DNA from: Salinimicrobium tongyeongense
GTDB taxonomy: Bacteria; Bacteroidota; Bacteroidia; Flavobacteriales; Flavobacteriaceae
Length of the DNA stretch: 64,000 nucleotides
NCBI RefSeq assembly: GCF_026109735.1
Contig: NZ_CP069620.1
Coordinates: 372,001 to 436,000 of the forward strand
Reading direction: 5' to 3'
In this document: positions 1-64,000 of the stretch, piece after piece
Position numbering within the stretch: the first letter of the stretch is position 1
How the letters are laid out: every line of letters starts with the position of its first letter
Program-made: the position numbers and the translations under genes
The notes under the pieces: generated by a model
The model's database searches: none
Told to the model about the DNA's origin: nothing
Seen by the model: the letters and a program-made list of their open reading frames with translations, nothing else

Positions 1-125
1 TAGGCGGGGTGATCCCGTCACAGGACTACCAGTTCCTCTTTGACGCAGGTGCCGTAGCCGTTTTTGGCCCCGGAACAAAGATTAGTGAAGCGGCCATTCA
101 ACTGCTAGAGATCTTGATTGACTAA
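1..125 (+). CDS. methylmalonyl-CoA mutase, C-terminal end (partial)
   Basis: Only the last 40 codons are in the window; the frame begins at base 3 and ends with TAA at 123-125. The peptide contains [16 protein letters not shown] followed by VFGPGTKI and a short amphipathic tail. This is the signature end of the B12-binding domain of methylmalonyl-CoA mutase and related acyl-CoA mutases. The family isomerises methylmalonyl-CoA and succinyl-CoA in propionate metabolism in the cytosol. The gene is cut by the window edge, so the subunit type cannot be determined. It converges on the polysaccharide cluster and marks that cluster's left boundary. Confidence 0.75.
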
Positions 126-209
126 GGTTGGTCAGTAATGGCTAACGGATATCAATGCTATTGTTCTAAATTTACAAAACCTGAGATAAGCAAAATTGAA
201 CTGAGAACC

Positions 210-1625
210 TCAGGAGTGAGAACTTCCAACTAAGCCGGGTTTTCTTTCGTTAATTATGATCCTTCTATCGGTTCTTTTATCTTCAACTATATACAATAAT
301 GCCAGCCCATAAACAAATGCGGGGAGTGCTATTCTCATGGCAGAGTGGTTTACGGTGAGAAACCAGAACAACATAAAGCAAAGAAAGAAGTAGTTATTTT
401 TAAATTTCAGCCAGAAGAGTAAAGGTACAACCACTAAAATTGTAACTCCCAGAAGACCTAATAAACCATGTTCAGAAAGGAGCCTGCTCACTTCACTGTG
501 CGTAGCAATTTCTTCTCCCAGTTCTTTTTCTCTATAAGATTTAGCTTTTCCCACCCCAACTCCGACTACCGGATTATGATAAAAAGCTTCAAGTTCAGTC
601 GACAAGAGGTCTACTCTTCCGGTAGTCAAATCTTCCTTCTCTCTACCCCTTGCGTCTTTCCCGGTCCATCTATTCACTATCAAACCCGAACTTCCGGCTG
701 CCGAAAATGCCCAGGAAGCAAAAAGAACTCCTCCCAGAAAAATAACTTTCAATTGTAATTGCCTTTGCTCTCTTCGGTCTTGTTTGTAGTACAAAAGCAT
801 AATAAAAGCCACGGCACATATCACTGCAGTAACTATTCCTCCCCTGGAAAAAGTGATCAAAGCCCTGTAGCTCATCATACCCAACAATCCCAGATCAACA
901 AGGTTGACCAATTTCCCCTTAATGTCAAACAGACGAATGACTAATAATAAACATCCCATTCCCATTATCGTGGCAATCTGGTTTGGACCGTATCCTCCAG
1001 TAGCTGCATAATTTGCACCTATGTTAATGACCATCTCCTGCAAACTTGGGGTATAAAAATAGAGGTAGAACATATTAGTTATTATGGGTAATAATAACAT
1101 TAACAGGACCCTCTGAAAATCTTTTCTTGAGATTTTCTTGTAATAACAGTAGACAGCTGAGACCCCGAGACAAACAGGTCCACTGAGATTAAATGCCACT
1201 GCTTTTCGAAACACCTCATCATAATCGGGGTTAAGGGAAGCAATTACAATCCCCGGAACAAGAATCAACAGGTAAAGCCAGAAAGGTGTTGTCTTTGCGG
1301 AAGCTCCTTTAAAAAGCATACCGATAAGCAGAAAAATTATTACAGCATATTTTCCTGTCTCATAGAAAATAGCTCCTCCGGTCATCCTCCAAAAAATTTC
1401 AACTCCCGCAATATACGCGGCTGCCATTAAGGCTTCATTGTTCTTATTCTTTTTTTGAAGTATGATAAATATGAAGTAAGCAAAAACTGAGAAGAAATAA
1501 AGCATGGAAAGAGGCTCATACAGGTAAATTGCAAAAGCTATACCTATATGAAGCAGCAACAGCTTTATGTACTCCACCTGTAAGAGTTTCTGAATAACTT
1601 TAGGTGATCTCCTGTTTCTCAACAA
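210..1625 (-). CDS. O-antigen ligase / Wzy-like polysaccharide membrane protein
   Basis: A 471-residue protein with about ten to twelve predicted membrane segments. A large periplasmic loop in the second half carries the family-type pattern NPVVGVGVG, then HSEVSRLLSEHGLLGLLG, as in the Wzy_C (O-antigen ligase/polymerase) superfamily. Members move or polymerise lipid-linked glycans at the periplasmic face of the inner membrane. The start is TTG: an in-frame stop lies six codons upstream and the first internal ATG would remove the first membrane segment. It is the last gene of the long minus-strand cluster, 26 bp after a GT4 gene. Whether it is a ligase or a polymerase cannot be decided from sequence alone. 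Confidence 0.8.
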   Translation of the reverse strand: MLRNRRSPKVIQKLLQVEYIKLLLLHIGIAFAIYLYEPLSMLYFFSVFAYFIFIILQKKNKNNEALMAAAYIAGVEIFWRMTGGAIFYETGKYAVIIFLLIGMLFKGASAKTTPFWLYLLILVPGIVIASLNPDYDEVFRKAVAFNLSGPVCLGVSAVYCYYKKISRKDFQRVLLMLLLPIITNMFYLYFYTPSLQEMVINIGANYAATGGYGPNQIATIMGMGCLLLVIRLFDIKGKLVNLVDLGLLGMMSYRALITFSRGGIVTAVICAVAFIMLLYYKQDRREQRQLQLKVIFLGGVLFASWAFSAAGSSGLIVNRWTGKDARGREKEDLTTGRVDLLSTELEAFYHNPVVGVGVGKAKSYREKELGEEIATHSEVSRLLSEHGLLGLLGVTILVVVPLLFWLKFKNNYFFLCFMLFWFLTVNHSAMRIALPAFVYGLALLYIVEDKRTDRRIIINERKPGLVGSSHS

Positions 1626-1651
1626 TATCTTCTTTAATCAACAATACTTTT

Positions 1652-2770
1652 TTATTTCTCCTGATGAACATACAACTCTTTTAAAAAATCTAAAAGCTGT
1701 TCTACTACCTGTTCTTCAGAATAATTTTGAAAAACCCTTTTTTGAAAGGCAACCGCATCCCGGTTCCTCTCTATTTCATTTTCAAAGTAGTATTGCAGTG
1801 CTTTAAAAAAGGCTTCAGCATCTTTAGGCGGGACCACCAGGCCATTACCTCCCACTACAGCTTCGCACTCTCCTACCGCGGTGCAAACCACCGGCAAACC
1901 TGCAAGACCATATTCAAGCAGGGCAACAGGCAAACCTTCTGAAGAAGAAGAAAGTACCCCAACATCGGCCTGGGCCAAAAAATCCGCAACCTTCCCCTGC
2001 TCTCCGTAAAAATGAACTTTCTCATTCAAGCCATTCTCTTTCAGGAATTTTTTTAATTCTTTGGAATAGAGATCTTCTTCCTCCTTTCCTATTAAATGCA
2101 GACTGACAGAAGAATCGATCTCTACCAATATTTGAAAGGCCTTGAGAAGGGTCAGGTGATCTTTGGGCTGTTTTAAATTGGCCAAATGCACTATTTTAAA
2201 ACCCTCTGTCACATTAAGCCCTGGTAACGCTCCACCTTCAACAAGACGGGATGGAAAATTGGGGATATAACTTACTTTTTTACAATTCAAATTCTTTTCA
2301 GCCCAATCTTTGAGTTGGGAGTTAACACAAATAATTCCGTCGAAGTATCGCGAAAAAATAGATAATATCCCTGGCTTTAATTTTTTTTCCGCTCTTTCTC
2401 CAAAATGGTCATGCCACACCAGTTTCACTTTTGGAAGAGAAATTTTTAGCAGTACAGCCATAAACCAGGAGCTGCCGTGGGCCTGAATGATGTTTATTTT
2501 GTTCTTCCTTGCAAAACTTCTCAGTTTAAAAAGTGCTTTTAACCCAAAACGGCTTCGTTTCTCCAGGAAAAGGTAACCTACCTGCGGTGCCAGCTGGCTT
2601 TTCAGTAAACCTTCCATACGAGTACAGCAGAGAAAAGAACCGTCAATCCGCTTTGCCAGGGCATTGGCATAATTGACGGACATGCGTTCGGCGCCGCCGG
2701 GGCGCAGGCTGTCGATTAACTGTAGGACACGCATGTTGATTCCTGGCTCATTATGATATTCCCTTTTCAT
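1652..2770 (-). CDS. glycosyltransferase family 4 (GT-B)
   Basis: A 372-residue GT-B protein. The N-terminal domain begins VLQLIDSLRPGGAERM, the GT4 pattern in which the GG loop follows the first strand. The C-terminal donor domain has SSSEGLPVALLEYGLAGLPVV, matching the E-x7-E nucleotide-sugar signature, followed by NGLVVPPKD. The ATG at 2770 is used; a second ATG twelve codons later, directly before VLQLIDSL, is an equally good start. It probably transfers a sugar to a lipid-linked glycan at the cytoplasmic membrane face. Donor and acceptor are unknown. It lies between a four-helix-bundle gene and the ligase-like gene. Confidence 0.85.
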   Translation of the reverse strand: MKREYHNEPGINMRVLQLIDSLRPGGAERMSVNYANALAKRIDGSFLCCTRMEGLLKSQLAPQVGYLFLEKRSRFGLKALFKLRSFARKNKINIIQAHGSSWFMAVLLKISLPKVKLVWHDHFGERAEKKLKPGILSIFSRYFDGIICVNSQLKDWAEKNLNCKKVSYIPNFPSRLVEGGALPGLNVTEGFKIVHLANLKQPKDHLTLLKAFQILVEIDSSVSLHLIGKEEEDLYSKELKKFLKENGLNEKVHFYGEQGKVADFLAQADVGVLSSSSEGLPVALLEYGLAGLPVVCTAVGECEAVVGGNGLVVPPKDAEAFFKALQYYFENEIERNRDAVAFQKRVFQNYSEEQVVEQLLDFLKELYVHQEK

Positions 2771-2778
2771 TATTGTTC

Positions 2779-2842
2779 AACGTTTAACGTTCAAGGTGCA
2801 TTCTGCAAACGTTCAGCGTTAAACGTTCAGGGTGCATTCGTT
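2779..2842. repeat. AACGTT/GGTGCATTC short repeat block
   Basis: Two close copies of a motif built from AACGTT half-sites followed by GGTGCATTC. The same motif recurs at about 3393-3423 just upstream of the four-helix-bundle gene, with a weaker copy at about 2953-2973. The copies flank both the intact four-helix-bundle gene and its decayed duplicate, which suggests they were part of the unit that was duplicated. The blocks are non-coding and their role is unknown. Confidence 0.6.
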
Positions 2843-2856
2843 TTCAATTTTTAATT

Positions 2857-2963
2857 TCAATCCTTTTTAAATTTTGAACCTTTTAAACTGGATCTGTTTA
2901 TAAAATTTATTAAAGGTTTAATTTTCGCAATTTCCTTTGACATTCTTGAAGAAAGTTCATCGG
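2857..2963 (-). pseudogene. decayed 3' copy of the four-helix-bundle gene
   Basis: Read on the minus strand, this stretch encodes KEIAKIKPLINFINRSSLKG and then SKFKKD before TGA at 2857-2859. The C-terminus of the intact neighbouring gene (2988-3383) reads KEIAKITAFINFLNRSNLKG and SKFKKA. Further upstream only a frameshifted trace (FLQEC) remains, and the rest of the gene is missing. It is therefore a truncated tandem duplicate and cannot make the full protein. Confidence 0.75.
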
Positions 2964-2987
2964 TGCATCCGCTTCCTTTTTATAATT

Positions 2988-3383
2988 TCAAGCCTTTTTA
3001 AATTTAGATCCTTTAAGGTTAGATCGGTTGAGAAAATTTATAAAAGCCGTTATTTTTGCGATTTCCTTTTCACATTTATTGGCCAATTGCAGAAACTCTG
3101 CTTCTGTGATCAGCTTTTTATCCTTTGCCCGATACAGTTGAGACTTCAACTCAGAACAGGAGCCACGGGAGAAACCAAGAAAATTTCGAAATTCAAGATT
3201 TCCTCCTCTTCCAAAGCCTTCTGCTATATTATCCATTATGGAACCTGAGCTTCTATCCATTTGGTTTAGCAAAGAAAACCTTTTTCCAAGATGCGTAGAT
3301 TCAAAAAGCACCTCCAGATCCTGGCATATCTCCCGGCCTAATTGCCAAATCTCGAGATCCTCAAACTTTTCAATTTTCCCCAT
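2988..3383 (-). CDS. four helix bundle protein (23S rRNA intervening-sequence family)
   Basis: A 131-residue, fully helical protein. Motifs FEDLEIWQLGREICQDLE near the start, SIMDNIAEGFGRGG in the middle and FRNFLGFSRGSCSELKSQL in the third helix are typical of the four-helix-bundle family first seen in rRNA intervening sequences (TIGR02436 type). Its biochemical function is unknown. Such genes are often scattered through Bacteroidota polysaccharide loci. It sits alone between two GT4 genes, in line with them on the minus strand, with repeats on both sides and a broken copy of its own 3' end directly downstream. That makes it look like a mobile or duplicating cassette and not a pathway enzyme. 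Confidence 0.85.
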   Translation of the reverse strand: MGKIEKFEDLEIWQLGREICQDLEVLFESTHLGKRFSLLNQMDRSSGSIMDNIAEGFGRGGNLEFRNFLGFSRGSCSELKSQLYRAKDKKLITEAEFLQLANKCEKEIAKITAFINFLNRSNLKGSKFKKA

Positions 3384-3431
3384 AGTTTTTTTAAACGTTT
3401 AACGTTCTCGGTGCATTCTGGAAAGGATTGA

Positions 3432-3493
3432 AATATTTGGTTAAGAATCAAATTTTCAAACTCGAGAACTACAAATTCTCTTCTTTAACCAAA
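3432..3493. repeat. imperfect inverted repeat between cluster genes
   Basis: ATTTGGTTAAGA at about 3435 is matched by the inverted TCTTTAACCAAAT ending at about 3493, with an AT-rich loop of roughly 35 bases. It lies in the 172-bp gap between a GT4 gene and the four-helix-bundle gene. There is no clear T-run, so a terminator role is uncertain. Confidence 0.4.
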
Positions 3494-3555
3494 TTATTAA
3501 TTAAAATTCCAAAACACCTTAAACGCTGAACAATGAACCTTAAACCTTAAGATCT

Positions 3556-4920
3556 TCACAATTTCTTTCGCTTTAGGATTTGCCTAATAGCAACTTCAAA
3601 CCTCTCCAACGTATACTGCTGACTCCATTTTTTTGCTGCCTCAGACATCTTTTTCATACGTTCTGGATCAGCCAATAACTCCTTAATTTCAGTAATATCT
3701 TCTATCCACTGTCCACTGACCACTGACCACTGCCTACCTTTATCTTGGCTCTTGGTTCTTGGCTCTTGATCCTTACTGTCCTCTGTACTCTGTCCACTCC
3801 TATTTAGCTCTTGGCTGTTAGCTGTTGGCTGTTGGCTTTGTTCCCCTTCTGACCACTGTCCCCTGACCACTGACCACTCCTTTTCCCCGTCTAGGTTCTT
3901 GGCTCTAGGTTCTTGGTTCTTGTACTCATCTAATAATATCCCTCTACTACCGTAATTTAGCATCCACGGCACACCACTCACCGGAGTAGCAATGGGAATA
4001 CAACCAAAGAACATAGCTTCGGCAATGGCTTTGGGCCAGCCTTCCGATTTTGAAGGAAGGATCACAAAATGGGCTTTTTGATAAGCTTCTTTTACTTCCT
4101 CTAAAGGTCTACTCCCATAAAATTGCACCATACCCTCAAGCTGACTTTCTTTTACATATTTTTCAAGCTTTTCTCTCTCCGGTCCGCTTCCATAAATCTT
4201 TAGACATACAGAAGTTTTCGGCAATGATAATTCGCTATTAACTATTAATTGCTCAACTAGTTTCACCGCCTCCAGTGGCCGCTTCCCCTCCACCAGATTG
4301 CCTACAAACAAAAAAATAAAAAGTTCTAAAAATGCCTTTTTTGGCACCTCAGCTTTTTCCTGCTCAGAAAACGAAGCTGTGAAAAAAGGAACAACATTTT
4401 TTGACTGCCCCGGCCATTCCCCATATACCAGCACCTGCATATTCCGGGTCAAAAATGTATTGCTTAAAAGCCATTTTTGGAACCTGTAACTCCAGGGCTG
4501 TTTCGCCTCCGGATCCCAATTTCCGGCATACTTGGCAGATTTTGGTTTAGATGGAAAAAAGATCTGGCAAATACACGCAAGAAGTCCAATATTCCCGGGG
4601 CAGCGCAAGTGCAGATGATCTGCCCTCTTCATTGCTCCTAATATCTTGTAGAGTATATATGGAATTTTTAAAATAGCCTTTACTGCACCTATCAGGTTCA
4701 AAAAATGAAATGAGGATATTCTGGTAAGAGTAAGGTTTTTATGCCTATACAATTCTTTCCCTGTGAACTCCCCCTTCGGGGACCGGGGGGCTGGCCCAAC
4801 AACTTCCACCTCTTCCACATGCTTCAGCCAGATATTCATCTCCCGCACGTAAGGGGCGTAAGCATAATATTTCCCCTCCCGCTCAATATGTTCCACATGA
4901 GAAAAGATCGAAAACCTCAT
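3556..4920 (-). CDS. glycosyltransferase family 4 with repeat-derived insert
   Basis: A 454-residue GT-B enzyme. The donor-binding half has LFVGNLVEGKRPLEA, then VQFYGSRPLEEVKEAY and ILPSKSEGWPKAIAEAMFFG, the usual GT4 E-x7-E region near residues 290-310. Residues about 334-404 (DNA about 3706-3921) do not look like a GT. They hold two copies each of WSVV(R/S)GQW and QEPR(A/T)K(N/S), translated from CCACTGACCACTG- and TTGGCTCTTGG-type repeats. After the insert the GT4 C-terminal helix resumes (ITEIKELLADPERMKKM). Without the insert the length would be about 382, normal for the family. The ATG start overlaps the upstream methyltransferase stop by four bases. Activity may be reduced or retained; the insert lies in a surface loop position. 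Confidence 0.85.
   Translation of the reverse strand: MRFSIFSHVEHIEREGKYYAYAPYVREMNIWLKHVEEVEVVGPAPRSPKGEFTGKELYRHKNLTLTRISSFHFLNLIGAVKAILKIPYILYKILGAMKRADHLHLRCPGNIGLLACICQIFFPSKPKSAKYAGNWDPEAKQPWSYRFQKWLLSNTFLTRNMQVLVYGEWPGQSKNVVPFFTASFSEQEKAEVPKKAFLELFIFLFVGNLVEGKRPLEAVKLVEQLIVNSELSLPKTSVCLKIYGSGPEREKLEKYVKESQLEGMVQFYGSRPLEEVKEAYQKAHFVILPSKSEGWPKAIAEAMFFGCIPIATPVSGVPWMLNYGSRGILLDEYKNQEPRAKNLDGEKEWSVVRGQWSEGEQSQQPTANSQELNRSGQSTEDSKDQEPRTKSQDKGRQWSVVSGQWIEDITEIKELLADPERMKKMSEAAKKWSQQYTLERFEVAIRQILKRKKL
3706..3921. repeat. in-frame minisatellite-like insert inside a GT4 gene
   Basis: Two blocks about 146 bp apart carry the same order of motifs: CCACTGTCCACTGACCACTG-type repeats (near 3707 and 3853), then TTGGCTCTTGGTTCTTGG-type repeats (near 3745 and 3893). 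Between them is a related run (CTGTTGGCTGTTGGC). The total of about 216 bp is a multiple of three and contains no stop on the coding strand. Such word repeats are otherwise known to me as intergenic sequence in Bacteroidota genomes. Here they extend a protein. Confidence 0.75.
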
Positions 4921-5726
4921 CTAATCCTTTTTTGCATCAGCATGCTCAAATGCATACAGCTGAACATGTATTCATCATCTCTTGCCGAACGCTCCCAATC
5001 TTCATGATGCCACTTGGTGGCCTTCTTTATTTTTTTCACCTCAGGCACCGGCAGAACATTGAGCAAGGTCGTCCACTTCGTCTTTCCCAGAACCGCCCTT
5101 CTTTCGACTATCCTAAATTCCTTTGCAAAACTGTAGTAAGTTTTTCTGGTAAAAGGCCATTCCCAGGCCCGGTCACTTTGGAAAGGACGATAAATCCTTC
5201 GGATTGTCTTGATAGGTAAACTTGTTTCCAGCGGATCATGACTTACAATTATTCCGTTTTGATTAAGCTTTTCCTTTAGCTTCAGGATAAGTTGATCTAC
5301 ATCTTTAAAATGGTGCAACACACCATAAGCATAAATAAGATCAAAATCCTTTTCTTCAAAAGCTTCAGAAAGAAAATCCATTACTTCGGCCCGGGCGCCA
5401 GGAATATTTTTAAGACGCCTGTCCAGGTTCCCGATCCCTTTTGGGCTAAGATCTATGGCCAGATAACTTTTCGAATTTTCAGCCAGGTAAAAACTAAGGG
5501 AATTTCCCGCATAACAGCCCAGGTCCAGTACTTTCTTTTCGGAGAGATCTCCAAACCAGGATTTATGCAGCTTATAAATATCGGCTTCAATACCTACCTT
5601 CTTCTTGATACGGTTAAGAGCTCCATTCCTCAAGTAAGACCACAGTCGGGTGGGTAAATTTTTCTTCTTGGAATCATAAAATTCCCGCTGTAATTGATTT
5701 ACTGTTGGCCTCTTTTTCTGTTTCAT
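4917..5726 (-). CDS. class I SAM-dependent methyltransferase
   Basis: About 269 residues from the ATG at 5726 (a TTG at 5756 would add ten). Motif I KVLDLGCYAGNSLS binds S-adenosylmethionine. YLAIDLSPKGI follows as the acidic end of strand two, and DFDLIYAYGVLHHFKDVDQL is the motif typical of the Methyltransf_11/25 families. It probably methylates a sugar or lipid-linked intermediate of the locus; the acceptor is unknown. It overlaps the downstream GT4 start by four bases, so the two are likely translationally coupled. Confidence 0.85.
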   Translation of the reverse strand: MKQKKRPTVNQLQREFYDSKKKNLPTRLWSYLRNGALNRIKKKVGIEADIYKLHKSWFGDLSEKKVLDLGCYAGNSLSFYLAENSKSYLAIDLSPKGIGNLDRRLKNIPGARAEVMDFLSEAFEEKDFDLIYAYGVLHHFKDVDQLILKLKEKLNQNGIIVSHDPLETSLPIKTIRRIYRPFQSDRAWEWPFTRKTYYSFAKEFRIVERRAVLGKTKWTTLLNVLPVPEVKKIKKATKWHHEDWERSARDDEYMFSCMHLSMLMQKRIR

Positions 5727-5756
5727 AACTTTAGTTCCAATTAAGAACTTTTCCAA

Positions 5757-6752
5757 TTAAAACTGCAAGTAATTGTATAGATCCACAAGGTTCCATTTTA
5801 CAGATCTTTTCCACTGAAGTTCCCTCTCCCCGCTTGTACTCCTGTCTCCATCATAAACCATGTAGTAACCCCCTTCAGGCATTTGCTGCACATCCAGGTG
5901 GTGCATTCCTCTCTCCAACCACTTAATTTCTTCCTGAGGTTTCAGGAGTAATTTATCTACCAGTTCAAATTTATAGTCTTCCGAAGTAATAAGCAGTTTA
6001 TATAATGAGATTCCGGTACCGTAGCCTTCTGCATGGTTTTGAAGAGGAAGATACCAGTCTTTATCAATTGAAACAAATCTTCCACCCGGCCGGCTTTCAT
6101 TCCCCCAGCGAGGTTCAAATTCCTTTACTTCATTCCACTTTCCAAAAAGGGAATCTGCCTTGAACATTACCTGCTTTAGATCGTCATCTACTGCCACCAG
6201 GAGGTTAAGTTCATCACTTAAAAGAATGGAAGCATCCTTTAAAGCCCTATCTTTAATTAATGTATCCTCAACTTGCCAGGAATAGGGGAATTTTTCAGCT
6301 TTATAGAGAAGCACCTGGTTTGAGCCTTTGGTTTCAGGCAACATGTAATAATTCTCTTCATGACGGAAGACCTGAGGATAAGAAAGGTGAAAAGTTTCAT
6401 CCAGAACAATTCCTGCATAGCTATAATCTACTCCATCTTTAGAAGTGAAAAGAGCAATATTTGCATTGTCTATCCCTTTGATCTCTACATAAAGGTAAAA
6501 TGTATCCTGCTCTCTTATAAAAAAAGGATCGGCTATATAGGCTGTTTCTTCTTCGGTTAGCCTGTTCACCTCCTGGTGGGTAATTATATTAATGGGCCTA
6601 AAATTAAAACCGGAAATCTGAGAGGCTTCCTGATATCCTACCGACCAGTTTCCTCCCCGGGCAACCATAAAAGGATATCTGTAGTTCATTATTAGAATGA
6701 TTACCAGCAAAATTCCTAAGAACCCCAGGAAAAACAGCCCTCCTCTCTTCAT
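5757..6752 (-). CDS. membrane-anchored inositolphosphorylceramide-glucosaminyltransferase-like beta-propeller protein
   Basis: 331 residues. One N-terminal membrane segment (residues about 4-24) is followed by a beta-propeller-like domain with ADPFFIREQDTFYLYVEI, then LSYPQVFRHEENYYMLPET and PGGRFVSIDKDWYLPLQNH. This pattern is that of the N-terminal domain of glucosamine inositolphosphorylceramide transferase (GH43-like fold), which is found fused or alone in polysaccharide loci of many bacteria. The catalytic role in bacteria is unclear. It may bind or process a sugar while tethered to the membrane. It lies between a methyltransferase and a GT42-like gene in the minus-strand cluster, with tight spacing. 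Confidence 0.7.
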   Translation of the reverse strand: MKRGGLFFLGFLGILLVIILIMNYRYPFMVARGGNWSVGYQEASQISGFNFRPINIITHQEVNRLTEEETAYIADPFFIREQDTFYLYVEIKGIDNANIALFTSKDGVDYSYAGIVLDETFHLSYPQVFRHEENYYMLPETKGSNQVLLYKAEKFPYSWQVEDTLIKDRALKDASILLSDELNLLVAVDDDLKQVMFKADSLFGKWNEVKEFEPRWGNESRPGGRFVSIDKDWYLPLQNHAEGYGTGISLYKLLITSEDYKFELVDKLLLKPQEEIKWLERGMHHLDVQQMPEGGYYMVYDGDRSTSGERELQWKRSVKWNLVDLYNYLQF

Positions 6753-6772
6753 TTTCTCTCCGGATTTAAAGC

Positions 6773-7555
6773 TTAACCCTCAACATTCCCCTGAAAATTA
6801 GAGAAATTCATTGTCTCAACTTTACTCTTATATAGTTTATCAAGGAACACTCCCACAAGTTCCCTGTTTTTTTGGGACTTCACACTGCGCCCCAGGGGAG
6901 AATCTTTATTAAAATATTTATTCCCACCAATGCCCATGTCAAGACCATATACTTCCAGGGGTTTATTTTCAAGATGTGCCATTAAAGCAGCAAACACAAG
7001 GGTATTAAAACCTGAATTTACTCTGTAGTGCCTGTAATCAAAAACTTCCTGTAGTAGCGATTCCACCTGGCCATAAACAGGTTGTAAATCCTCCCCGGCC
7101 TTATTGGTAATTAAAAACTCCCTTTTTTTCCTGGAATAGTAATTTAAATATTTACGGGTAAGCCTGTAGATCTTGTGGGAGTGAGGGTTGTTGTAGTTAT
7201 ACCAGAAGATACTCCCTTTCCAGCCACTCTCACCTCCATAGGTCTTTAAATACCTGGTAAGGTAAAACATGTCGTAAAGCATGTACACATGAGGAAGATC
7301 CTGCACCAGTCTTAGAGAATCATTACAGGCAAAATAGAGGTTCTCTTGGTCATAGTTTATTTTCGAGGCAGAAGGGCCACTGGCCACAACCACGATCTTT
7401 TTATAATTTTTTATCTCAAGATATTCAATTAGGTCATTTAGATCCTCAAAACCTGAGTAGTCAAGCGGTTCTTTTTTTACTGAAGCAGGAAAGGGTTTTA
7501 TCCTGTGAAAGAAATGCTGATAATTCCGTGATCTGAAGAGTGATTTTAAATCCAT
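6773..7555 (-). CDS. putative sialyltransferase-fold (GT42/MptE-like) protein
   Basis: 260 residues. After about 50 residues comes KIVVVASGPSASKINYDQ, then YFACNDSLRLV. This resembles the nucleotide-binding start of GT42 sialyltransferases and of DUF115/MptE-like proteins, where a GxGPS loop is followed by a short strand ending in (R/A)CN. In the second half NSGFNTLVFAALMAHLENK and EVYGLDMGIGG match the position of the conserved SG-x-A helix and the G-(I/L)-D strand end of that superfamily. I infer a CMP- or phosphosugar-using transferase, but identity is not certain. It lies 3 bp from a GT2 gene in the same direction. Confidence 0.55.
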   Translation of the reverse strand: MDLKSLFRSRNYQHFFHRIKPFPASVKKEPLDYSGFEDLNDLIEYLEIKNYKKIVVVASGPSASKINYDQENLYFACNDSLRLVQDLPHVYMLYDMFYLTRYLKTYGGESGWKGSIFWYNYNNPHSHKIYRLTRKYLNYYSRKKREFLITNKAGEDLQPVYGQVESLLQEVFDYRHYRVNSGFNTLVFAALMAHLENKPLEVYGLDMGIGGNKYFNKDSPLGRSVKSQKNRELVGVFLDKLYKSKVETMNFSNFQGNVEG

Positions 7556-7557
7556 GC

Positions 7558-8574
7558 CTATTCTACGGAATTTTTAAATTTTGTACCCGGCCGCTCCAGC
7601 AATAAACTCCACCATCCTGCTATCCTGCCGAGACTTTCTGTCAAAGCTTCTTTTTTTTTCGAGGTATTAAAAACGTTCCCAAGGCGCACCAAAGTAAGCA
7701 AAAAAGAGGTGCCGTGCCACTTCAGTATGGCTTTTGAGGAAGGCTTTGCATGCCTTAGCCTCCATACATACCAGCCATTTCTAAGAACCATTTTCCCATA
7801 CCTGAATTTGTTAGGCCTACCCGCTTCATCGTGATAATGCTCCAGTTTTGCTGCTGTATTCACATAAAGTTTCCCTTTCCTGGAGACCCTTAGAGAAAAA
7901 TCGGCATCTTCATATAAGCCATATCCTTCAAAGAAAGGTGAAAACCGGAATTCTGAAAAAACCTGTTTGCGGTAAGAAGCAATACCTCCCATTAGCATTT
8001 CTACTTCATAAGTCTTTCCCGAGGGAGGTAGAAAGCCGGCAGAATAACCATGAGAAAATTCGGGCATATAACCAGGTGGTTCATCGGGTTGAAGCCCGAA
8101 TCTGCGGCGTAATAAAAACCTGCTGCCTTCTTTTCGCACCCATCCATCAAACATAAATTCCCCGGAAGTTGGTTCGTAATTTTCCTCCACTGCTTTCCAT
8201 TCAGTTTCGTTTATGGTATAACCTGAAACCCCCAATGCCTCAGGAAAATTTTTATAAGTACCCAGGATCTCCTCAAAATATTTTGAGCTTATGATCACAT
8301 CATCATCCAGGAAAAAGACTATTTCAATTTCCGGACTTAATTTAGAGATCCCAAAATTCCGCTGTCTCGTTAAACCTCTATTCTCTTTACCCACTTTAAA
8401 ATACTCCAGCCTGGAAAATTCCTGCTGCTGCAATACATTTTCAGTTCGATCATCCAGGGAACCATCTATAACCAAAATTTGATCGGGATAATGGGTTTGC
8501 TCCCTAACGGAAAGCAGCAAGTTTAATATCGCCTCCGATCGCTGATAGGTACAAATGATCAACCCAAATTTCAT
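7558..8574 (-). CDS. glycosyltransferase family 2 (GT-A)
   Basis: 338 residues starting FGLIICTYQRSEAILNLLL, the first strand and helix of a GT2 fold. IVFFLDDDVIISSKYFEEI supplies the DxD metal/nucleotide-sugar motif near residue 93. The middle carries MGGIASYRKQVF and FEGYGLYEDADFSLRV, the ED acceptor-base motif seen in GT2 rhamnosyl- and galactosyltransferases. The ATG at 8574 overlaps the stop of the upstream gene by four bases. Donor and acceptor are unknown. Confidence 0.85.
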   Translation of the reverse strand: MKFGLIICTYQRSEAILNLLLSVREQTHYPDQILVIDGSLDDRTENVLQQQEFSRLEYFKVGKENRGLTRQRNFGISKLSPEIEIVFFLDDDVIISSKYFEEILGTYKNFPEALGVSGYTINETEWKAVEENYEPTSGEFMFDGWVRKEGSRFLLRRRFGLQPDEPPGYMPEFSHGYSAGFLPPSGKTYEVEMLMGGIASYRKQVFSEFRFSPFFEGYGLYEDADFSLRVSRKGKLYVNTAAKLEHYHDEAGRPNKFRYGKMVLRNGWYVWRLRHAKPSSKAILKWHGTSFLLTLVRLGNVFNTSKKKEALTESLGRIAGWWSLLLERPGTKFKNSVE

Positions 8575-10133
8575 ACTGCTCTCTGTTTAAAGGTTCTTTC
8601 CAGCAGTAACAATTTCTTTGCCCACCTTTTACTCTTCTTCCAGCTTTCTATCATTTCCCTGTTATACCTAAAAGGATTTTTGACAGATTGTTTATTGTAG
8701 TATTTGAGAAGCAAGGAAGTCCTGAACCCCATTAGCTGCTCTTTTGAATAGTATTTTAGCGCATAAGCCATTAGAGTGGGGGAAGGTTTTGGTTTAATAT
8801 GCTCCATTTCCCAATCCATATTGGTTTTTTCCCGAAAGCCTCCGGTCTCTGCCTTAAGATGATGAATAGTAAGACCGGGATGATATATGATATCGCAACC
8901 AAGGTTGCGCAACTGCATTCCGTAATCCATATCTTCTCCATACCCATGCTCGAACGCAGGGGAGAATTTTACCTTTCGGGCGAATGCTCCAAGTACCACA
9001 CTATTTCCGGCTCCAAAAGTACCCCATTGTTTTGGTACCGTAAAATTCTTTTTTTCTCCGGCTTGCAGATAACTGGTAGTTAAACCATCAACTCCGAATT
9101 TTTTAATTTCCCTAAAAATACTTTCCAGTAAATCTTTTTCAAATCTCTGGTCATCGTCAGAAAAGAATACCCAATCGGCTGCCGTCTCAGCCAGAGCCAG
9201 GTTACGAGCGTTACATGCCCCTGTGCGGTGAATGAAATGGTGAAGGATCTCAAATGGCCACTTTTCCTTTTTCAGGTAATCAAGATCAGAAACAGAATTT
9301 AAATCAGGATTTTGTTCTACTATGATAAGTTTTCGTGGAAGTAGGGTTTGTTCTGAAAAATCTTTTAGCACATTGTACAAATGCTCCCGCCTGCCCATGG
9401 TGGGAATGACCACATCTATTGCCTCTGAAACCTCTGTAAATCTGCAGGAAGAGATAGGAATTTCCGTGAGATCCACTTTTTTCTGAAAATATTTATCTGT
9501 TTTAACTCCCTTAAGGAAGGTAACGGGAAACTTTCTCTCATATTTATAAATGCACCAGGTAAGGATCAGCAACCATACAGAGTTATAATGCTGATATACA
9601 AAACTGAAAAGTTGTTGTCGGGAAGCGGTATGTATTACAGGTTTAGCCGGAGGTTCCTTTACCAGGCCGGGAGCACTGTAGCAGAAAAGAGAATTCTGCT
9701 GCCCAAGTTTTGCAACGGAATTTAAGAGGTATTCAAAATCTTTGACCTGGTTCATTAAAGGCTTAAACCGCAGCAATACCTTTCCATATATCCCTCCTAC
9801 ATCCCTGCTCATTCTCCAGGTGCCATAAAGTACCTCACGATTAAGATTGGCGAATGGCAGCTGCTCTACGTAACCTATACTCTCAGGTAAAAAAGTAGAG
9901 TCCACCGCATAGGATGCCATGATCAAATTATGGTGAAAAATATCATTCCATTTTGTAAGATCCAATTGCTTCGAATAAGCCTCCTCGCACCAGCCGATAA
10001 GTTCATGAGGGAAACGGCCGGCGAGTTCCCATAAAGCAGCAGTACATGTGGTGCTCTCCAGGACTGTCTCTTCCCCGTTAGAAGAAATAACTTCGACAGG
10101 AACTTGTGCTCTTTTATGAACGAGGATCTTCAA
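8571..10133 (-). CDS. GT2 glycosyltransferase with unassigned 220-residue N-terminal domain
   Basis: 520 residues, well above a normal GT2 length. Residues about 238-460 form the GT2 domain: IDVVIPTMGRREHLYNVL, then RTGACNARNLALAETAADW, then VFFSDDDQRFEKDLLE with the DxD motif. FEHGYGEDMDYGMQLRNLG is the acceptor-side motif. Residues 1-220 carry features such as TTCTAALWELAGRFPHELIG and LYGTWRMSRDVGGIYGKVL. I do not recognise this as a named domain, but it could be a second degenerate transferase or a docking domain. The start is TTG. It is the first gene after a 112-bp gap, so an internal promoter is possible there. Confidence 0.8.
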   Translation of the reverse strand: MKILVHKRAQVPVEVISSNGEETVLESTTCTAALWELAGRFPHELIGWCEEAYSKQLDLTKWNDIFHHNLIMASYAVDSTFLPESIGYVEQLPFANLNREVLYGTWRMSRDVGGIYGKVLLRFKPLMNQVKDFEYLLNSVAKLGQQNSLFCYSAPGLVKEPPAKPVIHTASRQQLFSFVYQHYNSVWLLILTWCIYKYERKFPVTFLKGVKTDKYFQKKVDLTEIPISSCRFTEVSEAIDVVIPTMGRREHLYNVLKDFSEQTLLPRKLIIVEQNPDLNSVSDLDYLKKEKWPFEILHHFIHRTGACNARNLALAETAADWVFFSDDDQRFEKDLLESIFREIKKFGVDGLTTSYLQAGEKKNFTVPKQWGTFGAGNSVVLGAFARKVKFSPAFEHGYGEDMDYGMQLRNLGCDIIYHPGLTIHHLKAETGGFREKTNMDWEMEHIKPKPSPTLMAYALKYYSKEQLMGFRTSLLLKYYNKQSVKNPFRYNREMIESWKKSKRWAKKLLLLERTFKQRAV

Positions 10134-10245
10134 ATTGAGGGGCTTTAGAACAAATGTAGTATATTATTGTTCCATTTTCGGAAAGATAATACCTGAAATT
10201 AAGTAGATTCAATTATATTATAAAAGTCAAAAGATAATATATCTT

Positions 10246-11406
10246 TTAATTACCAAGGATACGATCAATGGAATGACAATATAAATTTGAGATTTTCTCC
10301 CGGGAATAGGATTTTAAATAATTCTTCCGATTACTAAGGGAAATTTCTTCAGTTTCCTTTAGTGAAAGATTTTTAATTCTTTTAAACTCTCTTTCCAATG
10401 AACCGCCATCCTCCGGTTCAAACCAGAAATTATTCAAAGTATCCTTGAGGCGCTCAGGCATCGCACCTACAGGTGAGCTCAATATAATTTTTGCTGCTGC
10501 CATGGCCTCAATCCCTACCAATGGACCTGCTTCATGCAATGAAGGGATGATCAGGCAGTCCACACTTCTAAAGAATTCAGCGACCTCTCCAGAGGTCCTT
10601 TGTCCCATAAAAATAATATTTTCGTTACCTCCTTTTTCTTCAAGCAACCAGGTCTTTAATTCTCCATCTCCTATTAAATATAACTTATCCAATTCATGGC
10701 AAAATTTTTTAAATTCAGAGATAAGAAATTGAAAGTTTTTTTCTGCACTAAATCTGCCAATGGCAACGAAGTTAGAAGGTTGCCGCTTCAATGGAGGGAT
10801 TTTAAGCAGAAGTTCTTCATTCGGTGCAGATTGATCAATTATTGAGTAGTTCCGGTTTTTGATGTAGTTATGTAATTTATGGGCATTGTCATGAGAATGG
10901 TGGAAAAAGTGGGTAACCTTCTCCAGATAATCGGGAAATGTCTTTCTTAATTCTATAGACCCGGTAGTTCTGAATATGATCTTCTTTTTAGCTTCTGAAG
11001 CTATACTTATTTCTTTAATTCTTAGAGAGAAAAGATGAGCTATAATAAAAACAGAGTCTACTTCTCCAATCACCTTTCTAAGTTGCTCCCTTTCCTTTAT
11101 TTTCAATCCCTTACCGGAATTAAAACGATTATTTACATAATAATGTACAGGAGCATTTTGACCATTCCTGTAATAACTCAATAAAGCTGCCGGTCGTAAG
11201 GAAATATAATTTAAATAGAGTACTTCTTTTAGAGAAGTCACCTTTCCTTTAAAGGGATAACTATAAACCTGTGAAGATTTTGTGATATTGGCAGTGGAAA
11301 AAACTGAAATTTGAAAATGATCTGAAAGAGCGGAAGGGATAAAACCTGCTTCAATCTCCCTACCTCCTACGTCTCCTATTGGACCAATAATAAGGATCTT
11401 CTTCAT
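10246..11406 (-). CDS. glycosyltransferase family 4 (GT-B)
   Basis: 386 residues. The N-terminus KKILIIGPIGDVGGREIEAG fits the first strand and glycine loop of GT4 enzymes. The donor domain shows FVAIGRFSAEKNFQFLI, then IIFMGQRTSGEVAEFF and IIPSLHEAGPLVGIEAMAAA, including the E-x7-E motif. Gaps of about 110 bp downstream and 73 bp upstream separate it from its neighbours, looser than elsewhere in the cluster. The sugar it transfers is unknown. Confidence 0.85.
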   Translation of the reverse strand: MKKILIIGPIGDVGGREIEAGFIPSALSDHFQISVFSTANITKSSQVYSYPFKGKVTSLKEVLYLNYISLRPAALLSYYRNGQNAPVHYYVNNRFNSGKGLKIKEREQLRKVIGEVDSVFIIAHLFSLRIKEISIASEAKKKIIFRTTGSIELRKTFPDYLEKVTHFFHHSHDNAHKLHNYIKNRNYSIIDQSAPNEELLLKIPPLKRQPSNFVAIGRFSAEKNFQFLISEFKKFCHELDKLYLIGDGELKTWLLEEKGGNENIIFMGQRTSGEVAEFFRSVDCLIIPSLHEAGPLVGIEAMAAAKIILSSPVGAMPERLKDTLNNFWFEPEDGGSLEREFKRIKNLSLKETEEISLSNRKNYLKSYSREKISNLYCHSIDRILGN

Positions 11407-11479
11407 GATTTTTTATATACTAAATTGAATAACCTTTTAGATATAAACTTCCTAAACTGATAAATCCTAAAATTCAGAG

Positions 11480-12391
11480 TTAGTTGATTTTTAATAACTT
11501 TTTCTTTGATATCTGAGGAACTACTTTTGGATTCTTCTGCTCCGGCTGCATTGAATTTTTCCTCCATCCAGGGTTCCAGTGTATTTCCATATGGAAAGCA
11601 TGATTCCTGAAGGTTGCTAATCTAAGCAGCCCGGCCCGGTCAATAGGTTCGTCAATATATTTAAACTCTGAATCCTCACCAATAAGTGTGAGGGAAGGGG
11701 AAATAGGAACGGTTGAGAATAAAATTTCTCTTTTTATGGTGAGCACCTGATGTCCACTACCCACTATTGCCCTTACATTTGCTTTTTGAACTACCGGCCA
11801 GTCTAACGAATCTGTTTTTTCATTGCCCCAGTTTATACTTTCCAGATATTTATTATGATCTGCAAAATTTTCAGGGATTTTAAGCTTTTGAAATTTGAGT
11901 TTTTTCAAAAGAATATCTTTTAATACGGAACTCGTACCATAATAAAACCCGTGACGAAAGGGAATTGGTGAAACAGATCCGGCCTTTTTAAAAGAATGGA
12001 ATACTTCCTGTGTCGCAGGAAACCAATTTTTCAAAAACAAGATATCTGCATCTGTCAAGGTGATTAAAGACTCCCTTGCTCCCCTTGCAGCACCAATAAG
12101 GGCGTCTATTTTACCAATATTTTTACTGTGATATATTATTGTATCGATTTCCTCTCCCGAAAATGACGCTAAAAAGTCCTGCACCTCTTGACACGAGCCA
12201 TTGTTAACAACAGTTATTTTATATTGATCGCTGTTGCTGCCAATAAGAGATCTCAGTGAGAGTTTAAAAACCTCCAGGGAATTGGCATAAAACCCCACAG
12301 TATTGGGGATAAAAACTACCATTATAACCCTTAATTTATTTTCCAGACGTATCTTCTCCTTAGCCTTTTGAGGGTTTGTTCCACTTCTCAT
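11480..12391 (-). CDS. glycosyltransferase family 2 like protein
   Basis: 303 residues. Strand one is LRVIMVVFIPNTVGFYANSL; KITVVNNGSCQEVQDFL and NIGKIDALIGAARGARESL follow the GT2 layout. TLTDADILFLKNWF supplies the D-A-D motif. The C-terminal third (GLLRLATFRNHAFHMEIHW) differs from ordinary GT2 enzymes. The first 20 residues before the fold are charged and may be an extension; the ATG at 12391 is the only good start seen. Substrate unknown. Confidence 0.75.
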   Translation of the reverse strand: MRSGTNPQKAKEKIRLENKLRVIMVVFIPNTVGFYANSLEVFKLSLRSLIGSNSDQYKITVVNNGSCQEVQDFLASFSGEEIDTIIYHSKNIGKIDALIGAARGARESLITLTDADILFLKNWFPATQEVFHSFKKAGSVSPIPFRHGFYYGTSSVLKDILLKKLKFQKLKIPENFADHNKYLESINWGNEKTDSLDWPVVQKANVRAIVGSGHQVLTIKREILFSTVPISPSLTLIGEDSEFKYIDEPIDRAGLLRLATFRNHAFHMEIHWNPGWRKNSMQPEQKNPKVVPQISKKKLLKIN

Positions 12392-12435
12392 CCTAATTAT
12401 TTCTTCTAAATGTTCTTATATCCTATCCAAGTCTT

Positions 12436-13512
12436 TCAACTGTTAATAATGCCAAAAATTATTGTCCCTGTTTTTCTATTTACCTTAAAAATGTATGGAC
12501 AATCGCGGTAAAAGGAAATTAAGTGACTTAAAACAAGGTCGTTCACTTCCTTTAAAGAATAGAACTCTGGCGCCTTTTTCCCGGCAATTCTCTTTAAATG
12601 AAAATTAATAGATCTGGAAATCGATTGCTCTCGAATTTGAACTTTAAAATTTCCCTTTAGTAATTGCGGTAATTGACCATATATCAACGCATCCACTTTT
12701 TTTTTATCGTTATCTAATTTGAATGTAAATGGTTGGTTCATCAAACTTTTTAATTGAGTAGCATTCATCACTTCACCCCATGTTTTAGGATTGGCATGAA
12801 TTCTTTTAATGACTCTTGTATTTTGAAGATATTGATGGTTTAACTGTACAATTCCCTTTATTTGCAAGTTTTCGGTTAATACCTTCTCCTCTGCACTGCG
12901 GTAAGAAACATGCCATTGATGGAGTAGCAAAATCTCTTTGTCGTAAAAATGCACCTCATATCCGGCATTTTCTAAGCGTACATGCATATCGGTATCCTCC
13001 GCACCCCAAAAATGATAAAATTCATCAAACCCGCGGAGTTCCTGTAATAACTTCACAGGAAACATACTTAAACCGGTTGCTTCCCGGGTACTTTTCCTAT
13101 AGTTGCCTGTCGAAAAATGATTTGGTAATATTTTAGCTCCTTCAGAAAGAAATCCTACCTGAAAATATGTGCTTCTATAGCCATCCTGAAGCTGAATGGC
13201 CTTTTCGATAAATTGAGGATGAAAGATAATATCCACATCGGCAACAAAACAATATTCGGATTCCAATGATTTTATTACCGAATTTAAGGCTCGACTTTTA
13301 TTCCAGGGTTGAAACTGAGTATAACAATAAGAGTAATTTACAAAAGAGAATTTAGCACAAAGTTCCCTGACTTTTCCGGCCGTTTTTTCATTAGATCCAT
13401 AATCGACAAATTCTACCTCAAACTTATTACAGGTTTGCTCCTTGAGGGAAAGAAAAGAGTTTTCAACTCTTATTAAATCCCGGTTTCGAAAAGGATAAAT
13501 TATTGTGATCAA
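12436..13512 (-). CDS. GT2 glycosyltransferase with galactosyltransferase-type C-terminal motif
   Basis: 358 residues. The N-terminus MITIIYPFRNRDLIRVENSF and YCFVADVDIIFHPQFIEKA give the GT-A fold and a D-V-D motif near residue 95. FDEFYHFWGAEDTDMHVRL matches the Glyco_transf_7C motif (W-G-x-E-D) of beta-galactosyl/GalNAc-transferase-like enzymes. The TTG start overlaps the stop of the upstream GT10 gene by four bases, implying coupled translation. Donor is unknown; galactose or N-acetylgalactosamine would be usual for this motif. Confidence 0.8.
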   Translation of the reverse strand: MITIIYPFRNRDLIRVENSFLSLKEQTCNKFEVEFVDYGSNEKTAGKVRELCAKFSFVNYSYCYTQFQPWNKSRALNSVIKSLESEYCFVADVDIIFHPQFIEKAIQLQDGYRSTYFQVGFLSEGAKILPNHFSTGNYRKSTREATGLSMFPVKLLQELRGFDEFYHFWGAEDTDMHVRLENAGYEVHFYDKEILLLHQWHVSYRSAEEKVLTENLQIKGIVQLNHQYLQNTRVIKRIHANPKTWGEVMNATQLKSLMNQPFTFKLDNDKKKVDALIYGQLPQLLKGNFKVQIREQSISRSINFHLKRIAGKKAPEFYSLKEVNDLVLSHLISFYRDCPYIFKVNRKTGTIIFGIINS

Positions 13513-14462
13513 ACCGAAGTATATATTATTTTATTAAAATTAGAAATAATCTTATCAAGGCTCTCCTTTCTCCTGCTCCAGTAAAAGCTCTCCCCTTGCT
13601 TACTTATTGAATTATAAATGTCTATACAACTGTTTAATCTCAATTTGAATTCATCACTCTTCATCTTTTTTATAAAATTAAAAAGCTCTTCCGGATGCTT
13701 AAAATCAGCATAATCTATAAAACTATTTTTAGGAAATACATCATAAACACCTGTTCCCTCTCCATAATAAATTGGCAAACAGTAGTTTTCAATACTATCC
13801 CAAATTTTTTCAGTTATATAGTTGTGAGCAATGGTGTTTTCAAAACACAGATTAAATGAATAGTTCTCAAGTATTTCAGCTTTCCGTGTTGGCCAGTCAC
13901 CAGATCGGGAATCTTCGATTGCCAAACCTTGTGGCCAGCCTTTTCCATAGATATCAATTATTCCCCCGGCATAACCTTCAAGGGCAATCCTGGAGCGCAT
14001 CTTTATAAGATCGATATCCCGGCCATTCCTGTACAAAGGTGTTGCATGTTCACCTTTGAAATAAGACATTAAAGCCACAATTTTTCTGTGTTTAAATTGA
14101 AAATCCGGGCTTAACGGATCTAATTGCCTGTTAATTTTGTCAGAATGAAATGTATGTGCAGAAGTGAAAACATCTCCTGTATATACATTCATAAAATAAC
14201 ATTTATGAAGCCCGAAAAGGATACTTTTCGAAGACCGGAAAGAGGTGTCAAACCTGGGCTCGAAGGTCCAGACCAAAAATGCTTTCTTCCTGCGGTACTG
14301 CCAAAAATACTTTTTAAGATGTCGAAAATTTTGACTTATTAAAATATCCGCTTCCCCGGGAGATTCTGTAAGGATCAAGCCTTTACTTTTTAAATACTCC
14401 AGGTCTTTCTGATTATTGAAAGGAGTATAAGCGAAACTTTTTATTTTGAAAATTTTGATCAT
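13509..14462 (-). CDS. glycosyltransferase family 10 (alpha-1,3/4-fucosyltransferase-like)
   Basis: 317 residues. The C-terminal half holds the GT10 signature: NYSFNLCFENTIAHNYITEK (residues about 200-219), followed by IWDSIENYCLPIYYGEGTGV, where the acidic FEN and the TEK residues bind the GDP-sugar. Residues 61-70 (AFLVWTFEPR) correspond to the acceptor-side E-x-x region. The family transfers L-fucose from GDP-fucose. No GDP-fucose synthesis gene is in this window, so the donor would have to be made elsewhere. It lies six bases from a GT4 gene and overlaps the next GT2 gene. Confidence 0.85.
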   Translation of the reverse strand: MIKIFKIKSFAYTPFNNQKDLEYLKSKGLILTESPGEADILISQNFRHLKKYFWQYRRKKAFLVWTFEPRFDTSFRSSKSILFGLHKCYFMNVYTGDVFTSAHTFHSDKINRQLDPLSPDFQFKHRKIVALMSYFKGEHATPLYRNGRDIDLIKMRSRIALEGYAGGIIDIYGKGWPQGLAIEDSRSGDWPTRKAEILENYSFNLCFENTIAHNYITEKIWDSIENYCLPIYYGEGTGVYDVFPKNSFIDYADFKHPEELFNFIKKMKSDEFKLRLNSCIDIYNSISKQGESFYWSRRKESLDKIISNFNKIIYTSV

Positions 14463-14467
14463 TCAAT

Positions 14468-15619
14468 TCAGTTCTTAAGACTTTTTTCCACCAGGCCATA
14501 AGCTTTTAAAACCCTGGATCTCAAATATTCTCTTTCGAGTTGGGGCTTAATATTCATCCTATTATACTCTATTCCCTTTTCCATCATTGCAGGATTATTG
14601 AGCGCGGTCTTTACAGTAGATGCTATGGCAGAAGGATCTTCCGGATCTTTGATTAACAACCCATTGAAATTATGTGTTATCGTTTCAGAAGTTGCCCCAC
14701 CAGGATCGGATTGAATAGGAAAGGCCTCCATAATTATAGCTTCCAAAAGTGTGTTGGGTGTTCCATCAGATATACTGTTTCCTATATAAAGTACAGACTC
14801 TCCCATTAATTTCATAACTTCCCCGGGGTTTACAAATCCCTTTATTTCAAGATTTTTGAAATTTTTGAATTCCGGTCTTGCGACATATTCCTTTACTTTT
14901 TCGTTTGCGGCAAACACCACAACTTTAAAATCTTTTATTTCTTCCCGAATTGCCAACAAAGCTTGTAGAACGGCATTACACCTCCCAAATTGATGTTGGT
15001 AGCCTTTAACAAGAATAATCTTTCTTTCATCCCATGGCTTTACAAATTGTTCGTATCTTTTAAGATCATATCCACCTCCCGTAGGAAAGGTCCCTAAGTA
15101 TTCTTTTTTAAAACCATGTTTTTGTGCAATGAAATAATCGCGCTTACAATCGGCAAACATAAAATCCAGCACAGGAAGTACTTCCTTTATGTTCGATAAG
15201 TAATGTGGCCGGTTCTGGTAAAAATAAAGATCATTCCCCCAGGCAGAATAGATCCATTTAATGGCCGGATTTTTCCTCATCACTTTTAAAATTGGCACAC
15301 AGGCTGAATACATTACAAAACTATGAACTGCATCGGGTTGGATCTCATTCAATTTTCTTTCCACCACAGTTTCCAGTTTTCTTTGGTTGAATTTGTTTAC
15401 CAATTTGTCCAGCCATGGTAGCTTTTCTTTTAATTTATATCTCCCGGGATATTTAATTTTATTCCTCCAGCCAATTGTTTGGTGAACAAAGTCTATTTTC
15501 TCCACATAAGTATTAGAATCAAAGACATCAATCCAATGCACCTGATGTCCCGAATTTTTAAGTTGTTCAGTCCATCTGAAAAAATGACTGGAAGACATGG
15601 AGATCATTAAAATTCTCAT
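14468..15619 (-). CDS. glycosyltransferase family 4, tandem paralogue A
   Basis: 383 residues. The N-terminus MRILMISMSSSHFFRWTEQL has the S-S-H-x-x-R/N pattern, and IKWIYSAWGNDLYFYQNRP follows. The donor half has GNSISDGTPNTLLEAIIMEA with the E-x7-E signature, then FPIQSDPGGATSETI. It closely matches the upstream gene along its whole length (DVFDSNTYVEKIDF against DVYDSNTYIQKIDF), so the pair arose by tandem duplication. The stop of the upstream gene overlaps this ATG by four bases. Substrate unknown. Confidence 0.85.
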   Translation of the reverse strand: MRILMISMSSSHFFRWTEQLKNSGHQVHWIDVFDSNTYVEKIDFVHQTIGWRNKIKYPGRYKLKEKLPWLDKLVNKFNQRKLETVVERKLNEIQPDAVHSFVMYSACVPILKVMRKNPAIKWIYSAWGNDLYFYQNRPHYLSNIKEVLPVLDFMFADCKRDYFIAQKHGFKKEYLGTFPTGGGYDLKRYEQFVKPWDERKIILVKGYQHQFGRCNAVLQALLAIREEIKDFKVVVFAANEKVKEYVARPEFKNFKNLEIKGFVNPGEVMKLMGESVLYIGNSISDGTPNTLLEAIIMEAFPIQSDPGGATSETITHNFNGLLIKDPEDPSAIASTVKTALNNPAMMEKGIEYNRMNIKPQLEREYLRSRVLKAYGLVEKSLKN

Positions 15620-16779
15620 AGGGAACCAGATTTCTCAGTCAATTGCTGTTCAATTAAACTGTAACTCTCTAAAACCTGTTTTTGCACATAATCGCGTTCC
15701 AGCTTGGGTTTTAAATAAATTGTGTTAAACTCAATTCCCTTTCTTATTATATTTTTGTCTTGAAGGGCAACTTTTATATGGCCGGCAATTTCATTTTCAT
15801 TTAAGGGATTCTCAATTAAAAATCCATTCTTCCCGTGCTGAATGAGTTCTGACGTGGCACCTCCCGGGTTTGACTGTATAGGAAAAGCTTCCATTATAAT
15901 AGCTTCCAGTAAGGTATTAGGCATTCCATCCGAAATACTATTTCCAATGTAAATAATTGATTCCCCCATTAACTTCATGACCTCATCACGTCCTATGGCA
16001 CTCAGAACCCTAACATTATTCCAGTCTGACATTTCGGAATCTACAAAGGATTGAATTTCTTCATTTGCTCCAAAGACAATGACTTTATTATTCTCAACGA
16101 CTTTCTTTATTAATAATAAAGCTTCTAGAATTTTTTTAGCCCTCCCAAACCTGTGTTGATAGCCTTTAATAAGAATTGTACTTTTGCTTTTATGAGCGAA
16201 AATATTACTTGAATGTTCTTTTAAATCGTAACCACCTCCTGTAGGATAAGTACCTAAATAATCACCTTTAAATCCTAATTTTTTAGCTAAATGAAAATCT
16301 CTTGTACAATCCGCAAACATATAATCCACGTGATGTAAAACATTTTGCATTGCTTCCTTTTTGGCCGAATCCCTTTGAAAGAAATAAAGATCATTTCCCC
16401 AGGAGGAGTATACCCATGTAATCTCTGGATTTTTTTTCATAACACTTAAAATGGGTATACAGGCAGAATGCATTTCAAAACTCTGTACTACATCTGGTTT
16501 AATTTCCTGCAGTTTTGTCTCAAATACATCTAAAAATTTTCTATTATTAATTTTATCCATCAGGTAATTTAGACCCGGAAGATGTTTGCGTAGATAATAC
16601 TTACCGGGTATTTCGACTCTATTTTTCCACGAAACTATTTGAGTCGCAAAATCAATCTTCTGGATGTAGGTATTTGAGTCGTATACATCCATCCAATATA
16701 CCTCATGTCCGGAATCTTTGAGCTGAAGAGCCCAGTTAAAGCAGTGATGTGATAAGACAGAAAGCATCAAAATTTTCAT
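15616..16779 (-). CDS. glycosyltransferase family 4, tandem paralogue B
   Basis: 387 residues. The layout is the same as the downstream gene: MKILMLSVLSHHCFNWALQL, TWVYSSWGNDLYFFQRDS, GNSISDGMPNTLLEAIIMEA and FPIQSNPGGATSELI. By eye more than half of the aligned residues agree, with variation mainly in loops, so the two probably act on related acceptors or use related donors. The ATG shares one base with the stop of the upstream gene. Nothing indicates loss of function. Confidence 0.85.
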   Translation of the reverse strand: MKILMLSVLSHHCFNWALQLKDSGHEVYWMDVYDSNTYIQKIDFATQIVSWKNRVEIPGKYYLRKHLPGLNYLMDKINNRKFLDVFETKLQEIKPDVVQSFEMHSACIPILSVMKKNPEITWVYSSWGNDLYFFQRDSAKKEAMQNVLHHVDYMFADCTRDFHLAKKLGFKGDYLGTYPTGGGYDLKEHSSNIFAHKSKSTILIKGYQHRFGRAKKILEALLLIKKVVENNKVIVFGANEEIQSFVDSEMSDWNNVRVLSAIGRDEVMKLMGESIIYIGNSISDGMPNTLLEAIIMEAFPIQSNPGGATSELIQHGKNGFLIENPLNENEIAGHIKVALQDKNIIRKGIEFNTIYLKPKLERDYVQKQVLESYSLIEQQLTEKSGSL

Positions 16780-18041
16780 TATTGAACATATTTCTTTAAG
16801 CCGAGAATTACTTCTTTTAAATTTTTATAAGATAAATAAAATTCCAGATCCTGACGGTCTAATTTGCTTACACTACGTTTTTTCCATTGATCGTACAGCT
16901 GTTCGATTAATAGGGCTATTTTATTAGATCTATTTATTTCCTCCCAAAAAGGATATCCGCTTCCCAACAGCCTTCGAGATTCACTTACAGGAGGCCCCAA
17001 CAGCAAAATGGGCCGGTTAGCAGCCACACAATGTGGAAATTTCCCCGGCAAAAAAGGACTCAAATCTGACTTGGCTTCCAGTATTACATTGACGGAGCTT
17101 AAGTTTTGTATAGATGCCACCAAATCATAGGGAATTCTTTCTTCGATAACGTAAACTTCCGAATGCTTTTGGATGACCTCCCTCAGCAATTGTGAATAAT
17201 GATTTTTCCCACCAATAAATATTAAACGGGCATTTTGCTTTGCTTCAGGAAAATTCTGCAAAAAGCATTGAAATCCTTCTATCAACCCAACCGGATCGCG
17301 CCCCCACAACAAATTTCCTGCATGTATGATGTTAAAATTTGCAGGATTAAACCAGTCCGGTAGTTTCACATTTTTTTTATCCTGAAGAGGTATTTGGTGA
17401 GGAATTATCACTCCTGTGTTTAAAAACTGAGGGTGAAACTGTCCCATCCATTCCAAAAGTAGTTTACTCGGAAAGGCACTAAAAGCAGCTTTTTCGGAGA
17501 TCTGGCGCACAAAAGACTCTTTTTTTTCTGAACCCGGTTCTGTCCAGGTATATGGCGGGGGGAAGTGCCGCATAGGATATGGATCGTGAATATAGGCCAA
17601 CCATTTGCAGTGCCACTCCGGCAACTTTAACAGAGCATGATGGGGCCGAAAACTTCCTCCCTGGCTAAGGGTAATTATAAGTTCAAATCGTTCAGGTTTT
17701 ATTCCTTTTAAATATGAAATTATGCTGTTGCGGTCATTCAGTAGCGTAAATGAAAAACCTGATTGCTTTTCCACCACCCGATTAAGCGGTAATTTTAAAC
17801 GAGTCCTAAGAAAAGCTTCCAATCGACTCAAAATAAAGAACAGGCTCCTGCGTTTCTCATAAATTGCAGTAGTTGAAATTCCATCCAGAATTACTTCTTT
17901 CCTGGTGTAGTGAAGAACTTCGATTCCAAATCCTGCCGTCCTCAGGTTATTAATAAGTGCCAGATTTGCTTTTGCACCACTACTGCCTTCTATATCTAGA
18001 GATTCTACAACAACAAGTATATTGATCGATTTATTCTTCAC
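16779..18041 (-). CDS. GT-B glycosyltransferase, HDPYP subfamily
   Basis: 420 residues with GTG start. NILVVVESLDIEGSSGAKA opens the N-terminal Rossmann domain. WLAYIHDPYPMRHFPPPYT lies in the middle, and the donor domain has FNIIHAGNLLWGRDPVGL and FLPGKFPHCVAANRPILLL. The same HDPYP and LPGK-x-P...N-(R/K)-P-x-L-x-L...SE-x-RRL features occur in the gene at 19198-20418, on the other side of the epimerase gene. It resembles GT4 enzymes but lacks the standard E-x7-E motif. The start lies inside the end of the epimerase gene (11-base overlap). Confidence 0.7.
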   Translation of the reverse strand: MKNKSINILVVVESLDIEGSSGAKANLALINNLRTAGFGIEVLHYTRKEVILDGISTTAIYEKRRSLFFILSRLEAFLRTRLKLPLNRVVEKQSGFSFTLLNDRNSIISYLKGIKPERFELIITLSQGGSFRPHHALLKLPEWHCKWLAYIHDPYPMRHFPPPYTWTEPGSEKKESFVRQISEKAAFSAFPSKLLLEWMGQFHPQFLNTGVIIPHQIPLQDKKNVKLPDWFNPANFNIIHAGNLLWGRDPVGLIEGFQCFLQNFPEAKQNARLIFIGGKNHYSQLLREVIQKHSEVYVIEERIPYDLVASIQNLSSVNVILEAKSDLSPFLPGKFPHCVAANRPILLLGPPVSESRRLLGSGYPFWEEINRSNKIALLIEQLYDQWKKRSVSKLDRQDLEFYLSYKNLKEVILGLKKYVQ

Positions 18042-19182
18042 GTAATTGTTCTAAAACTGCTACAATTCTTTCTGCAGCCAAACCATCCCCATACGGATTT
18101 TGCATACTCCTGAATTCAGGAGGATTTGCAAGCAGGCTGCGGCATTTATTTAAAATTTGCTCTTTAGACGTCCCAGCTAAAAAAGCAAAACCGGCTTCTA
18201 CTCCTTCCATTCTTTCCGTGACTTCCCTGGAAATAATGAGCGGCTTCCGAAAAAAAGGCATCTCCTCCTGAATCCCTCCGGAATCGGTAATTACCAGAGC
18301 ACACCTCTCCATCAACCATAACATGGTGCTGTATTGAACAGGACCTACCAGGTGAATGTTCTTCTCCTTTTCAAGCCTTGAATAAATTGCCTCCTGTACA
18401 GCCGGGTTTAAATGAACGGGAAAAATTATTTCCAGGTCGCCACTTTTCCCAAGTTCCCTGAGGGCATCGCAAAGATTGGACAATCCTAATCCAAAGTTTT
18501 CGCGCCGGTGTCCTGTGACCAAAATTAGTTTCTTCTCATGATCAAGTAACCTCGATAATCTTTCAATCTCGGCATTATGACTAGTCTTACTTTTGGCAAT
18601 GCCGTACTTCAAAGCTTCAACAATGGTATTCCCGGTAATAAAAATTGTCGATTCCGGTATTCCTTCCTGTAAAAGATTGAGCTTCGCATTTTCTGTGGGT
18701 GCAAAATGAAGATCGGCAATCCTTGCCGTGATCTGCCGGTTAATCTCTTCCGGGAAAGGCGCTCTCTTATTATAGGTCCTTAATCCTGCCTCCACATGTA
18801 CTACTCTTATTCCTCTTTGATAAGCTGCCAGGGCGGCCATAGAAGAAGTTGCAGTATCCCCATGCACCATTACCACACTTGGATCTTCTTTTTGCAGTAC
18901 CTCATCTACAGCCAATAGAAGCTTTGCACTTAAAGCATTCAGAGATTGCTCCGAACTCAAAACCTCGAGAGAATAATCTGGATCAATATTAAAAAAATCC
19001 AGTACCTCATAAAGCATTTCCCTGTGCTGACCGGTCACACATACAGCAAAAGATATATTCTTTTTTCTTAGCTCAAATATAACCGGAGCCATTTTTATAG
19101 CTTCAGGTCGAGTACCAAATACAAGCAGGAGTTCATTAACAGAAATTAATTTGAGGTAGATTCTGGCTACAATTACAAACAT
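18031..19182 (-). CDS. wecB: UDP-N-acetylglucosamine 2-epimerase (non-hydrolysing type)
   Basis: About 383 residues from the ATG at 19182 (a TTG at 19191 would add three). Signature regions in order are VFGTRPEAIKMAPVIFELRK (residues 21-40), VCVTGQHREMLYEVLDFF, VMVHGDTATSSMAALAAYQ, VVHVEAGLRTYNKRAPFPEE, LVTGHRRENFG and ITDSGGIQEE. These are the substrate- and UDP-binding motifs of WecB. The enzyme interconverts UDP-GlcNAc and UDP-ManNAc in the cytosol and so supplies ManNAc-type donors. The N-terminus carries about 15 residues more than typical. It is sandwiched between two related GT-B genes and is the only clear nucleotide-sugar enzyme of the minus-strand cluster. Confidence 0.93.
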   Translation of the reverse strand: MFVIVARIYLKLISVNELLLVFGTRPEAIKMAPVIFELRKKNISFAVCVTGQHREMLYEVLDFFNIDPDYSLEVLSSEQSLNALSAKLLLAVDEVLQKEDPSVVMVHGDTATSSMAALAAYQRGIRVVHVEAGLRTYNKRAPFPEEINRQITARIADLHFAPTENAKLNLLQEGIPESTIFITGNTIVEALKYGIAKSKTSHNAEIERLSRLLDHEKKLILVTGHRRENFGLGLSNLCDALRELGKSGDLEIIFPVHLNPAVQEAIYSRLEKEKNIHLVGPVQYSTMLWLMERCALVITDSGGIQEEMPFFRKPLIISREVTERMEGVEAGFAFLAGTSKEQILNKCRSLLANPPEFRSMQNPYGDGLAAERIVAVLEQLREE

Positions 19183-19197
19183 ATAAAACAAGAAGGT

Positions 19198-20418
19198 TTA
19201 AAAGCTGTTTCCAACCTTTAATATTACCTTTAGTCGGTTGTTGAAGTTTTTTTCATTGAAATACCCTCTAAAAGGATCTTCCTTAAATTCCTTTTTTTGG
19301 AACACTGAGGTAATGAGATGATCCAGTTTCTGCAAAATTTCTTCCCGGTCGTCACAGGTGGCCACAAAAGCAGGTTCATGAATAAGCCTTCGCAACTCAC
19401 TTATTTTCGGAGAAAGACAGAGAAAAGGTTTATTAAGGGAGGCAATAAAAGGAACCTTCCCCGGTAAGATATTACTGCGCTTTCTACAATTCTCCAGGAT
19501 AATGACAATATCTGTTTCAGTTTTCATTTCCTGAACAGACCTGGAAAAAGGGATTTGTTCAAGAACAATCAAATTCGGATGGTGTTGATATTTTTCTTTT
19601 AATTCTGAACTATATGGTCCGGTGATCCTCAAAAGGAATTGCGTTGTGTCCCTAAAGCCTCCTTTTCTGTTGAGTAATTCCAGATAAGCGTCCAAAAGTA
19701 TGTCCAGATTCCTGCCCATTTGAACCGCCCCCTGATAAGTGACCACCACTTTTTCCCTATTTCCGTTTTTCTTTGTTATTGCTGAATTTGCAAATACAGC
19801 AGGGGCGAACTGATGAGGCAAAGTGTAAAACTTTTTCCTGGAGCCATAAAAGAATTCCAGGTCTTCAGACAGGGATTGAGAAGGTGTGATACAGGTTTTT
19901 GCCTGTAGCACTATTTTCCGCATCCTTTTTTGCCTGTTGAACTCCAGTTTTGAAGGAGCATGATCTGAACCGGGATCTAAAAACTGAGGGTAAGGGTCAT
20001 GGAAATTGATTACAGCATTTTTTAAAAGAGGCAGACCGCTGCACGCAAGTATAGTCTCATAATTATTCCCTGCACTTCGAATAAAAATATGATCATATTC
20101 AGTCCAATTAATTCTCTTTATATGGTGTCGATATTGACTTACCAGGTACTGGTCATTAAGGGAACTGTTAAAGACCCTCCAGTAGATCCTGTTAAGGATT
20201 TTGATGAACTTTGGGGGTGACCTTCTTACCTGGATTTCCTGAATGGAATTTACAGGCAATAAATCCAGCTGATTTTCACTTTCCATGTTCCTTAGGTAAA
20301 CAACCCTGATAATTGCTTCGGGATAAATCTTCCTTAATTTTCCGAGAAAAGAACGCGAAACGATCCCTTCACTGGTTCCGGAAGTCTTTAAATCCTGAGC
20401 AATTACCAGAAACTTCAT
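19198..20418 (-). CDS. GT-B glycosyltransferase, HDPYP subfamily
   Basis: 406 residues. MKFLVIAQDLKTSGTSEGIV opens the fold. NAVINFHDPYPQFLDPGSD is followed by TCITPSQSLSEDLEFFYGS and the donor half VVVTYQGAVQMGRNLDILLD. The end carries ILPGKVPFIASLNKPFLCL and KISELRRLI. Shared features with the gene at 16779-18041 show that both belong to one subfamily flanking wecB. The ATG start overlaps the stop of the upstream GT2 gene by four bases. The donor is not known; UDP-ManNAc is a guess from the position next to wecB only. Confidence 0.7.
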   Translation of the reverse strand: MKFLVIAQDLKTSGTSEGIVSRSFLGKLRKIYPEAIIRVVYLRNMESENQLDLLPVNSIQEIQVRRSPPKFIKILNRIYWRVFNSSLNDQYLVSQYRHHIKRINWTEYDHIFIRSAGNNYETILACSGLPLLKNAVINFHDPYPQFLDPGSDHAPSKLEFNRQKRMRKIVLQAKTCITPSQSLSEDLEFFYGSRKKFYTLPHQFAPAVFANSAITKKNGNREKVVVTYQGAVQMGRNLDILLDAYLELLNRKGGFRDTTQFLLRITGPYSSELKEKYQHHPNLIVLEQIPFSRSVQEMKTETDIVIILENCRKRSNILPGKVPFIASLNKPFLCLSPKISELRRLIHEPAFVATCDDREEILQKLDHLITSVFQKKEFKEDPFRGYFNEKNFNNRLKVILKVGNSF

Positions 20419-21365
20419 TTTTTTGTTCTTTTCTTTAGATCATGGACAAAATTAAAATACCTCTTTAAAAGGGGGTATAACACAAAACCCAGCCTGTATT
20501 TGGATTTTTCAAGGGTAGAAGAGTCAACTGTTTCCAGGGTATACTGAATAATAGAATAATCTTTAAAGAAGAATCCCATTCTTATGAAGTATTGCTTTAA
20601 TTTTGCACTAAGTAGATCATTCTTCTTTAGGTTTTCAATTACAAGCTTTACTGCCTTACTATAAGACCTTCTTCGCACAGGATCATTTGTATAAAATTCA
20701 CCTGTATTGGAATTAAGGTGTTTTCTGCCATAAAAAAGCACCTTGTTCACAGAAACTCCTTTGACTTTTTTAAGAAGAATTCTTAAGTAACACTCCCATT
20801 CCTCGGCGTACATTAACTCTTCGTTAAAGTAATTATTATTAAAACATTCCCTTCGCCACATTACCTGACAGGAATTAAAGGGAAGTGTGCCCATTACAAT
20901 TTCTTCCAAATCCCGTATGTTCAGTATCTTTTTTGAATAGTTTAATCCACGATCGAACACCACGTCAAAATCTTCCCTGAAAACACCTCTCAAATATCTG
21001 CAATAGGAAACATTATTGTCCTCCAGCTCGGCTACGCAGATCTTTAGATTGTCGGGATGTGCTATATCATCATCATCGAAATAGATCACGTAATCTCCTT
21101 TAGCTATGTCCAATCCATAGTTGCGACAGCCGGGGAGGCCTTTTTTATAATTTTCAGGTCTTTTAAAGTATCTTATCCTTTCATCGATCAGCTCTATGGA
21201 TTTAATTAATTCCCCCGTCCCATCTGTAGAACCATCATCAATTACCAGGCATTCCCAATTTTTGAAAGATTGATCAATTACAGATTTCAGGCTCTCTTCT
21301 ATTAAATGAGCCCGATTAAATGTGGCCATTACGATGCTAACCTGTGGGGTGTCCGGTTTTTCCAC
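20415..21365 (-). CDS. glycosyltransferase family 2 (GT-A)
   Basis: 316 residues. QVSIVMATFNRAHLIEESLK and CLVIDDGSTDGTGELIKSI are the textbook GT2 start. GDYVIYFDDDDIAHPDNLK is the DxD region, and MYAEEWECYLRILLK is the acceptor-base region. The C-terminal 70 residues are basic and may touch the membrane. The GTG start shares one base with the stop of the upstream GT2 gene. Substrate unknown. Confidence 0.87.
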   Translation of the reverse strand: MEKPDTPQVSIVMATFNRAHLIEESLKSVIDQSFKNWECLVIDDGSTDGTGELIKSIELIDERIRYFKRPENYKKGLPGCRNYGLDIAKGDYVIYFDDDDIAHPDNLKICVAELEDNNVSYCRYLRGVFREDFDVVFDRGLNYSKKILNIRDLEEIVMGTLPFNSCQVMWRRECFNNNYFNEELMYAEEWECYLRILLKKVKGVSVNKVLFYGRKHLNSNTGEFYTNDPVRRRSYSKAVKLVIENLKKNDLLSAKLKQYFIRMGFFFKDYSIIQYTLETVDSSTLEKSKYRLGFVLYPLLKRYFNFVHDLKKRTKK

Positions 21366-22201
21366 TATCTAAAAAGGGATTTTATTTTTCTCAAAGGCTT
21401 CAGTACCCTTTGCCCAATTTTATATTCAAGCCGCCTGGTATTCTTTATTTTCTCTTTTTCCTCTTTTTCAATTCGGCCAAGCAGGAATGGGATAAATGTA
21501 TCGAAATGCTGTAGGTAAAGTTTTTTATGCTTAAAGTATATATACTCAAGTAATTCCTTTCTTCTTTCTCTTGCTCTCGCAGAAGTGGAATCATTCCTTA
21601 TTCTATAATGATAAAGTGGCTCGGGTATTACAACTGCTTCCCCTCCATTTTCCAGCAATCGGATAAAGAATTCCCAGTCTTCAAATCCTTTATCCATTTC
21701 TTCATCGTAAAGCCCCACCTTAATTGCCTCATCTTTTCTAAACATGGAAGTACCGAGAGCATAATTCTCCAGTAAGAAGTCTTTCAGCCTTCCACCCCGG
21801 GTTTTAAAAATATTAAATCCGCCATTATCATAAAATCTTCTTGCATAACAACTAACAATTTTCACATCTCCCTGGTCGTGAAAAGCCTGAATTGCCTTTT
21901 CACAAAAAGTAGCATCCACAAAATCATCACTGTCAATTAAAAATATATATTCACCTGTGGAAGCCATGATTCCGCGGTTTCGAGCAAAACTTTGACCCTT
22001 GTTGTCCTGTGAAATAAGCTGCGTGAGACGCGGTTTTAATTTCTTCAGCACAACTTTTGTTTCTATGTCAGATCCATCATCAACAAGTATTACTTCTTTA
22101 TTAATGTAGGTCTGATCTAAGGCAGACATAACTGCTTTTTCAATAAATGGAGCATCATTATAGCAGGGAATGACTATCGAGATTTTAGGGAATTCCTCCA
22201 T
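21365..22201 (-). CDS. glycosyltransferase family 2 (GT-A)
   Basis: 278 residues. FPKISIVIPCYNDAPFIEKA and VILVDDGSDIETKVVLK open the fold. GEYIFLIDSDDFVDATFCEK holds DSDD, and DKGFEDWEFFIRLLENGG is the acceptor-base motif. It is closely related in layout to the gene at 24001-24837 and to the decayed gene beyond it. The start is ATG at 22201. Donor and acceptor unknown. Confidence 0.87.
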   Translation of the reverse strand: MEEFPKISIVIPCYNDAPFIEKAVMSALDQTYINKEVILVDDGSDIETKVVLKKLKPRLTQLISQDNKGQSFARNRGIMASTGEYIFLIDSDDFVDATFCEKAIQAFHDQGDVKIVSCYARRFYDNGGFNIFKTRGGRLKDFLLENYALGTSMFRKDEAIKVGLYDEEMDKGFEDWEFFIRLLENGGEAVVIPEPLYHYRIRNDSTSARARERRKELLEYIYFKHKKLYLQHFDTFIPFLLGRIEKEEKEKIKNTRRLEYKIGQRVLKPLRKIKSLFR

Positions 22202-22239
22202 GCCCGTAAATTAGTTGTTTATTTTTTAGTGGATATCAA

Positions 22240-23166
22240 TTAAAAATCAAGATAATTTGCCCCTGGTTTTCTGTCGTTCTCGATCAAACTCCTGAAATTC
22301 AAATTTCTAATCATTCTTCTTTTTTGCAGGTATATTCTAAAATCATTAAATCTTAGCGAAATAAAAGATTTTACAGCATTTTTTAAAAGAGCCATTTTCA
22401 GAGAATCTAAATTTTTGTACTCCTCTGTATTTACATTGCCAAACCTTACTTTTTTTTGATTAAGAAATTTCTCCAGGTATTTTTCGCTGCCTTTTTCAAG
22501 AGGGATTGTATTGTTATTTCCACTATCATGACATATAAACACAGATGGTACCACTCCTATTTTTAGGTTATGATACAAAACCCGCTGACAGTAATTATCA
22601 TCTTCGCCGTAAAGGAAGAATATTGGGCTGAACCCACCTACGGTTCTAAGAGTTCTGGCTGGCAATAACCACGCGGCTGCATTGACCATATTAAAATCAT
22701 AAATTTCCGCAAGGGGTTTCTGTAATAACAAATCAGAAGTCATTCCGTTATTGCTATTCCTGTTGAGATAATACAAAAAACTAGGATCCAGCTGTTGTCC
22801 TGAGGCATTTAAATGGACGGGGGAAATAATTCCATAATCTTTATTTTTTTTGGCAACTTCTACTAGTCCTTCAATTGTTTCCGGGTAGACTTCTGCATCC
22901 TGATTAAGCAGAAAAGCATAATCCCATTTATTTTTTATACCGTAGGATAGACCGATATTGTTAGCCTGACCAAAACCAATATTTGTTTTTGATTGTAAAA
23001 GAACGACATCTGGAAAATTGCTAAGAATAAAAGCTACAGTATTATCTTCACTTGAGTTATCTACAACAACGATCTCAAGATCGCACTCTGACTGAGATAA
23101 TGAAGTCAGGCATCCTTTTATCCACTCCATCCCATTATAAGTCACTACTATCCCCCCTATCTTCAT
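22240..23166 (-). CDS. glycosyltransferase family 2, rhamnosyltransferase-like
   Basis: 308 residues. MKIGGIVVTYNGMEWIKGCL, EIVVVDNSSEDNTVAFIL and NIGFGQANNIGLSYGIK are the pattern of WcaE/RfbF-type GT2 enzymes that often transfer rhamnose. YAFLLNQDAEVYPETIEGL contains NQDAE in place of DxD, usual for this group. FFLYGEDDNYCQRVLYHNL is the acceptor-base motif. The ATG overlaps the upstream stop by four bases. The rhamnose assignment is by resemblance only. Confidence 0.83.
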   Translation of the reverse strand: MKIGGIVVTYNGMEWIKGCLTSLSQSECDLEIVVVDNSSEDNTVAFILSNFPDVVLLQSKTNIGFGQANNIGLSYGIKNKWDYAFLLNQDAEVYPETIEGLVEVAKKNKDYGIISPVHLNASGQQLDPSFLYYLNRNSNNGMTSDLLLQKPLAEIYDFNMVNAAAWLLPARTLRTVGGFSPIFFLYGEDDNYCQRVLYHNLKIGVVPSVFICHDSGNNNTIPLEKGSEKYLEKFLNQKKVRFGNVNTEEYKNLDSLKMALLKNAVKSFISLRFNDFRIYLQKRRMIRNLNFRSLIENDRKPGANYLDF

Positions 23167-23999
23167 GATAATTGTTGTTTCGCCAATTTGAAGTGGAATT
23201 TAGAAACAGGATTTAAAAAAACCAATTTGAGCCAGTAATAATAAAACCACTTTTTCTTTCTTTGTTCAAGGCATTTCTCAAGAAATCTTCTGCAATTGAC
23301 TTCTTCCTGTTTTTCCATCGGCACCTCACCTAAATATAAAGGCAACAATTTCCTGTAGGACCGATGAATTTTCACCATAGCTTCCAACCATTCCCGGTTT
23401 TGCTGCCCATTAGAAAAATGCTCGATAAGAATGGAATCAGTAATTCCAATTTGAAATCCCCGTTTTATCACCTCAAAACTAATATTCTGATCATAGCCAT
23501 GAAAACCTGAAAAATTTTCGTTGAACGTAATATTAAGATCCTTTCTAAGGGCTAAAAAAACACCATCCACAACAACTGCATCTTTCAATCCGGAAGAATC
23601 AAAACCGATATTTTCCAATTCCGGATTATTATTAGGATAATGCTGAATTATATTAACAATTTTATTTTCGATTGGGCAATCCCACCAACCTGAAGGAATT
23701 CTGGATTTAAAATCTGCTCCGGCAATTCCAAGTAATCCATATCCTGGGTTATCTCTAAAAAATCCAATTAAAATTTCACCCCATTTTGGAGTGTGGAAAA
23801 GCACATCTTCGTGTACGAACAAAAGAAATGGATAAATTGACTTTTCTATTCCTTGGTTATATGCTTCAAATATAGAATATGAATTATTAGAATTATCAAT
23901 TACAATTAATTCAAATGGTAATCCCACCGTGCTATGAATATTTTCATCTAATGCCTGTGATATTTCACCTTGTTTCGAACAGATTATAATAGATACCAT
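23163..23999 (-). CDS. GT2-like glycosyltransferase
   Basis: 278 residues. MVSIIICSKQGEISQALDEN and FELIVIDNSNNSYSIFEAYN give the GT-A start. FLLFVHEDVLFHTPKWGEIL carries an HED motif in place of DxD. This is typical of the small GT2-like group in which GIAGADFKSRIPSGWWDCP and a nearby FHGYDQNISFEV follow. The ATG lies two bases from the upstream stop. Function as a glycosyltransferase is likely, the substrate unknown. Confidence 0.75.
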   Translation of the reverse strand: MVSIIICSKQGEISQALDENIHSTVGLPFELIVIDNSNNSYSIFEAYNQGIEKSIYPFLLFVHEDVLFHTPKWGEILIGFFRDNPGYGLLGIAGADFKSRIPSGWWDCPIENKIVNIIQHYPNNNPELENIGFDSSGLKDAVVVDGVFLALRKDLNITFNENFSGFHGYDQNISFEVIKRGFQIGITDSILIEHFSNGQQNREWLEAMVKIHRSYRKLLPLYLGEVPMEKQEEVNCRRFLEKCLEQRKKKWFYYYWLKLVFLNPVSKFHFKLAKQQLS

Positions 24000-24000
24000 T

Positions 24001-24837
24001 CTATATTTTAATTATGTTAACAAAAGTTCTAACTAACTTTTGAAAAAGTACTTTTCCCAGATCTTTATAAGACATATTGAACCTAGAAGCTTCTAGTCTT
24101 TTTTCCAGCTTTAATTTTTCTGTGTAGAGCTCATAACTTGATTTATATCCATATAATTTTATGTGCTTTTGAAAAATGTAGCTAATCATTTTATTTTCTT
24201 TATGCCAATTGTTATTTATTACTTCACTTCTCGAGTTCGGTTTTATCCTGTAATAGAGAAAACTTTTATCTGCTAAAGCAGCTTTCCCCTTCCTTCTTAA
24301 AATGTTTATCCAGAATTCCCAATCTTCAAAACCAAATTTCATTTTTTCGTCGTATCCACCAATTTTTTTCCAGTCTTCTTTTTTAAATAATCCTGAACAG
24401 TGAATACAATTAAAATGCAGTAGATTACTTAAGATCGGTTTTACTAACTTCATTTCTCCAGATCTATCTCCGAAGAAAATTGCTTTTCCGTACACGACCG
24501 TCCAGTTGCCCGAGATCATTTTATTAAAGCAGTTTTCTAAATAATTAGTACTTAGTTTATCATCGGCATCTAATGGAAGAATAAATTCACCATTTGATTG
24601 TTCTATACCTGAATTTCGAGCATTACTTACTCCTCTATTTTTCTGATATTTATATTTGAACCGTTTATCCTTCTTTATCCATTTTTTTACTACTTCTCTA
24701 GTGTCATCTGTGCTTCCATCATCAAGAATAATACATTCCCACTCTACAAAAGTTTGTAATATAACTGACTCAAGTGCTTCGTCCAAATAACTGGCGTTAT
24801 TGTAACAGGGAATTATTATAGAAATTATTGTACTCAT
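24001..24837 (-). CDS. glycosyltransferase family 2 (GT-A)
   Basis: 278 residues. TIISIIIPCYNNASYLDEAL and CIILDDGSTDDTREVVKKW open the fold. GEFILPLDADDKLSTNYLEN holds DADD, and YDEKMKFGFEDWEFWINILR is the acceptor-side motif. The gene is intact. A degraded homologue lies directly upstream at 24866-25310. Base composition here is more AT-rich than in the 50-60 kb core genes, in line with foreign origin of the locus. Confidence 0.87.
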   Translation of the reverse strand: MSTIISIIIPCYNNASYLDEALESVILQTFVEWECIILDDGSTDDTREVVKKWIKKDKRFKYKYQKNRGVSNARNSGIEQSNGEFILPLDADDKLSTNYLENCFNKMISGNWTVVYGKAIFFGDRSGEMKLVKPILSNLLHFNCIHCSGLFKKEDWKKIGGYDEKMKFGFEDWEFWINILRRKGKAALADKSFLYYRIKPNSRSEVINNNWHKENKMISYIFQKHIKLYGYKSSYELYTEKLKLEKRLEASRFNMSYKDLGKVLFQKLVRTFVNIIKI

Positions 24838-24865
24838 TAAAATTTGTTCAACAGACCTATTTTGA

Positions 24866-25310
24866 TTAGTTATTTATTTCTGCGATATTATTAATATTGA
24901 GATTAAAGATTCTAATCATATTTTCATCATACCCATCGACTCTCGCCCAATCTGTGCATTTGTACAATGCACAATTGGTTATAATATTTTCTTTGAATAA
25001 CATCGTTAAATCTTATTCTGCCAAGCACTAGTCTTCGTTTATATCTTTCAATTTAATAGTTATATTATGTATTATACTTAAGTTACTTAGCACGAAAGGC
25101 TTCAACTGCAGTTCAAAATAAGTTTCTTTGATTATATCATCTGAATCTAAAGGCAAAATAAAAATTCCTTTAGCAGGTTTAACTCCTAAATTTCTAACTG
25201 ATGAAACTCCAATGTAATCCTGACTCAAAAAAGTGGAATCAAGAATTCTATTCCTAAAATTCTTTGCTATTTTTTTCCAGTAGAATCAGCAGTTCCCTCA
25301 TAATTTTGAT
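24866..25310 (-). pseudogene. decayed GT2 glycosyltransferase gene
   Basis: Minus-strand remnants follow the order of the neighbouring GT2 gene. A degenerate DDGSTDDT region (YEGTADSTGKKIAKNF) lies near 25265-25300. It is followed by DYIGVSSVRNLGVKPAKG with FILPLDSDDIIKETYF (25028-25228), then in another frame KENIITNCALYKCTDWARVD and GYDENMIRIFN before TAA at 24866-24868. The first strand and the acceptor-base helix are missing and the middle has a large deletion. It cannot encode a working enzyme. Confidence 0.75.
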
Positions 25311-25418
25311 ACGATTTTATTGTTCATATGTTTAATTAGTATAAAACATAAACTATCATCCAAAGACCTCCTTTGATTAAAACAAGTAAGTACTATTTAC
25401 ACAACCTATATATTCTTT

Positions 25419-26813
25419 CTATTTCCCAACGATTAAACCTATTCTTTTTCTTATTTTTTTGAAAATCTTGCTTAGTTTTGAAGTAACAGAGCGGTTCCTA
25501 AGATGAGAGTTCTCGATCTTGGTTTTATTGACTATATAAGTTTCAAGCACTTTTAGACTTTTGTCACTGCTTAATTTCTTAGTTGTATCCTTTTCAAAAC
25601 TTAAAAGTATTCTCGAGAACTCTTGGGCGGCATTGGAATCGTTAAAATAGATAAAATTGTTTTCCAGTAAATAGCCTAAAAAGAATTTAAAATTTATAAT
25701 CTTTTTAGTTAAATCATTTTTACTATAAAAATCCCTGGATAAATTTTCAAATGTTGCTGGAGAATATTCGTATAAAATGTTCTTCCCATCTAAAATTGTA
25801 GTTCCTAAGGATAATACCGGTTTGCCAAATAGTAACGCATCAAAAATTACCGATGAATTCACAGTGACCACAAAATCTGCAACCTTTAAACATTCATCCA
25901 GTTTTAATTCATCTGTCCAAACGATATTTTCATTTATTCCAATAGCCTCCCGGTAATGTGATACTGAAACCTGCGATTTAGGATGATGTTTCCCTATAAC
26001 AAAGTAATCATCCTTTACTCCATAATTTATAAACCATTGGAAAGCATCTTTATTAGATTTAAAATAGGGACTAAACAATTTGGTTTGGATATCATTGTCT
26101 ACCTGACCAACAAACAGAATTATTTCCTGGCCACTCTTTATTCCAAATTTATCCTTTATATTAATCTGCTCATTTCTGGCCGGCTGTTCCCAAAGTGTTT
26201 CTGATGTGTGAAAATACCAATTTTGATATAACTCCAATCTGTTCGTATATGTAATATCAAAAACTGCATTATCGAATCTAAAGTTAGCAACTGTACTATT
26301 ACCTAAAACACCTTTAGTATCATAAAACCATAAAGATGGCAAAGTTCCTCTCTCCATAAATAACGTTTTGATATTCAGATTTTCACACAATCGGCTAAGT
26401 AATAATTGTCGTGGATCATTTCCATTCCAAACTATAATTAAGCTTGGATCATGAAGATTTATAAGCTTGAGGAAGAAATGCAAATGGTAATGTAAAAATG
26501 ATTCTCTTTGTGATCGTTCTTTTTTATTTCTAGATTTAGGAAACCACCAGTCGAATCTGTCTACCAGTTCCTTTAAATTTAGGGCATACTGCTCAAAATC
26601 CTGTCGTATTATATATTTTTTATAGATGGTATCAAACTGGGTAATACTAACAGGCAGTTGAATTTTTTCAGGATGTAGATTAAATTTCCCCTCTTTATCC
26701 CATCCTAACAATACAAGTCTTGTTTTTTTTGCTTGGAGAATTTTTGAAACTTTATTTATAAATTCAACTTGTTCCTCGGTAAGAAGGCTATGAAGAAATA
26801 ATATTTTATTCAT
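25419..26813 (-). CDS. capsule polysaccharide KpsC/KpsS-like protein
   Basis: 464 residues from the ATG at 26813 (a TTG at 26825 would add four). The N-terminal half has DPSLIIVWNGNDPRQLLLSR then TLFMERGTLPSLWFYDTKG. The C-terminal half has EIILFVGQVDNDIQTKLF, FVIGKHHPKSQVSVSHYRE and ADFVVTVNSSVIFDALLFGK. The HPK-S plus VNSS-x-x-x-DALL-x-GKPV series is the hallmark of the Capsule_synth family. KpsC and KpsS in that family add beta-Kdo to a lipid anchor for ABC-exported capsule. Its position just downstream of an ABC exporter in transcription order agrees with such a role, though the product sugar is not proven. Confidence 0.7.
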   Translation of the reverse strand: MNKILFLHSLLTEEQVEFINKVSKILQAKKTRLVLLGWDKEGKFNLHPEKIQLPVSITQFDTIYKKYIIRQDFEQYALNLKELVDRFDWWFPKSRNKKERSQRESFLHYHLHFFLKLINLHDPSLIIVWNGNDPRQLLLSRLCENLNIKTLFMERGTLPSLWFYDTKGVLGNSTVANFRFDNAVFDITYTNRLELYQNWYFHTSETLWEQPARNEQINIKDKFGIKSGQEIILFVGQVDNDIQTKLFSPYFKSNKDAFQWFINYGVKDDYFVIGKHHPKSQVSVSHYREAIGINENIVWTDELKLDECLKVADFVVTVNSSVIFDALLFGKPVLSLGTTILDGKNILYEYSPATFENLSRDFYSKNDLTKKIINFKFFLGYLLENNFIYFNDSNAAQEFSRILLSFEKDTTKKLSSDKSLKVLETYIVNKTKIENSHLRNRSVTSKLSKIFKKIRKRIGLIVGK

Positions 26814-26825
26814 TGGATAAGACAA

Positions 26826-27046
26826 TTTTCTATTCTTAAATTCTTCTCATACTAAGACAACAAATCCGTTGAAGAATAATATTCTCATTATTAAGTACAA
26901 GTTCTAAGTTTTAAAATCGAAAAAACTTTATTATTAAGAGGGTAAATGTTTTAGCAATGAATTGTTATCATAATAAATTTTCTCCCATGATGACCATATT
27001 TTAAATGGCTATGAGAACCTAAGAGCCATTTCTTATAATAATGATC
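26826..27046. other. 221-bp AT-rich gap in the cluster
   Basis: No convincing gene or RNA. One 24-codon minus-strand stretch at 26934-27008 reads PFKIWSSWEKIYYDNNSLLK and ends in TAA. It may be a gene scrap but has no start or ribosome binding site. The rest is AT-rich with no terminator-like hairpin noticed. Confidence 0.4.
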
Positions 27047-27964
27047 TTAGATTTTTTTTCTAAAAATCTTTTTTTTGAGTGAATTTATTTTACTTAATAT
27101 TTTCGACTCTTTTTTAATTGTATTTATGGTCGGAAATTCACCATACCTTTCAATCAAGACCTGTAAATTTGTTTCATTCCAGTCATTTAATAGACTCCCC
27201 AAATGATTCTTAATTTTGATAATATGATCGTCATTTAAAGCTTTTCTCTCAAAATGCTTACTTTGATTGGTTTCTATAATATTTGCATTAAAGGTATTTG
27301 GAATTAGTAAAAAGCTTGAAATTTTTTCAAGAATAATTTTAGTATCAAACAAACATAAATCCTCGTATTTTATATGCAAAATTTGTTGCGATTCATTTTT
27401 TACAACAGAATTCCAACCATGAATCCATTCGTTTAATGATTCTTCTAGTGTAGAAGTGAGGGTCCAAGTATCTTTGCCTTTTAGGCGGTTTTGATATCTA
27501 ATCAGCATAGAGTTAATAACGTCCAATGGATGCCTACTAATGTGGATGATTTTTATTGGTTTTTCAACAACATTGCTGAATTCTTCAAAGTCAACAAAAT
27601 AGTACCTAGGCAATTTGTCGCCTACAATAAGAGGATTAACTTTCCCCAAAGCTCTTGCATTTTGTTGGTACAAAAATGCAGCAACACCATTTAAAGAATT
27701 CTTTTTCTGTAATGTTTGATCTAATATATCCTTATTTGTCCAAGTTTCCTTGACACCTTTATTCCGCTCAAAGTTTGAGTTTATACGGTAAAATTCATTT
27801 TCTTTAAAAAAAGCTTTTTTAAGAATGTTTAAAATTTGAGGTAAATTATGTTCATTAGTTAAAAAAATGTTCGGGTGGCTATTTAGAAGGAGAGCCATAA
27901 GAGTAGTACCCGATCTAGGTGAACCTCCAACAATTAACCAATCTTGATCTAAATTATCCTCCAT
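27047..27964 (-). CDS. sulfotransferase family protein
   Basis: 305 residues. WLIVGGSPRSGTTLMALLL (residues 9-27) is the 5'-phosphosulfate-binding loop of PAPS-dependent sulfotransferases. GDKLPRYYF (115-123) matches the conserved substrate-side KLP-x-Y segment. IKIIHISRHPLDVINSMLI (137-155) is the 3'-phosphate-binding motif with R144 and S152. The enzyme moves sulfate from PAPS to a hydroxyl group, here most likely of the exported glycan. The start overlaps the end of the ABC ATPase gene by 16 bases, so both should be co-translated. Sulfated glycans are common in marine Flavobacteria. Confidence 0.85.
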   Translation of the reverse strand: MEDNLDQDWLIVGGSPRSGTTLMALLLNSHPNIFLTNEHNLPQILNILKKAFFKENEFYRINSNFERNKGVKETWTNKDILDQTLQKKNSLNGVAAFLYQQNARALGKVNPLIVGDKLPRYYFVDFEEFSNVVEKPIKIIHISRHPLDVINSMLIRYQNRLKGKDTWTLTSTLEESLNEWIHGWNSVVKNESQQILHIKYEDLCLFDTKIILEKISSFLLIPNTFNANIIETNQSKHFERKALNDDHIIKIKNHLGSLLNDWNETNLQVLIERYGEFPTINTIKKESKILSKINSLKKKIFRKKI

Positions 27965-29169
27965 TTACCTTCTATAATTATTGGGGCTCTAAAATGATTT
28001 AACCCTTCAACTTTAATTTTTGTCATATTTTGGTACCATAAAACCTGTTCCTTTCCCTTGTGATTGTATATTACCACTGAGACATAATATTCACCAGGAG
28101 TTAAATAAATACTGTCAATTTCCAGTTGGAGTTTCTTTTTACCATTCATTATTCCATCATTGAAAGCAAAATGATTGAAACAGATTGGTAGCTGATCACT
28201 GGATAAAATATTAAAGTAAAAACCTCCATTTGTAAATTTAAAATTGTTAACTGACAAATCAAACTCATAACTCATTCCTTCTAAAGTAGTAACGGACATA
28301 GAATTTAAAAAATTTTCAATACTGACACCGGGAACGTTGAATTTAATAGTCCGATGTTCTTGTGATGAATCATGTAAATAGTCGTTTATACCTTCTCCAA
28401 TGTTTTTGAAAATTGTAGAATTTCCTCTTTTTAAATGTAATATAAAGGTTGAAATGCGGCTGACAGATGGCATACTATGACTAACATAGATGATTGCGCA
28501 ATTATTTAATAATTTGGAAATCCTATCATAACATTTTGCTCTGAATTTGACATCACCCACAGCTAAAACCTCATCAATAAATAACACATCAGGTTCCATT
28601 TGAGCAGCAACTGCAAAACCGAGCCTCACTTTCATCCCACTACTGTAATGTTGTACGGGCATATCAATAAATTCCTGTATTTCCGCAAAGTTGATGATCT
28701 CTTCTACTTTTTCATTAATTTCTTTTCGAGTAAAGCCTAGAATTGCCCCATTGTTATAGATATTTTCTCTCCCGGTAAGAATGGGGTTAAATCCGGCGCC
28801 GAGTTCTATTAAGGCTCCTACTCTGCCTTTTATAGTTACTTTTCCGGCATCAGGTTTTATGAGACCGTTTAGGATCTTTAGCAAAGTAGATTTCCCGGCA
28901 CCGTTATGTCCAATGAGCCCAAGGCATTCCCCTCGGCGCAACTCAAAAGAAATATCTTTTAAAGCCCAGAACTCCTTATCGCGTAGATGCCTTTCTGGCT
29001 TACTTCCAAAAAAATTATCCACTAGGTCCTGGACCCCATACCAAAGGCTGGTTTTAAGGTCTTTGCAGAACTTCTTAGAGAGGCTCTCTACCTTAACGAG
29101 GACTTCTTCTTCCTCTGACCCCGTTTTCACGAATTCTGACGAATTGTTGCGGATTTCTTTATCTACCAC
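27949..29169 (-). CDS. wzt: polysaccharide ABC exporter ATPase with C-terminal Wzt-type domain
   Basis: 406 residues with GTG start. Walker A is GHNGAGKST (residues 87-95), the signature YSSGMKVRL (175-183), Walker B DVLFIDE (194-200) and the switch histidine H231. The GRVGALIELGAGF loop before the signature is typical of the Wzt/TagH/KpsT group that energises O-antigen and capsule export. Residues about 260-406 are a beta-rich domain like the Wzt C-terminal carbohydrate-recognition domain (KFNVPGVSIENF, then EYYVSVVIYNHKG). It pairs with the permease gene 185 bp upstream. The C-terminal domain would bind the end-capped glycan. Confidence 0.9.
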   Translation of the reverse strand: MVDKEIRNNSSEFVKTGSEEEEVLVKVESLSKKFCKDLKTSLWYGVQDLVDNFFGSKPERHLRDKEFWALKDISFELRRGECLGLIGHNGAGKSTLLKILNGLIKPDAGKVTIKGRVGALIELGAGFNPILTGRENIYNNGAILGFTRKEINEKVEEIINFAEIQEFIDMPVQHYSSGMKVRLGFAVAAQMEPDVLFIDEVLAVGDVKFRAKCYDRISKLLNNCAIIYVSHSMPSVSRISTFILHLKRGNSTIFKNIGEGINDYLHDSSQEHRTIKFNVPGVSIENFLNSMSVTTLEGMSYEFDLSVNNFKFTNGGFYFNILSSDQLPICFNHFAFNDGIMNGKKKLQLEIDSIYLTPGEYYVSVVIYNHKGKEQVLWYQNMTKIKVEGLNHFRAPIIIEGKWRII

Positions 29170-29354
29170 TGGTACGGAATATTTTGCCGGTTTATGCGGA
29201 TTGAGTGGGAGTAAAAATAGGAAAATAAAAGGGAGATTAACACAAGATTATAAAGGAGATTGTATGCGGCCGGTCGGCAGACTTGGGCTATGGGTTTACA
29301 GTGACGCCACTACACCAGTATTGCTGTGGTCCGTTGATCTCGCAAAGCTTGTCA
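29170..29354. other. unusual 185-bp gap between ABC permease and ATPase genes
   Basis: Elsewhere the cluster is tightly packed. This gap has no long frame that matches a known family and no clear hairpin terminator. It could hold a leader or an internal promoter for the ATPase and the genes after it. Nothing in it was recognised. Confidence 0.4.
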
Positions 29355-30194
29355 CTAGTTGCGTTCCACAAGTATGGGAATAGAAATACGGTACATCACT
29401 AACCCAATAAAGAACAAAGGAATACAGCCTGCCATTAGCACGAGGTAATATGAAAGATATTCCGGTTGTGCCCCCACCAGCAGGTTCCGTCCTGTCAAAA
29501 TCAGAGGGGTAAATGGATTGACGAGCATAATGGTTTTCATAATTCCCGTTTCCGGAATGGCATATACCACAGGGGTAATATACATTAAAAAGCTAAACCC
29601 CATACTGAGGATTTTCCCCACATCATTGTACAACATACTTATAGGTGTTAGAAACAAGCCCATGGTCACTCCAAAAAGCACAGCACTTAAAATCACTAAA
29701 GGCAATAATAACAAGCTCCAGTGAAAACCCAGCCCAAACAGGAACACAAAAGCAATAAGCAGAAAGATTTTTACCGAGGAGTTGAAAAGTAATTTATAGA
29801 TCCCAGAGATAATAAGTGCTTCTTTAGGAAAATTGATCTTACTCAACAATCCCTTTGCTGCTTTTGTACTTGCTGTAGGGGAGTTGATAGCCTCCGTAAT
29901 AATAGACCAGAGTAGTGTTCCAGAAAAAGCAAAAACTGGATAAGGAGTGCCGGTATCTGTGACCCGAATAGTTCCCGATATATTCAAAAATACCCAAACC
30001 GCCGCAGTAGCCAAGGGAGTAATAAATAACCAGATAATCCCGAAATAGGATTGCCTGTACTGCGCCTTAATATCTCTCTCTGCCAGTTGCCTGGCAAGGA
30101 ACCTGGAATTATAAATATCCTGCAGGCTCTCTCTTAAGACTTTCCCGGGACTTAGGTTATTTCCTTTTTGATAAACCCTAACATTAGGTTCCAT
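29355..30194 (-). CDS. wzm: polysaccharide ABC exporter permease
   Basis: About 279 residues from the ATG at 30194 (a TTG at 30200 would add two). RQLAERDIKAQYRQSYFGII, followed by WLFITPLATAAVWVFLN, is the characteristic start of ABC2-type Wzm/TagG/KpsM permeases. Six membrane segments follow, with FLMYITPVVYAIPETGIMK and MLVNPFTPLILTGRNLLVG near the end. It forms the channel that takes lipid-linked glycan across the inner membrane, together with the ATPase downstream. It is the first gene of the long minus-strand unit, behind a 250-bp divergent intergenic region. Confidence 0.9.
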   Translation of the reverse strand: MEPNVRVYQKGNNLSPGKVLRESLQDIYNSRFLARQLAERDIKAQYRQSYFGIIWLFITPLATAAVWVFLNISGTIRVTDTGTPYPVFAFSGTLLWSIITEAINSPTASTKAAKGLLSKINFPKEALIISGIYKLLFNSSVKIFLLIAFVFLFGLGFHWSLLLLPLVILSAVLFGVTMGLFLTPISMLYNDVGKILSMGFSFLMYITPVVYAIPETGIMKTIMLVNPFTPLILTGRNLLVGAQPEYLSYYLVLMAGCIPLFFIGLVMYRISIPILVERN

Positions 30195-30442
30195 AATCAA
30201 ATTTTAAGCTATTATTCGTGCATAGATTGGGAGTTCAAAATAACAACATTATTTTGAAAACACTCCCAAATTATACTCCTTCTAATAGACGTTTATTTTG
30301 GATATTGATAACAACCTTAAACTGATTCTTAAATAAAAAATTAGCTTTGAGATGAATTCACAATTTTGCAATTATCAAATTGTCTATTTTCGATTAATAA
30401 AATCTGTATTAGATTGCATCCCCAACCCGAACAAACCTTGAA
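30195..30442. promoter_or_regulatory. divergent intergenic region at the head of the cluster
   Basis: 248 AT-rich bases between the permease (minus) and the exostosin-like gene (plus). On the minus strand TATAATTTGG near 30270 resembles the Bacteroidota -7 element TAnnTTTG with one extra base, but no good -33 element was seen. On the plus strand no convincing element was identified. The main promoter of the 30-kb cluster is expected here. Confidence 0.35.
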
Positions 30443-31525
30443 ATGAAAGATTTTTTAAAACGGAGCAAAAACCACCTGTGGTGCAGCCATATGTACCAAC
30501 AAATCCAGAGGAGAAGTAAAAAAAAACTTCAGGAAAAAAGTACCGGCTCTGTGATCTTAAAAATTTCTGACCCTGCCATTTATCATAGATATTTTTATAC
30601 TCTTATTAAATTTTTTTCGATAGAGGGATATGCAATTTACTATCCGGAATGTGATCTTGCTCATTTTAATAAGATTTTTTACCGCAGGAATACTCAGCCC
30701 TGGAATTATTTTAACCTTATTTTTAAGGAAGGCCTTGTTTTATTAGGAGAAATGCCTACAAATAAGGATTTTTTTGAACTCAATGACGGCAACATTAGCC
30801 GGGATTATTACTTTTTAAACCAGGAGAGAAAAGAATATTCCTACCGAATCCCCATGACCATGCATCCCCTTTTCTACCATTTAGATTACTGGAAAACACC
30901 GGTAAAGATGAATCATAAAAGAAAAAGATCGGTATTTTTCAGCGGAAATTTAAGTTCCGGCCCTTACCAGAATTTTAAAAAAGAGATTTTCAAACAGGAA
31001 AATCGGACAGAAATTTGCCATTTCCTAAAAGAAGGTTCTTTATATAAGGAAATAGAAAAAGTTGAAAATTTAGAAGAATACATTAAAAGTGAGGAAGATT
31101 TTCGAGTAATCATGATTGATTCTGTTAAGTCAAACATTAATATGCCGCTACTTCGGCCAACATTAAGTTCTTTTAATTTCTTCCTTGCCTTACCTGGATT
31201 CCTAGTACCTCATTGTCATAATCTAATAGAAGCCTTATCATCAGGTACGATTCCGATTATTCATAAAAATTATGCTGCAGTAATGACTCCTCCTTTATTA
31301 AATTTAGAAAATGCGATAGTTTTTGATGATCTTGAAGATCTGGTTGAAAAAATTCAATATGCCTTTAACTTGGATGATGAGACAATTTTAAAAATGAGAA
31401 AAGCTGTTCAATTTTATTATAAAACGAATTTAACTCCTTCCAGTGTGATAAAAAAGATCTTATCTAATAAAGAAAATTCATTCTACCTACAGGCTGAACA
31501 AAACAGTCTAAGGCAAACCCTATAA
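30443..31525 (+). CDS. exostosin-like glycosyltransferase (putative)
   Basis: 360 residues with ATG start. The N-terminal half has no recognised motif beyond FYRRNTQPWNYFNLIFKEG. The C-terminal half contains FFLALPGFLVPHCHNLIEAL, then SSGTIPIIHKNYAAVMTPPL and ENAIVFDDLEDL. This follows the exostosin (GT47) donor-domain layout: P-x-x-x-x-x-x-x-EAL-x-x-G-x-(V/I)P(V/I)I. It is likely a GT-B transferase of the surface glycan. It is transcribed away from the ABC exporter. Its last codons overlap the tail of the converging methyltransferase by six bases. Confidence 0.55.
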   Translation: MKDFLKRSKNHLWCSHMYQQIQRRSKKKLQEKSTGSVILKISDPAIYHRYFYTLIKFFSIEGYAIYYPECDLAHFNKIFYRRNTQPWNYFNLIFKEGLVLLGEMPTNKDFFELNDGNISRDYYFLNQERKEYSYRIPMTMHPLFYHLDYWKTPVKMNHKRKRSVFFSGNLSSGPYQNFKKEIFKQENRTEICHFLKEGSLYKEIEKVENLEEYIKSEEDFRVIMIDSVKSNINMPLLRPTLSSFNFFLALPGFLVPHCHNLIEALSSGTIPIIHKNYAAVMTPPLLNLENAIVFDDLEDLVEKIQYAFNLDDETILKMRKAVQFYYKTNLTPSSVIKKILSNKENSFYLQAEQNSLRQTL

Positions 31526-32386
31526 CTTCATGTCATTAGATTTAATAGGGCTTTTGTAAAGTATCAACTGACTCCTCGAAGACCAACGACCTAAATTAAA
31601 TGGCAAATATTTTTCAGTTCTTAGCGCCCATTGCCTGAATCGGTTCCGTTCTTCACCAATAGGCATCAATCTACTAAAACGCTCCAGAGAACCTACCGGA
31701 ACAGTCTCCACCTCCCTAAAAAATTCCTTTCCTGCTTTTTCAAAATGTTTTGAACTAAAGCTACGCTCGGGGTGCGGGTCGTTTTCTTTCCATTCCTTAA
31801 AAGCCACTCTCTCGAATTTGGAGGGTCGCCCTTTTACCGGGATATGCCATCGCAGCTCGTCCAGTAGCAGAGAGTTAACAGCAGGCTCAAAAAAGCGAGC
31901 CTCGCCCCCGGGTTTTAAGAGTCGGGCAGTTTCTTTTAAAAACAATTTTTCCACAGGTAAGGTAAGATGATGTAAGAATGCCTTGCCAATAACGAAATCA
32001 AATGAGGCTGAAGCCAGGTTGTTCTTTAGGAAATCCCCTTCCACGAAGACTATTGGGTATTTAAAATCATAGTTTTCATTTAATTTATTAACGATCTCAC
32101 CACTGGCCGCCGCAATATCATTCGCATAAACCTCTGCCCCCAGGGCAGCCATTACCGCAGCATTCACACAATCTCCGCAACCCATTTCAAGCACCCTTTT
32201 CCCTATAATTCTATTTTGAAAATCTCTTTGATACATGGCAAACCAGCTGGTATCTGTTGTAGTGGCAGAAGCAAGAAAAGCATCGAGATTGTTTATCCAG
32301 GACAGGATATTCTGAATGTTATAATTAGCATATAACCTCTCATAATGCTCCCTGTTCTTTTTTTGATTTTGGTCTTCTTTATTCAT
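31520..32386 (-). CDS. class I SAM methyltransferase, module copy 1
   Basis: 288 residues. RVLEMGCGDCVNAAVMAALG is the SAM-binding motif I, VYANDIAAASGEIV is motif II and FVIGKAFLHHLTLPVEKLFL is the post-motif. LLKPGGEARFFEPAVNSLLL ends the Rossmann core. The gene at 40892-41734 is a full-length paralogue with the same signature words. It lies 27 bp downstream of a pyruvyl transferase gene, and that gene pair is likewise repeated in the second copy. The methyl acceptor is presumably a sugar of the glycan. Confidence 0.85.
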   Translation of the reverse strand: MNKEDQNQKKNREHYERLYANYNIQNILSWINNLDAFLASATTTDTSWFAMYQRDFQNRIIGKRVLEMGCGDCVNAAVMAALGAEVYANDIAAASGEIVNKLNENYDFKYPIVFVEGDFLKNNLASASFDFVIGKAFLHHLTLPVEKLFLKETARLLKPGGEARFFEPAVNSLLLDELRWHIPVKGRPSKFERVAFKEWKENDPHPERSFSSKHFEKAGKEFFREVETVPVGSLERFSRLMPIGEERNRFRQWALRTEKYLPFNLGRWSSRSQLILYKSPIKSNDMKL

Positions 32387-32413
32387 AAAGTGGAAATGGG
32401 CATTTTAAGTTTT

Positions 32414-33310
32414 TCAATAATCCTGACCCTCATTCAACTTATTTATGATCTCCAGAGGAAAAGAATTTAACAAACCCTGCTGTAATTCTTTTATATTATT
32501 TCCAGTAGGTAAGGTCGCATCATATTTGCCAAGAACCTCCAGTTCTTCTATACTCTTTTTGATTTCCAGCTTTTTGGGAGTCGTATTTTCAAGAGCTACA
32601 GATTCAAAGTAATCAATAAATTTGATTCCATTTCCAAAAAGCTTTCCCGAAAATTCTACCCACACAGAAGGAATGTTATACGCATGGGAAATAATTAAAC
32701 CATGCAGGGAGGAGGAGATCGTTAACTGGCACTCTGTGATTTGTTTAGTAACTGCTTCCACATCCAGGGTCATCATGTCAATGACTGTAATTTCTTCCTC
32801 ATAGCGATAGGCTTCTTTTACTTCTTTGAAATCCAGGTAATGCGGAATAAAGCCTATCCTCCATTTCTTTTTCTTTTGGGGAGAAAGGTACCTGGGTAAC
32901 AATAGAGCAGGATCCCCAAAGACCTCAGGACATTTATAACCAAGGTTTAAGAGATATTCTCTTGTTCTTGGTCCTCTTACTGCCCTGAAATCTGCTTTTG
33001 CAATTTTATGCTTTTGATCTATGATCCCACTGCCCCAGACAATACTATCTTTAGTGGCATGATGAAGAATACTTCCAATTACCAGATAATTCCTCTTATC
33101 CCATTTGTACCAGGACTGTTTTTTGGGATGAACCCACTTTACAGGTCTTCCGGATATTTTCTCCACAATGTAATTGGAAAGCAGATCTCCATAATTCTCC
33201 TTTTCCTTGGAAGCAAACTTCCTTTCACTCCAATAAAATAAAGGAATTGGAGCGCTATTGCCGGAATTAGTTTTTCCTAATGCCACTTGTTTATATTTTG
33301 TCACCTTCAA
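32414..33310 (-). CDS. polysaccharide pyruvyl transferase family protein, module copy 1
   Basis: 298 residues with TTG start. NYGDLLSNYIVEKISGRPVK opens the PS_pyruv_trans fold. VWGSGIIDQKHKIAKADFRA, then VRGPRTREYLLNLGY and GDPALLLPRYL, are the family motifs. CQLTISSSLHGLIISHAYNI is the late S-S-L-H-G motif. Members transfer pyruvate from phosphoenolpyruvate to a sugar as a ketal, or act as glycosyltransferases of the same fold. The gene at 41734-42567 is its paralogue. Which reaction it performs is not settled. Confidence 0.85.
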   Translation of the reverse strand: MKVTKYKQVALGKTNSGNSAPIPLFYWSERKFASKEKENYGDLLSNYIVEKISGRPVKWVHPKKQSWYKWDKRNYLVIGSILHHATKDSIVWGSGIIDQKHKIAKADFRAVRGPRTREYLLNLGYKCPEVFGDPALLLPRYLSPQKKKKWRIGFIPHYLDFKEVKEAYRYEEEITVIDMMTLDVEAVTKQITECQLTISSSLHGLIISHAYNIPSVWVEFSGKLFGNGIKFIDYFESVALENTTPKKLEIKKSIEELEVLGKYDATLPTGNNIKELQQGLLNSFPLEIINKLNEGQDY

Positions 33311-33373
33311 CCTTTACGGCAGGTTTACGGAAGCTTGGTTTTAAGTAAATAGAAATCTTTTTCATAACAACGG

Positions 33374-34159
33374 TTAAAATGAAAACTTATACCAGTCATC
33401 GAATAAAGAAAATTCCTGATGAACTCTTTTATATCCTTTTGAACTTAATAAATTAAAAATTTTTTGCCGCATTGGTGAATAGTTGTGTTCCACAGTAATG
33501 ATCCTGAACTTATATTTATTAAAATCAAAATGCTCTAAAATTTCGAGTTCACTTCCCTCCGTATCTATTGAAAGATAATCAATAATTTCAGGAGCTTCAT
33601 ATTTTTCCAATAAGGCCATTAAGGATAAGGTTTCAACTTTATACCGAATCCTTTTTTTTCTTGATTGTTGATGGTAATCGTTGTCACCAAAGCCTTCTAT
33701 GGTTGATAAAGAGGGTTTCTCCACTTCATTAAACTCCACCTCCTGCCCGGAATAAGACCAAACACATTTCTTTTCTATGTGAGAAGATCTATTTTTAAAT
33801 AGAGCTTCATGCCAGCATTTAGCAGGTTCTGCAAGTATTCCCTCCCAACCGAACTCCTTTTCCAACAAAAAAGAATTACTAAAGGATATTCCATCACTTG
33901 CACCAAATTCAACAAAAAAACCTTTTTTCTTAAAATTCAATTCAGATAAGACAAAAAGATCCTGTCTAATTTGAGACCGGGATAACTTTTTACAGGAAAG
34001 ATACTTATATGCGTTTTCTAACGGATACTGCAAGAGAAATTTCCATTCTTCAGCATAAAGTCTGTCACTTTTATATTCGTCCAGCGTTTTGGATCGGACT
34101 ATTTGAAATCCAAGAGGTTTTAAAAAAAACTCAGCAACTCTTCTAAAGATATTTCTCAT
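33374..34159 (-). CDS. FkbM family methyltransferase
   Basis: About 261 residues from the ATG at 34159; an upstream start at 34246 would add 29 residues that do not look conserved. FFVEFGASDGISFSNSFLLE is the SAM-binding motif, LLEKEFGWEGILAEPAKCWH follows, and IIDYLSIDTEGSELEILEHF is the FkbM hallmark (D-x-E-G-x-E). Members O-methylate sugars and other hydroxyl groups. It is divergent from the plus-strand GT-B gene; the intergenic region between the likely starts is about 107 bp. Confidence 0.87.
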   Translation of the reverse strand: MRNIFRRVAEFFLKPLGFQIVRSKTLDEYKSDRLYAEEWKFLLQYPLENAYKYLSCKKLSRSQIRQDLFVLSELNFKKKGFFVEFGASDGISFSNSFLLEKEFGWEGILAEPAKCWHEALFKNRSSHIEKKCVWSYSGQEVEFNEVEKPSLSTIEGFGDNDYHQQSRKKRIRYKVETLSLMALLEKYEAPEIIDYLSIDTEGSELEILEHFDFNKYKFRIITVEHNYSPMRQKIFNLLSSKGYKRVHQEFSLFDDWYKFSF

Positions 34160-34266
34160 TACCCCTATAGATTTTAAGGACAAACATAGTTTTTTATCTT
34201 CACAACTCGTAGAATAATCAATTCTGCCACTAACAGTAGTAATCAATATTAAATTTAAATGTAATA

Positions 34267-35688
34267 TTGGTGGCTCCTTTAAAACCTATACACTTGAAGC
34301 CAAAAAAGATCTTTATCCTCCTCCCTGATGGGATTGGCCTTAAAAATTTTGCTTTTACCTCCTTTGCCGGGCTTGGAAAGAAGATGGGGTGGGAGGTAGT
34401 ATTCTGGAATGCCACTCCATTTGATCTGGAGAAAATGGGGTACAGGGAGATAAAACTACAGGGAAGCCCCCGTCCAAAGACCGACTTGCTTAAGCGGGCA
34501 AAAATAAAGGCAGAACTCGACCTTTTCACTGAAAAATTCAATGATCCGGTTTATCAAACCTATAAATTTCACAGTCCCTCACGAAGGATTAAGGAGAAGA
34601 TAAAAGACATGTTGGTTTCCCACTATAAGTTTTACAACGGCAGCGAAAATGGACTACGGCGTTTACGAAAAGGAATGCAGGCCTCAGAAAAAAAAGGAAA
34701 TTATTACAGGGATTGTCTGGAAGTGCTTAAAAAAGAAAAACCTGACTTTATTTTTTGCACCAATCAGCGTCCCATCACGGCCATTGCACCTTTAACTGCG
34801 GCTAAAGACCTGAGAATTAAAACCGGAACCTTTATCTTTTCCTGGGACAATTTACCTAAAGCAACAATGGTCATCGAACCCGATCATTATTTTGTGTGGA
34901 GTGAACATATGCAGAGGGAATTACTAAAGTACTACCCATTTGTAAAAAAGGATCAAATCCATATTACCGGCAGCCCACAGTTTGAACCTCATTTTGATCC
35001 TACACTTCGAAGAACAAGAGCAGAATTCTTCAAAGAAAACGGATTGGATGAAGATAAAGAATATATTTGTTTCAGCGGAGATGATGTTACCACCAGTCCT
35101 CATGACCCCCAATATTTAGAAGATGTAGCCGGGGCAGTACAGGTGTTAAACCAAAAAAATTACAACCTCGGGATCATCTTCAGAAGAAATCCGGTAGATC
35201 ATTCTGATCGCTATGACTGGGTATTAAAAGAATTTGAAGATATAATAGTTCCCCTGGATCCAAAGTGGAAAGAATACAGCAGCGGGTGGAACAACATTCT
35301 CCCCACCCAAAAAGATGTTGAACTACAAATAAATACTATTCTCCACACTAAAGCGGTGACAAACCTGGGATCTTCCATGGTTTTTGATTATGTCGTTTTT
35401 AAGAAGCCCTGTCTTTTTATTAATTACAACTTGGAATTAGGGGACAACTCCGACTGGTCTGTAGAAAAGGTTTATAATTTTGTGCACTTTAGATCCATGC
35501 CTTCCAAAAAGGCCGTTTTCTGGTTGAATTCCAAAGAAGAGATTTCTGAAAAGTTAAAATATGCACTTTCGGCAACTACGGTAGATCTTGAGGAAACTAA
35601 AAAATGGTTTCAGAAAATAAATGTACATCCACCCCATGAAGCTTCTGAAAGGATATGGAAAGAAATTGAGAACATAGTCGTGAAATAA
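34267..35688 (+). CDS. GT-B fold glycosyltransferase-like protein
   Basis: 473 residues; the start is TTG at 34267 or GTG at 34270, no ATG being in place. KKIFILLPDGIGLKNFAFTS opens the fold. FIFCTNQRPITAIAPLTAA and GTFIFSWDNLPKATMVIEPD lie in the middle. YFVWSEHMQRELLKYYP with ITGSPQFEPHFDP begins the donor domain. LGSSMVFDYVVFKKPCLFIN fills the place where the donor loop sits in CDP-glycerol- and UDP-sugar transferases. The protein therefore looks like a GT-B enzyme of uncertain donor. It lies 18 bp before the MBOAT gene, so it is probably cotranscribed with it. Confidence 0.6.
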   Translation: MVAPLKPIHLKPKKIFILLPDGIGLKNFAFTSFAGLGKKMGWEVVFWNATPFDLEKMGYREIKLQGSPRPKTDLLKRAKIKAELDLFTEKFNDPVYQTYKFHSPSRRIKEKIKDMLVSHYKFYNGSENGLRRLRKGMQASEKKGNYYRDCLEVLKKEKPDFIFCTNQRPITAIAPLTAAKDLRIKTGTFIFSWDNLPKATMVIEPDHYFVWSEHMQRELLKYYPFVKKDQIHITGSPQFEPHFDPTLRRTRAEFFKENGLDEDKEYICFSGDDVTTSPHDPQYLEDVAGAVQVLNQKNYNLGIIFRRNPVDHSDRYDWVLKEFEDIIVPLDPKWKEYSSGWNNILPTQKDVELQINTILHTKAVTNLGSSMVFDYVVFKKPCLFINYNLELGDNSDWSVEKVYNFVHFRSMPSKKAVFWLNSKEEISEKLKYALSATTVDLEETKKWFQKINVHPPHEASERIWKEIENIVVK

Positions 35689-35706
35689 TTAAACAGAACC
35701 CGGACT

Positions 35707-37137
35707 TTGCTCTTTAATTCTCTTGCTTTCCTTGTTTTCCTTCCTGCAGCCTTTATTCTTTATTGGTCCCTTCAGGGATCAAGGAGAATACAGAACATGC
35801 TTATCCTTGTTTCCAGCTATATATTTTATGGATGGTGGGATTATAGATTCCTCAGTCTTCTGGCTTTTAGTACTCTTGCCGATTTTTTCATAGGCTTAGC
35901 TCTCGAAAAGAAAAAGACAGAAGGAGTTAGAAAAGAATTTCTAATCCTGAGTCTTCTCCTCAATCTCGGGATACTCGGTTTTTTTAAATATTATAATTTT
36001 TTCCTGGAAAGTTGGATAGAAGCCTGGGAAAGTTTGGGAGTAAATTTTAATATTCCCAGCCTTAATATTATCCTCCCTATAGGAATTTCCTTCTATACCT
36101 TCCAGACCTTAAGTTATACCATTGATATCTATAGAGAAAAAATAAAAGCTTCTAAAAACCTGATCAATTTTGCCGCCTTTGTCTCATTCTTTCCCCAGTT
36201 GGTGGCAGGGCCTATAGAAAGGGCAGCAAATCTTTTACCCCAGTTTAGCAGGAAGAAAACTTTTAATCCGGAGCAGGCAATTCAGGGGATAAACCTCATT
36301 TTATGGGGGCTTTTCAAAAAAATGGTGATTGCAGATACTTGTGCTATTTACGCAGATTCTATTTTTAACAATTATGAAAGCTATAATTCGGGGACACTGA
36401 TTTTAGGAGCTGTTTATTTCTCCTTCCAAATCTACGCAGATTTTTCGGGTTATACAGATATAGCCATAGGTGTTGCAAAGCTGTTCGGGTTTGACCTAAT
36501 GAGAAATTTCAACTATCCATATTTTTCAAGGAATATTGGAGAATTCTGGAGGAGATGGCACATCTCACTTTCTACCTGGTTTAGGGACTATGTTTATATC
36601 CCTCTGGGTGGATCACGGGGAAGCCAATGGTACCGAATTAGGAATGTAGCAATTGTTTTCCTTTTAAGCGGTTTTTGGCACGGGGCAAACTGGACCTTCA
36701 TTATTTGGGGTGCAATCCATGCCCTTCTTTTTATACCTCTTTTAATTACAAAAACAAACAGGAAGTATTTGCAAACGGAAGGCGATAATAAGGTTTTTCC
36801 TTCTTTGAGAGATTTTTCAAAAATACTGGGAACTTTTTCTCTCGTAACTTTTACCTGGATATTCTTTAGATCTGAAAGTGTTTCTGCTGCACTTGAGTAC
36901 ATCAACAGGATTTTTGTTTCACCAAAGTTTGATGTTGAATATCTTCCCGTAGAAAGGTTCAGTATTGAATTACTAATCCTTCTGGCTATTTTTACAGGCG
37001 TGGAATGGTTTCACCGAAACTATAAACATCCTTTTAGAGGAAAATTTAGATGGCTGAAGATAACTGCTGTTATAATCGCGTTACTTACATTAGGAGTGTA
37101 TTCTGACTATCAGGAATTTATTTATTTTCAGTTCTAA
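35707..37137 (+). CDS. MBOAT family O-acyltransferase (AlgI-like)
   Basis: 476 residues, TTG start, about ten membrane segments. SYIFYGWWDYRFLSLLAFST near the N-terminus, SFFPQLVAGPIERAANLLPQ in the middle, and IGEFWRRWHISLSTWFRDYV precede the catalytic histidine region GFWHGANWTFIIWG (H325). This is the order seen in AlgI and DltB, which move acyl groups, usually acetate, from the cytoplasm to exported polysaccharides. The next gene overlaps by one base and encodes an SGNH-type partner, the usual arrangement for such acylation systems. Confidence 0.9.
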   Translation: MLFNSLAFLVFLPAAFILYWSLQGSRRIQNMLILVSSYIFYGWWDYRFLSLLAFSTLADFFIGLALEKKKTEGVRKEFLILSLLLNLGILGFFKYYNFFLESWIEAWESLGVNFNIPSLNIILPIGISFYTFQTLSYTIDIYREKIKASKNLINFAAFVSFFPQLVAGPIERAANLLPQFSRKKTFNPEQAIQGINLILWGLFKKMVIADTCAIYADSIFNNYESYNSGTLILGAVYFSFQIYADFSGYTDIAIGVAKLFGFDLMRNFNYPYFSRNIGEFWRRWHISLSTWFRDYVYIPLGGSRGSQWYRIRNVAIVFLLSGFWHGANWTFIIWGAIHALLFIPLLITKTNRKYLQTEGDNKVFPSLRDFSKILGTFSLVTFTWIFFRSESVSAALEYINRIFVSPKFDVEYLPVERFSIELLILLAIFTGVEWFHRNYKHPFRGKFRWLKITAVIIALLTLGVYSDYQEFIYFQF

Positions 37138-38063
37138 TGAAAGGTTTTATCCTCTACATTTTAAAGATTCTTGGGGTATTTGTTATCGGGGTTGTTTTGC
37201 TGGAGCAGGTTTATGATCATGTTTTTAAAAAAGGTATAGTACGTAATAAACTTCAAAAAGTGCTATCCCTTGAAGAAGGAGATCATTATGAGTTTGTTTT
37301 TTTAGGCTCTTCCCGTACCGAGAATACTATTGATTGTGAGATTATTGAAAAAATCACAGGGAAGTCCTGTATCAATCTGGGGGTCGCCGGCAGTTCTCTT
37401 AAGGATTCATATGTCCTGCTTAAGCTTTTACTTGAAAAAGGGATAGTTGTAGACCATGTTTTTCTTCAGGTAGATTATTCCTATAACGAGAAGAGTGCTG
37501 ACCTTACCCCTGCTTTTAAAGCCACATTAATACCTTTTAGAAGTCATCCTGCTATCCGTGAAGAATTGGAGATTGAAGACGATGGTTCATATATCTTGAA
37601 TTTTCCATTTTATGCATATCTCAAATACGAAAAAATTGTAGGTTTTAGGGAAATTGTAAATCAAACCATCCTCAATGACTCAGGAAAGAATTATGAAAAT
37701 GGATTTTATCCTTTAACGGGTACAGGAAAACAACTCTACGGCTCCCTGCCTGCCAAAATAGCTAATACCAACAGGGTCCTGTCCAATATGGAAAAAATGG
37801 TTTCGGGAAAAAGAACAAAGCTTCACTATTTTTTTGCTCCCTATTGCCAGCAAGTTGAAAACAGGGACTATGCCATGAAACTGCAGGATAAGCTACCAGA
37901 AATTTATAATTATATTGACATTTTTGACAGGAAAGAAAATTTATTCGCTGACTGCGGACATTTAAATTTAAGCGGGGCTCAAGAATTTACAAAGATCCTG
38001 ATAACAGACTTCCTTCACAGGGAAGCAATGGATGAAAATGACAGGAATGGCGGAAACGAGTGA
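37137..38063 (+). CDS. membrane-anchored SGNH-like protein, MBOAT partner
   Basis: 308 residues: an N-terminal membrane anchor (residues 5-23), then FVFLGSSRTENT with the nucleophile-type serine around S58/S59, and late ADCGHLNLSG with D272 and H275 as the DxxH pair. This is the SGNH/AlgJ-AlgX layout. The protein would transfer the acyl group delivered by the MBOAT protein onto the glycan in the periplasm. The ATG shares one base with the MBOAT stop. The last eight residues (NDRNGGNE) and stop codon come from the first copy of a 71-bp repeat that invades the 3' end. Confidence 0.75.
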   Translation: MKGFILYILKILGVFVIGVVLLEQVYDHVFKKGIVRNKLQKVLSLEEGDHYEFVFLGSSRTENTIDCEIIEKITGKSCINLGVAGSSLKDSYVLLKLLLEKGIVVDHVFLQVDYSYNEKSADLTPAFKATLIPFRSHPAIREELEIEDDGSYILNFPFYAYLKYEKIVGFREIVNQTILNDSGKNYENGFYPLTGTGKQLYGSLPAKIANTNRVLSNMEKMVSGKRTKLHYFFAPYCQQVENRDYAMKLQDKLPEIYNYIDIFDRKENLFADCGHLNLSGAQEFTKILITDFLHREAMDENDRNGGNE

Positions 38064-38233
38064 CGGATTGCTTCGCTCCACCTGTCTGCCGATACTGGCA
38101 GGCTCTCAATGACAGGAATGGCGGAAACGAGTGACGGATTGCTTCGCTCCACCTGTCTGCCGATACTGGCAGGCTCTCAATGACAGGAATGGCGGAAACG
38201 AGTGACGGATTGCTTCGCTGCGCTCGCAATGAC
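38037..38233. repeat. 71-bp tandem repeat, 2.7 copies (GCAATGAC family)
   Basis: The unit begins AATGACAGGAATGGCGG and contains CGGATTGCTTCGCTCC and the short inverted pair TGCC/GGCA. Units start at 38037, 38108 and 38179. The third is shortened and ends GCGCTCGCAATGAC. It belongs to the same dispersed family as the repeats near 39.4/40.8, 42.7 and 44.1 kb. The first unit supplies the end of the SGNH gene; the array ends 20 bp before the next start codon. Confidence 0.85.
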
Positions 38234-38253
38234 AACATAACAAACAATTAAAA

Positions 38254-39396
38254 ATGCATATAGCTTTTTTAACTCCCGAATACCCTCATCCCCGGACCGG
38301 TCCTGCCGCAGGACTCGGTACAAGCATAAAAAATATGGCGACTGCCCTTGCAGACAAAGGAGTGAAAATTTCTGTTTTCATATTTGACCAGCAGGAGGAT
38401 GATATCTTTACCGAAAATGGAATAAGATTTCATTTCATAAAACATAGAAGCTTCAAAATACTTGGCTGGTACCTGCACCGGAAATTCCTTCAGAATTACC
38501 TCAACAAACGTATTGCGGTAGACAAAATAGACGCCATAGAAGCACCGGACTGGACTGGAATTACCGCTTTTATGAAACTGCGTTGCCCTTTGGTAATAAG
38601 AATGAACGGCAGTGATGCGTATTTCTGTAAACTGGAAAACAGAAAACAGAAACAAAAGAATTTCTGGTTTGAGAAACTGGCCCTGCAGGGAGCAGACCGT
38701 ATATTATCTGTAAGCAACTTTACAGCAGAAGAAACCCGGAAGATCTTTCAACTTAAAAAGAAAATTAAAACAATTCCCAATTCCATAGATGTAAAACGTT
38801 TTCTACCGCAGCAGGAAAAAGAAGAAAAAGAGGTGATTCTTTACTTCGGAAGCCTTATTAGAAAAAAAGGGGTGCTGGAACTGCCCGATATCTTTAACAG
38901 GATCGTGGAGCAAATGCCTGCAGCAAAGTTTCGACTGGCAGGGAAGGATGTGCGGGACATCAAAACCGGGTGGTCGACCAGGGAATTAATGGAGGAACAA
39001 TTTAGTCCGGTAGCGGCAAAAAAGGTAGAATGGCTGGGAAATTTACCCTACGACAATATTCTGGAGGAGATCGCTAAAGCCCAGGTAGTGGTTCTTCCCT
39101 CCTTCGCAGAAGCCCTGCCCATGACCTGGATTGAAGCCATGGCCATGGAAAAAGCTTTGGTAACTTCAGATATTGGTTGGGCAAAAGAGGTGATGATCGA
39201 CGGGGAAACGGGTTATACTGTAGATCCAAATGATCATAACTTATATGCTGATAAAGTTCTTGAAATTTTAAATAATCCGGGACTTGCGAAGCAGGTAGGC
39301 AAAGCTGCCAGGGAAAGGGTTTTAGAGAAGTTTTCTACAGAAGCGGTGGTGGAGGAGAATATTGCTTTTTATGAGGGAGTGGTAAGGAAAACCTAA
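38254..39396 (+). CDS. glycosyltransferase family 4 (GT-B)
   Basis: 380 residues. HIAFLTPEYPHPRTGPAAGL and GTSIKNMATALADKGVKIS are the GT4 N-terminal pattern. ILSVSNFTAEETRKIF and KIKTIPNSIDVKRFLP lead to the donor domain, with ILYFGSLIRKKGVLELPDIF and VVLPSFAEALPMTWIEAMAM carrying the E-x7-E motif. It ends with a normal helix (KFSTEAVVEENIAFYEGVV). It lies downstream of a tandem repeat and upstream of a repeat split by an insertion sequence. Substrate unknown. Confidence 0.88.
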   Translation: MHIAFLTPEYPHPRTGPAAGLGTSIKNMATALADKGVKISVFIFDQQEDDIFTENGIRFHFIKHRSFKILGWYLHRKFLQNYLNKRIAVDKIDAIEAPDWTGITAFMKLRCPLVIRMNGSDAYFCKLENRKQKQKNFWFEKLALQGADRILSVSNFTAEETRKIFQLKKKIKTIPNSIDVKRFLPQQEKEEKEVILYFGSLIRKKGVLELPDIFNRIVEQMPAAKFRLAGKDVRDIKTGWSTRELMEEQFSPVAAKKVEWLGNLPYDNILEEIAKAQVVVLPSFAEALPMTWIEAMAMEKALVTSDIGWAKEVMIDGETGYTVDPNDHNLYADKVLEILNNPGLAKQVGKAARERVLEKFSTEAVVEENIAFYEGVVRKT

Positions 39397-39405
39397 CCAG
39401 CATTG

Positions 39406-39442
39406 GGGTTACCTGCGGCGGATTGCCACGGGCGCTTCGCTT
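39406..39442. repeat. left half of GCAATGAC-family repeat, interrupted by the IS
   Basis: TGCGGCGGATTGCCACGGGC plus GCTTCGCTT runs into the insertion sequence. The continuation (CTTCGCTTTCCTCTCAATGA) is on the other side at 40781. Joining the two halves and removing one CTTCGCTT copy gives a repeat of the usual form, GGATTGC...CTTCGCT...CAATGACG. Confidence 0.7.
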
Positions 39443-40780
39443 GGGTCTGTAAATTAAACTCTGTCCGATCTATCAATATCTTTGGGATCAACTTCTGGAT
39501 ATCTGGAGTTTATAGCCAGTGGTATTCTTTTACCAAATTTAATATAAAGTTGCTGAATTGTAAGACTCCAATTATGTAAAGGAGCTGTCCATTTTTTTTC
39601 GATGTTCCTTGTAGCCAGGTAGACCAGCTTTAAAAGGGACATATCATTGGTAAAAGCTCCTTTAGTCTTTGTAACCTTACGAACCTGGCGGTGGAATCCT
39701 TCAACGGCATTGGTGGTGTAGATGATCTTTCTGATTGGCTCCGTGTACTGAAAATACTGCGAGAGTTCATTCCAATTGCGTTGCCAGCTTTCGATTACTA
39801 TTGGATATTTCTGACCCCACTTCTCTTCTAAATTGAGCAGTTCATCTTCAGCTACTTCTTTATTTACTGCCCGATACACCTTCTTAAGATCTCGCATAAA
39901 TTCTTTCTGATCCTTTGAAGCAATGTATTTAAGAGAGTTTCTTATTTGATGGACAATACAAAGCTGTACCTGTGTCTTAGGAAAAACGCTAAGGATAGCA
40001 TTGGTGAATCCTTTAAGATTATCGGTACAGGCAATTAATATATCTTCCAGGCCACGATTTTGTAGATCTGTCAATACCTGGAGCCAAAAGTTAGCACCTT
40101 CGCTCTCAGAAATATACATACCCAGCACTTCCTTGTATCCCTCCTTGTTGATGCCAAGAATATTGTAGAGGGCTTTGTGTTCTATCTTCCCATCTACTTT
40201 CACTTTGTAATGCATCGCATCAAGCCATACAATGCAGTACAGTGGATCTAAAGACCAGCTTTGCCAGGCTTTTACATCTGGAATAATCCTATCAGTAATC
40301 TGACTCAGGACCGTATGAGAAATGTCTGTGTCATACATCTGCTTTATATGGGAAGATATGTCACGGTAGCTCATTCCAAGGCCGTAGAGACCTATGATCT
40401 TCTCCGAGAGATTGTCTGCTAAGATTGTCTGGCGTTTCTTAACCAGGTCAGGTTCAAAGCTGCTATGGCGATCTTGCGGGGTATCAATTTCGAAGGACCC
40501 AAAACCGCTCTTTACTTTCTTTTTCCCCTTGCCATTGCGTTTATTGCCTGCGGAACGTTCTTCCTCATTAAGATGAGAATCCATCTCTGCTTCAAGAGCT
40601 TTTTCGATAAAACTCTTAAGCATAGGTGCAAAGGCACCATCTTTTCCGAAGAGACTCTTGCCCGACATAAACTGCTCCAGGGCTTTCTTCTCTAAATTTT
40701 GTTGTTCTTCTGTTGTCATGGGTCTGTCTGAATAAAATTATTTAAAATTCTTTTTCAGACAGAGTTTATTTTACACCCTC
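39443..40780 (-). mobile_element. IS256-family insertion sequence, intact
   Basis: 1338 bp. The left end GGGTCTGTAAATTAAACTCT and the inverted right end GAGGGTGTAAAATAAACTCT (continuing GTCCGA and GTCTGA) align without gaps over 26 bases, with 21 matches. The 8-bp sequence CTTCGCTT is found on both outer sides (39435-39442 and 40781-40788). It is the target-site duplication, of the size usual for IS256 elements. One transposase gene fills the interior. Ends, duplication and frame are intact, so the insertion looks recent and the element potentially active. Confidence 0.88.
39454..40719 (-). CDS. IS256-family transposase (mutator type)
   Basis: 421 residues, full length for the family. MSGKSLFGKDGAFAPMLKSF begins the protein and EMDSHLNEEERSAGNKRNGK is the family's zinc-less N-terminal motif. 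The DDE triad can be read as D167 (VWLDAMHYKVK), D233 (ACTDNLKGF) and E340 (TTNAVEGFHRQVRK). The C-x2-H pair (C254, H257) lies between the second and third acidic residues. It cuts and joins the element ends. The gene begins 61 bp inside the right end and stops 11 bp inside the left end. Confidence 0.93.
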   Translation of the reverse strand: MTTEEQQNLEKKALEQFMSGKSLFGKDGAFAPMLKSFIEKALEAEMDSHLNEEERSAGNKRNGKGKKKVKSGFGSFEIDTPQDRHSSFEPDLVKKRQTILADNLSEKIIGLYGLGMSYRDISSHIKQMYDTDISHTVLSQITDRIIPDVKAWQSWSLDPLYCIVWLDAMHYKVKVDGKIEHKALYNILGINKEGYKEVLGMYISESEGANFWLQVLTDLQNRGLEDILIACTDNLKGFTNAILSVFPKTQVQLCIVHQIRNSLKYIASKDQKEFMRDLKKVYRAVNKEVAEDELLNLEEKWGQKYPIVIESWQRNWNELSQYFQYTEPIRKIIYTTNAVEGFHRQVRKVTKTKGAFTNDMSLLKLVYLATRNIEKKWTAPLHNWSLTIQQLYIKFGKRIPLAINSRYPEVDPKDIDRSDRV

Positions 40781-40865
40781 CTTCGCTTTCCTCTCAATGA
40801 CGTTTCCCGATGCGAACCGTCATTGCGAGTCCGACGCAGGAGGACGTGGCAATCCGTTGAGGCTA
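40781..40865. repeat. right half of GCAATGAC-family repeat
   Basis: CTTCGCTTTCCTCTCAATGA is followed by GTCATTGCGAGTCCGACGCA and GTGGCAATCCGTT, an inverted second half of the same dispersed repeat. Together the two halves make a near-palindromic unit. Confidence 0.7.
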
Positions 40866-40891
40866 CTGCGCCCTTCATCATAGCTACACTA

Positions 40892-41734
40892 CTACAGCTG
40901 AGGCTTCCTGTAAATTATCAATTGGCTCCTTGTAAGACTCCTGTTCAAACTGTAAGGTAAATTCTGCTCTGCTTTCAATGCCCATTGTTTAAACCTGTTT
41001 TTCTTTTCTCCCCATTTGTACAACCTACTAAAGCGCTCCAGTGTACCTACGGGATGGATTTCCACCTCCTTAAAAAATCTTTTACCTACTGTTTCGAAAT
41101 GTTTACTGTTGAAGGTACGATCGGGATGCGGGTCATTGCTTTTCCATTCCCTGAATCTCTCTTTCTGAAATTTGGACGGTCGCTTTCCTACCGGTATATG
41201 CCAACGGATTTCATCAAGCAATTGTAAATTTACGGCTGGCTCGAAAAAACGGGCCTCTCCATCTGACTTTAAGAGCCTGGCAGTTTCTGCGAGAAATTTC
41301 TCTTCCAGCGGAATTTCCAGGTGATGAAGGAAAGCCTTGCCAATTACAAAATCAAACTGATTTCCCTCCAGCGCGTTCTCAATAAAATCACCAGGAATAA
41401 ACTTTATTGCATAGTTGAATTTGTAGTTTTCATTTAGCAGGTCTATTATTCTTCCGCTGGAATCGGCAATATCATTCGCATAGACCTCAGCACCAAGAGC
41501 TGCCATCACTGCTGCATTCGTACAATCTCCACAGCCCATTTCCAGCACTTTCTTTCCCGCTAGTCTATCCTTGAAATTATCTTTATAAATAGCAAACCAA
41601 CTGATTTCGGTAGTAGTCACAGAATTGAGGAAGGTATCCAGGTTGTGGATCCAGTGCAGAATATTGCTCACCTGCCCATCATTATACAGGCGATCATAGT
41701 GCTGCTTGTTTTTGTCCTGATTTTCTGTACTCAT
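40892..41734 (-). CDS. class I SAM methyltransferase, module copy 2
   Basis: 280 residues. KVLEMGCGDCTNAAVMAALG, VYANDIADSSGRIIDLLNEN and FVIGKAFLHHLEIPLEEKFL are nearly the same as in the gene at 31520-32386, as are FEPAVNLQLLDEIRWHIPVG and the Arg-rich end. It follows the pyruvyl transferase gene with a one-base overlap; in copy 1 the genes are 27 bp apart. The duplication is complete and neither copy shows a stop or frameshift. The copies may act on different sugars or be recent paralogues. Confidence 0.87.
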   Translation of the reverse strand: MSTENQDKNKQHYDRLYNDGQVSNILHWIHNLDTFLNSVTTTEISWFAIYKDNFKDRLAGKKVLEMGCGDCTNAAVMAALGAEVYANDIADSSGRIIDLLNENYKFNYAIKFIPGDFIENALEGNQFDFVIGKAFLHHLEIPLEEKFLAETARLLKSDGEARFFEPAVNLQLLDEIRWHIPVGKRPSKFQKERFREWKSNDPHPDRTFNSKHFETVGKRFFKEVEIHPVGTLERFSRLYKWGEKKNRFKQWALKAEQNLPYSLNRSLTRSQLIIYRKPQL

Positions 41735-42567
41735 TAAAATGGTATCACTTCCAGTAATCCGGTTTTTAGCTCGTTAAGTTTTTCCTCGGAAACCAGGGTA
41801 GGATATTTCTCAAACATCTCTGAAATCTTTTCTTCTGAAATTCTGTTTTCTATAAATTCCGCTTCATAGGTTTCCAGACCAACTGATTCCAGGTAATCGG
41901 TATATTTGATGTCATTTCCGAAGATCTTGTTGGACATTTTCACCCAAACTGCCGGAATTCCGTAGGCATGAGCAACAATTAAGCCGTGTAAGGAAGTGGA
42001 AAGAATGCGTTCACACTCCAGGATCTCTTGGGTAGTTGCCTCCACATCCATCGTGAGCAGATCTATCACCTTTACTTCCTCCATGCCTCCAAAGATCTTC
42101 AACGCCGTTTGATAATCATGATAATGTGGTACTATACCTAATTTAGAATTCTTTTCCACCTGCGGATTATAATGATCTGGTAGCAGGATGGCCGGGTCTC
42201 CATATACTTCAGGGCATTCATAGCCCAATTTTAAAAGATACTCCCTGGTTCTGGGACCACGAATGGCTCGAAAATCAGCTTTTTCAAGATCCTGTTCATG
42301 ATCAATAATTCCGCTGCCCCAAACTACACTGTCTCTGGATGCGTGATGTATGATACTCCCTATTGCCAAAAGGTTAGCTTTTTTAGTTTTGTACCATGCC
42401 TGCTTTTTAGGATGAACAAACCGTGTCTCTTTTCCGCTGATCTTCTCTACCAGGTATTTTGAAAGCAAATCTCCGTAGTTCTCCTTCTCCCTAAAGATAA
42501 ATCGCCTTTCACTCCAGTAGAAGAGAGGAATTTTTTTGTGATCTTTGAAGTTCAGGGGCTTTCTCAA
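41734..42567 (-). CDS. polysaccharide pyruvyl transferase family protein, module copy 2
   Basis: 277 residues with TTG start. IPLFYWSERRFIFREKENYG parallels IPLFYWSERKFASKEKENYG of copy 1. VVWGSGIIDHEQDLEKADFR, IRGPRTREYLLKLGYECPEV and CERILSTSLHGLIVAHAYGI keep the family motifs. It probably adds a pyruvate ketal or a sugar to the glycan. A repeat-rich stretch without genes lies upstream (42568-43069), so it should have its own promoter there. Confidence 0.87.
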   Translation of the reverse strand: MRKPLNFKDHKKIPLFYWSERRFIFREKENYGDLLSKYLVEKISGKETRFVHPKKQAWYKTKKANLLAIGSIIHHASRDSVVWGSGIIDHEQDLEKADFRAIRGPRTREYLLKLGYECPEVYGDPAILLPDHYNPQVEKNSKLGIVPHYHDYQTALKIFGGMEEVKVIDLLTMDVEATTQEILECERILSTSLHGLIVAHAYGIPAVWVKMSNKIFGNDIKYTDYLESVGLETYEAEFIENRISEEKISEMFEKYPTLVSEEKLNELKTGLLEVIPF

Positions 42568-42639
42568 TTCTAATTTTGTTTGGGTTCAAATATATAGAAA
42601 TAATTTTCTGTTTACGTTTACCCTCTCCGGCGAAACTGC

Positions 42640-42935
42640 AGTTCCTTCAAAGAGGTCATTGAAAGCCGGACTAGTTCAAAGCGACTCTCCCCTGCGAACG
42701 GTCATTGCGAGAGAGTCCGGAGGAGAAACGCAACAATCTGTCAGTAGTTACCTCCAGGCCTCTTCGTGACCAGGTCGAAACAGATTGCCCATTCAACAAT
42801 TCGGAAGCCGGGAAGTACTCGGATCATGATGAAGGAAAATTGCGGCAGATTGCGTCGCTTCGCTCGCAATGACGTTACCATTAACAAAAGTCGTCGCAGC
42901 AGTTCCCAGCTCCTTCGCAATGACGTTTTCGATCA
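42640..42935. repeat. dispersed GCAATGAC-family repeats, several degenerate copies
   Basis: The copies are GTCATTGCGAGAGAGTCCGG (42701), ATTGCGGCAGATTGCGTCGC followed by TTCGCTCGCAATGACG (42838-42875), and CAGCTCCTTCGCAATGACG near 42905-42925. They fill most of the 500-bp gap between the pyruvyl transferase gene and neuB. No coding potential was seen in the gap apart from a truncated neuB start at 42989. Confidence 0.75.
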
Positions 42936-42988
42936 AAATTTCCTACTTTAGCTTTCTAACGGTAAACAGAAAACCGTAAACAGATAAT

Positions 42989-43036
42989 ATGTTTCTAATA
43001 GCAGAAATAGCAAAGGCCCGCCCCTCAATTTTCTAA
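42989..43036 (+). pseudogene. possible truncated duplicate of the neuB 5' end
   Basis: ATGTTTCTAATAGCAGAAAT encodes MFLIAEIAKARPSIF before TAA at 43034. The first six residues equal the start of NeuB 81 bp downstream (MFLIAEVGQAHEG) and the DNA agrees at most positions, after which homology fades. The most likely reading is a short duplicate of the gene start. A translated leader peptide is a less likely alternative. Confidence 0.45.
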
Positions 43037-43069
43037 ATCAAATATAAAGATGTCAATAAAAAATAAATT

Positions 43070-44065
43070 ATGTTTTTAATAGCGGAGGTCGGGCAAGCCC
43101 ATGAGGGCAGTCTGGGGATTGCCCATTCCTATATCGATGCCCTGGCAAAAACCGGGGTCAATGCCGTTAAGTTCCAGATACATATTGCCGAAGCCGAGAG
43201 CAGCCTGTATGAACCTTTCAGAATAAAGTTCTCTACCCAGGATAAGACCAGGTTTGATTACTGGAAACGTATGGAATTTTCCCTCGAACAATGGCAGGAA
43301 CTTAAAGCCCATTGCGAGGAGGTGGGTTTAGAGTTCATGGCATCGCCTTTCAGCAATGCAGCAGTGGACCTTCTTGAGGAGCTGAATGTGAAACGCTATA
43401 AAATTGGATCGGGTGAAGTAAATAATTTTCTGCTGCTGCAAAAGATCGCTACCACAAACAAGCCACTTATCCTTTCTTCCGGAATGAGTTCTTTTGCGGA
43501 ACTGGATGAGACTGTTGCTTTTTTAAAAAAACTTGATGTTGATTTTTCAATCCTCCAATGTACTACCTCCTACCCTACCCGTCCTGAAAATTACGGACTC
43601 AATGTGATTCAGCAGTTAAAGGAGAGATATGGGGTCAAAGTAGGATATTCAGATCATTCTGCTAAAATAGAAACCTGCATCGCCGCCACCGCATTGGGAG
43701 CTGAGATCCTCGAATTCCATGCTGTGTTCAACCGGAAAATGTTTGGTCCCGATGCAAGTTCTTCATTGGAAATAGAGGAAATTGGACAGTTAGTTTCCGC
43801 AGTTAAAAATATTTCTCTGGCACAACAACACCCGGTGGATAAATCAGACAATACAACTTTTAAGGATCTAAAAAACATCTTCGAAAAATCCCTTGCCGTG
43901 AACAAAGATCTCCCCGCCGGTCATATCCTCACTTTTCAGGATCTGGAAGCTAAAAAACCTAAGGGTTATGGGATTGAAGCCTTGAAATTCAGGAAGGTGA
44001 TAGGGAGGAAAGTAACCAGGGATATTAGACAGTGGGAGTTTTTGAGGGAGGGAGATTTAAGTTAG
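43070..44065 (+). CDS. neuB: N-acetylneuraminate synthase family protein (NeuB-like)
   Basis: 331 residues. FLIAEVGQAHEGSLGIAHSY and VNAVKFQIHIAEAESSLYEP are the NeuB TIM-barrel start. YKIGSGEVNNFLLLQKIATT, ILSSGMSSFAELDETV, ILQCTTSYPTRPEN and VGYSDHSAKIET give the phosphoenolpyruvate- and metal-binding motifs in order. A C-terminal antifreeze-like SAF domain (residues about 265-331, KDLPAGHILTFQDLEAKKP) is present. The enzyme condenses PEP with ManNAc or a related hexose to make a nonulosonic acid. No neuA or neuC is near, so activation must be encoded elsewhere. Confidence 0.88.
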   Translation: MFLIAEVGQAHEGSLGIAHSYIDALAKTGVNAVKFQIHIAEAESSLYEPFRIKFSTQDKTRFDYWKRMEFSLEQWQELKAHCEEVGLEFMASPFSNAAVDLLEELNVKRYKIGSGEVNNFLLLQKIATTNKPLILSSGMSSFAELDETVAFLKKLDVDFSILQCTTSYPTRPENYGLNVIQQLKERYGVKVGYSDHSAKIETCIAATALGAEILEFHAVFNRKMFGPDASSSLEIEEIGQLVSAVKNISLAQQHPVDKSDNTTFKDLKNIFEKSLAVNKDLPAGHILTFQDLEAKKPKGYGIEALKFRKVIGRKVTRDIRQWEFLREGDLS

Positions 44066-44079
44066 AGCCAATTCCTATA

Positions 44080-44275
44080 CTATAGACAGATTGCGTCAGT
44101 CGCTGTATTCAGCTCCCTCGCAATGATGTTTCAATGCGAACCGTCATTGCGAGACAGACGCAGTCCGGCGTGGCAATCTGTTAAAGGCGTCATCTAACAT
44201 GATCGTGATTCCACTACGGCAGATTGCGTCGCTGCCCTGCCTACCGCCAGGCAGGCTCGCAATGACGTTTTCAAT
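44080..44275. repeat. dispersed GCAATGAC-family repeats
   Basis: ACAGATTGCGTCAGTCGC runs to CCCTCGCAATGATG. Next comes GTCATTGCGAGACAGACGCA with GTGGCAATCTGTTAA, then GGCAGATTGCGTCGCTGCCC to GCTCGCAATGACG. Inverted halves alternate, which suggests the repeat forms hairpins. The last copy abuts the stop codon of a broken GIY-YIG gene. Confidence 0.8.
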
Positions 44276-44465
44276 TTAACCCCCATTCTTCAGACAGATC
44301 CTTCCACTCCGGATTCATTTCATTGATGAGCTTTTCCTTATTCGCCCTGTTCCCTGCCTTTAGCTTCTTTTCATATACAATAGCATCACGAATATCACGA
44401 AGCCTCATATTCAGGAAGAATAACTGATCTGTTATTAAATGTAAATAATGGACGGACAAGACCAA
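44271..44465 (-). pseudogene. GIY-YIG nuclease C-terminal fragment
   Basis: The last 40 residues, DIRDAIVYEKKLKAGNRANK followed by EKLINEMNPEWKDLSEEWG, match the C-terminus of small GIY-YIG nuclease family proteins in Bacteroidota. The GIY and YIG motifs, the catalytic arginine and the first 50 residues are missing, and the preceding 18 residues do not fit. It is therefore a 3' remnant. It ends inside a dispersed repeat, with its TGA at 44271-44273 directly after GCAATGACG. Confidence 0.75.
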
Positions 44466-44661
44466 TTCTGATTGATAATAAGTGGAAAAAAGAAATTCCC
44501 TTCTTTATTCACGAAAAGCTGAGTGTTGGAGGTTCTCTTATACAAAAAGACGGAGTCGGATTTTGAATATTACATCAGCAACTCTCAAACTGACCCTATA
44601 AAGAGAGACTTAAATAAATTTTACTGACAAAAGTACTTTGATAAACTAAACGGAAAATAAA
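44404..44661 (+). pseudogene. possible remnant of an unidentified plus-strand gene
   Basis: Two adjoining frames read NGRTRPILIDNKWKKEIPFF then IHEKLSVGGSLIQKDG, and in the next frame DFEYYISNSQTDPIKRDLNK then QKYFDKLNGK and TAA. They would join into one C-terminal fragment with one frameshift and one stop. No family was recognised, and chance open reading in AT-rich DNA is possible. Confidence 0.25.
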
Positions 44662-44675
44662 ACTGATAACTAAGC

Positions 44676-44700
44676 GTTCGTATGGCCGGTACGGCCGAAC
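44676..44700. repeat. hairpin, possible end of the IS91-type element
   Basis: GTTC and GGCCG on the left pair with CGGCC and GAAC on the right around a GTA loop. GCGTTC (44674) and GAACGC (44703) add an outer pair. It lies about 160 bp beyond the 3' end of the broken IS91-type transposase, where such elements carry a terminal hairpin. Confidence 0.4.
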
Positions 44701-44859
44701 ATGAACGCCCTGTTGACTGAACCGGCTGTTTGCTGATTGACTATCTATGGGGATTGATCTGATCTGTGGGGTTTGCTATTAAGAACTTTTGGTGGTAAAC
44801 TTTTCTTTTTTTGATCCTTTGCTTTTATTCTTCCACAGTTTTTATTGGTATAGGTAGTT

Positions 44860-46067
44860 TTAAAGAAGTAAAACTGCTGTTGGTTTTATGCATTCCTGTG
44901 GTTTTGGGCTATAGAGATCTGTTACACCAGTTGAGAGGCGTTTTACAGGGGAGCTATTTCTTTTTTTCAACTTGTTCTTCCAGGAATTTGGTAGGCCTCG
45001 CACTCCAAAGAGCCCAATGATTTCTAGCTGTCCCTGTTTGCAGGTAGGGCATATCCTATGTTGGAGTGGTGGCCTCTTCGGTAGGTTAGCTTCGCCAAGG
45101 CTTTTCTGTAGTTCAGAAATAATTAACCGTTTGTTGTAGGAGCTTAAGATTCCGTAATGGCGGATCCGAACAAAGCCTCTGGGAAGCACGTGCAGTGCAA
45201 ATCGTCTGATGAACTCTGCGTCTGATAGGTACGTGTTAGATTTCCTTCCGCCGTGTCGGTAATCTTTGACAGAAAAGAGACCTTTTTATTATCGAGGTTC
45301 TTGATTCGATGGTTGCTTATGGCGATTTTATGGGTATAGCGACCAAGATATTCAACTACCTGGGGAGGTCCCAGGAAAGGGCGCTTGCAGTAGACTACCC
45401 ATTAGTGCTTGAACAGGTTTTCATAGAAGTTTGTGGATTGGGTTCCAGTTCCTTCCGAAGGGCAGCCACAAAACGAGCCCTGAAGACCTTGCTCATAGCT
45501 TTCACCGGAAACAGATATTTGCCATTGTTCCTGGCCGGTTTCCATTTACCTGACTTTGTGATTCCTCCACCCGGTATGATACAATGCAGATGGGGATGAA
45601 GAGACAGGTTTTGTCCCCAAGTGTGCAGGATTGCGATCATCCCGGGATTGGCTCCAAGGAACTTCGGGTTTGATGCAAAACCCTTGATTACCTGCCAGGC
45701 TGTTTTGAACAGCAGGTCGTACATCTGTTTTGGCTCATACTGGCATAAGCGGTTAAGCTCGCAGGGAAGGGTAAAAACGACATGGAAGTAAGGCACTTTA
45801 AAAAGTTCTTCTTCCCTTGCCCTGATCCATTGTTCCTTTCTGGCACTTTTGACAATGCCGGTTGCGGCAACTGTTGTAGCTAAGGTGTAAACGCCTGCAG
45901 GAAGGATTAAGGCAGCGGTCGATGTGACCACCCAAAGCAGCAGTACGGCACTTTCGAACCGCATGCAAAGTTCTGAGTTGCCAGCTGTTGGCACAATGAT
46001 CAGCTAAGGTCTCCTGGTTACGCTCTAACACCTGGTCTACTTCGTAAGTAGCGGATGACATCACCAT
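44860..46067 (-). pseudogene. IS91-family transposase, multiply frameshifted
   Basis: On the minus strand, fragments in three frames line up with an IS91-type Y2 transposase. A zinc-binding start, HIDRCLNPSCRRLHLSYNSC then RNRHCQKC (to about 45815), is followed after a frameshift by KEQWIRAREEELFKVPYFHV, then VFTLPCELNRLC and LHPHLHCIIPGGGI. After another shift near 45440 comes ENLFKH, an in-frame TAA at 45402-45404, then PPQVVEYLGRYTHKIAISNH. After a third shift near 45280 comes EFIRRFALHVLPRGFVRIRH and the end at 44860. At least three frameshifts and a stop make it non-functional. Confidence 0.88.
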
Positions 46068-46565
46068 TTGTTGTACAGCCTATCCAGCGGACTGAACGGC
46101 TTTCTCCTACCCAATTGTGCCACGTGAAGATAGGTTAAGGTGGTTTGGATATCTGCATGACCTAAAAGATCCTTTAGGCTCATAATATCCAGTCCCATTT
46201 CCAATAGGTGGATTGCATAGCTATGACGAAGGCTGTGAGAGGTAATCTCTTTTTGGATACCGCTGTGTTTGCGTGCCTCCAGTACGATCCATTGAACTCC
46301 TCTCGTGGACAAGGCAGTGGGATTATTTTCCCTGTCATAGCCATTGAAGCACCAGGTCGAAGGATTCTCTGCTGCGATTTACTTTTTCAGGCCACGGATC
46401 TGCAGCTTTGATAGGGGGACATATCGGTCTTTTCATCCTTTGCTCTGACGGATGTGGAGCATCTTTCGATCAAAATCCAGATCCCGGAGCTGCAGGTTGC
46501 GGAGTTAGAAACAACGCAGTCTACAGCTATAAAGCATGGCAAGGACAAGGCGGTGTTTAAAATTG
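46061..46565 (-). pseudogene. tyrosine recombinase (phage-integrase family), decayed
   Basis: Catalytic-domain pieces survive in several frames: KHRLVLAMLYSCRLRCF (arginine region) near 46540, RYVPLSKLQIRGLKK near 46420, CFNGYDRENNPTALSTRGVQ, then EITSHSLRHSYAIHLLEMGL (H-x-x-R) and DLLGHADIQTTLTYLHVAQL with the tyrosine near its end. The N-terminal core-binding domain is missing and several frameshifts are present. Its stop overlaps the IS91-type transposase start by seven bases. This pairing is known for IS91-like elements of Bacteroidota. Confidence 0.85.
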
Positions 46566-47064
46566 AAAATCACTAAACCCAATCTATCTCTAAAAAATAG
46601 ATTTTCAAAAGTGAGTTCTAAAAAAACGGAATGATCAGTTTTCAGCGGATTAAAACTAACTAATTACACAAAAAGAATAAAAGCCCAGTTTACAACAACG
46701 GTTAACAAAAATGTCACTATATAGTGCCTTCCGTAGAGAAATTCAATATAAAGTATCTGAATCCCTGGTCTTTTTCATTAGTTCTCGCATAATCCAGAAT
46801 AATAAAAAGAAATCCAAACATCCGTGGCTTTGATTTAATCATTCCCGCATCTTCAAATCAACCCATCTTCAAATTTTGAAATCAATTTTTCCCGCAGATC
46901 TCGCAGATACACGCAGAAAAAAAAACATCCGAGCATCCCTCGCCTTTTAAATCACGGTTCCCAACCTCCCACCTCCGCTCGAAGTAGCCTGTTTTGCACT
47001 TGAATTTAATCTGGAATCCTGAACTTAAATCTTGAATTTTGAATTTTGAATCTTAAATTTTGAA
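46566..47064. other. gene-free stretch with three simple intergenic motifs
   Basis: No gene was seen. The perfect 12-bp palindrome CACTATATAGTG lies at 46715-46726. CCCGCAGATCTCGCAGATAC followed by ACGCAGAAAA (46891-46920) is a short-word repeat of a type common in Bacteroidota spacers. A run of CTTGAATTT/TTAAATTTTGAA words covers 47000-47066 and runs into the stop codon of the decarboxylase gene. It separates the mobile-element debris from the core genes. Confidence 0.6.
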
Positions 47065-48438
47065 TTATTTCATCGTTTCCAGAATAGCATCAATATCGGC
47101 TTCGGTGGTTTCGGGATTGATGAAACAAAAACGCGAAATAGTTTCTCCCTTCCACTTTGTAGGTGTCACTAAGGCCATACCTGACTTGTGATTTCTATAG
47201 GTCCAGTCACGATATTCATCTGGAGTCCAGCCTTTTCTTCGGAACAAAACTACCGATAAACTTGCCGGCCTTACCAGTTCAAGGTTATCATCCTGTTCAA
47301 TCTTTTCCGCAGCGATTTTGGCCAGCTCGATCCCTTTTTCAATGGCAGTGGTATATTTATCTGTTCCGTGCATGGCAAGGGAAAACCACAAAGGCATACC
47401 ACGCACTCTCCTGGTAAGCTGAATCTGATAATCTGAAGGGTTAAACCCGTCTGCACCTCCATCTTTAAAGATCTCCAGGTAAGCCCCTTTCTGGGAATGG
47501 GCTTCAGCGGCAAGGCTCATGTCTTTATAGATGATCGCCCCACAATCATAGGGTGAAAAAAGCCATTTATGAGGATCGATCGTAATACTGTCGGCCCTTT
47601 CAATTCCGTTAAAGAGGTGGCGTACAGAAGGTGCGGCAAGTGCCCCGCCGCCATAAGCAGCATCAACATGGAACCAGATCCCTTCTTTCTCACAAACATC
47701 GGCAATAGAATCCAGCTCATCTATAATTCCGGCATTGGTAGTCCCGCCGGTAGCTGCCACTGCAAAAAGCCTTTTCCGGTCCTTCTCTTCCAGCTCATCA
47801 ATAGCCGATTGGAGGGCATGCCCCTGTAGATTTTCATCTGGACAATCGATCATCACCACGTCGGCATCCATGACTTTTGCCATGGCCTGAATAGAAGAAT
47901 GTGCCCCGTTTGAAGTGAGCAGTAAAGCCCTCACGCCAATATTGGCTGCATCTTTCTTTCTCCAGGCTTCGCGGGCAGTAACGAGCCCCGAAAGGTTGGC
48001 AGCCGTTCCTCCACTGGTAAATACCCCAAAAGAGCCTTTTGGAAGTCCGGTTAGGGATACCAGCCATTTCATCGCCTGATTTTCACAAAAGATCCCGCCG
48101 GCACCTTCCATCCAGTAAGCCCCGTGGATACTGGAAGCCGAGGTCACAAGGTCAAACATGATAGCCGCACGGGTAGGCGCAGCCGGCACAAAGGCTAAAT
48201 GCCGCGGGTGGTCTATAGGCACCGTGGCCTTCACCAGTATGTCGCGAAACATCTTAAATGCAACTTCTCCTCCAATACCTTCTGGCGTAACAGTTTCCCC
48301 AATCTTAGCAAACAATTCCTCTTCTTTTTGGGGAGAACCCAGCTCGGGCGTCACGTTTGAAATACGGTCTACAGTATATTTCATAACATCGAGGGTCATT
48401 TCAACCAGGTCAATGTCTATCTTATGCATTTTCGTCAT
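47065..48438 (-). CDS. PLP-dependent aromatic-amino-acid-type decarboxylase (group II)
   Basis: 457 residues. The N-terminal segment leads to DHPRHLAFVPAAPTRAAIMF. SFGVFTSGGTAANLSGLVTA holds the PLP phosphate loop, with H180 (SNGAHSSIQAM) as the stacking residue, HVDAAYGGG (D259) as the pyridine-binding aspartate and DPHKW (K291) as the Schiff-base lysine. Members decarboxylate tyrosine, tryptophan, DOPA, glutamate or 2,4-diaminobutyrate; the substrate here cannot be told from the motifs. The ATG overlaps the stop of the upstream bshC gene by four bases, so the two are cotranscribed. Confidence 0.9.
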   Translation of the reverse strand: MTKMHKIDIDLVEMTLDVMKYTVDRISNVTPELGSPQKEEELFAKIGETVTPEGIGGEVAFKMFRDILVKATVPIDHPRHLAFVPAAPTRAAIMFDLVTSASSIHGAYWMEGAGGIFCENQAMKWLVSLTGLPKGSFGVFTSGGTAANLSGLVTAREAWRKKDAANIGVRALLLTSNGAHSSIQAMAKVMDADVVMIDCPDENLQGHALQSAIDELEEKDRKRLFAVAATGGTTNAGIIDELDSIADVCEKEGIWFHVDAAYGGGALAAPSVRHLFNGIERADSITIDPHKWLFSPYDCGAIIYKDMSLAAEAHSQKGAYLEIFKDGGADGFNPSDYQIQLTRRVRGMPLWFSLAMHGTDKYTTAIEKGIELAKIAAEKIEQDDNLELVRPASLSVVLFRRKGWTPDEYRDWTYRNHKSGMALVTPTKWKGETISRFCFINPETTEADIDAILETMK

Positions 48439-50054
48439 AGCGAAATAATATCAAATTTTAATTCAAGTGGTTTTAGGGTCTCCAGCAAGGCAGGGATAAG
48501 TGCATCTCCATATTCCAGGTAAAACTCCGAGAAATTGTGATGCCTTTCCTGAAGTCCTTTGCCGGGAAACAATTCATTTTGCAGGCTGGCAATTCTTGAA
48601 ACCTCATCTTCAAGCTTTCTTTTCTGGGCTTTTAGCAGCCGTTTTTCAAGGTGGTCAAGGCCTTTAAGCTGCTTCACCTCCTGCGCTTTTACAGCATTCA
48701 GAAAAGATCTGTCAGTTTGTTCGGCCAGGGTGTACATTTCCTGAAATTGCTTTACCAAATGCTCTTTTTGAGGGGAAAAGTCAATGTCAATATTGGAAAT
48801 CCTTCTTACCTTCCTGTTGATCAATTCGTGCGGTTTCAGGAAAAGTTCGGGTAAAGAGATGTTCAGTTTTTGCCTTTTTTGATCCTGCTTTTCTGTTTGG
48901 AGCAAAGCCGAATTTCGAAGCAGAAGTATTGGAAAAACAACCTCTGCCTGCTCGAAAAGCTGTTTTAGCTGAAACCAGTACGCCAGTTCCCCGCCACCGC
49001 CAATGTAACACAGGTTTGGCAAAATTACCTCCTGATATAAAGGCCGAAGCAGCACATTGGGACTGAATTTCTCCGGATGTTCTTCAATAAACTGCTCTAA
49101 TTCTTCACGGGTCCAGGAAATTTCGTGGTCATGGACAAAGTATTTGCCGTTCTTTTCAATGATGCGCTCCCGCATACCTTCCTGCATGTAAAACAGGTTG
49201 AGCTCCCGCGGATTCACCTGTACTTTATATCCTTCTTTTTCTAAAACTTCCGATTGTTGCTGAACAGTTTTAAAAGAAACCTGCTCAAAAAGCTCATTTT
49301 TGACAGGTGAAATGTACAACCTCTTCAATTCGGGCTCATGCGCATCAATAATCACCAGCCCCTGCTCTTTAAAAAGCTCGTTGGCCAGGTAACGCGTGGC
49401 ATCGGCAAGGTTATCGTGCTCCAAATATGCCTTTTTGAACCACTCTTTGAGCTGCTGTGCATTTTTACTACTCCCAATTTCAGCTGAAAATAGTTCAAAG
49501 ACATCTTCAAGTCTATCGGTAGGCATTTCTCCCACAGGTCCGCCGGTCTTTTTTGATTTTGGCGGATTCCACTGGAACTTCTTTCCGTGGAGATGAAAAA
49601 AACTGATCTCCTCAAAGTCATGATCTTCGGTCGCCATCCAGTAAACGGGCACAAAATTGTATTCGGGATACTCCTTTTTAAGATCGGCCGCAAGATTGAT
49701 GGCGGTAACTATCTTGTAAAGAAAGTAAAGCGGCCCCGTAAACAGGTTGAGCTGGTGCCCGGTGGTCACGGTAAAAGTGCTGTCTTTTTCCAGAAGCTCA
49801 ATATTTGCAAGGCTTGCTTCGGAAGCATTGATCTTTTGATATTGACGCTTCAGGGTTTTGGCAAGCACGGCACGTTTTTGGCTTCCGCCGTGGCTGCTGA
49901 AGTTCTCTTTCTTTAAAAGGATTTGTTTTCCGAAGTTATTGAGATCGGGGAAAAGCCCGTAAAACTGCTTAACATTCTCTTTTTGATCCAGATAATCGGT
50001 CACCAGTGATGTAAAGTAGTTAGTTTCCCGATACGAAAGAGAATTTTTCTGCAT
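48435..50054 (-). CDS. bshC: bacillithiol biosynthesis cysteine-adding enzyme BshC
   Basis: About 539 residues from the ATG at 50054; an open stretch to 50105 has no better start. FTVTTGHQLNLFTGPLYFLY is the BshC signature. It is followed by PVYWMATEDHDFEEISFFHL, then LRPLYQEVILPNLCYIGGGG and ELAYWFQLKQLFEQA. A coiled-coil-like stretch (residues about 430-490) lies near the end. BshC adds cysteine to GlcN-malate to make bacillithiol, the low-molecular-weight thiol of many Bacteroidota and Firmicutes. Other bsh genes are not in the window. It is transcribed away from the M14 peptidase gene. Confidence 0.95.
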   Translation of the reverse strand: MQKNSLSYRETNYFTSLVTDYLDQKENVKQFYGLFPDLNNFGKQILLKKENFSSHGGSQKRAVLAKTLKRQYQKINASEASLANIELLEKDSTFTVTTGHQLNLFTGPLYFLYKIVTAINLAADLKKEYPEYNFVPVYWMATEDHDFEEISFFHLHGKKFQWNPPKSKKTGGPVGEMPTDRLEDVFELFSAEIGSSKNAQQLKEWFKKAYLEHDNLADATRYLANELFKEQGLVIIDAHEPELKRLYISPVKNELFEQVSFKTVQQQSEVLEKEGYKVQVNPRELNLFYMQEGMRERIIEKNGKYFVHDHEISWTREELEQFIEEHPEKFSPNVLLRPLYQEVILPNLCYIGGGGELAYWFQLKQLFEQAEVVFPILLLRNSALLQTEKQDQKRQKLNISLPELFLKPHELINRKVRRISNIDIDFSPQKEHLVKQFQEMYTLAEQTDRSFLNAVKAQEVKQLKGLDHLEKRLLKAQKRKLEDEVSRIASLQNELFPGKGLQERHHNFSEFYLEYGDALIPALLETLKPLELKFDIISL

Positions 50055-50171
50055 TGAAATGAATTTTCGCAAATATACAATTAAGAGTGTTGGCGGTAAA
50101 ATCAATAAAAAAATATTGAGAACGATAATGTTTTATATTTACCTCTAATTTGAAATTTGAGATTTTTCCCT

Positions 50172-52658
50172 ATGAACAAAATTACGGCGTTATTCACAAC
50201 AGTTTTATTGAGTTTTCAATTCGCCTTTACGCAGCAGTCGCCCAAAGAATTTTTGGGCTACCCGCTGGGCACCAGCTTTACGCGGCACCAAAAAGTAGTC
50301 GATTATTTTGCACATGTGGCCGAAAACTCCCAGCTGGTTCAATACCATAAATACGGTGAAACTTATGAAGGCCGCCCGCTCACCTATGCGGTTATTTCTT
50401 CGGAAGAAAACCTGCAAAACCTGGAGCAAATCAGGCAAAGTCATCTGCAGAATGCGGGTTTAACCGAAGCTAATGCTAACATACCTTCCAAAAAGGGCAT
50501 TGTCTGGCTTAGTTATAATGTACACGGCAACGAGGCTTCGAGTACAGAAGCCGCTATGAAAACCCTTTACGAACTGGTCACTCAAAAGCAGAACTGGCTT
50601 GAAGATCTTGTAGTGATCATGGATCCTGCCGTTAATCCCGATGGCCGGGACCGGTATGTGAACTGGTACAAACAGGTAAAAGCCACTCCCTTCAACACCT
50701 CTCCCATGGCCGTTGAACACAATGAGCCCTGGCCTGGCGGCAGGCCCAACCACTATTTATTTGACCTTAACCGCGACTGGGCCTGGGCTACTCAAACCGA
50801 AACCAGGCAGCGCCTAAAGCTCTATAACCAATGGATGCCCCACATTCATGTTGATTTCCACGAACAGGGAAAAAATAACCCGTACTACTTCGCACCTGCA
50901 GCCGAGCCCCTGCACGATGTGATCACTCCTTTTCAGAGGGAATTTCAAAAAGAAATAGGGCTAAACCACGCCCGTTACTTTGATGAAGAAGGCTGGCTGT
51001 ATTTCACAAAAGAATGGTTTGACCTGCTTTATCCCAGCTATGGCGACACTTACCCCACTTACATGGGGGCGATTGGAATGACCTATGAACAGGCCGGACA
51101 GGTTGGACTGGCCATAGAAACTGAGCAGGGCTACGACCTCAGCCTCGTTGACAGGGTGCAGCATCACCATACTACCGGACTCTCAACACTGGAGATCGCC
51201 GCGCAAAACGCAGACCGACTCCATGCTGAATTTTCAAATTTTTACGATAACAGCGGAAAGAATGCAGTGAGTTACGTGCTTTCAGGACAGCCCGATAAGC
51301 TTGACCTGCTGAAAGAACTGCTAGACCGCCACGAAATTACCTACTCCACCGTACAGCCTGGAAAAGTGAGAGGTTTTAACGCTCTTGAACAGAAAAAACA
51401 AACAGTAAATTTAGGTGCAAACGCACTGGTGGTAAGTACAGCCCAACCAAAAGGAAAAATGGTACGTGTACTGATGGAACCTTCTACCAGCCTCACAGAT
51501 TCCCTAACTTACGACATTACCGCGTGGAGCCTGCCCTATGCCTATGGCCTTGATGTTTTAAGTACTGAATCTTCGGTTCCGGTTACTGCTGCTAAGGCCA
51601 ACGATGTGAAAAATGTACCGATGCCCGGGGCTGCTGCCTATATTTCTGGCTGGAGCAGCATGAAAGATGCTAGGTTCCTATCGGCGCTGCTTGAGGCCGG
51701 AATCAGGGTGAGGTTCACTGAAACAGCTTTGGAAACTTCGGGGAAAAAATTTGCTCCGGGCAGCCTCATCATCACAAAAAGCGACAACCGAAACAAACAG
51801 GATTTTGATGAACTTCTTACCAGGATTGCAAACGAACACGAAAGATCACTCACTGTTGCCAACACCGGATTTTCCACCTCGGGGCCCGATCTGGGTTCTT
51901 CTCAGGTAAAAATCATAAACACCCCAAGAATTGGCATTTTACGAGGAGATGGCATTTCCTCGCTTAACTATGGAGAGCTTTGGTATTTCTTTGAGCAGGA
52001 ACTCAATTACCCCGTTACCTCAATTGATACCGGGTACTTTTGGGACACAGATCTTTCCAAACTCGATATACTTGTGCTTCCGGCAGGAAATTATTCCGAG
52101 CTTTTCGATGAAGACAGGCTTTTAAAACTTAAGGGCTGGGTGAGAAATGGCGGAAAAGTAATTGCCATTGAAAGTGCCCTTGACGCTTTTGCCGGTAAAA
52201 GCGAATTCAACCTGAACAAGAAAAAGGAACAGGACAGCCTCCCAAAGCCAAACCTTGTTCCTTATGCTCAAAGGGAAAGGGAACAGATCAAAAATCTTAT
52301 TACCGGAAGCATCATTGAAACCAAAATGGACAAAACTCATCCCATGGCCTTTGGGTATAATAATACTTATTTAAGTCTTAAACTTGGGAGTGACAGCTAC
52401 AGCCTGTTAAGTAAAGGACAAAATGTGGGATACCTTCAGGATTCCCCGAACATAGTGGCCGGTTTTGCAGGTAGTAAGGCAAAGGAAAAAATTAAAAATT
52501 CCCTGAGCTTCGGGGTAGAACCAATGGGTGAAGGAAGTATTATTTATATGGTAGACAATCCATTGTTCCGTGCTTTCTGGCAAAATGGAAAACTTCTTTT
52601 CGTAAACTCCATTTTCTTTGTAGATAACAGTGAAATTTTAAACTACGCTAATAATTAA
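50172..52658 (+). CDS. secreted M14 family zinc carboxypeptidase
   Basis: About 828 residues from the ATG at 50172, giving a signal peptide MNKITALFTTVLLSFQFAFT cut near residue 20. The catalytic domain has NVHGNEASSTEAA with zinc ligands H118 and E121, DPAVNPDGRDRYV, FDLNRDWAWATQ and IHVDFHEQGKN with H230 as the third ligand. The remaining 450 residues contain a glutamine-amidotransferase-like region (GILRGDGISSLNYGELWYFF, then LDILVLPAGNYSEL) found in large Bacteroidota M14 proteins. It would act on peptides in the periplasm or outside. It is followed nine bases later by an ion antiporter gene. Confidence 0.88.
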   Translation: MNKITALFTTVLLSFQFAFTQQSPKEFLGYPLGTSFTRHQKVVDYFAHVAENSQLVQYHKYGETYEGRPLTYAVISSEENLQNLEQIRQSHLQNAGLTEANANIPSKKGIVWLSYNVHGNEASSTEAAMKTLYELVTQKQNWLEDLVVIMDPAVNPDGRDRYVNWYKQVKATPFNTSPMAVEHNEPWPGGRPNHYLFDLNRDWAWATQTETRQRLKLYNQWMPHIHVDFHEQGKNNPYYFAPAAEPLHDVITPFQREFQKEIGLNHARYFDEEGWLYFTKEWFDLLYPSYGDTYPTYMGAIGMTYEQAGQVGLAIETEQGYDLSLVDRVQHHHTTGLSTLEIAAQNADRLHAEFSNFYDNSGKNAVSYVLSGQPDKLDLLKELLDRHEITYSTVQPGKVRGFNALEQKKQTVNLGANALVVSTAQPKGKMVRVLMEPSTSLTDSLTYDITAWSLPYAYGLDVLSTESSVPVTAAKANDVKNVPMPGAAAYISGWSSMKDARFLSALLEAGIRVRFTETALETSGKKFAPGSLIITKSDNRNKQDFDELLTRIANEHERSLTVANTGFSTSGPDLGSSQVKIINTPRIGILRGDGISSLNYGELWYFFEQELNYPVTSIDTGYFWDTDLSKLDILVLPAGNYSELFDEDRLLKLKGWVRNGGKVIAIESALDAFAGKSEFNLNKKKEQDSLPKPNLVPYAQREREQIKNLITGSIIETKMDKTHPMAFGYNNTYLSLKLGSDSYSLLSKGQNVGYLQDSPNIVAGFAGSKAKEKIKNSLSFGVEPMGEGSIIYMVDNPLFRAFWQNGKLLFVNSIFFVDNSEILNYANN

Positions 52659-52666
52659 AATAATAT

Positions 52667-53620
52667 ATGCTAATAGATATTCTTCTACTCCTTGTAGGTT
52701 TTGTTGCTCTTATTTATGGAGCTAATTTTCTGGTGGATGCTGCTTCAAGCCTTGCCGCACGTTGGGGAGTACCCAGCATTGTGATTGGTTTGACCATTGT
52801 TGCATTTGGTACTTCGGCACCCGAGCTGGTAGTGAATGTCTTTGCTGCCACCACCGGTAGTACAGATATGGTGCTGGGCAACGTGTTGGGAAGTAATATT
52901 TTCAACGTCCTGGGGATCCTTGGAATCTCTGCCCTTATCTATCCGCTTACGGTAAAAAGCAATACCACCTGGATTGAAATTCCGCTGAGTTTACTGGCGG
53001 CAATTTGTGTGTTTGTCATAGCCTCTGATGTTGTTCTTGACGGTGCAACCACAAATCTTATCTCACGAAGTGAAGGTATTGTTTTGCTCCTGTTCTTCCT
53101 CATCTTCCTGGTTTATAACCTTATGGTGGCCAAAAGCGGGGGTGCCGATGAGGAAATTGAAACCAAAAGTTACAGCGTGGGAAAAGCAATTCTCTTTATA
53201 ATTCTGGGTCTTGCCGGATTAGTAATTGGCGGCAGGTTAATAGTTACCAGTGCTGTAAGTATTGCTGAAGTTATTGGCCTTTCTGAAAGGGTTATTGGCC
53301 TTACCGTAGTGTCTATAGGAACTTCCCTGCCCGAACTTGCAACTTCTGTGATCGCCGTGAGGAAAAAGAATGTGGATATTGCCATAGGAAACGTGGTAGG
53401 CTCCAACATTTTCAACATCTTTTTGATCCTTGGAATTTCCGGGACCATAGTTCCGCTGGATATCAATCCCGCTACCTTCTTTGATATTTTGGTGAACATA
53501 GTGACAGGTTTGCTGCTCTTTATTTTTGTTTTTACCGGAAGAGGTCGCAGTATCGAACGCTGGGAAGGCGCAGTATTTGTTATGGGCTACGTGGCCTATG
53601 TTACCTATTTAATAATTTAA
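52667..53620 (+). CDS. calcium/sodium antiporter (CaCA family, YrbG-like)
   Basis: 317 residues in two repeated halves of about five membrane segments. The alpha-1 repeat is TIVAFGTSAPELVVNVFAAT with GNVLGSNIFNVLGILGIS. The alpha-2 repeat is TVVSIGTSLPELATSVIAVR with GNVVGSNIFNIFLILGIS. The pairs of P-E and G-S-N-x-x-N residues bind Na+ and Ca2+. It exchanges the two ions across the inner membrane. It lies between two exported peptidase genes, 8 and 16 bp from each, so the three form one operon. Confidence 0.93.
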   Translation: MLIDILLLLVGFVALIYGANFLVDAASSLAARWGVPSIVIGLTIVAFGTSAPELVVNVFAATTGSTDMVLGNVLGSNIFNVLGILGISALIYPLTVKSNTTWIEIPLSLLAAICVFVIASDVVLDGATTNLISRSEGIVLLLFFLIFLVYNLMVAKSGGADEEIETKSYSVGKAILFIILGLAGLVIGGRLIVTSAVSIAEVIGLSERVIGLTVVSIGTSLPELATSVIAVRKKNVDIAIGNVVGSNIFNIFLILGISGTIVPLDINPATFFDILVNIVTGLLLFIFVFTGRGRSIERWEGAVFVMGYVAYVTYLII

Positions 53621-53636
53621 TTCTTACTGAGTTTTA

Positions 53637-56471
53637 ATGAGATCATCTGTAAAGTTCTATTTTCTTGCATTCCTGCTGAACTTGTATGTAGGAAACGCGC
53701 TGGCACAGCAAACGCCCGAAGCATCCCGTTTTGAAGTCGATTTTGAGACATTTACGCTTGACAACGGACTTAAAGTCATTTTCTACGTTGACAGGTCAGA
53801 TCCTGTAGTGGCGGTTGCCCTTACCAGTCACGTGGGTTCTGCCCGTGAAAAAGAGGGACGCACCGGGTTTGCCCATCTTTTTGAACACCTGCTCTTCCTG
53901 GAATCTGAAAATCTTGGAAAAGGCGGTCTGGATAAACTCAGTGCCCGCATTGGCGGCAGTGGCGCCAACGGGTCCACCAGCCGCGACCGCACCAATTATT
54001 TTCAAACTGTTCCAAATGACGCCCTTGAAAAAATGATTTGGGCAGAAGCCGATAAACTGGGGTATTTTATCAATACGGTTACAGAACCTGTTCTAGCCAA
54101 AGAAAAGCAGGTGGTAAAGAACGAAAAAAGGCAGAGAGTAGATAATCAGCCTTACGGGCACACCCAGTACGTGATCGATAAAAATCTATATCCAAAAGGC
54201 CATCCTTACAACTGGCAGGTGATAGGTTCCCTTGAAGATCTTCAAAATGCCACCCTGGCCGATGTTAAGGAGTTCTTCAATCAATGGTATGTACCCAATA
54301 ATGTGGTGCTTACCATCGCAGGGGATTTTGACACAGCACAGGCAAAACAGTGGGTGGAAAAATATTTCGGGGAAATAAAAAGAGGACCTGAAATTAAGGA
54401 CCTTGAGAAAAGGCCCGCTAATTTACAGCAGACAAAAAAGCTGTACCATGAAGACAATTTTGCCCGGCTTCCTGAATTGACAATGGCCTGGCCTTCTGTT
54501 GCTTCCTACCACCCGGATGCCTATGCCCTCGAAGTGCTGGCAAATTATCTTTCTGAAGGTAAAAATGCCCCGTTCTACAAAGCACTGGTGGCAGGTAAGA
54601 AATTAACTCCAAATGTACAGATGTTCAATTACACTTCTGAACTTGCCGGTCAATTCATGCTACAGGTGAGAGCTTACGAGGGCATAGATCTCGACGAGGT
54701 GCATCTGGCTGTAGAAGAAACCTTTAAAAGGTTTGAAGCTAAAGGTATTCCCGAAAAAGACCTGAAGCGTATCAAAGCAGGACAGGAAACTGCATTTTAC
54801 AGCAGTCTTTCCAGCGTTCTTGGCAAAGGCTTTCAGCTTGCCCAGTATGAGATCTTTGCGAACGATCCGGGCATGATCAACAAAGAGATCAACTACATTC
54901 TCGCAGTGACCCCGCAGGATGTGATGAGAGTCTATCAGAAATACATTAAAGATCAACCTTATGTTGCCACCAGTTTTGTTCCAAAAGCTCAGATAGAGCT
55001 GACATTAGAAGGTTCAGAACTGGCTGAAGTTGAGGAGGAACAAATAGTAATGGGTGCCGAGCAGGAGTTCGATCTTGAGGAAGAGGTGACCTACCAAAGA
55101 ACGCCGTCCAGTTTTGACCGAACTGTAGAACCTCCATACGGAGATTCACCTCAGGTAAAGGTTCCCGAAATTTGGGAGCAAAATCTGCAGTCTGGACTTG
55201 AGATTTACGGTATCACTAATTCTGAAGTACCTCTTGTACAGTTCATGCTCGAGATCAAAGGAGGAATGTTACTTGAAGACCCTGCAAAGATTGGCGTGTC
55301 CAATCTTCTGGCCGACCTCCTCACTAAGGGAACAAAAAACCGCACGCCGCAGGAACTCGAAGAAGCCATTGAACTGTTGGGTGCCAGCATTCGGGTGAAT
55401 GCTACAGATGAAAAAATGATCATTAGCGGTAGCACCCTCACCAGGAATTTTGATGAGACAATGGAGCTTGTTAAGGAGATTCTTTTAGAGCCGCGTTGGG
55501 ATGAGGAAGAATTTTCACTTATCAAACAGCAGGTGATAAGCAGGATTCAGCAGGAGAAAGCTAATCCAAACAACATTGCTTCAAATGAATTTAGAAGGCT
55601 TGTTTACGGCGAAGATCATATCCTGTCTCACAACAATATTGGAAATGAGGATACAGTTGAAAGAATAACGCTTCAGGATCTAAAGGCTTACTACAACAAT
55701 TATCTTTCTCCACATCTCGCTTCTTTCCTGGTGGTGGGAGATATTGGAAAAGAGGAAGCAGTAAACGGCGTGAAAGAACTCACCGCGGACTGGGGTGTCA
55801 AAAATGTCATTTTTAAGGAGCTTCCTGAAGTAACTGCCCCGGCTGAATCCAAGGTTTACTTTTATGATATTCCCGGCGCAAAACAATCTGTATTGCATAT
55901 TGGATATCCAGCTTTAGCTGAAACCAATGAGGATTTCTATCCTGCAAGCGTAATGAACTACCGTTTTGGGGGCGGAAGTTTCGCTTCCCAACTCACACAG
56001 GAATTAAGGGAAGGTAAAGGCTATACCTACGGAATCCGGTCCGGGTTCAATGGCAGCACATTTAAAGGTCCGTTTTTAATTTCGAGTGGTGTGAGAACCA
56101 ATATCACCTTTGAAGCAGTTGATCTAATAAAAGAGATCGCAGAGAATTATGCCGAAAGTTTTAATGAAAATGACCTGGAGGTAACCCAGGGGTTCATGAT
56201 AAAAAGTAATGCCCGAAAGTTTGAAACCCTGGGTTCTAAACTACAGATGCTTCAGGAAATAAAGGATTATAACAGGCCAAAAGATTATGTTTTACAGCAG
56301 GAAGAGACAGTGAGGAACATCACTGTTCCGCAGATTAAAGCCCTGGCAGAAAAATATGTTGATCCAAATAAAATGTATTACCTCATCGTGGGAGATGCAG
56401 CTACCCAACTGGACCGGCTGGAGCAGTTAGGTTTTGGAAAACCGGTGCTTATAAACTCTGCCGAAAAATAG
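53637..56471 (+). CDS. M16 family zinc peptidase, two-domain
   Basis: 944 residues with a signal peptide (residues about 1-23, ending NALA). The first M16 domain has the inverted zinc motif HLFEH (H80, E83, H84) and the distal glutamate E163 (VVKNEKRQRV). The second (from about residue 500) lacks HxxEH, as usual for the partner half of such fused M16 proteins, but keeps GGSFASQLTQELREGKGYTY near residue 790. It would degrade peptides in the periplasm or at the outer membrane. It is the last gene of the M14-antiporter-M16 operon. The tandem repeat array begins right after its stop. Confidence 0.92.
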   Translation: MRSSVKFYFLAFLLNLYVGNALAQQTPEASRFEVDFETFTLDNGLKVIFYVDRSDPVVAVALTSHVGSAREKEGRTGFAHLFEHLLFLESENLGKGGLDKLSARIGGSGANGSTSRDRTNYFQTVPNDALEKMIWAEADKLGYFINTVTEPVLAKEKQVVKNEKRQRVDNQPYGHTQYVIDKNLYPKGHPYNWQVIGSLEDLQNATLADVKEFFNQWYVPNNVVLTIAGDFDTAQAKQWVEKYFGEIKRGPEIKDLEKRPANLQQTKKLYHEDNFARLPELTMAWPSVASYHPDAYALEVLANYLSEGKNAPFYKALVAGKKLTPNVQMFNYTSELAGQFMLQVRAYEGIDLDEVHLAVEETFKRFEAKGIPEKDLKRIKAGQETAFYSSLSSVLGKGFQLAQYEIFANDPGMINKEINYILAVTPQDVMRVYQKYIKDQPYVATSFVPKAQIELTLEGSELAEVEEEQIVMGAEQEFDLEEEVTYQRTPSSFDRTVEPPYGDSPQVKVPEIWEQNLQSGLEIYGITNSEVPLVQFMLEIKGGMLLEDPAKIGVSNLLADLLTKGTKNRTPQELEEAIELLGASIRVNATDEKMIISGSTLTRNFDETMELVKEILLEPRWDEEEFSLIKQQVISRIQQEKANPNNIASNEFRRLVYGEDHILSHNNIGNEDTVERITLQDLKAYYNNYLSPHLASFLVVGDIGKEEAVNGVKELTADWGVKNVIFKELPEVTAPAESKVYFYDIPGAKQSVLHIGYPALAETNEDFYPASVMNYRFGGGSFASQLTQELREGKGYTYGIRSGFNGSTFKGPFLISSGVRTNITFEAVDLIKEIAENYAESFNENDLEVTQGFMIKSNARKFETLGSKLQMLQEIKDYNRPKDYVLQQEETVRNITVPQIKALAEKYVDPNKMYYLIVGDAATQLDRLEQLGFGKPVLINSAEK

Positions 56472-56815
56472 CATTTTTAAGACCTCTTGAAAATGTCATT
56501 TTTGAAACCTCTTGAAAATGTCATTTTTGAAACCTCTTGAAAATGTCATTTTTGAAACCTCTTGAAAATGTCATTTTTGAAACCTCTTGAAAATGTCATT
56601 TTTGAAACCTCTTGAAAATGTCATTTTTGAAAGCTCCTGAAAATGTCATTTTTGAAAGCTCCTGAAAATGTCATTTTTGAAAGCTCCTGAAAATGTCATT
56701 TTTGAAAGCTCCTGAAAATGTCATTTTTGAAAGCTCCTGAAAATGTCATTTTTGAAAGCTCCTGAAAATGTCATTTTTGAAAGCTCCTGAAAATGTCATT
56801 TTTGAAAGCTCCTGA
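56472..56815. repeat. 25-bp tandem repeat array with a dyad in each unit
   Basis: About 14 head-to-tail units of 25 bp without spacers. Units 1-6 have ACCTCTTG (the first unit is degenerate) and units 7-14 have AGCTCCTG; all share GAAAATGTCATTTTTGAA. Every unit holds the 13-bp dyad AAAATG-T-CATTTT. The array starts at the stop of the M16 gene and ends two bases before a terminator hairpin. It has no long frame, because 25 is not a multiple of three. The block change from one variant to the other shows expansion by unit duplication. Confidence 0.95.
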
Positions 56816-56817
56816 AT

Positions 56818-56849
56818 AAAAAATGCCCGGCAAACCCCGGGCATTTTTT
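56818..56849. terminator. bidirectional intrinsic terminator
   Basis: AAAAAATGCCCGG and CCGGGCATTTTTT pair perfectly around the loop CAAACC, with an A-run before and a T-run after. It can stop transcription of the M16 operon on the plus strand and the porin-pst-phoU operon on the minus strand, whose last gene ends at 56963. Confidence 0.9.
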
Positions 56850-56962
56850 ATTGCGTAACTGAAATCCTTGCTCCTGGTTCTTTCAGCAAAACGATTTTAT
56901 TTTTTGCGACAAAGTCATGAATTGAAATTGGAATCTGGTGCTTTAATTTTGGAATTTGACTC

Positions 56963-57646
56963 CTAAGAATCCTTCTTCCTTCCGCCTTTTTTCTTGCGGT
57001 GCTTCAAAACTTCAGCTTCCCTGAAGAAGATGATCTCTTCAGCAATATTGGTGATAAGATCGCCTATTCTTTCTACCTTTTTGATGACCGAAAACAATAA
57101 CATCACCTGATCTATCACCTGCGGATCTGCTTTGACTTCTTCAGAAATAATAGCAAAGGACTTCATATTGATCTCGTTGAGGATCTTGTCTTTTTTAAAT
57201 ACTTTTCGGGCCACTTTGGTATCGGCTTCAGTATAAGCCAGGGCAATATCGTCTAGCATTGACAATGCGGTGGAGAACATTTCTTCCACCCGCATTCTCT
57301 CGAGCAATCGAGCCTCGATTTGGGTATCAATCTTCACAATATAATTGGAAATTCCGTAGGCATGGTCCCCCACCCGCTCCAAGTCAAAATTGATCTTCCT
57401 TAAAGCCAGCACAAAACGCAGGTCGCTGGCCACCGGGTTGTGCAAGGCAATAAAGCGTTCACAATCGCGGTCAATCTTAAGATCGAGCGCATTTACGCGG
57501 TTTTCGGTATGCAGCACTTCTTCGGCAAGATCGCTGTCGTGATTAAAAAATGCCTCTCTGGCATTTTCCAGTTGCTTCATGCAAAGCTCCATCATTTCAA
57601 GCCCTGCCTGATTCAATGCCTCTCTATGTTGGTCCAGACTAATCAT
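56963..57646 (-). CDS. phoU: phosphate signalling protein PhoU
   Basis: 227 residues, all helical, in two three-helix bundles. EEVLHTENRVNALDLKIDRD (first repeat, E-x-x-x-D metal-type pattern) and SDLRFVLALRKINFDLERVG followed by DHAYGISNYI are the PhoU motifs. They are repeated as VARKVFKKDKILNEINMKS and LFSVIKKVERIGDLITNIAE. PhoU links the Pst transporter to the PhoR/PhoB-type phosphate response and dampens uptake. The C-terminus is lysine-rich (KHRKKKGGRKKDS). It is the last gene of the operon, 11 bp after pstB. Confidence 0.95.
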   Translation of the reverse strand: MISLDQHREALNQAGLEMMELCMKQLENAREAFFNHDSDLAEEVLHTENRVNALDLKIDRDCERFIALHNPVASDLRFVLALRKINFDLERVGDHAYGISNYIVKIDTQIEARLLERMRVEEMFSTALSMLDDIALAYTEADTKVARKVFKKDKILNEINMKSFAIISEEVKADPQVIDQVMLLFSVIKKVERIGDLITNIAEEIIFFREAEVLKHRKKKGGRKKDS

Positions 57647-57657
57647 ATTACTTTAGT

Positions 57658-58452
57658 TTATCCGAATCTACCGGTAATGTAATTCTCGGTTTGTTGTTTT
57701 TCGGGATTGGTAAATAGCTTTTTGGATTTATCGTATTCTATGAGTTCGCCCATGTAGAAAAATGCGGTGTAATCGCTGATTCTCCCTGCCTGCTGCATGT
57801 TGTGGGTCACAATTACAATAGTGTATTTCTCCTTGAGCTCGTAAATAAGCTCTTCGATCTTGGCTGTTGAGATGGGGTCTAATGCCGAGGTAGGCTCATC
57901 CATCAAAATAATGGAAGGCTCTACGGCAAGAGTACGGGCGATGCACAAACGCTGCTGCTGCCCGCCCGACAAGGCCAAAGCCGATTTATTAAGGTCATCC
58001 TGCACTTCGTTCCATAAACCTACCTGCTTTAGGGATTCTTCTACTTTATTCTGAAGAAAGGCTTTGTCTTTAATTCCCTGGATCTTTAATCCATAGGCGA
58101 CATTTTCATAGATGGACTTGGGAAAAGGATTAGGCTTTTGGAAAACCATTCCCACCTGTTTTCTTAGCTGTTCCACATTTACTTTTTTCTTGTAAATATT
58201 CTCTCCGTCTATAAGGATCTCCCCCTCCATGCTAAAGCCGTCAACATAGTCGTTCATTCGGTTAAAGAGCCTGAGGAAAGTCGATTTTCCACAGCCCGAA
58301 GGCCCGATAAAAGCCGTGATCTTGTTGGCCCTAATGTTCATGTCTATCCCTTTGATAGCCATAAAATCATCATAGAAAACCTTCACGCCTTTTGCCTGAA
58401 GTTTATGTTTTCTCTTGAGGGACTTATCTAATGTATCTTTATTTTCTTTCAT
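57658..58452 (-). CDS. pstB: phosphate ABC transporter ATPase PstB
   Basis: 264 residues from the ATG at 58452, directly after the pstA stop; a longer reading to 58503 would overlap pstA and is not supported. Walker A is GPSGCGKST (residues 50-58), the Q-loop lies in [13 protein letters not shown], the signature is LSGGQQQR (161-168) and Walker [13 protein letters not shown] (181-192). It powers phosphate import through PstA and PstC. The KPNPF[11 protein letters not shown] run is specific for PstB. Confidence 0.97.
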
Positions 58453-58453
58453 T

Positions 58454-59308
58454 CTATTTAAATTTACTCTGCCACCTGTTCCTGAAATACACTGCAATTC
58501 CATTCAGAATAAATGTAATTAAAAGCAGGACGATTATGGCTGCGGCTGCGTTGATCTCAAAGCCGTGTTTGGGGCGGGAGATCCAGTTAAAGATCTGTAT
58601 GGGCAATACTGAAAATTCATCCATGGGAGATTCGGGCGCAAACGGCACATAGGCCAGTGCTCCAATAACAATTAGCGGCGCAGTTTCTCCCACCGCTCTT
58701 GAAAGGGCTAAAATCACTCCCGTGAGTATGCCTCCAAAAGATGCCGGCAGCAGTTGTTGGGAAACTGTTTGCCACTTTGAAGCTCCCAGGGCAAAGGAAG
58801 CATCTCTTATAGATTTTGGCACCGCCTTTAAACTTTCTCTCGTGGCTACAATTACAATGGGCAAAATCAAAAGGGCCAGCGTAAAACTTCCTGCCAAAAC
58901 ACTGGCACCCATTTCCATGATGCGCACAAAGACCTCCAGGCCAAGTAGTCCGTAGATGATTGACGGTACTCCCGCAAGATTGGAGATATTGACTTCCAGC
59001 AAAGAAGAAAGCCGGCTTTGTTTGGCGTATTCTTCCAGGTAGATAGCCGCTGCAATTCCCAGGGGCAGGGCAATAATGGTGGTGAACACGAGGATCCATA
59101 CACTTCCCATTAGTGCGGTATATATTCCGGCTCTTTCTGCTTTTCTCGACGGAAGGCTCGTGATAAAATCCCAATCAATCCTTTGCAGTCCATCTATAAG
59201 AATTGAACCTATAAAGATGGTGAGAAGAATGAGCCCCAGGAAGGTACAGGCAATCCCCCAAATCTTGAAAGCCTGATCTTTTAACCTGTTTGTTTTAATA
59301 TTATTCAT
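58454..59308 (-). CDS. pstA: phosphate ABC transporter permease PstA
   Basis: 284 residues, six membrane segments. [20 protein letters not shown] and [20 protein letters not shown] with [20 protein letters not shown] form the EAA loop that docks on Pst[21 protein letters not shown] follows, typical of PstA. It overlaps the pstC stop by eight bases. It forms the phosphate channel with PstC. Confidence 0.96.
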
Positions 59309-60179
59309 ATTTCTCCCTGAATTTTTTCCTAATCCTGTAACTCACGGTGTTGAGCAGGAAGGTAAAGATGAAAAGAGTGATCCCGGCAGCAAAGATGGTA
59401 CGGTACTCCAAGGAGCCGTGTTGCACATCGCCCAGGCTCACCTGAACTATGTAAGCGGTAATGGTTTCTACGGGAACTGTAGGGTCTAAAGTTAACCTGG
59501 GCTGTTGCCCCGCCGCAATGGCCACGATCATGGTTTCCCCAATGGCCCGCGAAATAGCAAGGATGATAGAAACTATAATCCCCGATGAAGCTGCAGGAAC
59601 CAGTACCCGAAAGGCATTTTGCAACTTGGTGGAACCCATGCCGTAAGCGGCTTCCCGCAAAGAATTGGGTACCGCATGCAAAGCATCTTCACTTAACGAC
59701 GAGATGAAAGGAATGATCATGATCCCCATCACCAGGCCGGCAGACAGGGAATTAAAACCCGAAAGCCCCGGAATAAACGACTGCAGGAAAGGCGTAACCA
59801 CGGTTAGGGCAAAAAACCCGTATACCACGGTTGGCACGGCAGCCAGCAATTCCAAAGCAGGTTTAATTGTCTTCCTGAAGCTTCGCGGCGCGTACTCGCT
59901 AATATAAATACTGATAGACAAGCCCACCGGCACCGCAAATATGATGGCAATGAAAGAGGTTAACAGGGTCCCCGACAACAACGGCAGTATCCCAAAGTGC
60001 TTGTCGGTGTACAGTGGCGTCCATTGTGTATCTGTGAGGAAATCGACAATGGAAACCTCTCTAAAGAAATTTACGGCTTCTATAGAAAGTACCAGGATGA
60101 TACCAACAGTCACTGCAATAGTAACCAGAGCACTTCCCAAAAGGCTCTTTTCTATTAGCGTTTCTTTTATTTTTCGCAT
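59301..60179 (-). CDS. pstC: phosphate ABC transporter permease PstC
   Basis: 292 residues, six membrane segments. FLTDTQWTPLYTDKHFGILP with LLSGTLLTSFIAIIFAVPVG is the PstC start. LELLAAVPTVVYGFFALTVV, HAVPNSLREAAYGMGSTKLQ (the EAA loop) and ILAISRAIGETMIVAIAAGQ follow. It lies 47 bp downstream of pstS. It forms the inner-membrane channel with PstA. Confidence 0.96.
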   Translation of the reverse strand: MRKIKETLIEKSLLGSALVTIAVTVGIILVLSIEAVNFFREVSIVDFLTDTQWTPLYTDKHFGILPLLSGTLLTSFIAIIFAVPVGLSISIYISEYAPRSFRKTIKPALELLAAVPTVVYGFFALTVVTPFLQSFIPGLSGFNSLSAGLVMGIMIIPFISSLSEDALHAVPNSLREAAYGMGSTKLQNAFRVLVPAASSGIIVSIILAISRAIGETMIVAIAAGQQPRLTLDPTVPVETITAYIVQVSLGDVQHGSLEYRTIFAAGITLFIFTFLLNTVSYRIRKKFREKYE

Positions 60180-60226
60180 TGAAGAAGGAAAATATTCCGG
60201 AGCAGGATTTGCCCCGGAAATCTTTA

Positions 60227-61162
60227 TTACTCAGCTGAATTTTCTTTAACGAAAGCTGCAAATTTCTCTTTCTCCCTGTTGTATTCTTCGGAAGTAAGCG
60301 GAATATAGCCTACATCCTGAAGCAACTGCGGAGCTTCATCAAGATAGAACTCCACAAAATCGATCACCGCAGGATTTTCAAGAGAAGCACTGTTCACATA
60401 GATGTACAGCGGGCGGGAAAGAGGAGCATAGGTGCCGTTACTCACGCTTTCTGTTGAAGGCTCTACACAACCTTCACCCCCGTCTACCGGCACCATTTTG
60501 AGCTTATCTGAATTTTCTTCGTAATATGCCAGTCCGAAGAAACCTAATCCGTATTTATCGCCTGAAACTCCCTGTACAAGCACGTTGTCATCTTCACTGG
60601 CAGTATAATCCCCCCTGCTGCTCCCGCTTTTACCAACAATAGCTTCAGTAAAATAGTCGAAAGTACCCGAGGCTACACCGGGCCCAAAAAGGTGAATTTC
60701 CTCATCTGGCCAGGAAGGGTCAATCTGGTTCCACCTTGTGATAGTTCCCTGGGCCGCAGGCTCCCATATTTTCTTTAGCTGTTCTACGGTAAAACAGCTT
60801 ACCCAGTCATTTTCGGGGTGAACTACAACTGCAAGACCGTCGTAGGCTACTTCAAGCTCTACGTAAGAGATGTTGTTTGATTCAGCTATTGCCTTTTCAT
60901 CAGCTTTAATAGGGCGGGAAGCGTTGGTAATAGCTACTTCTCCCCTTCCGAATTTCTGAAAACCCCCACCGGTCCCCGAAACGCCAATTGTGACGTCTAC
61001 ATCAGGTGCTTCGGCCCTGTATTCTTCAGCAATAGCTTCGGTTACAGGATAAACCGTACTGGAACCATCAATGGAAATGGCATTTTTGGAACCTTCTTTT
61101 TTGTTGTTTCCGCAGGAAACCAGCGAAATACTTATTGCAGTTAATAAAAGGAATCTTTTCAT
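60227..61162 (-). CDS. pstS: phosphate-binding lipoprotein PstS
   Basis: 311 residues. The lipobox LVSC (C17) shows lipid anchoring. The mature protein begins AISIDGSSTVYPVTEAIAEE, with IGVSGTGGGFQKFGRGEVAI and ITNASRPIKADE binding phosphate, then FGPGVASGTFDYFTEAIVGK (the S-G-T-x-D motif) and VSGDKYGLGFFGLAYYEENS. It captures phosphate in the periplasm and passes it to PstC/PstA. It is the second gene of the operon, nine bases after the porin. Confidence 0.95.
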   Translation of the reverse strand: MKRFLLLTAISISLVSCGNNKKEGSKNAISIDGSSTVYPVTEAIAEEYRAEAPDVDVTIGVSGTGGGFQKFGRGEVAITNASRPIKADEKAIAESNNISYVELEVAYDGLAVVVHPENDWVSCFTVEQLKKIWEPAAQGTITRWNQIDPSWPDEEIHLFGPGVASGTFDYFTEAIVGKSGSSRGDYTASEDDNVLVQGVSGDKYGLGFFGLAYYEENSDKLKMVPVDGGEGCVEPSTESVSNGTYAPLSRPLYIYVNSASLENPAVIDFVEFYLDEAPQLLQDVGYIPLTSEEYNREKEKFAAFVKENSAE

Positions 61163-61171
61163 AATTTGTTT

Positions 61172-62371
61172 TTAAAAATGAAGTTCAAATTGTAGTCTGT
61201 AAGTAAGATTGTCATTTAAACCGAGGTTGAGATCGGTGTAGTTAATGTCTGTCTGAATTTTTAATTTGTGTTTTATGATATATTTTGAAAGCCCCAGGGT
61301 GTATTGATCTTCCACCAGTTGGGTTACGCTGTCATCGAGATCTATGCTGGTGTACCTTCCCAAAACCTGAAGGTCATTCTTAAAAAGGTAGCCTGCCTGG
61401 ACATTAAATCCGCTTCCAATGTTCACCATGTCACCGGTCAAAGTGCCATCGGCATTAGTTGCGAAGGCATCATCGGCGCTGCGGTGAGCATATTCGGCCA
61501 TGGCCGAAATTCCGCGGTACTTAAAAATGGCATCCAGAAAGAGCGTGCTGATATCTGTTTCAAAGAATCCGTAGTCGGTAAGCATATAGGAGCCCATGTT
61601 AGACCTGGTCTTTACCGCATTGTGGTTATAGTCGTAAGCTACGCCTACAGCCAGCTTAGGTTTTGCTTCCCTGGCAAAATCGGCACCCGTGTAATCGGCA
61701 AAATCTCCAAAGGGCAGAAATTCCAGCCTCCCAGTGTATTGAAAGCCGCCAAGGTTTCCGGCAGTAACATTCCTTCCTTCTCCCTGGGCAACAGATACAG
61801 CTTCTCTCATAAGAAATGAGCCGCCAAGATGGGTTTCGTGGTGTAACTGTACCCCGAGGTCACGATCAATATTAAACCGGCTGTTCACCAGAGAGCGGTC
61901 TACAGTTTCAAGGCTTCCCGAAGAAATAAGCCTTTCCCTGTTCCCCGGCAGTTTGGTTTGTCCTGCCCAGAGCTCAAAGTTCTCATGGAAATTCCATTTT
62001 ACAACGGCATCAAGAATATACCTGGGAGTATTATTGTTGTAAACTGAAGCGCCCGAAATATCGCGGTTAGACAAACCCAGTTCCAGTTTGTACTTAAGTT
62101 TTGGGGTGTAGGCGAAACCCTGAAGTTTGAGGCGTGACCTTCTTATAAGAAAGTTGGTTTCCCCTGTTTCAAAATTCCCGTTTTCAGCAATATCCCAACC
62201 CGAGGTGAAGAGGGATTGCATCCTAAAAGAAAAATTTGCGCTGTAAGAGCTGTCTTTTGCCACCACATTCACAAGGCCTTTTCCAAAAGTATTCTCTGTA
62301 AAATCCTGTCCCTGCACATGCAATGAAATTAAAAAGGCTAATACTGAAATTGCGCCCGTGCTAATCTTCAT
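61172..62371 (-). CDS. OprO/OprP-like phosphate porin
   Basis: 399 residues with a signal peptide (cut near residue 21, LHVQGQ). The mature part alternates beta strands with aromatic ends. FETGETNFLIRRSRLKLQGF and ILDAVVKWNFHENFELWAGQ, followed by TKLPGNRERLISSG, are the phosphate-selective porin O/P motifs, and YTGRLEFLPFGDFADYTGAD is typical. It ends with LTYRLQFELHF, the C-terminal strand with a final aromatic residue needed for outer-membrane insertion. Its position before pstS indicates passage of phosphate or pyrophosphate across the outer membrane. Confidence 0.9.
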   Translation of the reverse strand: MKISTGAISVLAFLISLHVQGQDFTENTFGKGLVNVVAKDSSYSANFSFRMQSLFTSGWDIAENGNFETGETNFLIRRSRLKLQGFAYTPKLKYKLELGLSNRDISGASVYNNNTPRYILDAVVKWNFHENFELWAGQTKLPGNRERLISSGSLETVDRSLVNSRFNIDRDLGVQLHHETHLGGSFLMREAVSVAQGEGRNVTAGNLGGFQYTGRLEFLPFGDFADYTGADFAREAKPKLAVGVAYDYNHNAVKTRSNMGSYMLTDYGFFETDISTLFLDAIFKYRGISAMAEYAHRSADDAFATNADGTLTGDMVNIGSGFNVQAGYLFKNDLQVLGRYTSIDLDDSVTQLVEDQYTLGLSKYIIKHKLKIQTDINYTDLNLGLNDNLTYRLQFELHF

Positions 62372-62409
62372 TATTTCTTAGTTTTTGTCGGGGACAAAGG
62401 TGCAGTACC

Positions 62410-62427
62410 AATGTTAAGTGAATGTTA
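62410..62427 (-). promoter_or_regulatory. possible Pho-type direct repeat upstream of the porin-pst operon
   Basis: On the minus strand TAACATT-CACT-TAACATT: two 7-bp direct repeats, four bases apart, with 11-bp periodicity. This is the geometry of PhoB/PhoP boxes (CTGTCAT pairs in E. coli, TTAACA pairs in B. subtilis). It lies 39-56 bp upstream of the porin start codon. The match is to the architecture and, partly, to the sequence of the Bacillus box. Confidence 0.4.
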
Positions 62428-62431
62428 CGGG

Positions 62432-62463
62432 CAAATTATCAATAAGTAAAAGGTTGCCCCAAA
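62432..62463 (-). promoter_or_regulatory. candidate promoter for porin-pst-phoU
   Basis: The minus strand reads TTTG, 21 bases, then TAATTTG. This is close to the Bacteroidota pattern TTTG-N19-21-TAnnTTTG, with one base missing in the second element. If it is used, transcription would start near 62425 and the TAACATT repeats would lie in the leader, which competes with the Pho-box reading. Confidence 0.35.
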
Positions 62464-62475
62464 AAGAGCAACCTT
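62450..62475. repeat. inverted repeat in the pst upstream region
   Basis: AAGGTTGC (62450-62457) and GCAACCTT (62468-62475) form an 8-bp perfect stem with a ten-base loop. It overlaps the candidate promoter, so it may be an operator or a leftover terminator; no gene ends here. Confidence 0.45.
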
Positions 62476-62592
62476 ACCTCATACATCTAAATCGACAAAA
62501 ACTAAGAGTATATGATTGTGGTTCAAAAATGCGAGGATTTATCCGCTTTGGTGTTAAGTAAAAATGAAGTAATGTTTAATTTTAATTATCCT

Positions 62593-62617
62593 GCCCGTTA
62601 GAATATTATTAACGGGC
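62593..62617. repeat. inverted repeat upstream of the TVP38 gene
   Basis: GCCCGTTA and TAACGGGC, 8-bp perfect arms with a nine-base AT-rich spacer, lie 52 bp before the start codon. The form fits an operator for a dimeric regulator or a hairpin in the leader. Confidence 0.45.
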
Positions 62618-62668
62618 CTACCGCCTAACCAAAAAATTTCTAATTTGTAGCTCCATTCAAATATTGGT

Positions 62669-63361
62669 TTGAGCAAAAGTTTTTTTCAAAAATACCTGTC
62701 CTTCTTTCTTAGCGGAAGCATCATTCTTTTCCTGGTGATCCTATATTTTACTCATTCTCCATTTCAGGAATCGGTAAAAGAGGCCTGGGAGGTTTTATTG
62801 AGCGAAGACAGAGACAGGATCAAAGATTACGTGAAGCAGTTTGGAATTTGGGGACCCCTGGCTATTGTAGTGTTCATTGTACTGCAAATGTTCCTGATCA
62901 TTTTCCCTTCCTGGCTGCCTATTATTGTTGGCGTACTGGCTTACGGATTTTGGATTGGAGTTTTGATCAATCTCATTGGAATTGGGCTTGCCTCGACAAT
63001 AGGTTATTATATAGGTAAAAAGTTCAAAAATGTCTTTGTTAGTGACAAGAAGTATGAAAAAATGAAATTCTGGATTGAGAACTACAGTTTTGGAACTGTA
63101 GTTCTTTTTCGGGTTTCCCCTTTTTTCTCGACCGATGCCATTAGCTTTATAGCGGGAATTTTCAGGATGAATTACAAAAAATTCATGCTGGCCACCTACT
63201 CCGGAATGATCCCCCTAACCCTCGCTGTGGGATATTTTTCAACCGATATTGACAAACTGGAAAACGGGCTCTACTGGGTAGGTGGCGCAGGAGCTGTGCT
63301 TTATGCTATTTATGTTTATATTGACTATCATAAAAGAAGAAAGAAAAATGCAAAGCAGTGA
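62669..63361 (+). CDS. TVP38/TMEM64 family membrane protein
   Basis: 230 residues, TTG start, no ATG nearby in frame. Five to six membrane segments. FGIWGPLAIVVFIVLQMFLI and IFPSWLPIIVGVLAYGFWIG are followed by NLIGIGLASTIGYYIGKKF, then VVLFRVSPFFSTDAISFIAG. The G-x-x-x-x-x-Y-x-x-G-K and F-R-x-x-P-F-x-x-x-D segments are those of the DedA/VTT superfamily. The exact function is unknown; members act in membrane lipid homeostasis or transport. The next gene starts inside its end. Confidence 0.85.
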   Translation: MSKSFFQKYLSFFLSGSIILFLVILYFTHSPFQESVKEAWEVLLSEDRDRIKDYVKQFGIWGPLAIVVFIVLQMFLIIFPSWLPIIVGVLAYGFWIGVLINLIGIGLASTIGYYIGKKFKNVFVSDKKYEKMKFWIENYSFGTVVLFRVSPFFSTDAISFIAGIFRMNYKKFMLATYSGMIPLTLAVGYFSTDIDKLENGLYWVGGAGAVLYAIYVYIDYHKRRKKNAKQ

Positions 63362-64000
63362 TTTTCCTATTGAAGATATAAGAGCGAAATTTCCGGCTCT
63401 TAATTTTAAGAATAAAGAGCAGGTCTTTCCCATATATTTTGACGGTCCCGGCGGCACCCAGATGGTACAGGGCTGCATAGACCGGATGCTGGAGTACATT
63501 GAAACAGGAATGGCCAACCTTCACGGCACCTTTTCTACCAGCATTAAAACCGATGCGCTTTTAGCTGAAGCAAAAGAAGCGGTTGGCGATCTCCTGAATT
63601 GTCCTGCTGAAGAAGTCGCTTTTGGCCAGAACATGACCAGCCTTGCATTCCAGGTCTCCCACAGTCTTAAACCATTACTGAAGGAAGCTGATGAGATTGT
63701 GGTCACCCAGCTCGATCACCGGGCCAATGTTGACCCATGGCTACATTTGGCCAAAGAAACCGGCGCAACAGTGAAATTTATACCTGTAGACAAGCAGAAG
63801 CTCATCCTCGACCTTTCCCATCCTGACTCCCTCATCACTCAAAAAACAAAACTTGTTGCTATTGGGCTTTCCTCCAACCTCACAGGTACCGTTACCAATG
63901 CAAAGAAAATCTTTGAAGCGGCAAATAAGGTAAATGCCATCACCATTGCCGATGCCGTGCATGCAGTACCGCATTTTCTGGTAGACAAGCAGGATTTAGG
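63348..64000 (+). CDS. class V aminotransferase / cysteine desulfurase-like protein (partial)
   Basis: The first 217 codons; the gene runs off the window. IYFDGPGGTQMVQGCIDRML and VAFGQNMTSLAFQVSHSL fit the SufS-like group typified by VC1184 (TIGR01976). EIVVTQLDHRANVDPW has the usual H near the cofactor and TIADAVHAVPHFLVD contains the PLP-ring aspartate. The Schiff-base lysine would lie beyond the end. The ATG at 63348 overlaps the TVP38 stop by 14 bases. The substrate is unknown: cysteine, selenocysteine or another amino acid. Confidence 0.8.
   Translation, partial: MQSSDFPIEDIRAKFPALNFKNKEQVFPIYFDGPGGTQMVQGCIDRMLEYIETGMANLHGTFSTSIKTDALLAEAKEAVGDLLNCPAEEVAFGQNMTSLAFQVSHSLKPLLKEADEIVVTQLDHRANVDPWLHLAKETGATVKFIPVDKQKLILDLSHPDSLITQKTKLVAIGLSSNLTGTVTNAKKIFEAANKVNAITIADAVHAVPHFLVDKQDL

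Follow-up and report, generated by a model that had tools for sequence, protein, structure and literature searches.

A 25-bp tandem array in Salinimicrobium tongyeongense and a palindromic site dispersed through its genus

A tandem array of 25-bp units between two convergent genes of Salinimicrobium tongyeongense repeats a palindrome, AAAATG-N-CATTTT, that recurs throughout the chromosome. The site is dispersed, restricted to the genus and in excess within genes, and it has a fixed spacer, a free centre and independent arms. We lean, with somewhat better than even confidence, towards the view that the array grew by tandem amplification from a single copy of this genus-specific site, which would be a putative protein-binding site of probably architectural function. 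Positions below are those of the window, that is, the whole stretch of 64,000 nucleotides that was analysed.

The array and its history in the genus

The features of the array and its surroundings are as follows.

53637-56471, + strand: gene for an M16-type peptidase of 944 aa, upstream of the array (open reading frame; homologues found)
55801-55813, no strand assigned: dispersed copy of the core within the M16 coding sequence (core scan)
56465-56489, + strand: degenerate first unit AAAATAGCATTTTTAAGACCTCTTG (direct reading, TRF, alignment of relatives)
56490-56614, + strand: five perfect 25-bp units AAAATGTCATTTTTGAAACCTCTTG, ending ACCTCTTG (sequence)
56615-56814, + strand: eight perfect 25-bp units AAAATGTCATTTTTGAAAGCTCCTG, ending AGCTCCTG (sequence)
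56815-56852, no strand assigned: predicted terminator hairpin AATAAAAAATGCCCGG-CAAACC-CCGGGCATTTTTTATT, in the gap where the M16 and PhoU-like genes converge (sequence, predicted fold)
56963-57646, - strand: convergent PhoU-like gene, 227 aa (open reading frame; sequence and position beside phosphate-transport genes)

We take the first of these genes to belong to the M16 family, following the sequence-only reading and general knowledge, and the convergent gene is presumably PhoU-like, a name likewise given from general knowledge. TRF describes a repeat at 56465-56816 with period 25, 14.1 copies, 98% matches and 0% indels, and its score of 592 is the highest of the 10 TRF rows in the window. 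Together with direct reading, this confirms an array of about 14 head-to-tail units, 13 of them perfect (56490-56814) and followed immediately 3' by the terminator. The array cannot be a product of chance, because an 18-base core recurs in it 13 times at exact 25-bp steps. The extent first proposed, 56472-56815, was right as to the repeat and wrong as to its start, which lies 7 bases earlier at 56465; the first unit overlaps the M16 gene, and its core AAAATAGCATTTT includes the M16 stop codon TAG (56469-56471). Other structural claims of the sequence-only reading were borne out: the 13-bp dyad is present in each perfect unit, the 25-bp step corresponds to about 2.4 turns at 10.5 bp, the unit type changes in a block after the fifth perfect unit, and the array is not a CRISPR, as the units lie directly head to tail and unique spacers are absent.

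Two other repeats were noted on the way. Positions 38037-38219 of the window hold a 71-bp unit in 2.6 copies with no mismatch and a GC-rich end, GCTTCGCTGCGCTCGCAATGACA. AT-rich direct repeats CAAATTCCAAG/GAACCTTGAA occur at L104:7086-7182 and L104:13859-13959, two places in a sampled stretch of the chromosome; they have many matches in several Salinimicrobium genomes, and similar words lie near window position 56951.

The closest named relatives of the M16 gene belong to Salinimicrobium species (8 loci, 74-86% identity). In S. profundisediminis (L023), the same gap contains one full unit with ACCTCTTG on either side, and a half site with one base missing lies at the M16 stop codon. S. xinjiangense (L022) retains nothing beyond a degenerate half site at that codon, and no core was found in the gap at the other six Salinimicrobium loci (L018, L019, L020, L021, L024 and L025). 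As an account of the array's history, the earlier suggestion of a polymorphic minisatellite therefore fits well, with two unit types in blocks and a number of head-to-tail units that varies between species (14 here, one in L023 and none in the seven others). The ACCTCTTG type is probably the older, because the sole full unit of L023 has it on both sides, and the AGCTCCTG block probably spread in the present lineage. The M16 protein tree does not resolve the nearest species, and therefore the order of array growth is not assignable. The core inside the M16 gene is exact in five of the eight other Salinimicrobium loci (L018, L019, L021, L022 and L023) and in none of 72 loci from other genera.

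The array is the only one of its kind among 12 Salinimicrobium genomes. Other close pairs of sites are few and varied in spacing, with a 25-bp step in one (G008) and 26-46 bp between the others (G000, G003 and G006). For these reasons, the array may have arisen by accident.

A dispersed site restricted to Salinimicrobium

The decisive step was a genome-wide search for further units, which the sequence-only reading had proposed and which returned hundreds. The unit core AAAATGTCATTTTNGAAA has 22 exact matches genome-wide, 13 of them in the array, and a 22-mer search allowing up to 3 mismatches gave 60 + 58 matches (control 0). For the 16-base extension AAAATGNCATTTTTGA there are 158 forward and 181 reverse exact matches, 339 in all, again with 13 in the array and none for the reversed control. 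This dispersed site is abundant in Salinimicrobium and not in related genera. Ten of the 11 other Salinimicrobium genomes carry 7-401 matches to AAAATGNCATTTTTGA on the two strands together (G003 401, G010 159, G005 152, G008 152, G006 139, G009 103, G007 79, G011 79, G002 18 and G004 7), and the 74% complete genome G001 has none. The maximum in 48 genomes of the family and order is 2, and 246 genomes of other Flavobacteriaceae genera have 0-2 matches each, on a par with the reversed control.

The site was characterized in a sample of 464 kb, array excluded, made up of the window and twenty stretches spread over the chromosome (L098-L117; 400 kb, 11% of the genome). It should be noted that site density in this sample is biased upwards, because the stretches were partly placed where matches had been listed. 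In an unbiased scan for inverted repeats with 6-bp arms and spacers of 0-5, AAAATG-N-CATTTT was the commonest, with 72 sites against 9 for the next independent repeat, and it again came first in 120 kb of G003 (34 against 5). Fragments of the same motif are the most frequent intergenic 12-mers. No equivalent palindrome was prominent in six other genera, in a weak test on pools of 44-105 kb around one orthologous gene. In the sample, 72 core sites correspond to 66 matches of the 16-mer, and scaling the 326 non-array AAAATGNCATTTTTGA matches by this ratio (72/66) gives about 350 sites in this chromosome. Forward matches number 12, 14, 29 and 25 in successive intervals of 0.5 Mb up to 2 Mb (first 100 of 158 matches, array aside), and the distribution over these and two centre-base subsets (one of them 100 of 116) is uneven, with no sharp domain. 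A viral scan revealed no dense carrier among the 80 loci listed; all but two of these have one match each, the exceptions being a locus with two matches and a locus whose single symmetric site was counted on both strands.

The excess of cores is due neither to chance nor to codon usage. Genes of the sample contain 35 cores, compared with 0-4 in 20 synonymous-codon shuffles, and intergenic regions contain 33, compared with 0-1 in 20 third-order Markov sequences. The 72 exact cores comprise 37 within ORFs and 35 between them, the lower figures of 35 and 33 arising when sites that cross an ORF edge are dropped; an ORF was accepted on its length (at least 80 aa), which makes the coding and intergenic labels approximate. 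Density between genes is sevenfold that within genes (33 in 56.7 kb versus 35 in 408.6 kb). In stretches L100-L117, most sites within ORFs are read as N-(A/V/D/G)-I-F, a frame that makes the free base the second position of a G-N-C codon. A second intergenic word, CTTCGGAA/TTCCGAAG, often lengthened to TTTCTTCGGAAA, occurs 47 times in the 56.7 kb between ORFs and 178 times in the rest of the 464 kb. It was rejected as a partner motif: CTTCGGAA lies within 80 bp of 8 of the 35 intergenic sites, a weak excess over 300 random draws, which averaged 3.7 and reached at most 9.

Comparison of orthologous positions among relatives indicates that individual sites turn over. The exact core is kept in three of five relatives at L106:1922, in none of six alignment rows at L106:2816 and in one of four at L106:4574; likewise, it is kept in one of three at L104:7555, in the single relative at L104:13072 not at all, and in two of six at L104:14013. 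Four of nine relatives have the exact core at L104:10410, and three of those four differ in the centre base (C in G006 and G008, A in G010), which may represent two events only, since G006 and G008 resemble each other. At L106:1922 and at the site within the M16 gene, relatives without the core align with no gap; these sites thus arose by substitution, and mobile insertion was rejected for them. Some intergenic alignments carry gaps and do not decide between insertion and substitution.

In two genomes, the core is also found on integron-like cassettes. Ten of the 18 AAAATGNCATTTTTGA matches of G002 are on two low-GC gene-cassette contigs (L138 and L139), and G011 has similar contigs (L147 and L148). 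The cassettes are separated by attC-like sites, each roughly 130 bp long with inverted ends that are conserved, and the core is present in 15 of the 19 such sites in which both ends were recognised on these four contigs, L138 and L139 sharing one copy. In five cases, judged by eye, the right end of one attC-like site is the exact complement of the next left end, as expected of cassettes. No protein of the 12 genomes scored above the cut-off of a curated integron integrase model, the weaker matches being general recombinases. The core carried by cassettes may have travelled between species. Other elements noted on these contigs are an IS110 transposase ORF at the end of L138 and L139 and, on L147, two ORFs, one for a group II intron maturase and one erythromycin-esterase-like. 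The window itself contains, at 46076-46564 on the - strand, a tyrosine recombinase remnant with in-frame stops that matches the integron integrase model weakly.

Nature of the site and rival explanations

The symmetrised profile gives a wider consensus, A-S-S-T-Y-Y-C-AAAAATG-N-CATTTTT-G-R-R-A-S-S-T, in which the centre base is free. Beyond the core, the profile has C at position -8, a pyrimidine at each of -9 and -10, T at -11, S (G or C) at both -12 and -13, and A at -14, all mirrored on the other side, and an A at -17, also mirrored, is found in 81% of intergenic sites and 54% of in-gene sites. The outer A-S-S-T box is itself symmetric, and both unit types of the array obey it (ACCT and AGCT). 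In the array unit, two positions of the left arm, TTGAAAATG, carry minority letters, and the predicted affinity of the unit may for this reason be moderate.

The spacing of the two arms is strict, with 85 cases of a 1-base spacer and only 1-3 cases for each of the spacers 0 and 2-7. Across 106 sites, the arms are complementary at 438 of the comparisons made over positions 7-17, whereas 464.7 matches are expected from independent half sites; in smaller sets, three of 36 position tests fell below p = 0.05 (0.009, 0.022 and 0.030), with more complementarity than expected and at positions that are not adjacent. Because the arms match no better than independent half sites, the motif points to a symmetric protein site and not to a hairpin. 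Arms that vary independently, an invariable 1-bp spacer and a centre base without preference are best read as the mark of a symmetric, presumably dimeric, sequence-specific DNA-binding protein. The earlier proposal of a protein-binding array is upheld in part, in that the dyad of the units recurs across the genome and bears the marks of a symmetric protein operator. A second ParB/Noc-type protein was sought as a candidate binder and was not found in the 12 genomes searched: the ParB/Noc-type HTH protein is single-copy in 11 of 12 genus genomes, with none in the incomplete G001 and no paralogue.

Under the reading that we favour, a near-site at the M16 stop codon would have grown into the array by unequal copying, and a symmetric dimeric protein would bind the roughly 350 sites genome-wide in a probably architectural role. 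That role is suggested by the indifference of the sites to promoters and terminators and by their presence within genes as well, and it is a weaker proposition than the symmetric protein itself. In our reading of the array, the +11 to +14 box of one site would, at a 25-bp step, be the -14 to -11 box of the next, so that neighbours share one A-S-S-T box and form a dense cluster, which would concentrate or titrate the protein. Flank conservation reaches +/-17 and spans 29-35 bp, and neighbouring array sites overlap because their 25-bp spacing is shorter than this span. Therefore, not all neighbours could be bound independently, and alternate occupancy or continuous assembly would be needed.

Irrespective of any function of the dispersed sites, the array may be a neutral minisatellite, produced by slippage or unequal recombination and without a role, a proposition that we regard as evenly balanced. 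The series from a half unit in L022 and one full unit in L023 to none at six other loci, the blocks of identical units and the singularity of the array within the genus all agree with it. Against it, the repeated unit is exactly the most abundant palindrome of the genome, and both unit types agree with the wider consensus, the block change from ACCT to AGCT staying within A-S-S-T, which fits retention and is no proof of it. The protein-array and minisatellite readings are compatible and each partly right; since they are not mutually exclusive, our confidence in the two overlaps and does not sum to certainty. A hairpin, in RNA or as a cruciform, has far less to recommend it. The predicted RNA of 56472-56860, terminator included, folds strongly (-120.6 kcal/mol versus -62.7 +/- 5.0 when shuffled, z -11.7), and tandem palindromes do pair with one another, which would suit a 3' mRNA stabiliser or a REP-like element. 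The string of small hairpins proposed by the sequence-only reading is nevertheless not supported as the basis of the motif: the arms do not covary, the spacer is fixed at 1 base, in-gene sites were gained by substitution and an Rfam search of 53000-60000 returned no match. On the arm test and the fixed spacer, a hairpin was rejected as the motif's cause, and we consider an element of this kind most improbable.

Two further explanations concern the dispersed sites, and both seem unlikely to us. If a transcription regulator controlled a very large regulon through these sites, their operator-like symmetry and sevenfold greater density between genes would be accounted for. However, the 33 intergenic sites with both neighbours known divide into 5 convergent, 9 divergent and 19 tandem gaps (15, 27 and 58%), against 20, 25 and 55% expected from intergenic length; the sites track that length, with no preference for divergent or promoter-bearing gaps or for terminators, and half of all sites are inside genes. 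Ten genes next to sites have no functional theme: they include an APP1 phosphatase, an L,D-transpeptidase, a GDSL lipase, an MgsA-type ATPase, a rhomboid protein, a Na/Ala symporter, an M61 peptidase and a pseudouridine synthase, and two have no family or a poorly described one. The lack of orientation bias and the mixed neighbours speak for a genome-wide role rather than a specialised regulon. Alternatively, molecular drive could have accumulated the motif as a DNA uptake sequence or another self-recognition tag. This would explain the genus restriction, the hundreds of copies in and between genes, the gain by substitution and the differing counts between species. Known uptake sequences are not palindromic, whereas here the full palindrome with a spacer of 1 is required, and lone CATTTTTGA without a preceding TGN occurs 47 times against 23-67 for its one-letter variants, no clear excess in a weak test. 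The family does include a species, Riemerella columbina, that takes up its own DNA preferentially according to PMC7965970, which also mentions the uptake sequences of Neisseriaceae and Pasteurellaceae. We give this alternative the same low standing as the regulon.

More tentatively, and somewhat short of an even chance, Salinimicrobium may have its own site-specific, genome-wide DNA-binding system, in which a putative nucleoid-organising or self-marking protein uses about 350 sites in this chromosome that spread to further positions in genes and gaps within the genus, and the array beside the M16 gene is a natural high-density cluster of them.

Comparison with known systems

A palindrome of 13-19 bp is under genome-wide pressure in one genus, and its species range from none to about 400 matches. 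This series is well suited to studying the origin of a new chromosome-wide site together with its protein, and the array offers a simple high-avidity bait for finding the candidate protein. We know of no such system in Bacteroidota, and none was found in the open-access literature; searches there with the exact core strings gave, among the matches listed, titles on Leishmania and insects.

The HIP1 element of cyanobacteria (GCGATCGC) is a short palindrome far above chance genome-wide, taxon-restricted, and low or absent in some members (PMC4390886). The Salinimicrobium site is likewise a taxon-restricted palindrome, perfect except for one free centre base and far above chance throughout the genome. 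HIP1 differs in being an 8-bp, GC-rich sequence without a spacer that is tied to methyltransferases with targets inside it, whereas the present site is 13-19 bp long, AT-rich and operator-like, with a free centre and weaker flanks to +/-17.

MatP/matS, Noc/NBS and SlmA/SBS are systems in which palindromes of about 13-16 bp are repeated along one chromosome and each is bound by a dimeric protein; matS has an odd length and a free centre, and matS, NBS and SBS sites number in the tens and are strongly biased towards particular regions. The Salinimicrobium palindrome is similarly repeated along the chromosome, in and between genes, and shares its free centre with matS, but it has about 350 sites and no sharp domain in the part examined (first 2 Mb, forward matches). 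The DNA uptake sequences of Neisseriaceae and Pasteurellaceae are non-palindromic genus-level dialects with hundreds of copies, also in genes. Our site resembles them in genus-level occurrence, copy number and presence in genes, and differs in being palindromic, with both arms required.

REP/BIME elements are dispersed extragenic hairpin palindromes, sometimes paired or arrayed, that are spread by transposase. The Salinimicrobium palindromes are also dispersed and may stand in pairs or arrays; in contrast to REP/BIME, they occur within genes as well (37 of 72 sampled sites in ORFs), arise there by substitution, and show no hairpin behaviour, their arms not covarying. Finally, the array has the 25-bp tandem units, variant blocks and between-species difference in copy number of a minisatellite or VNTR, and it departs from that class in repeating a site that occurs genome-wide.
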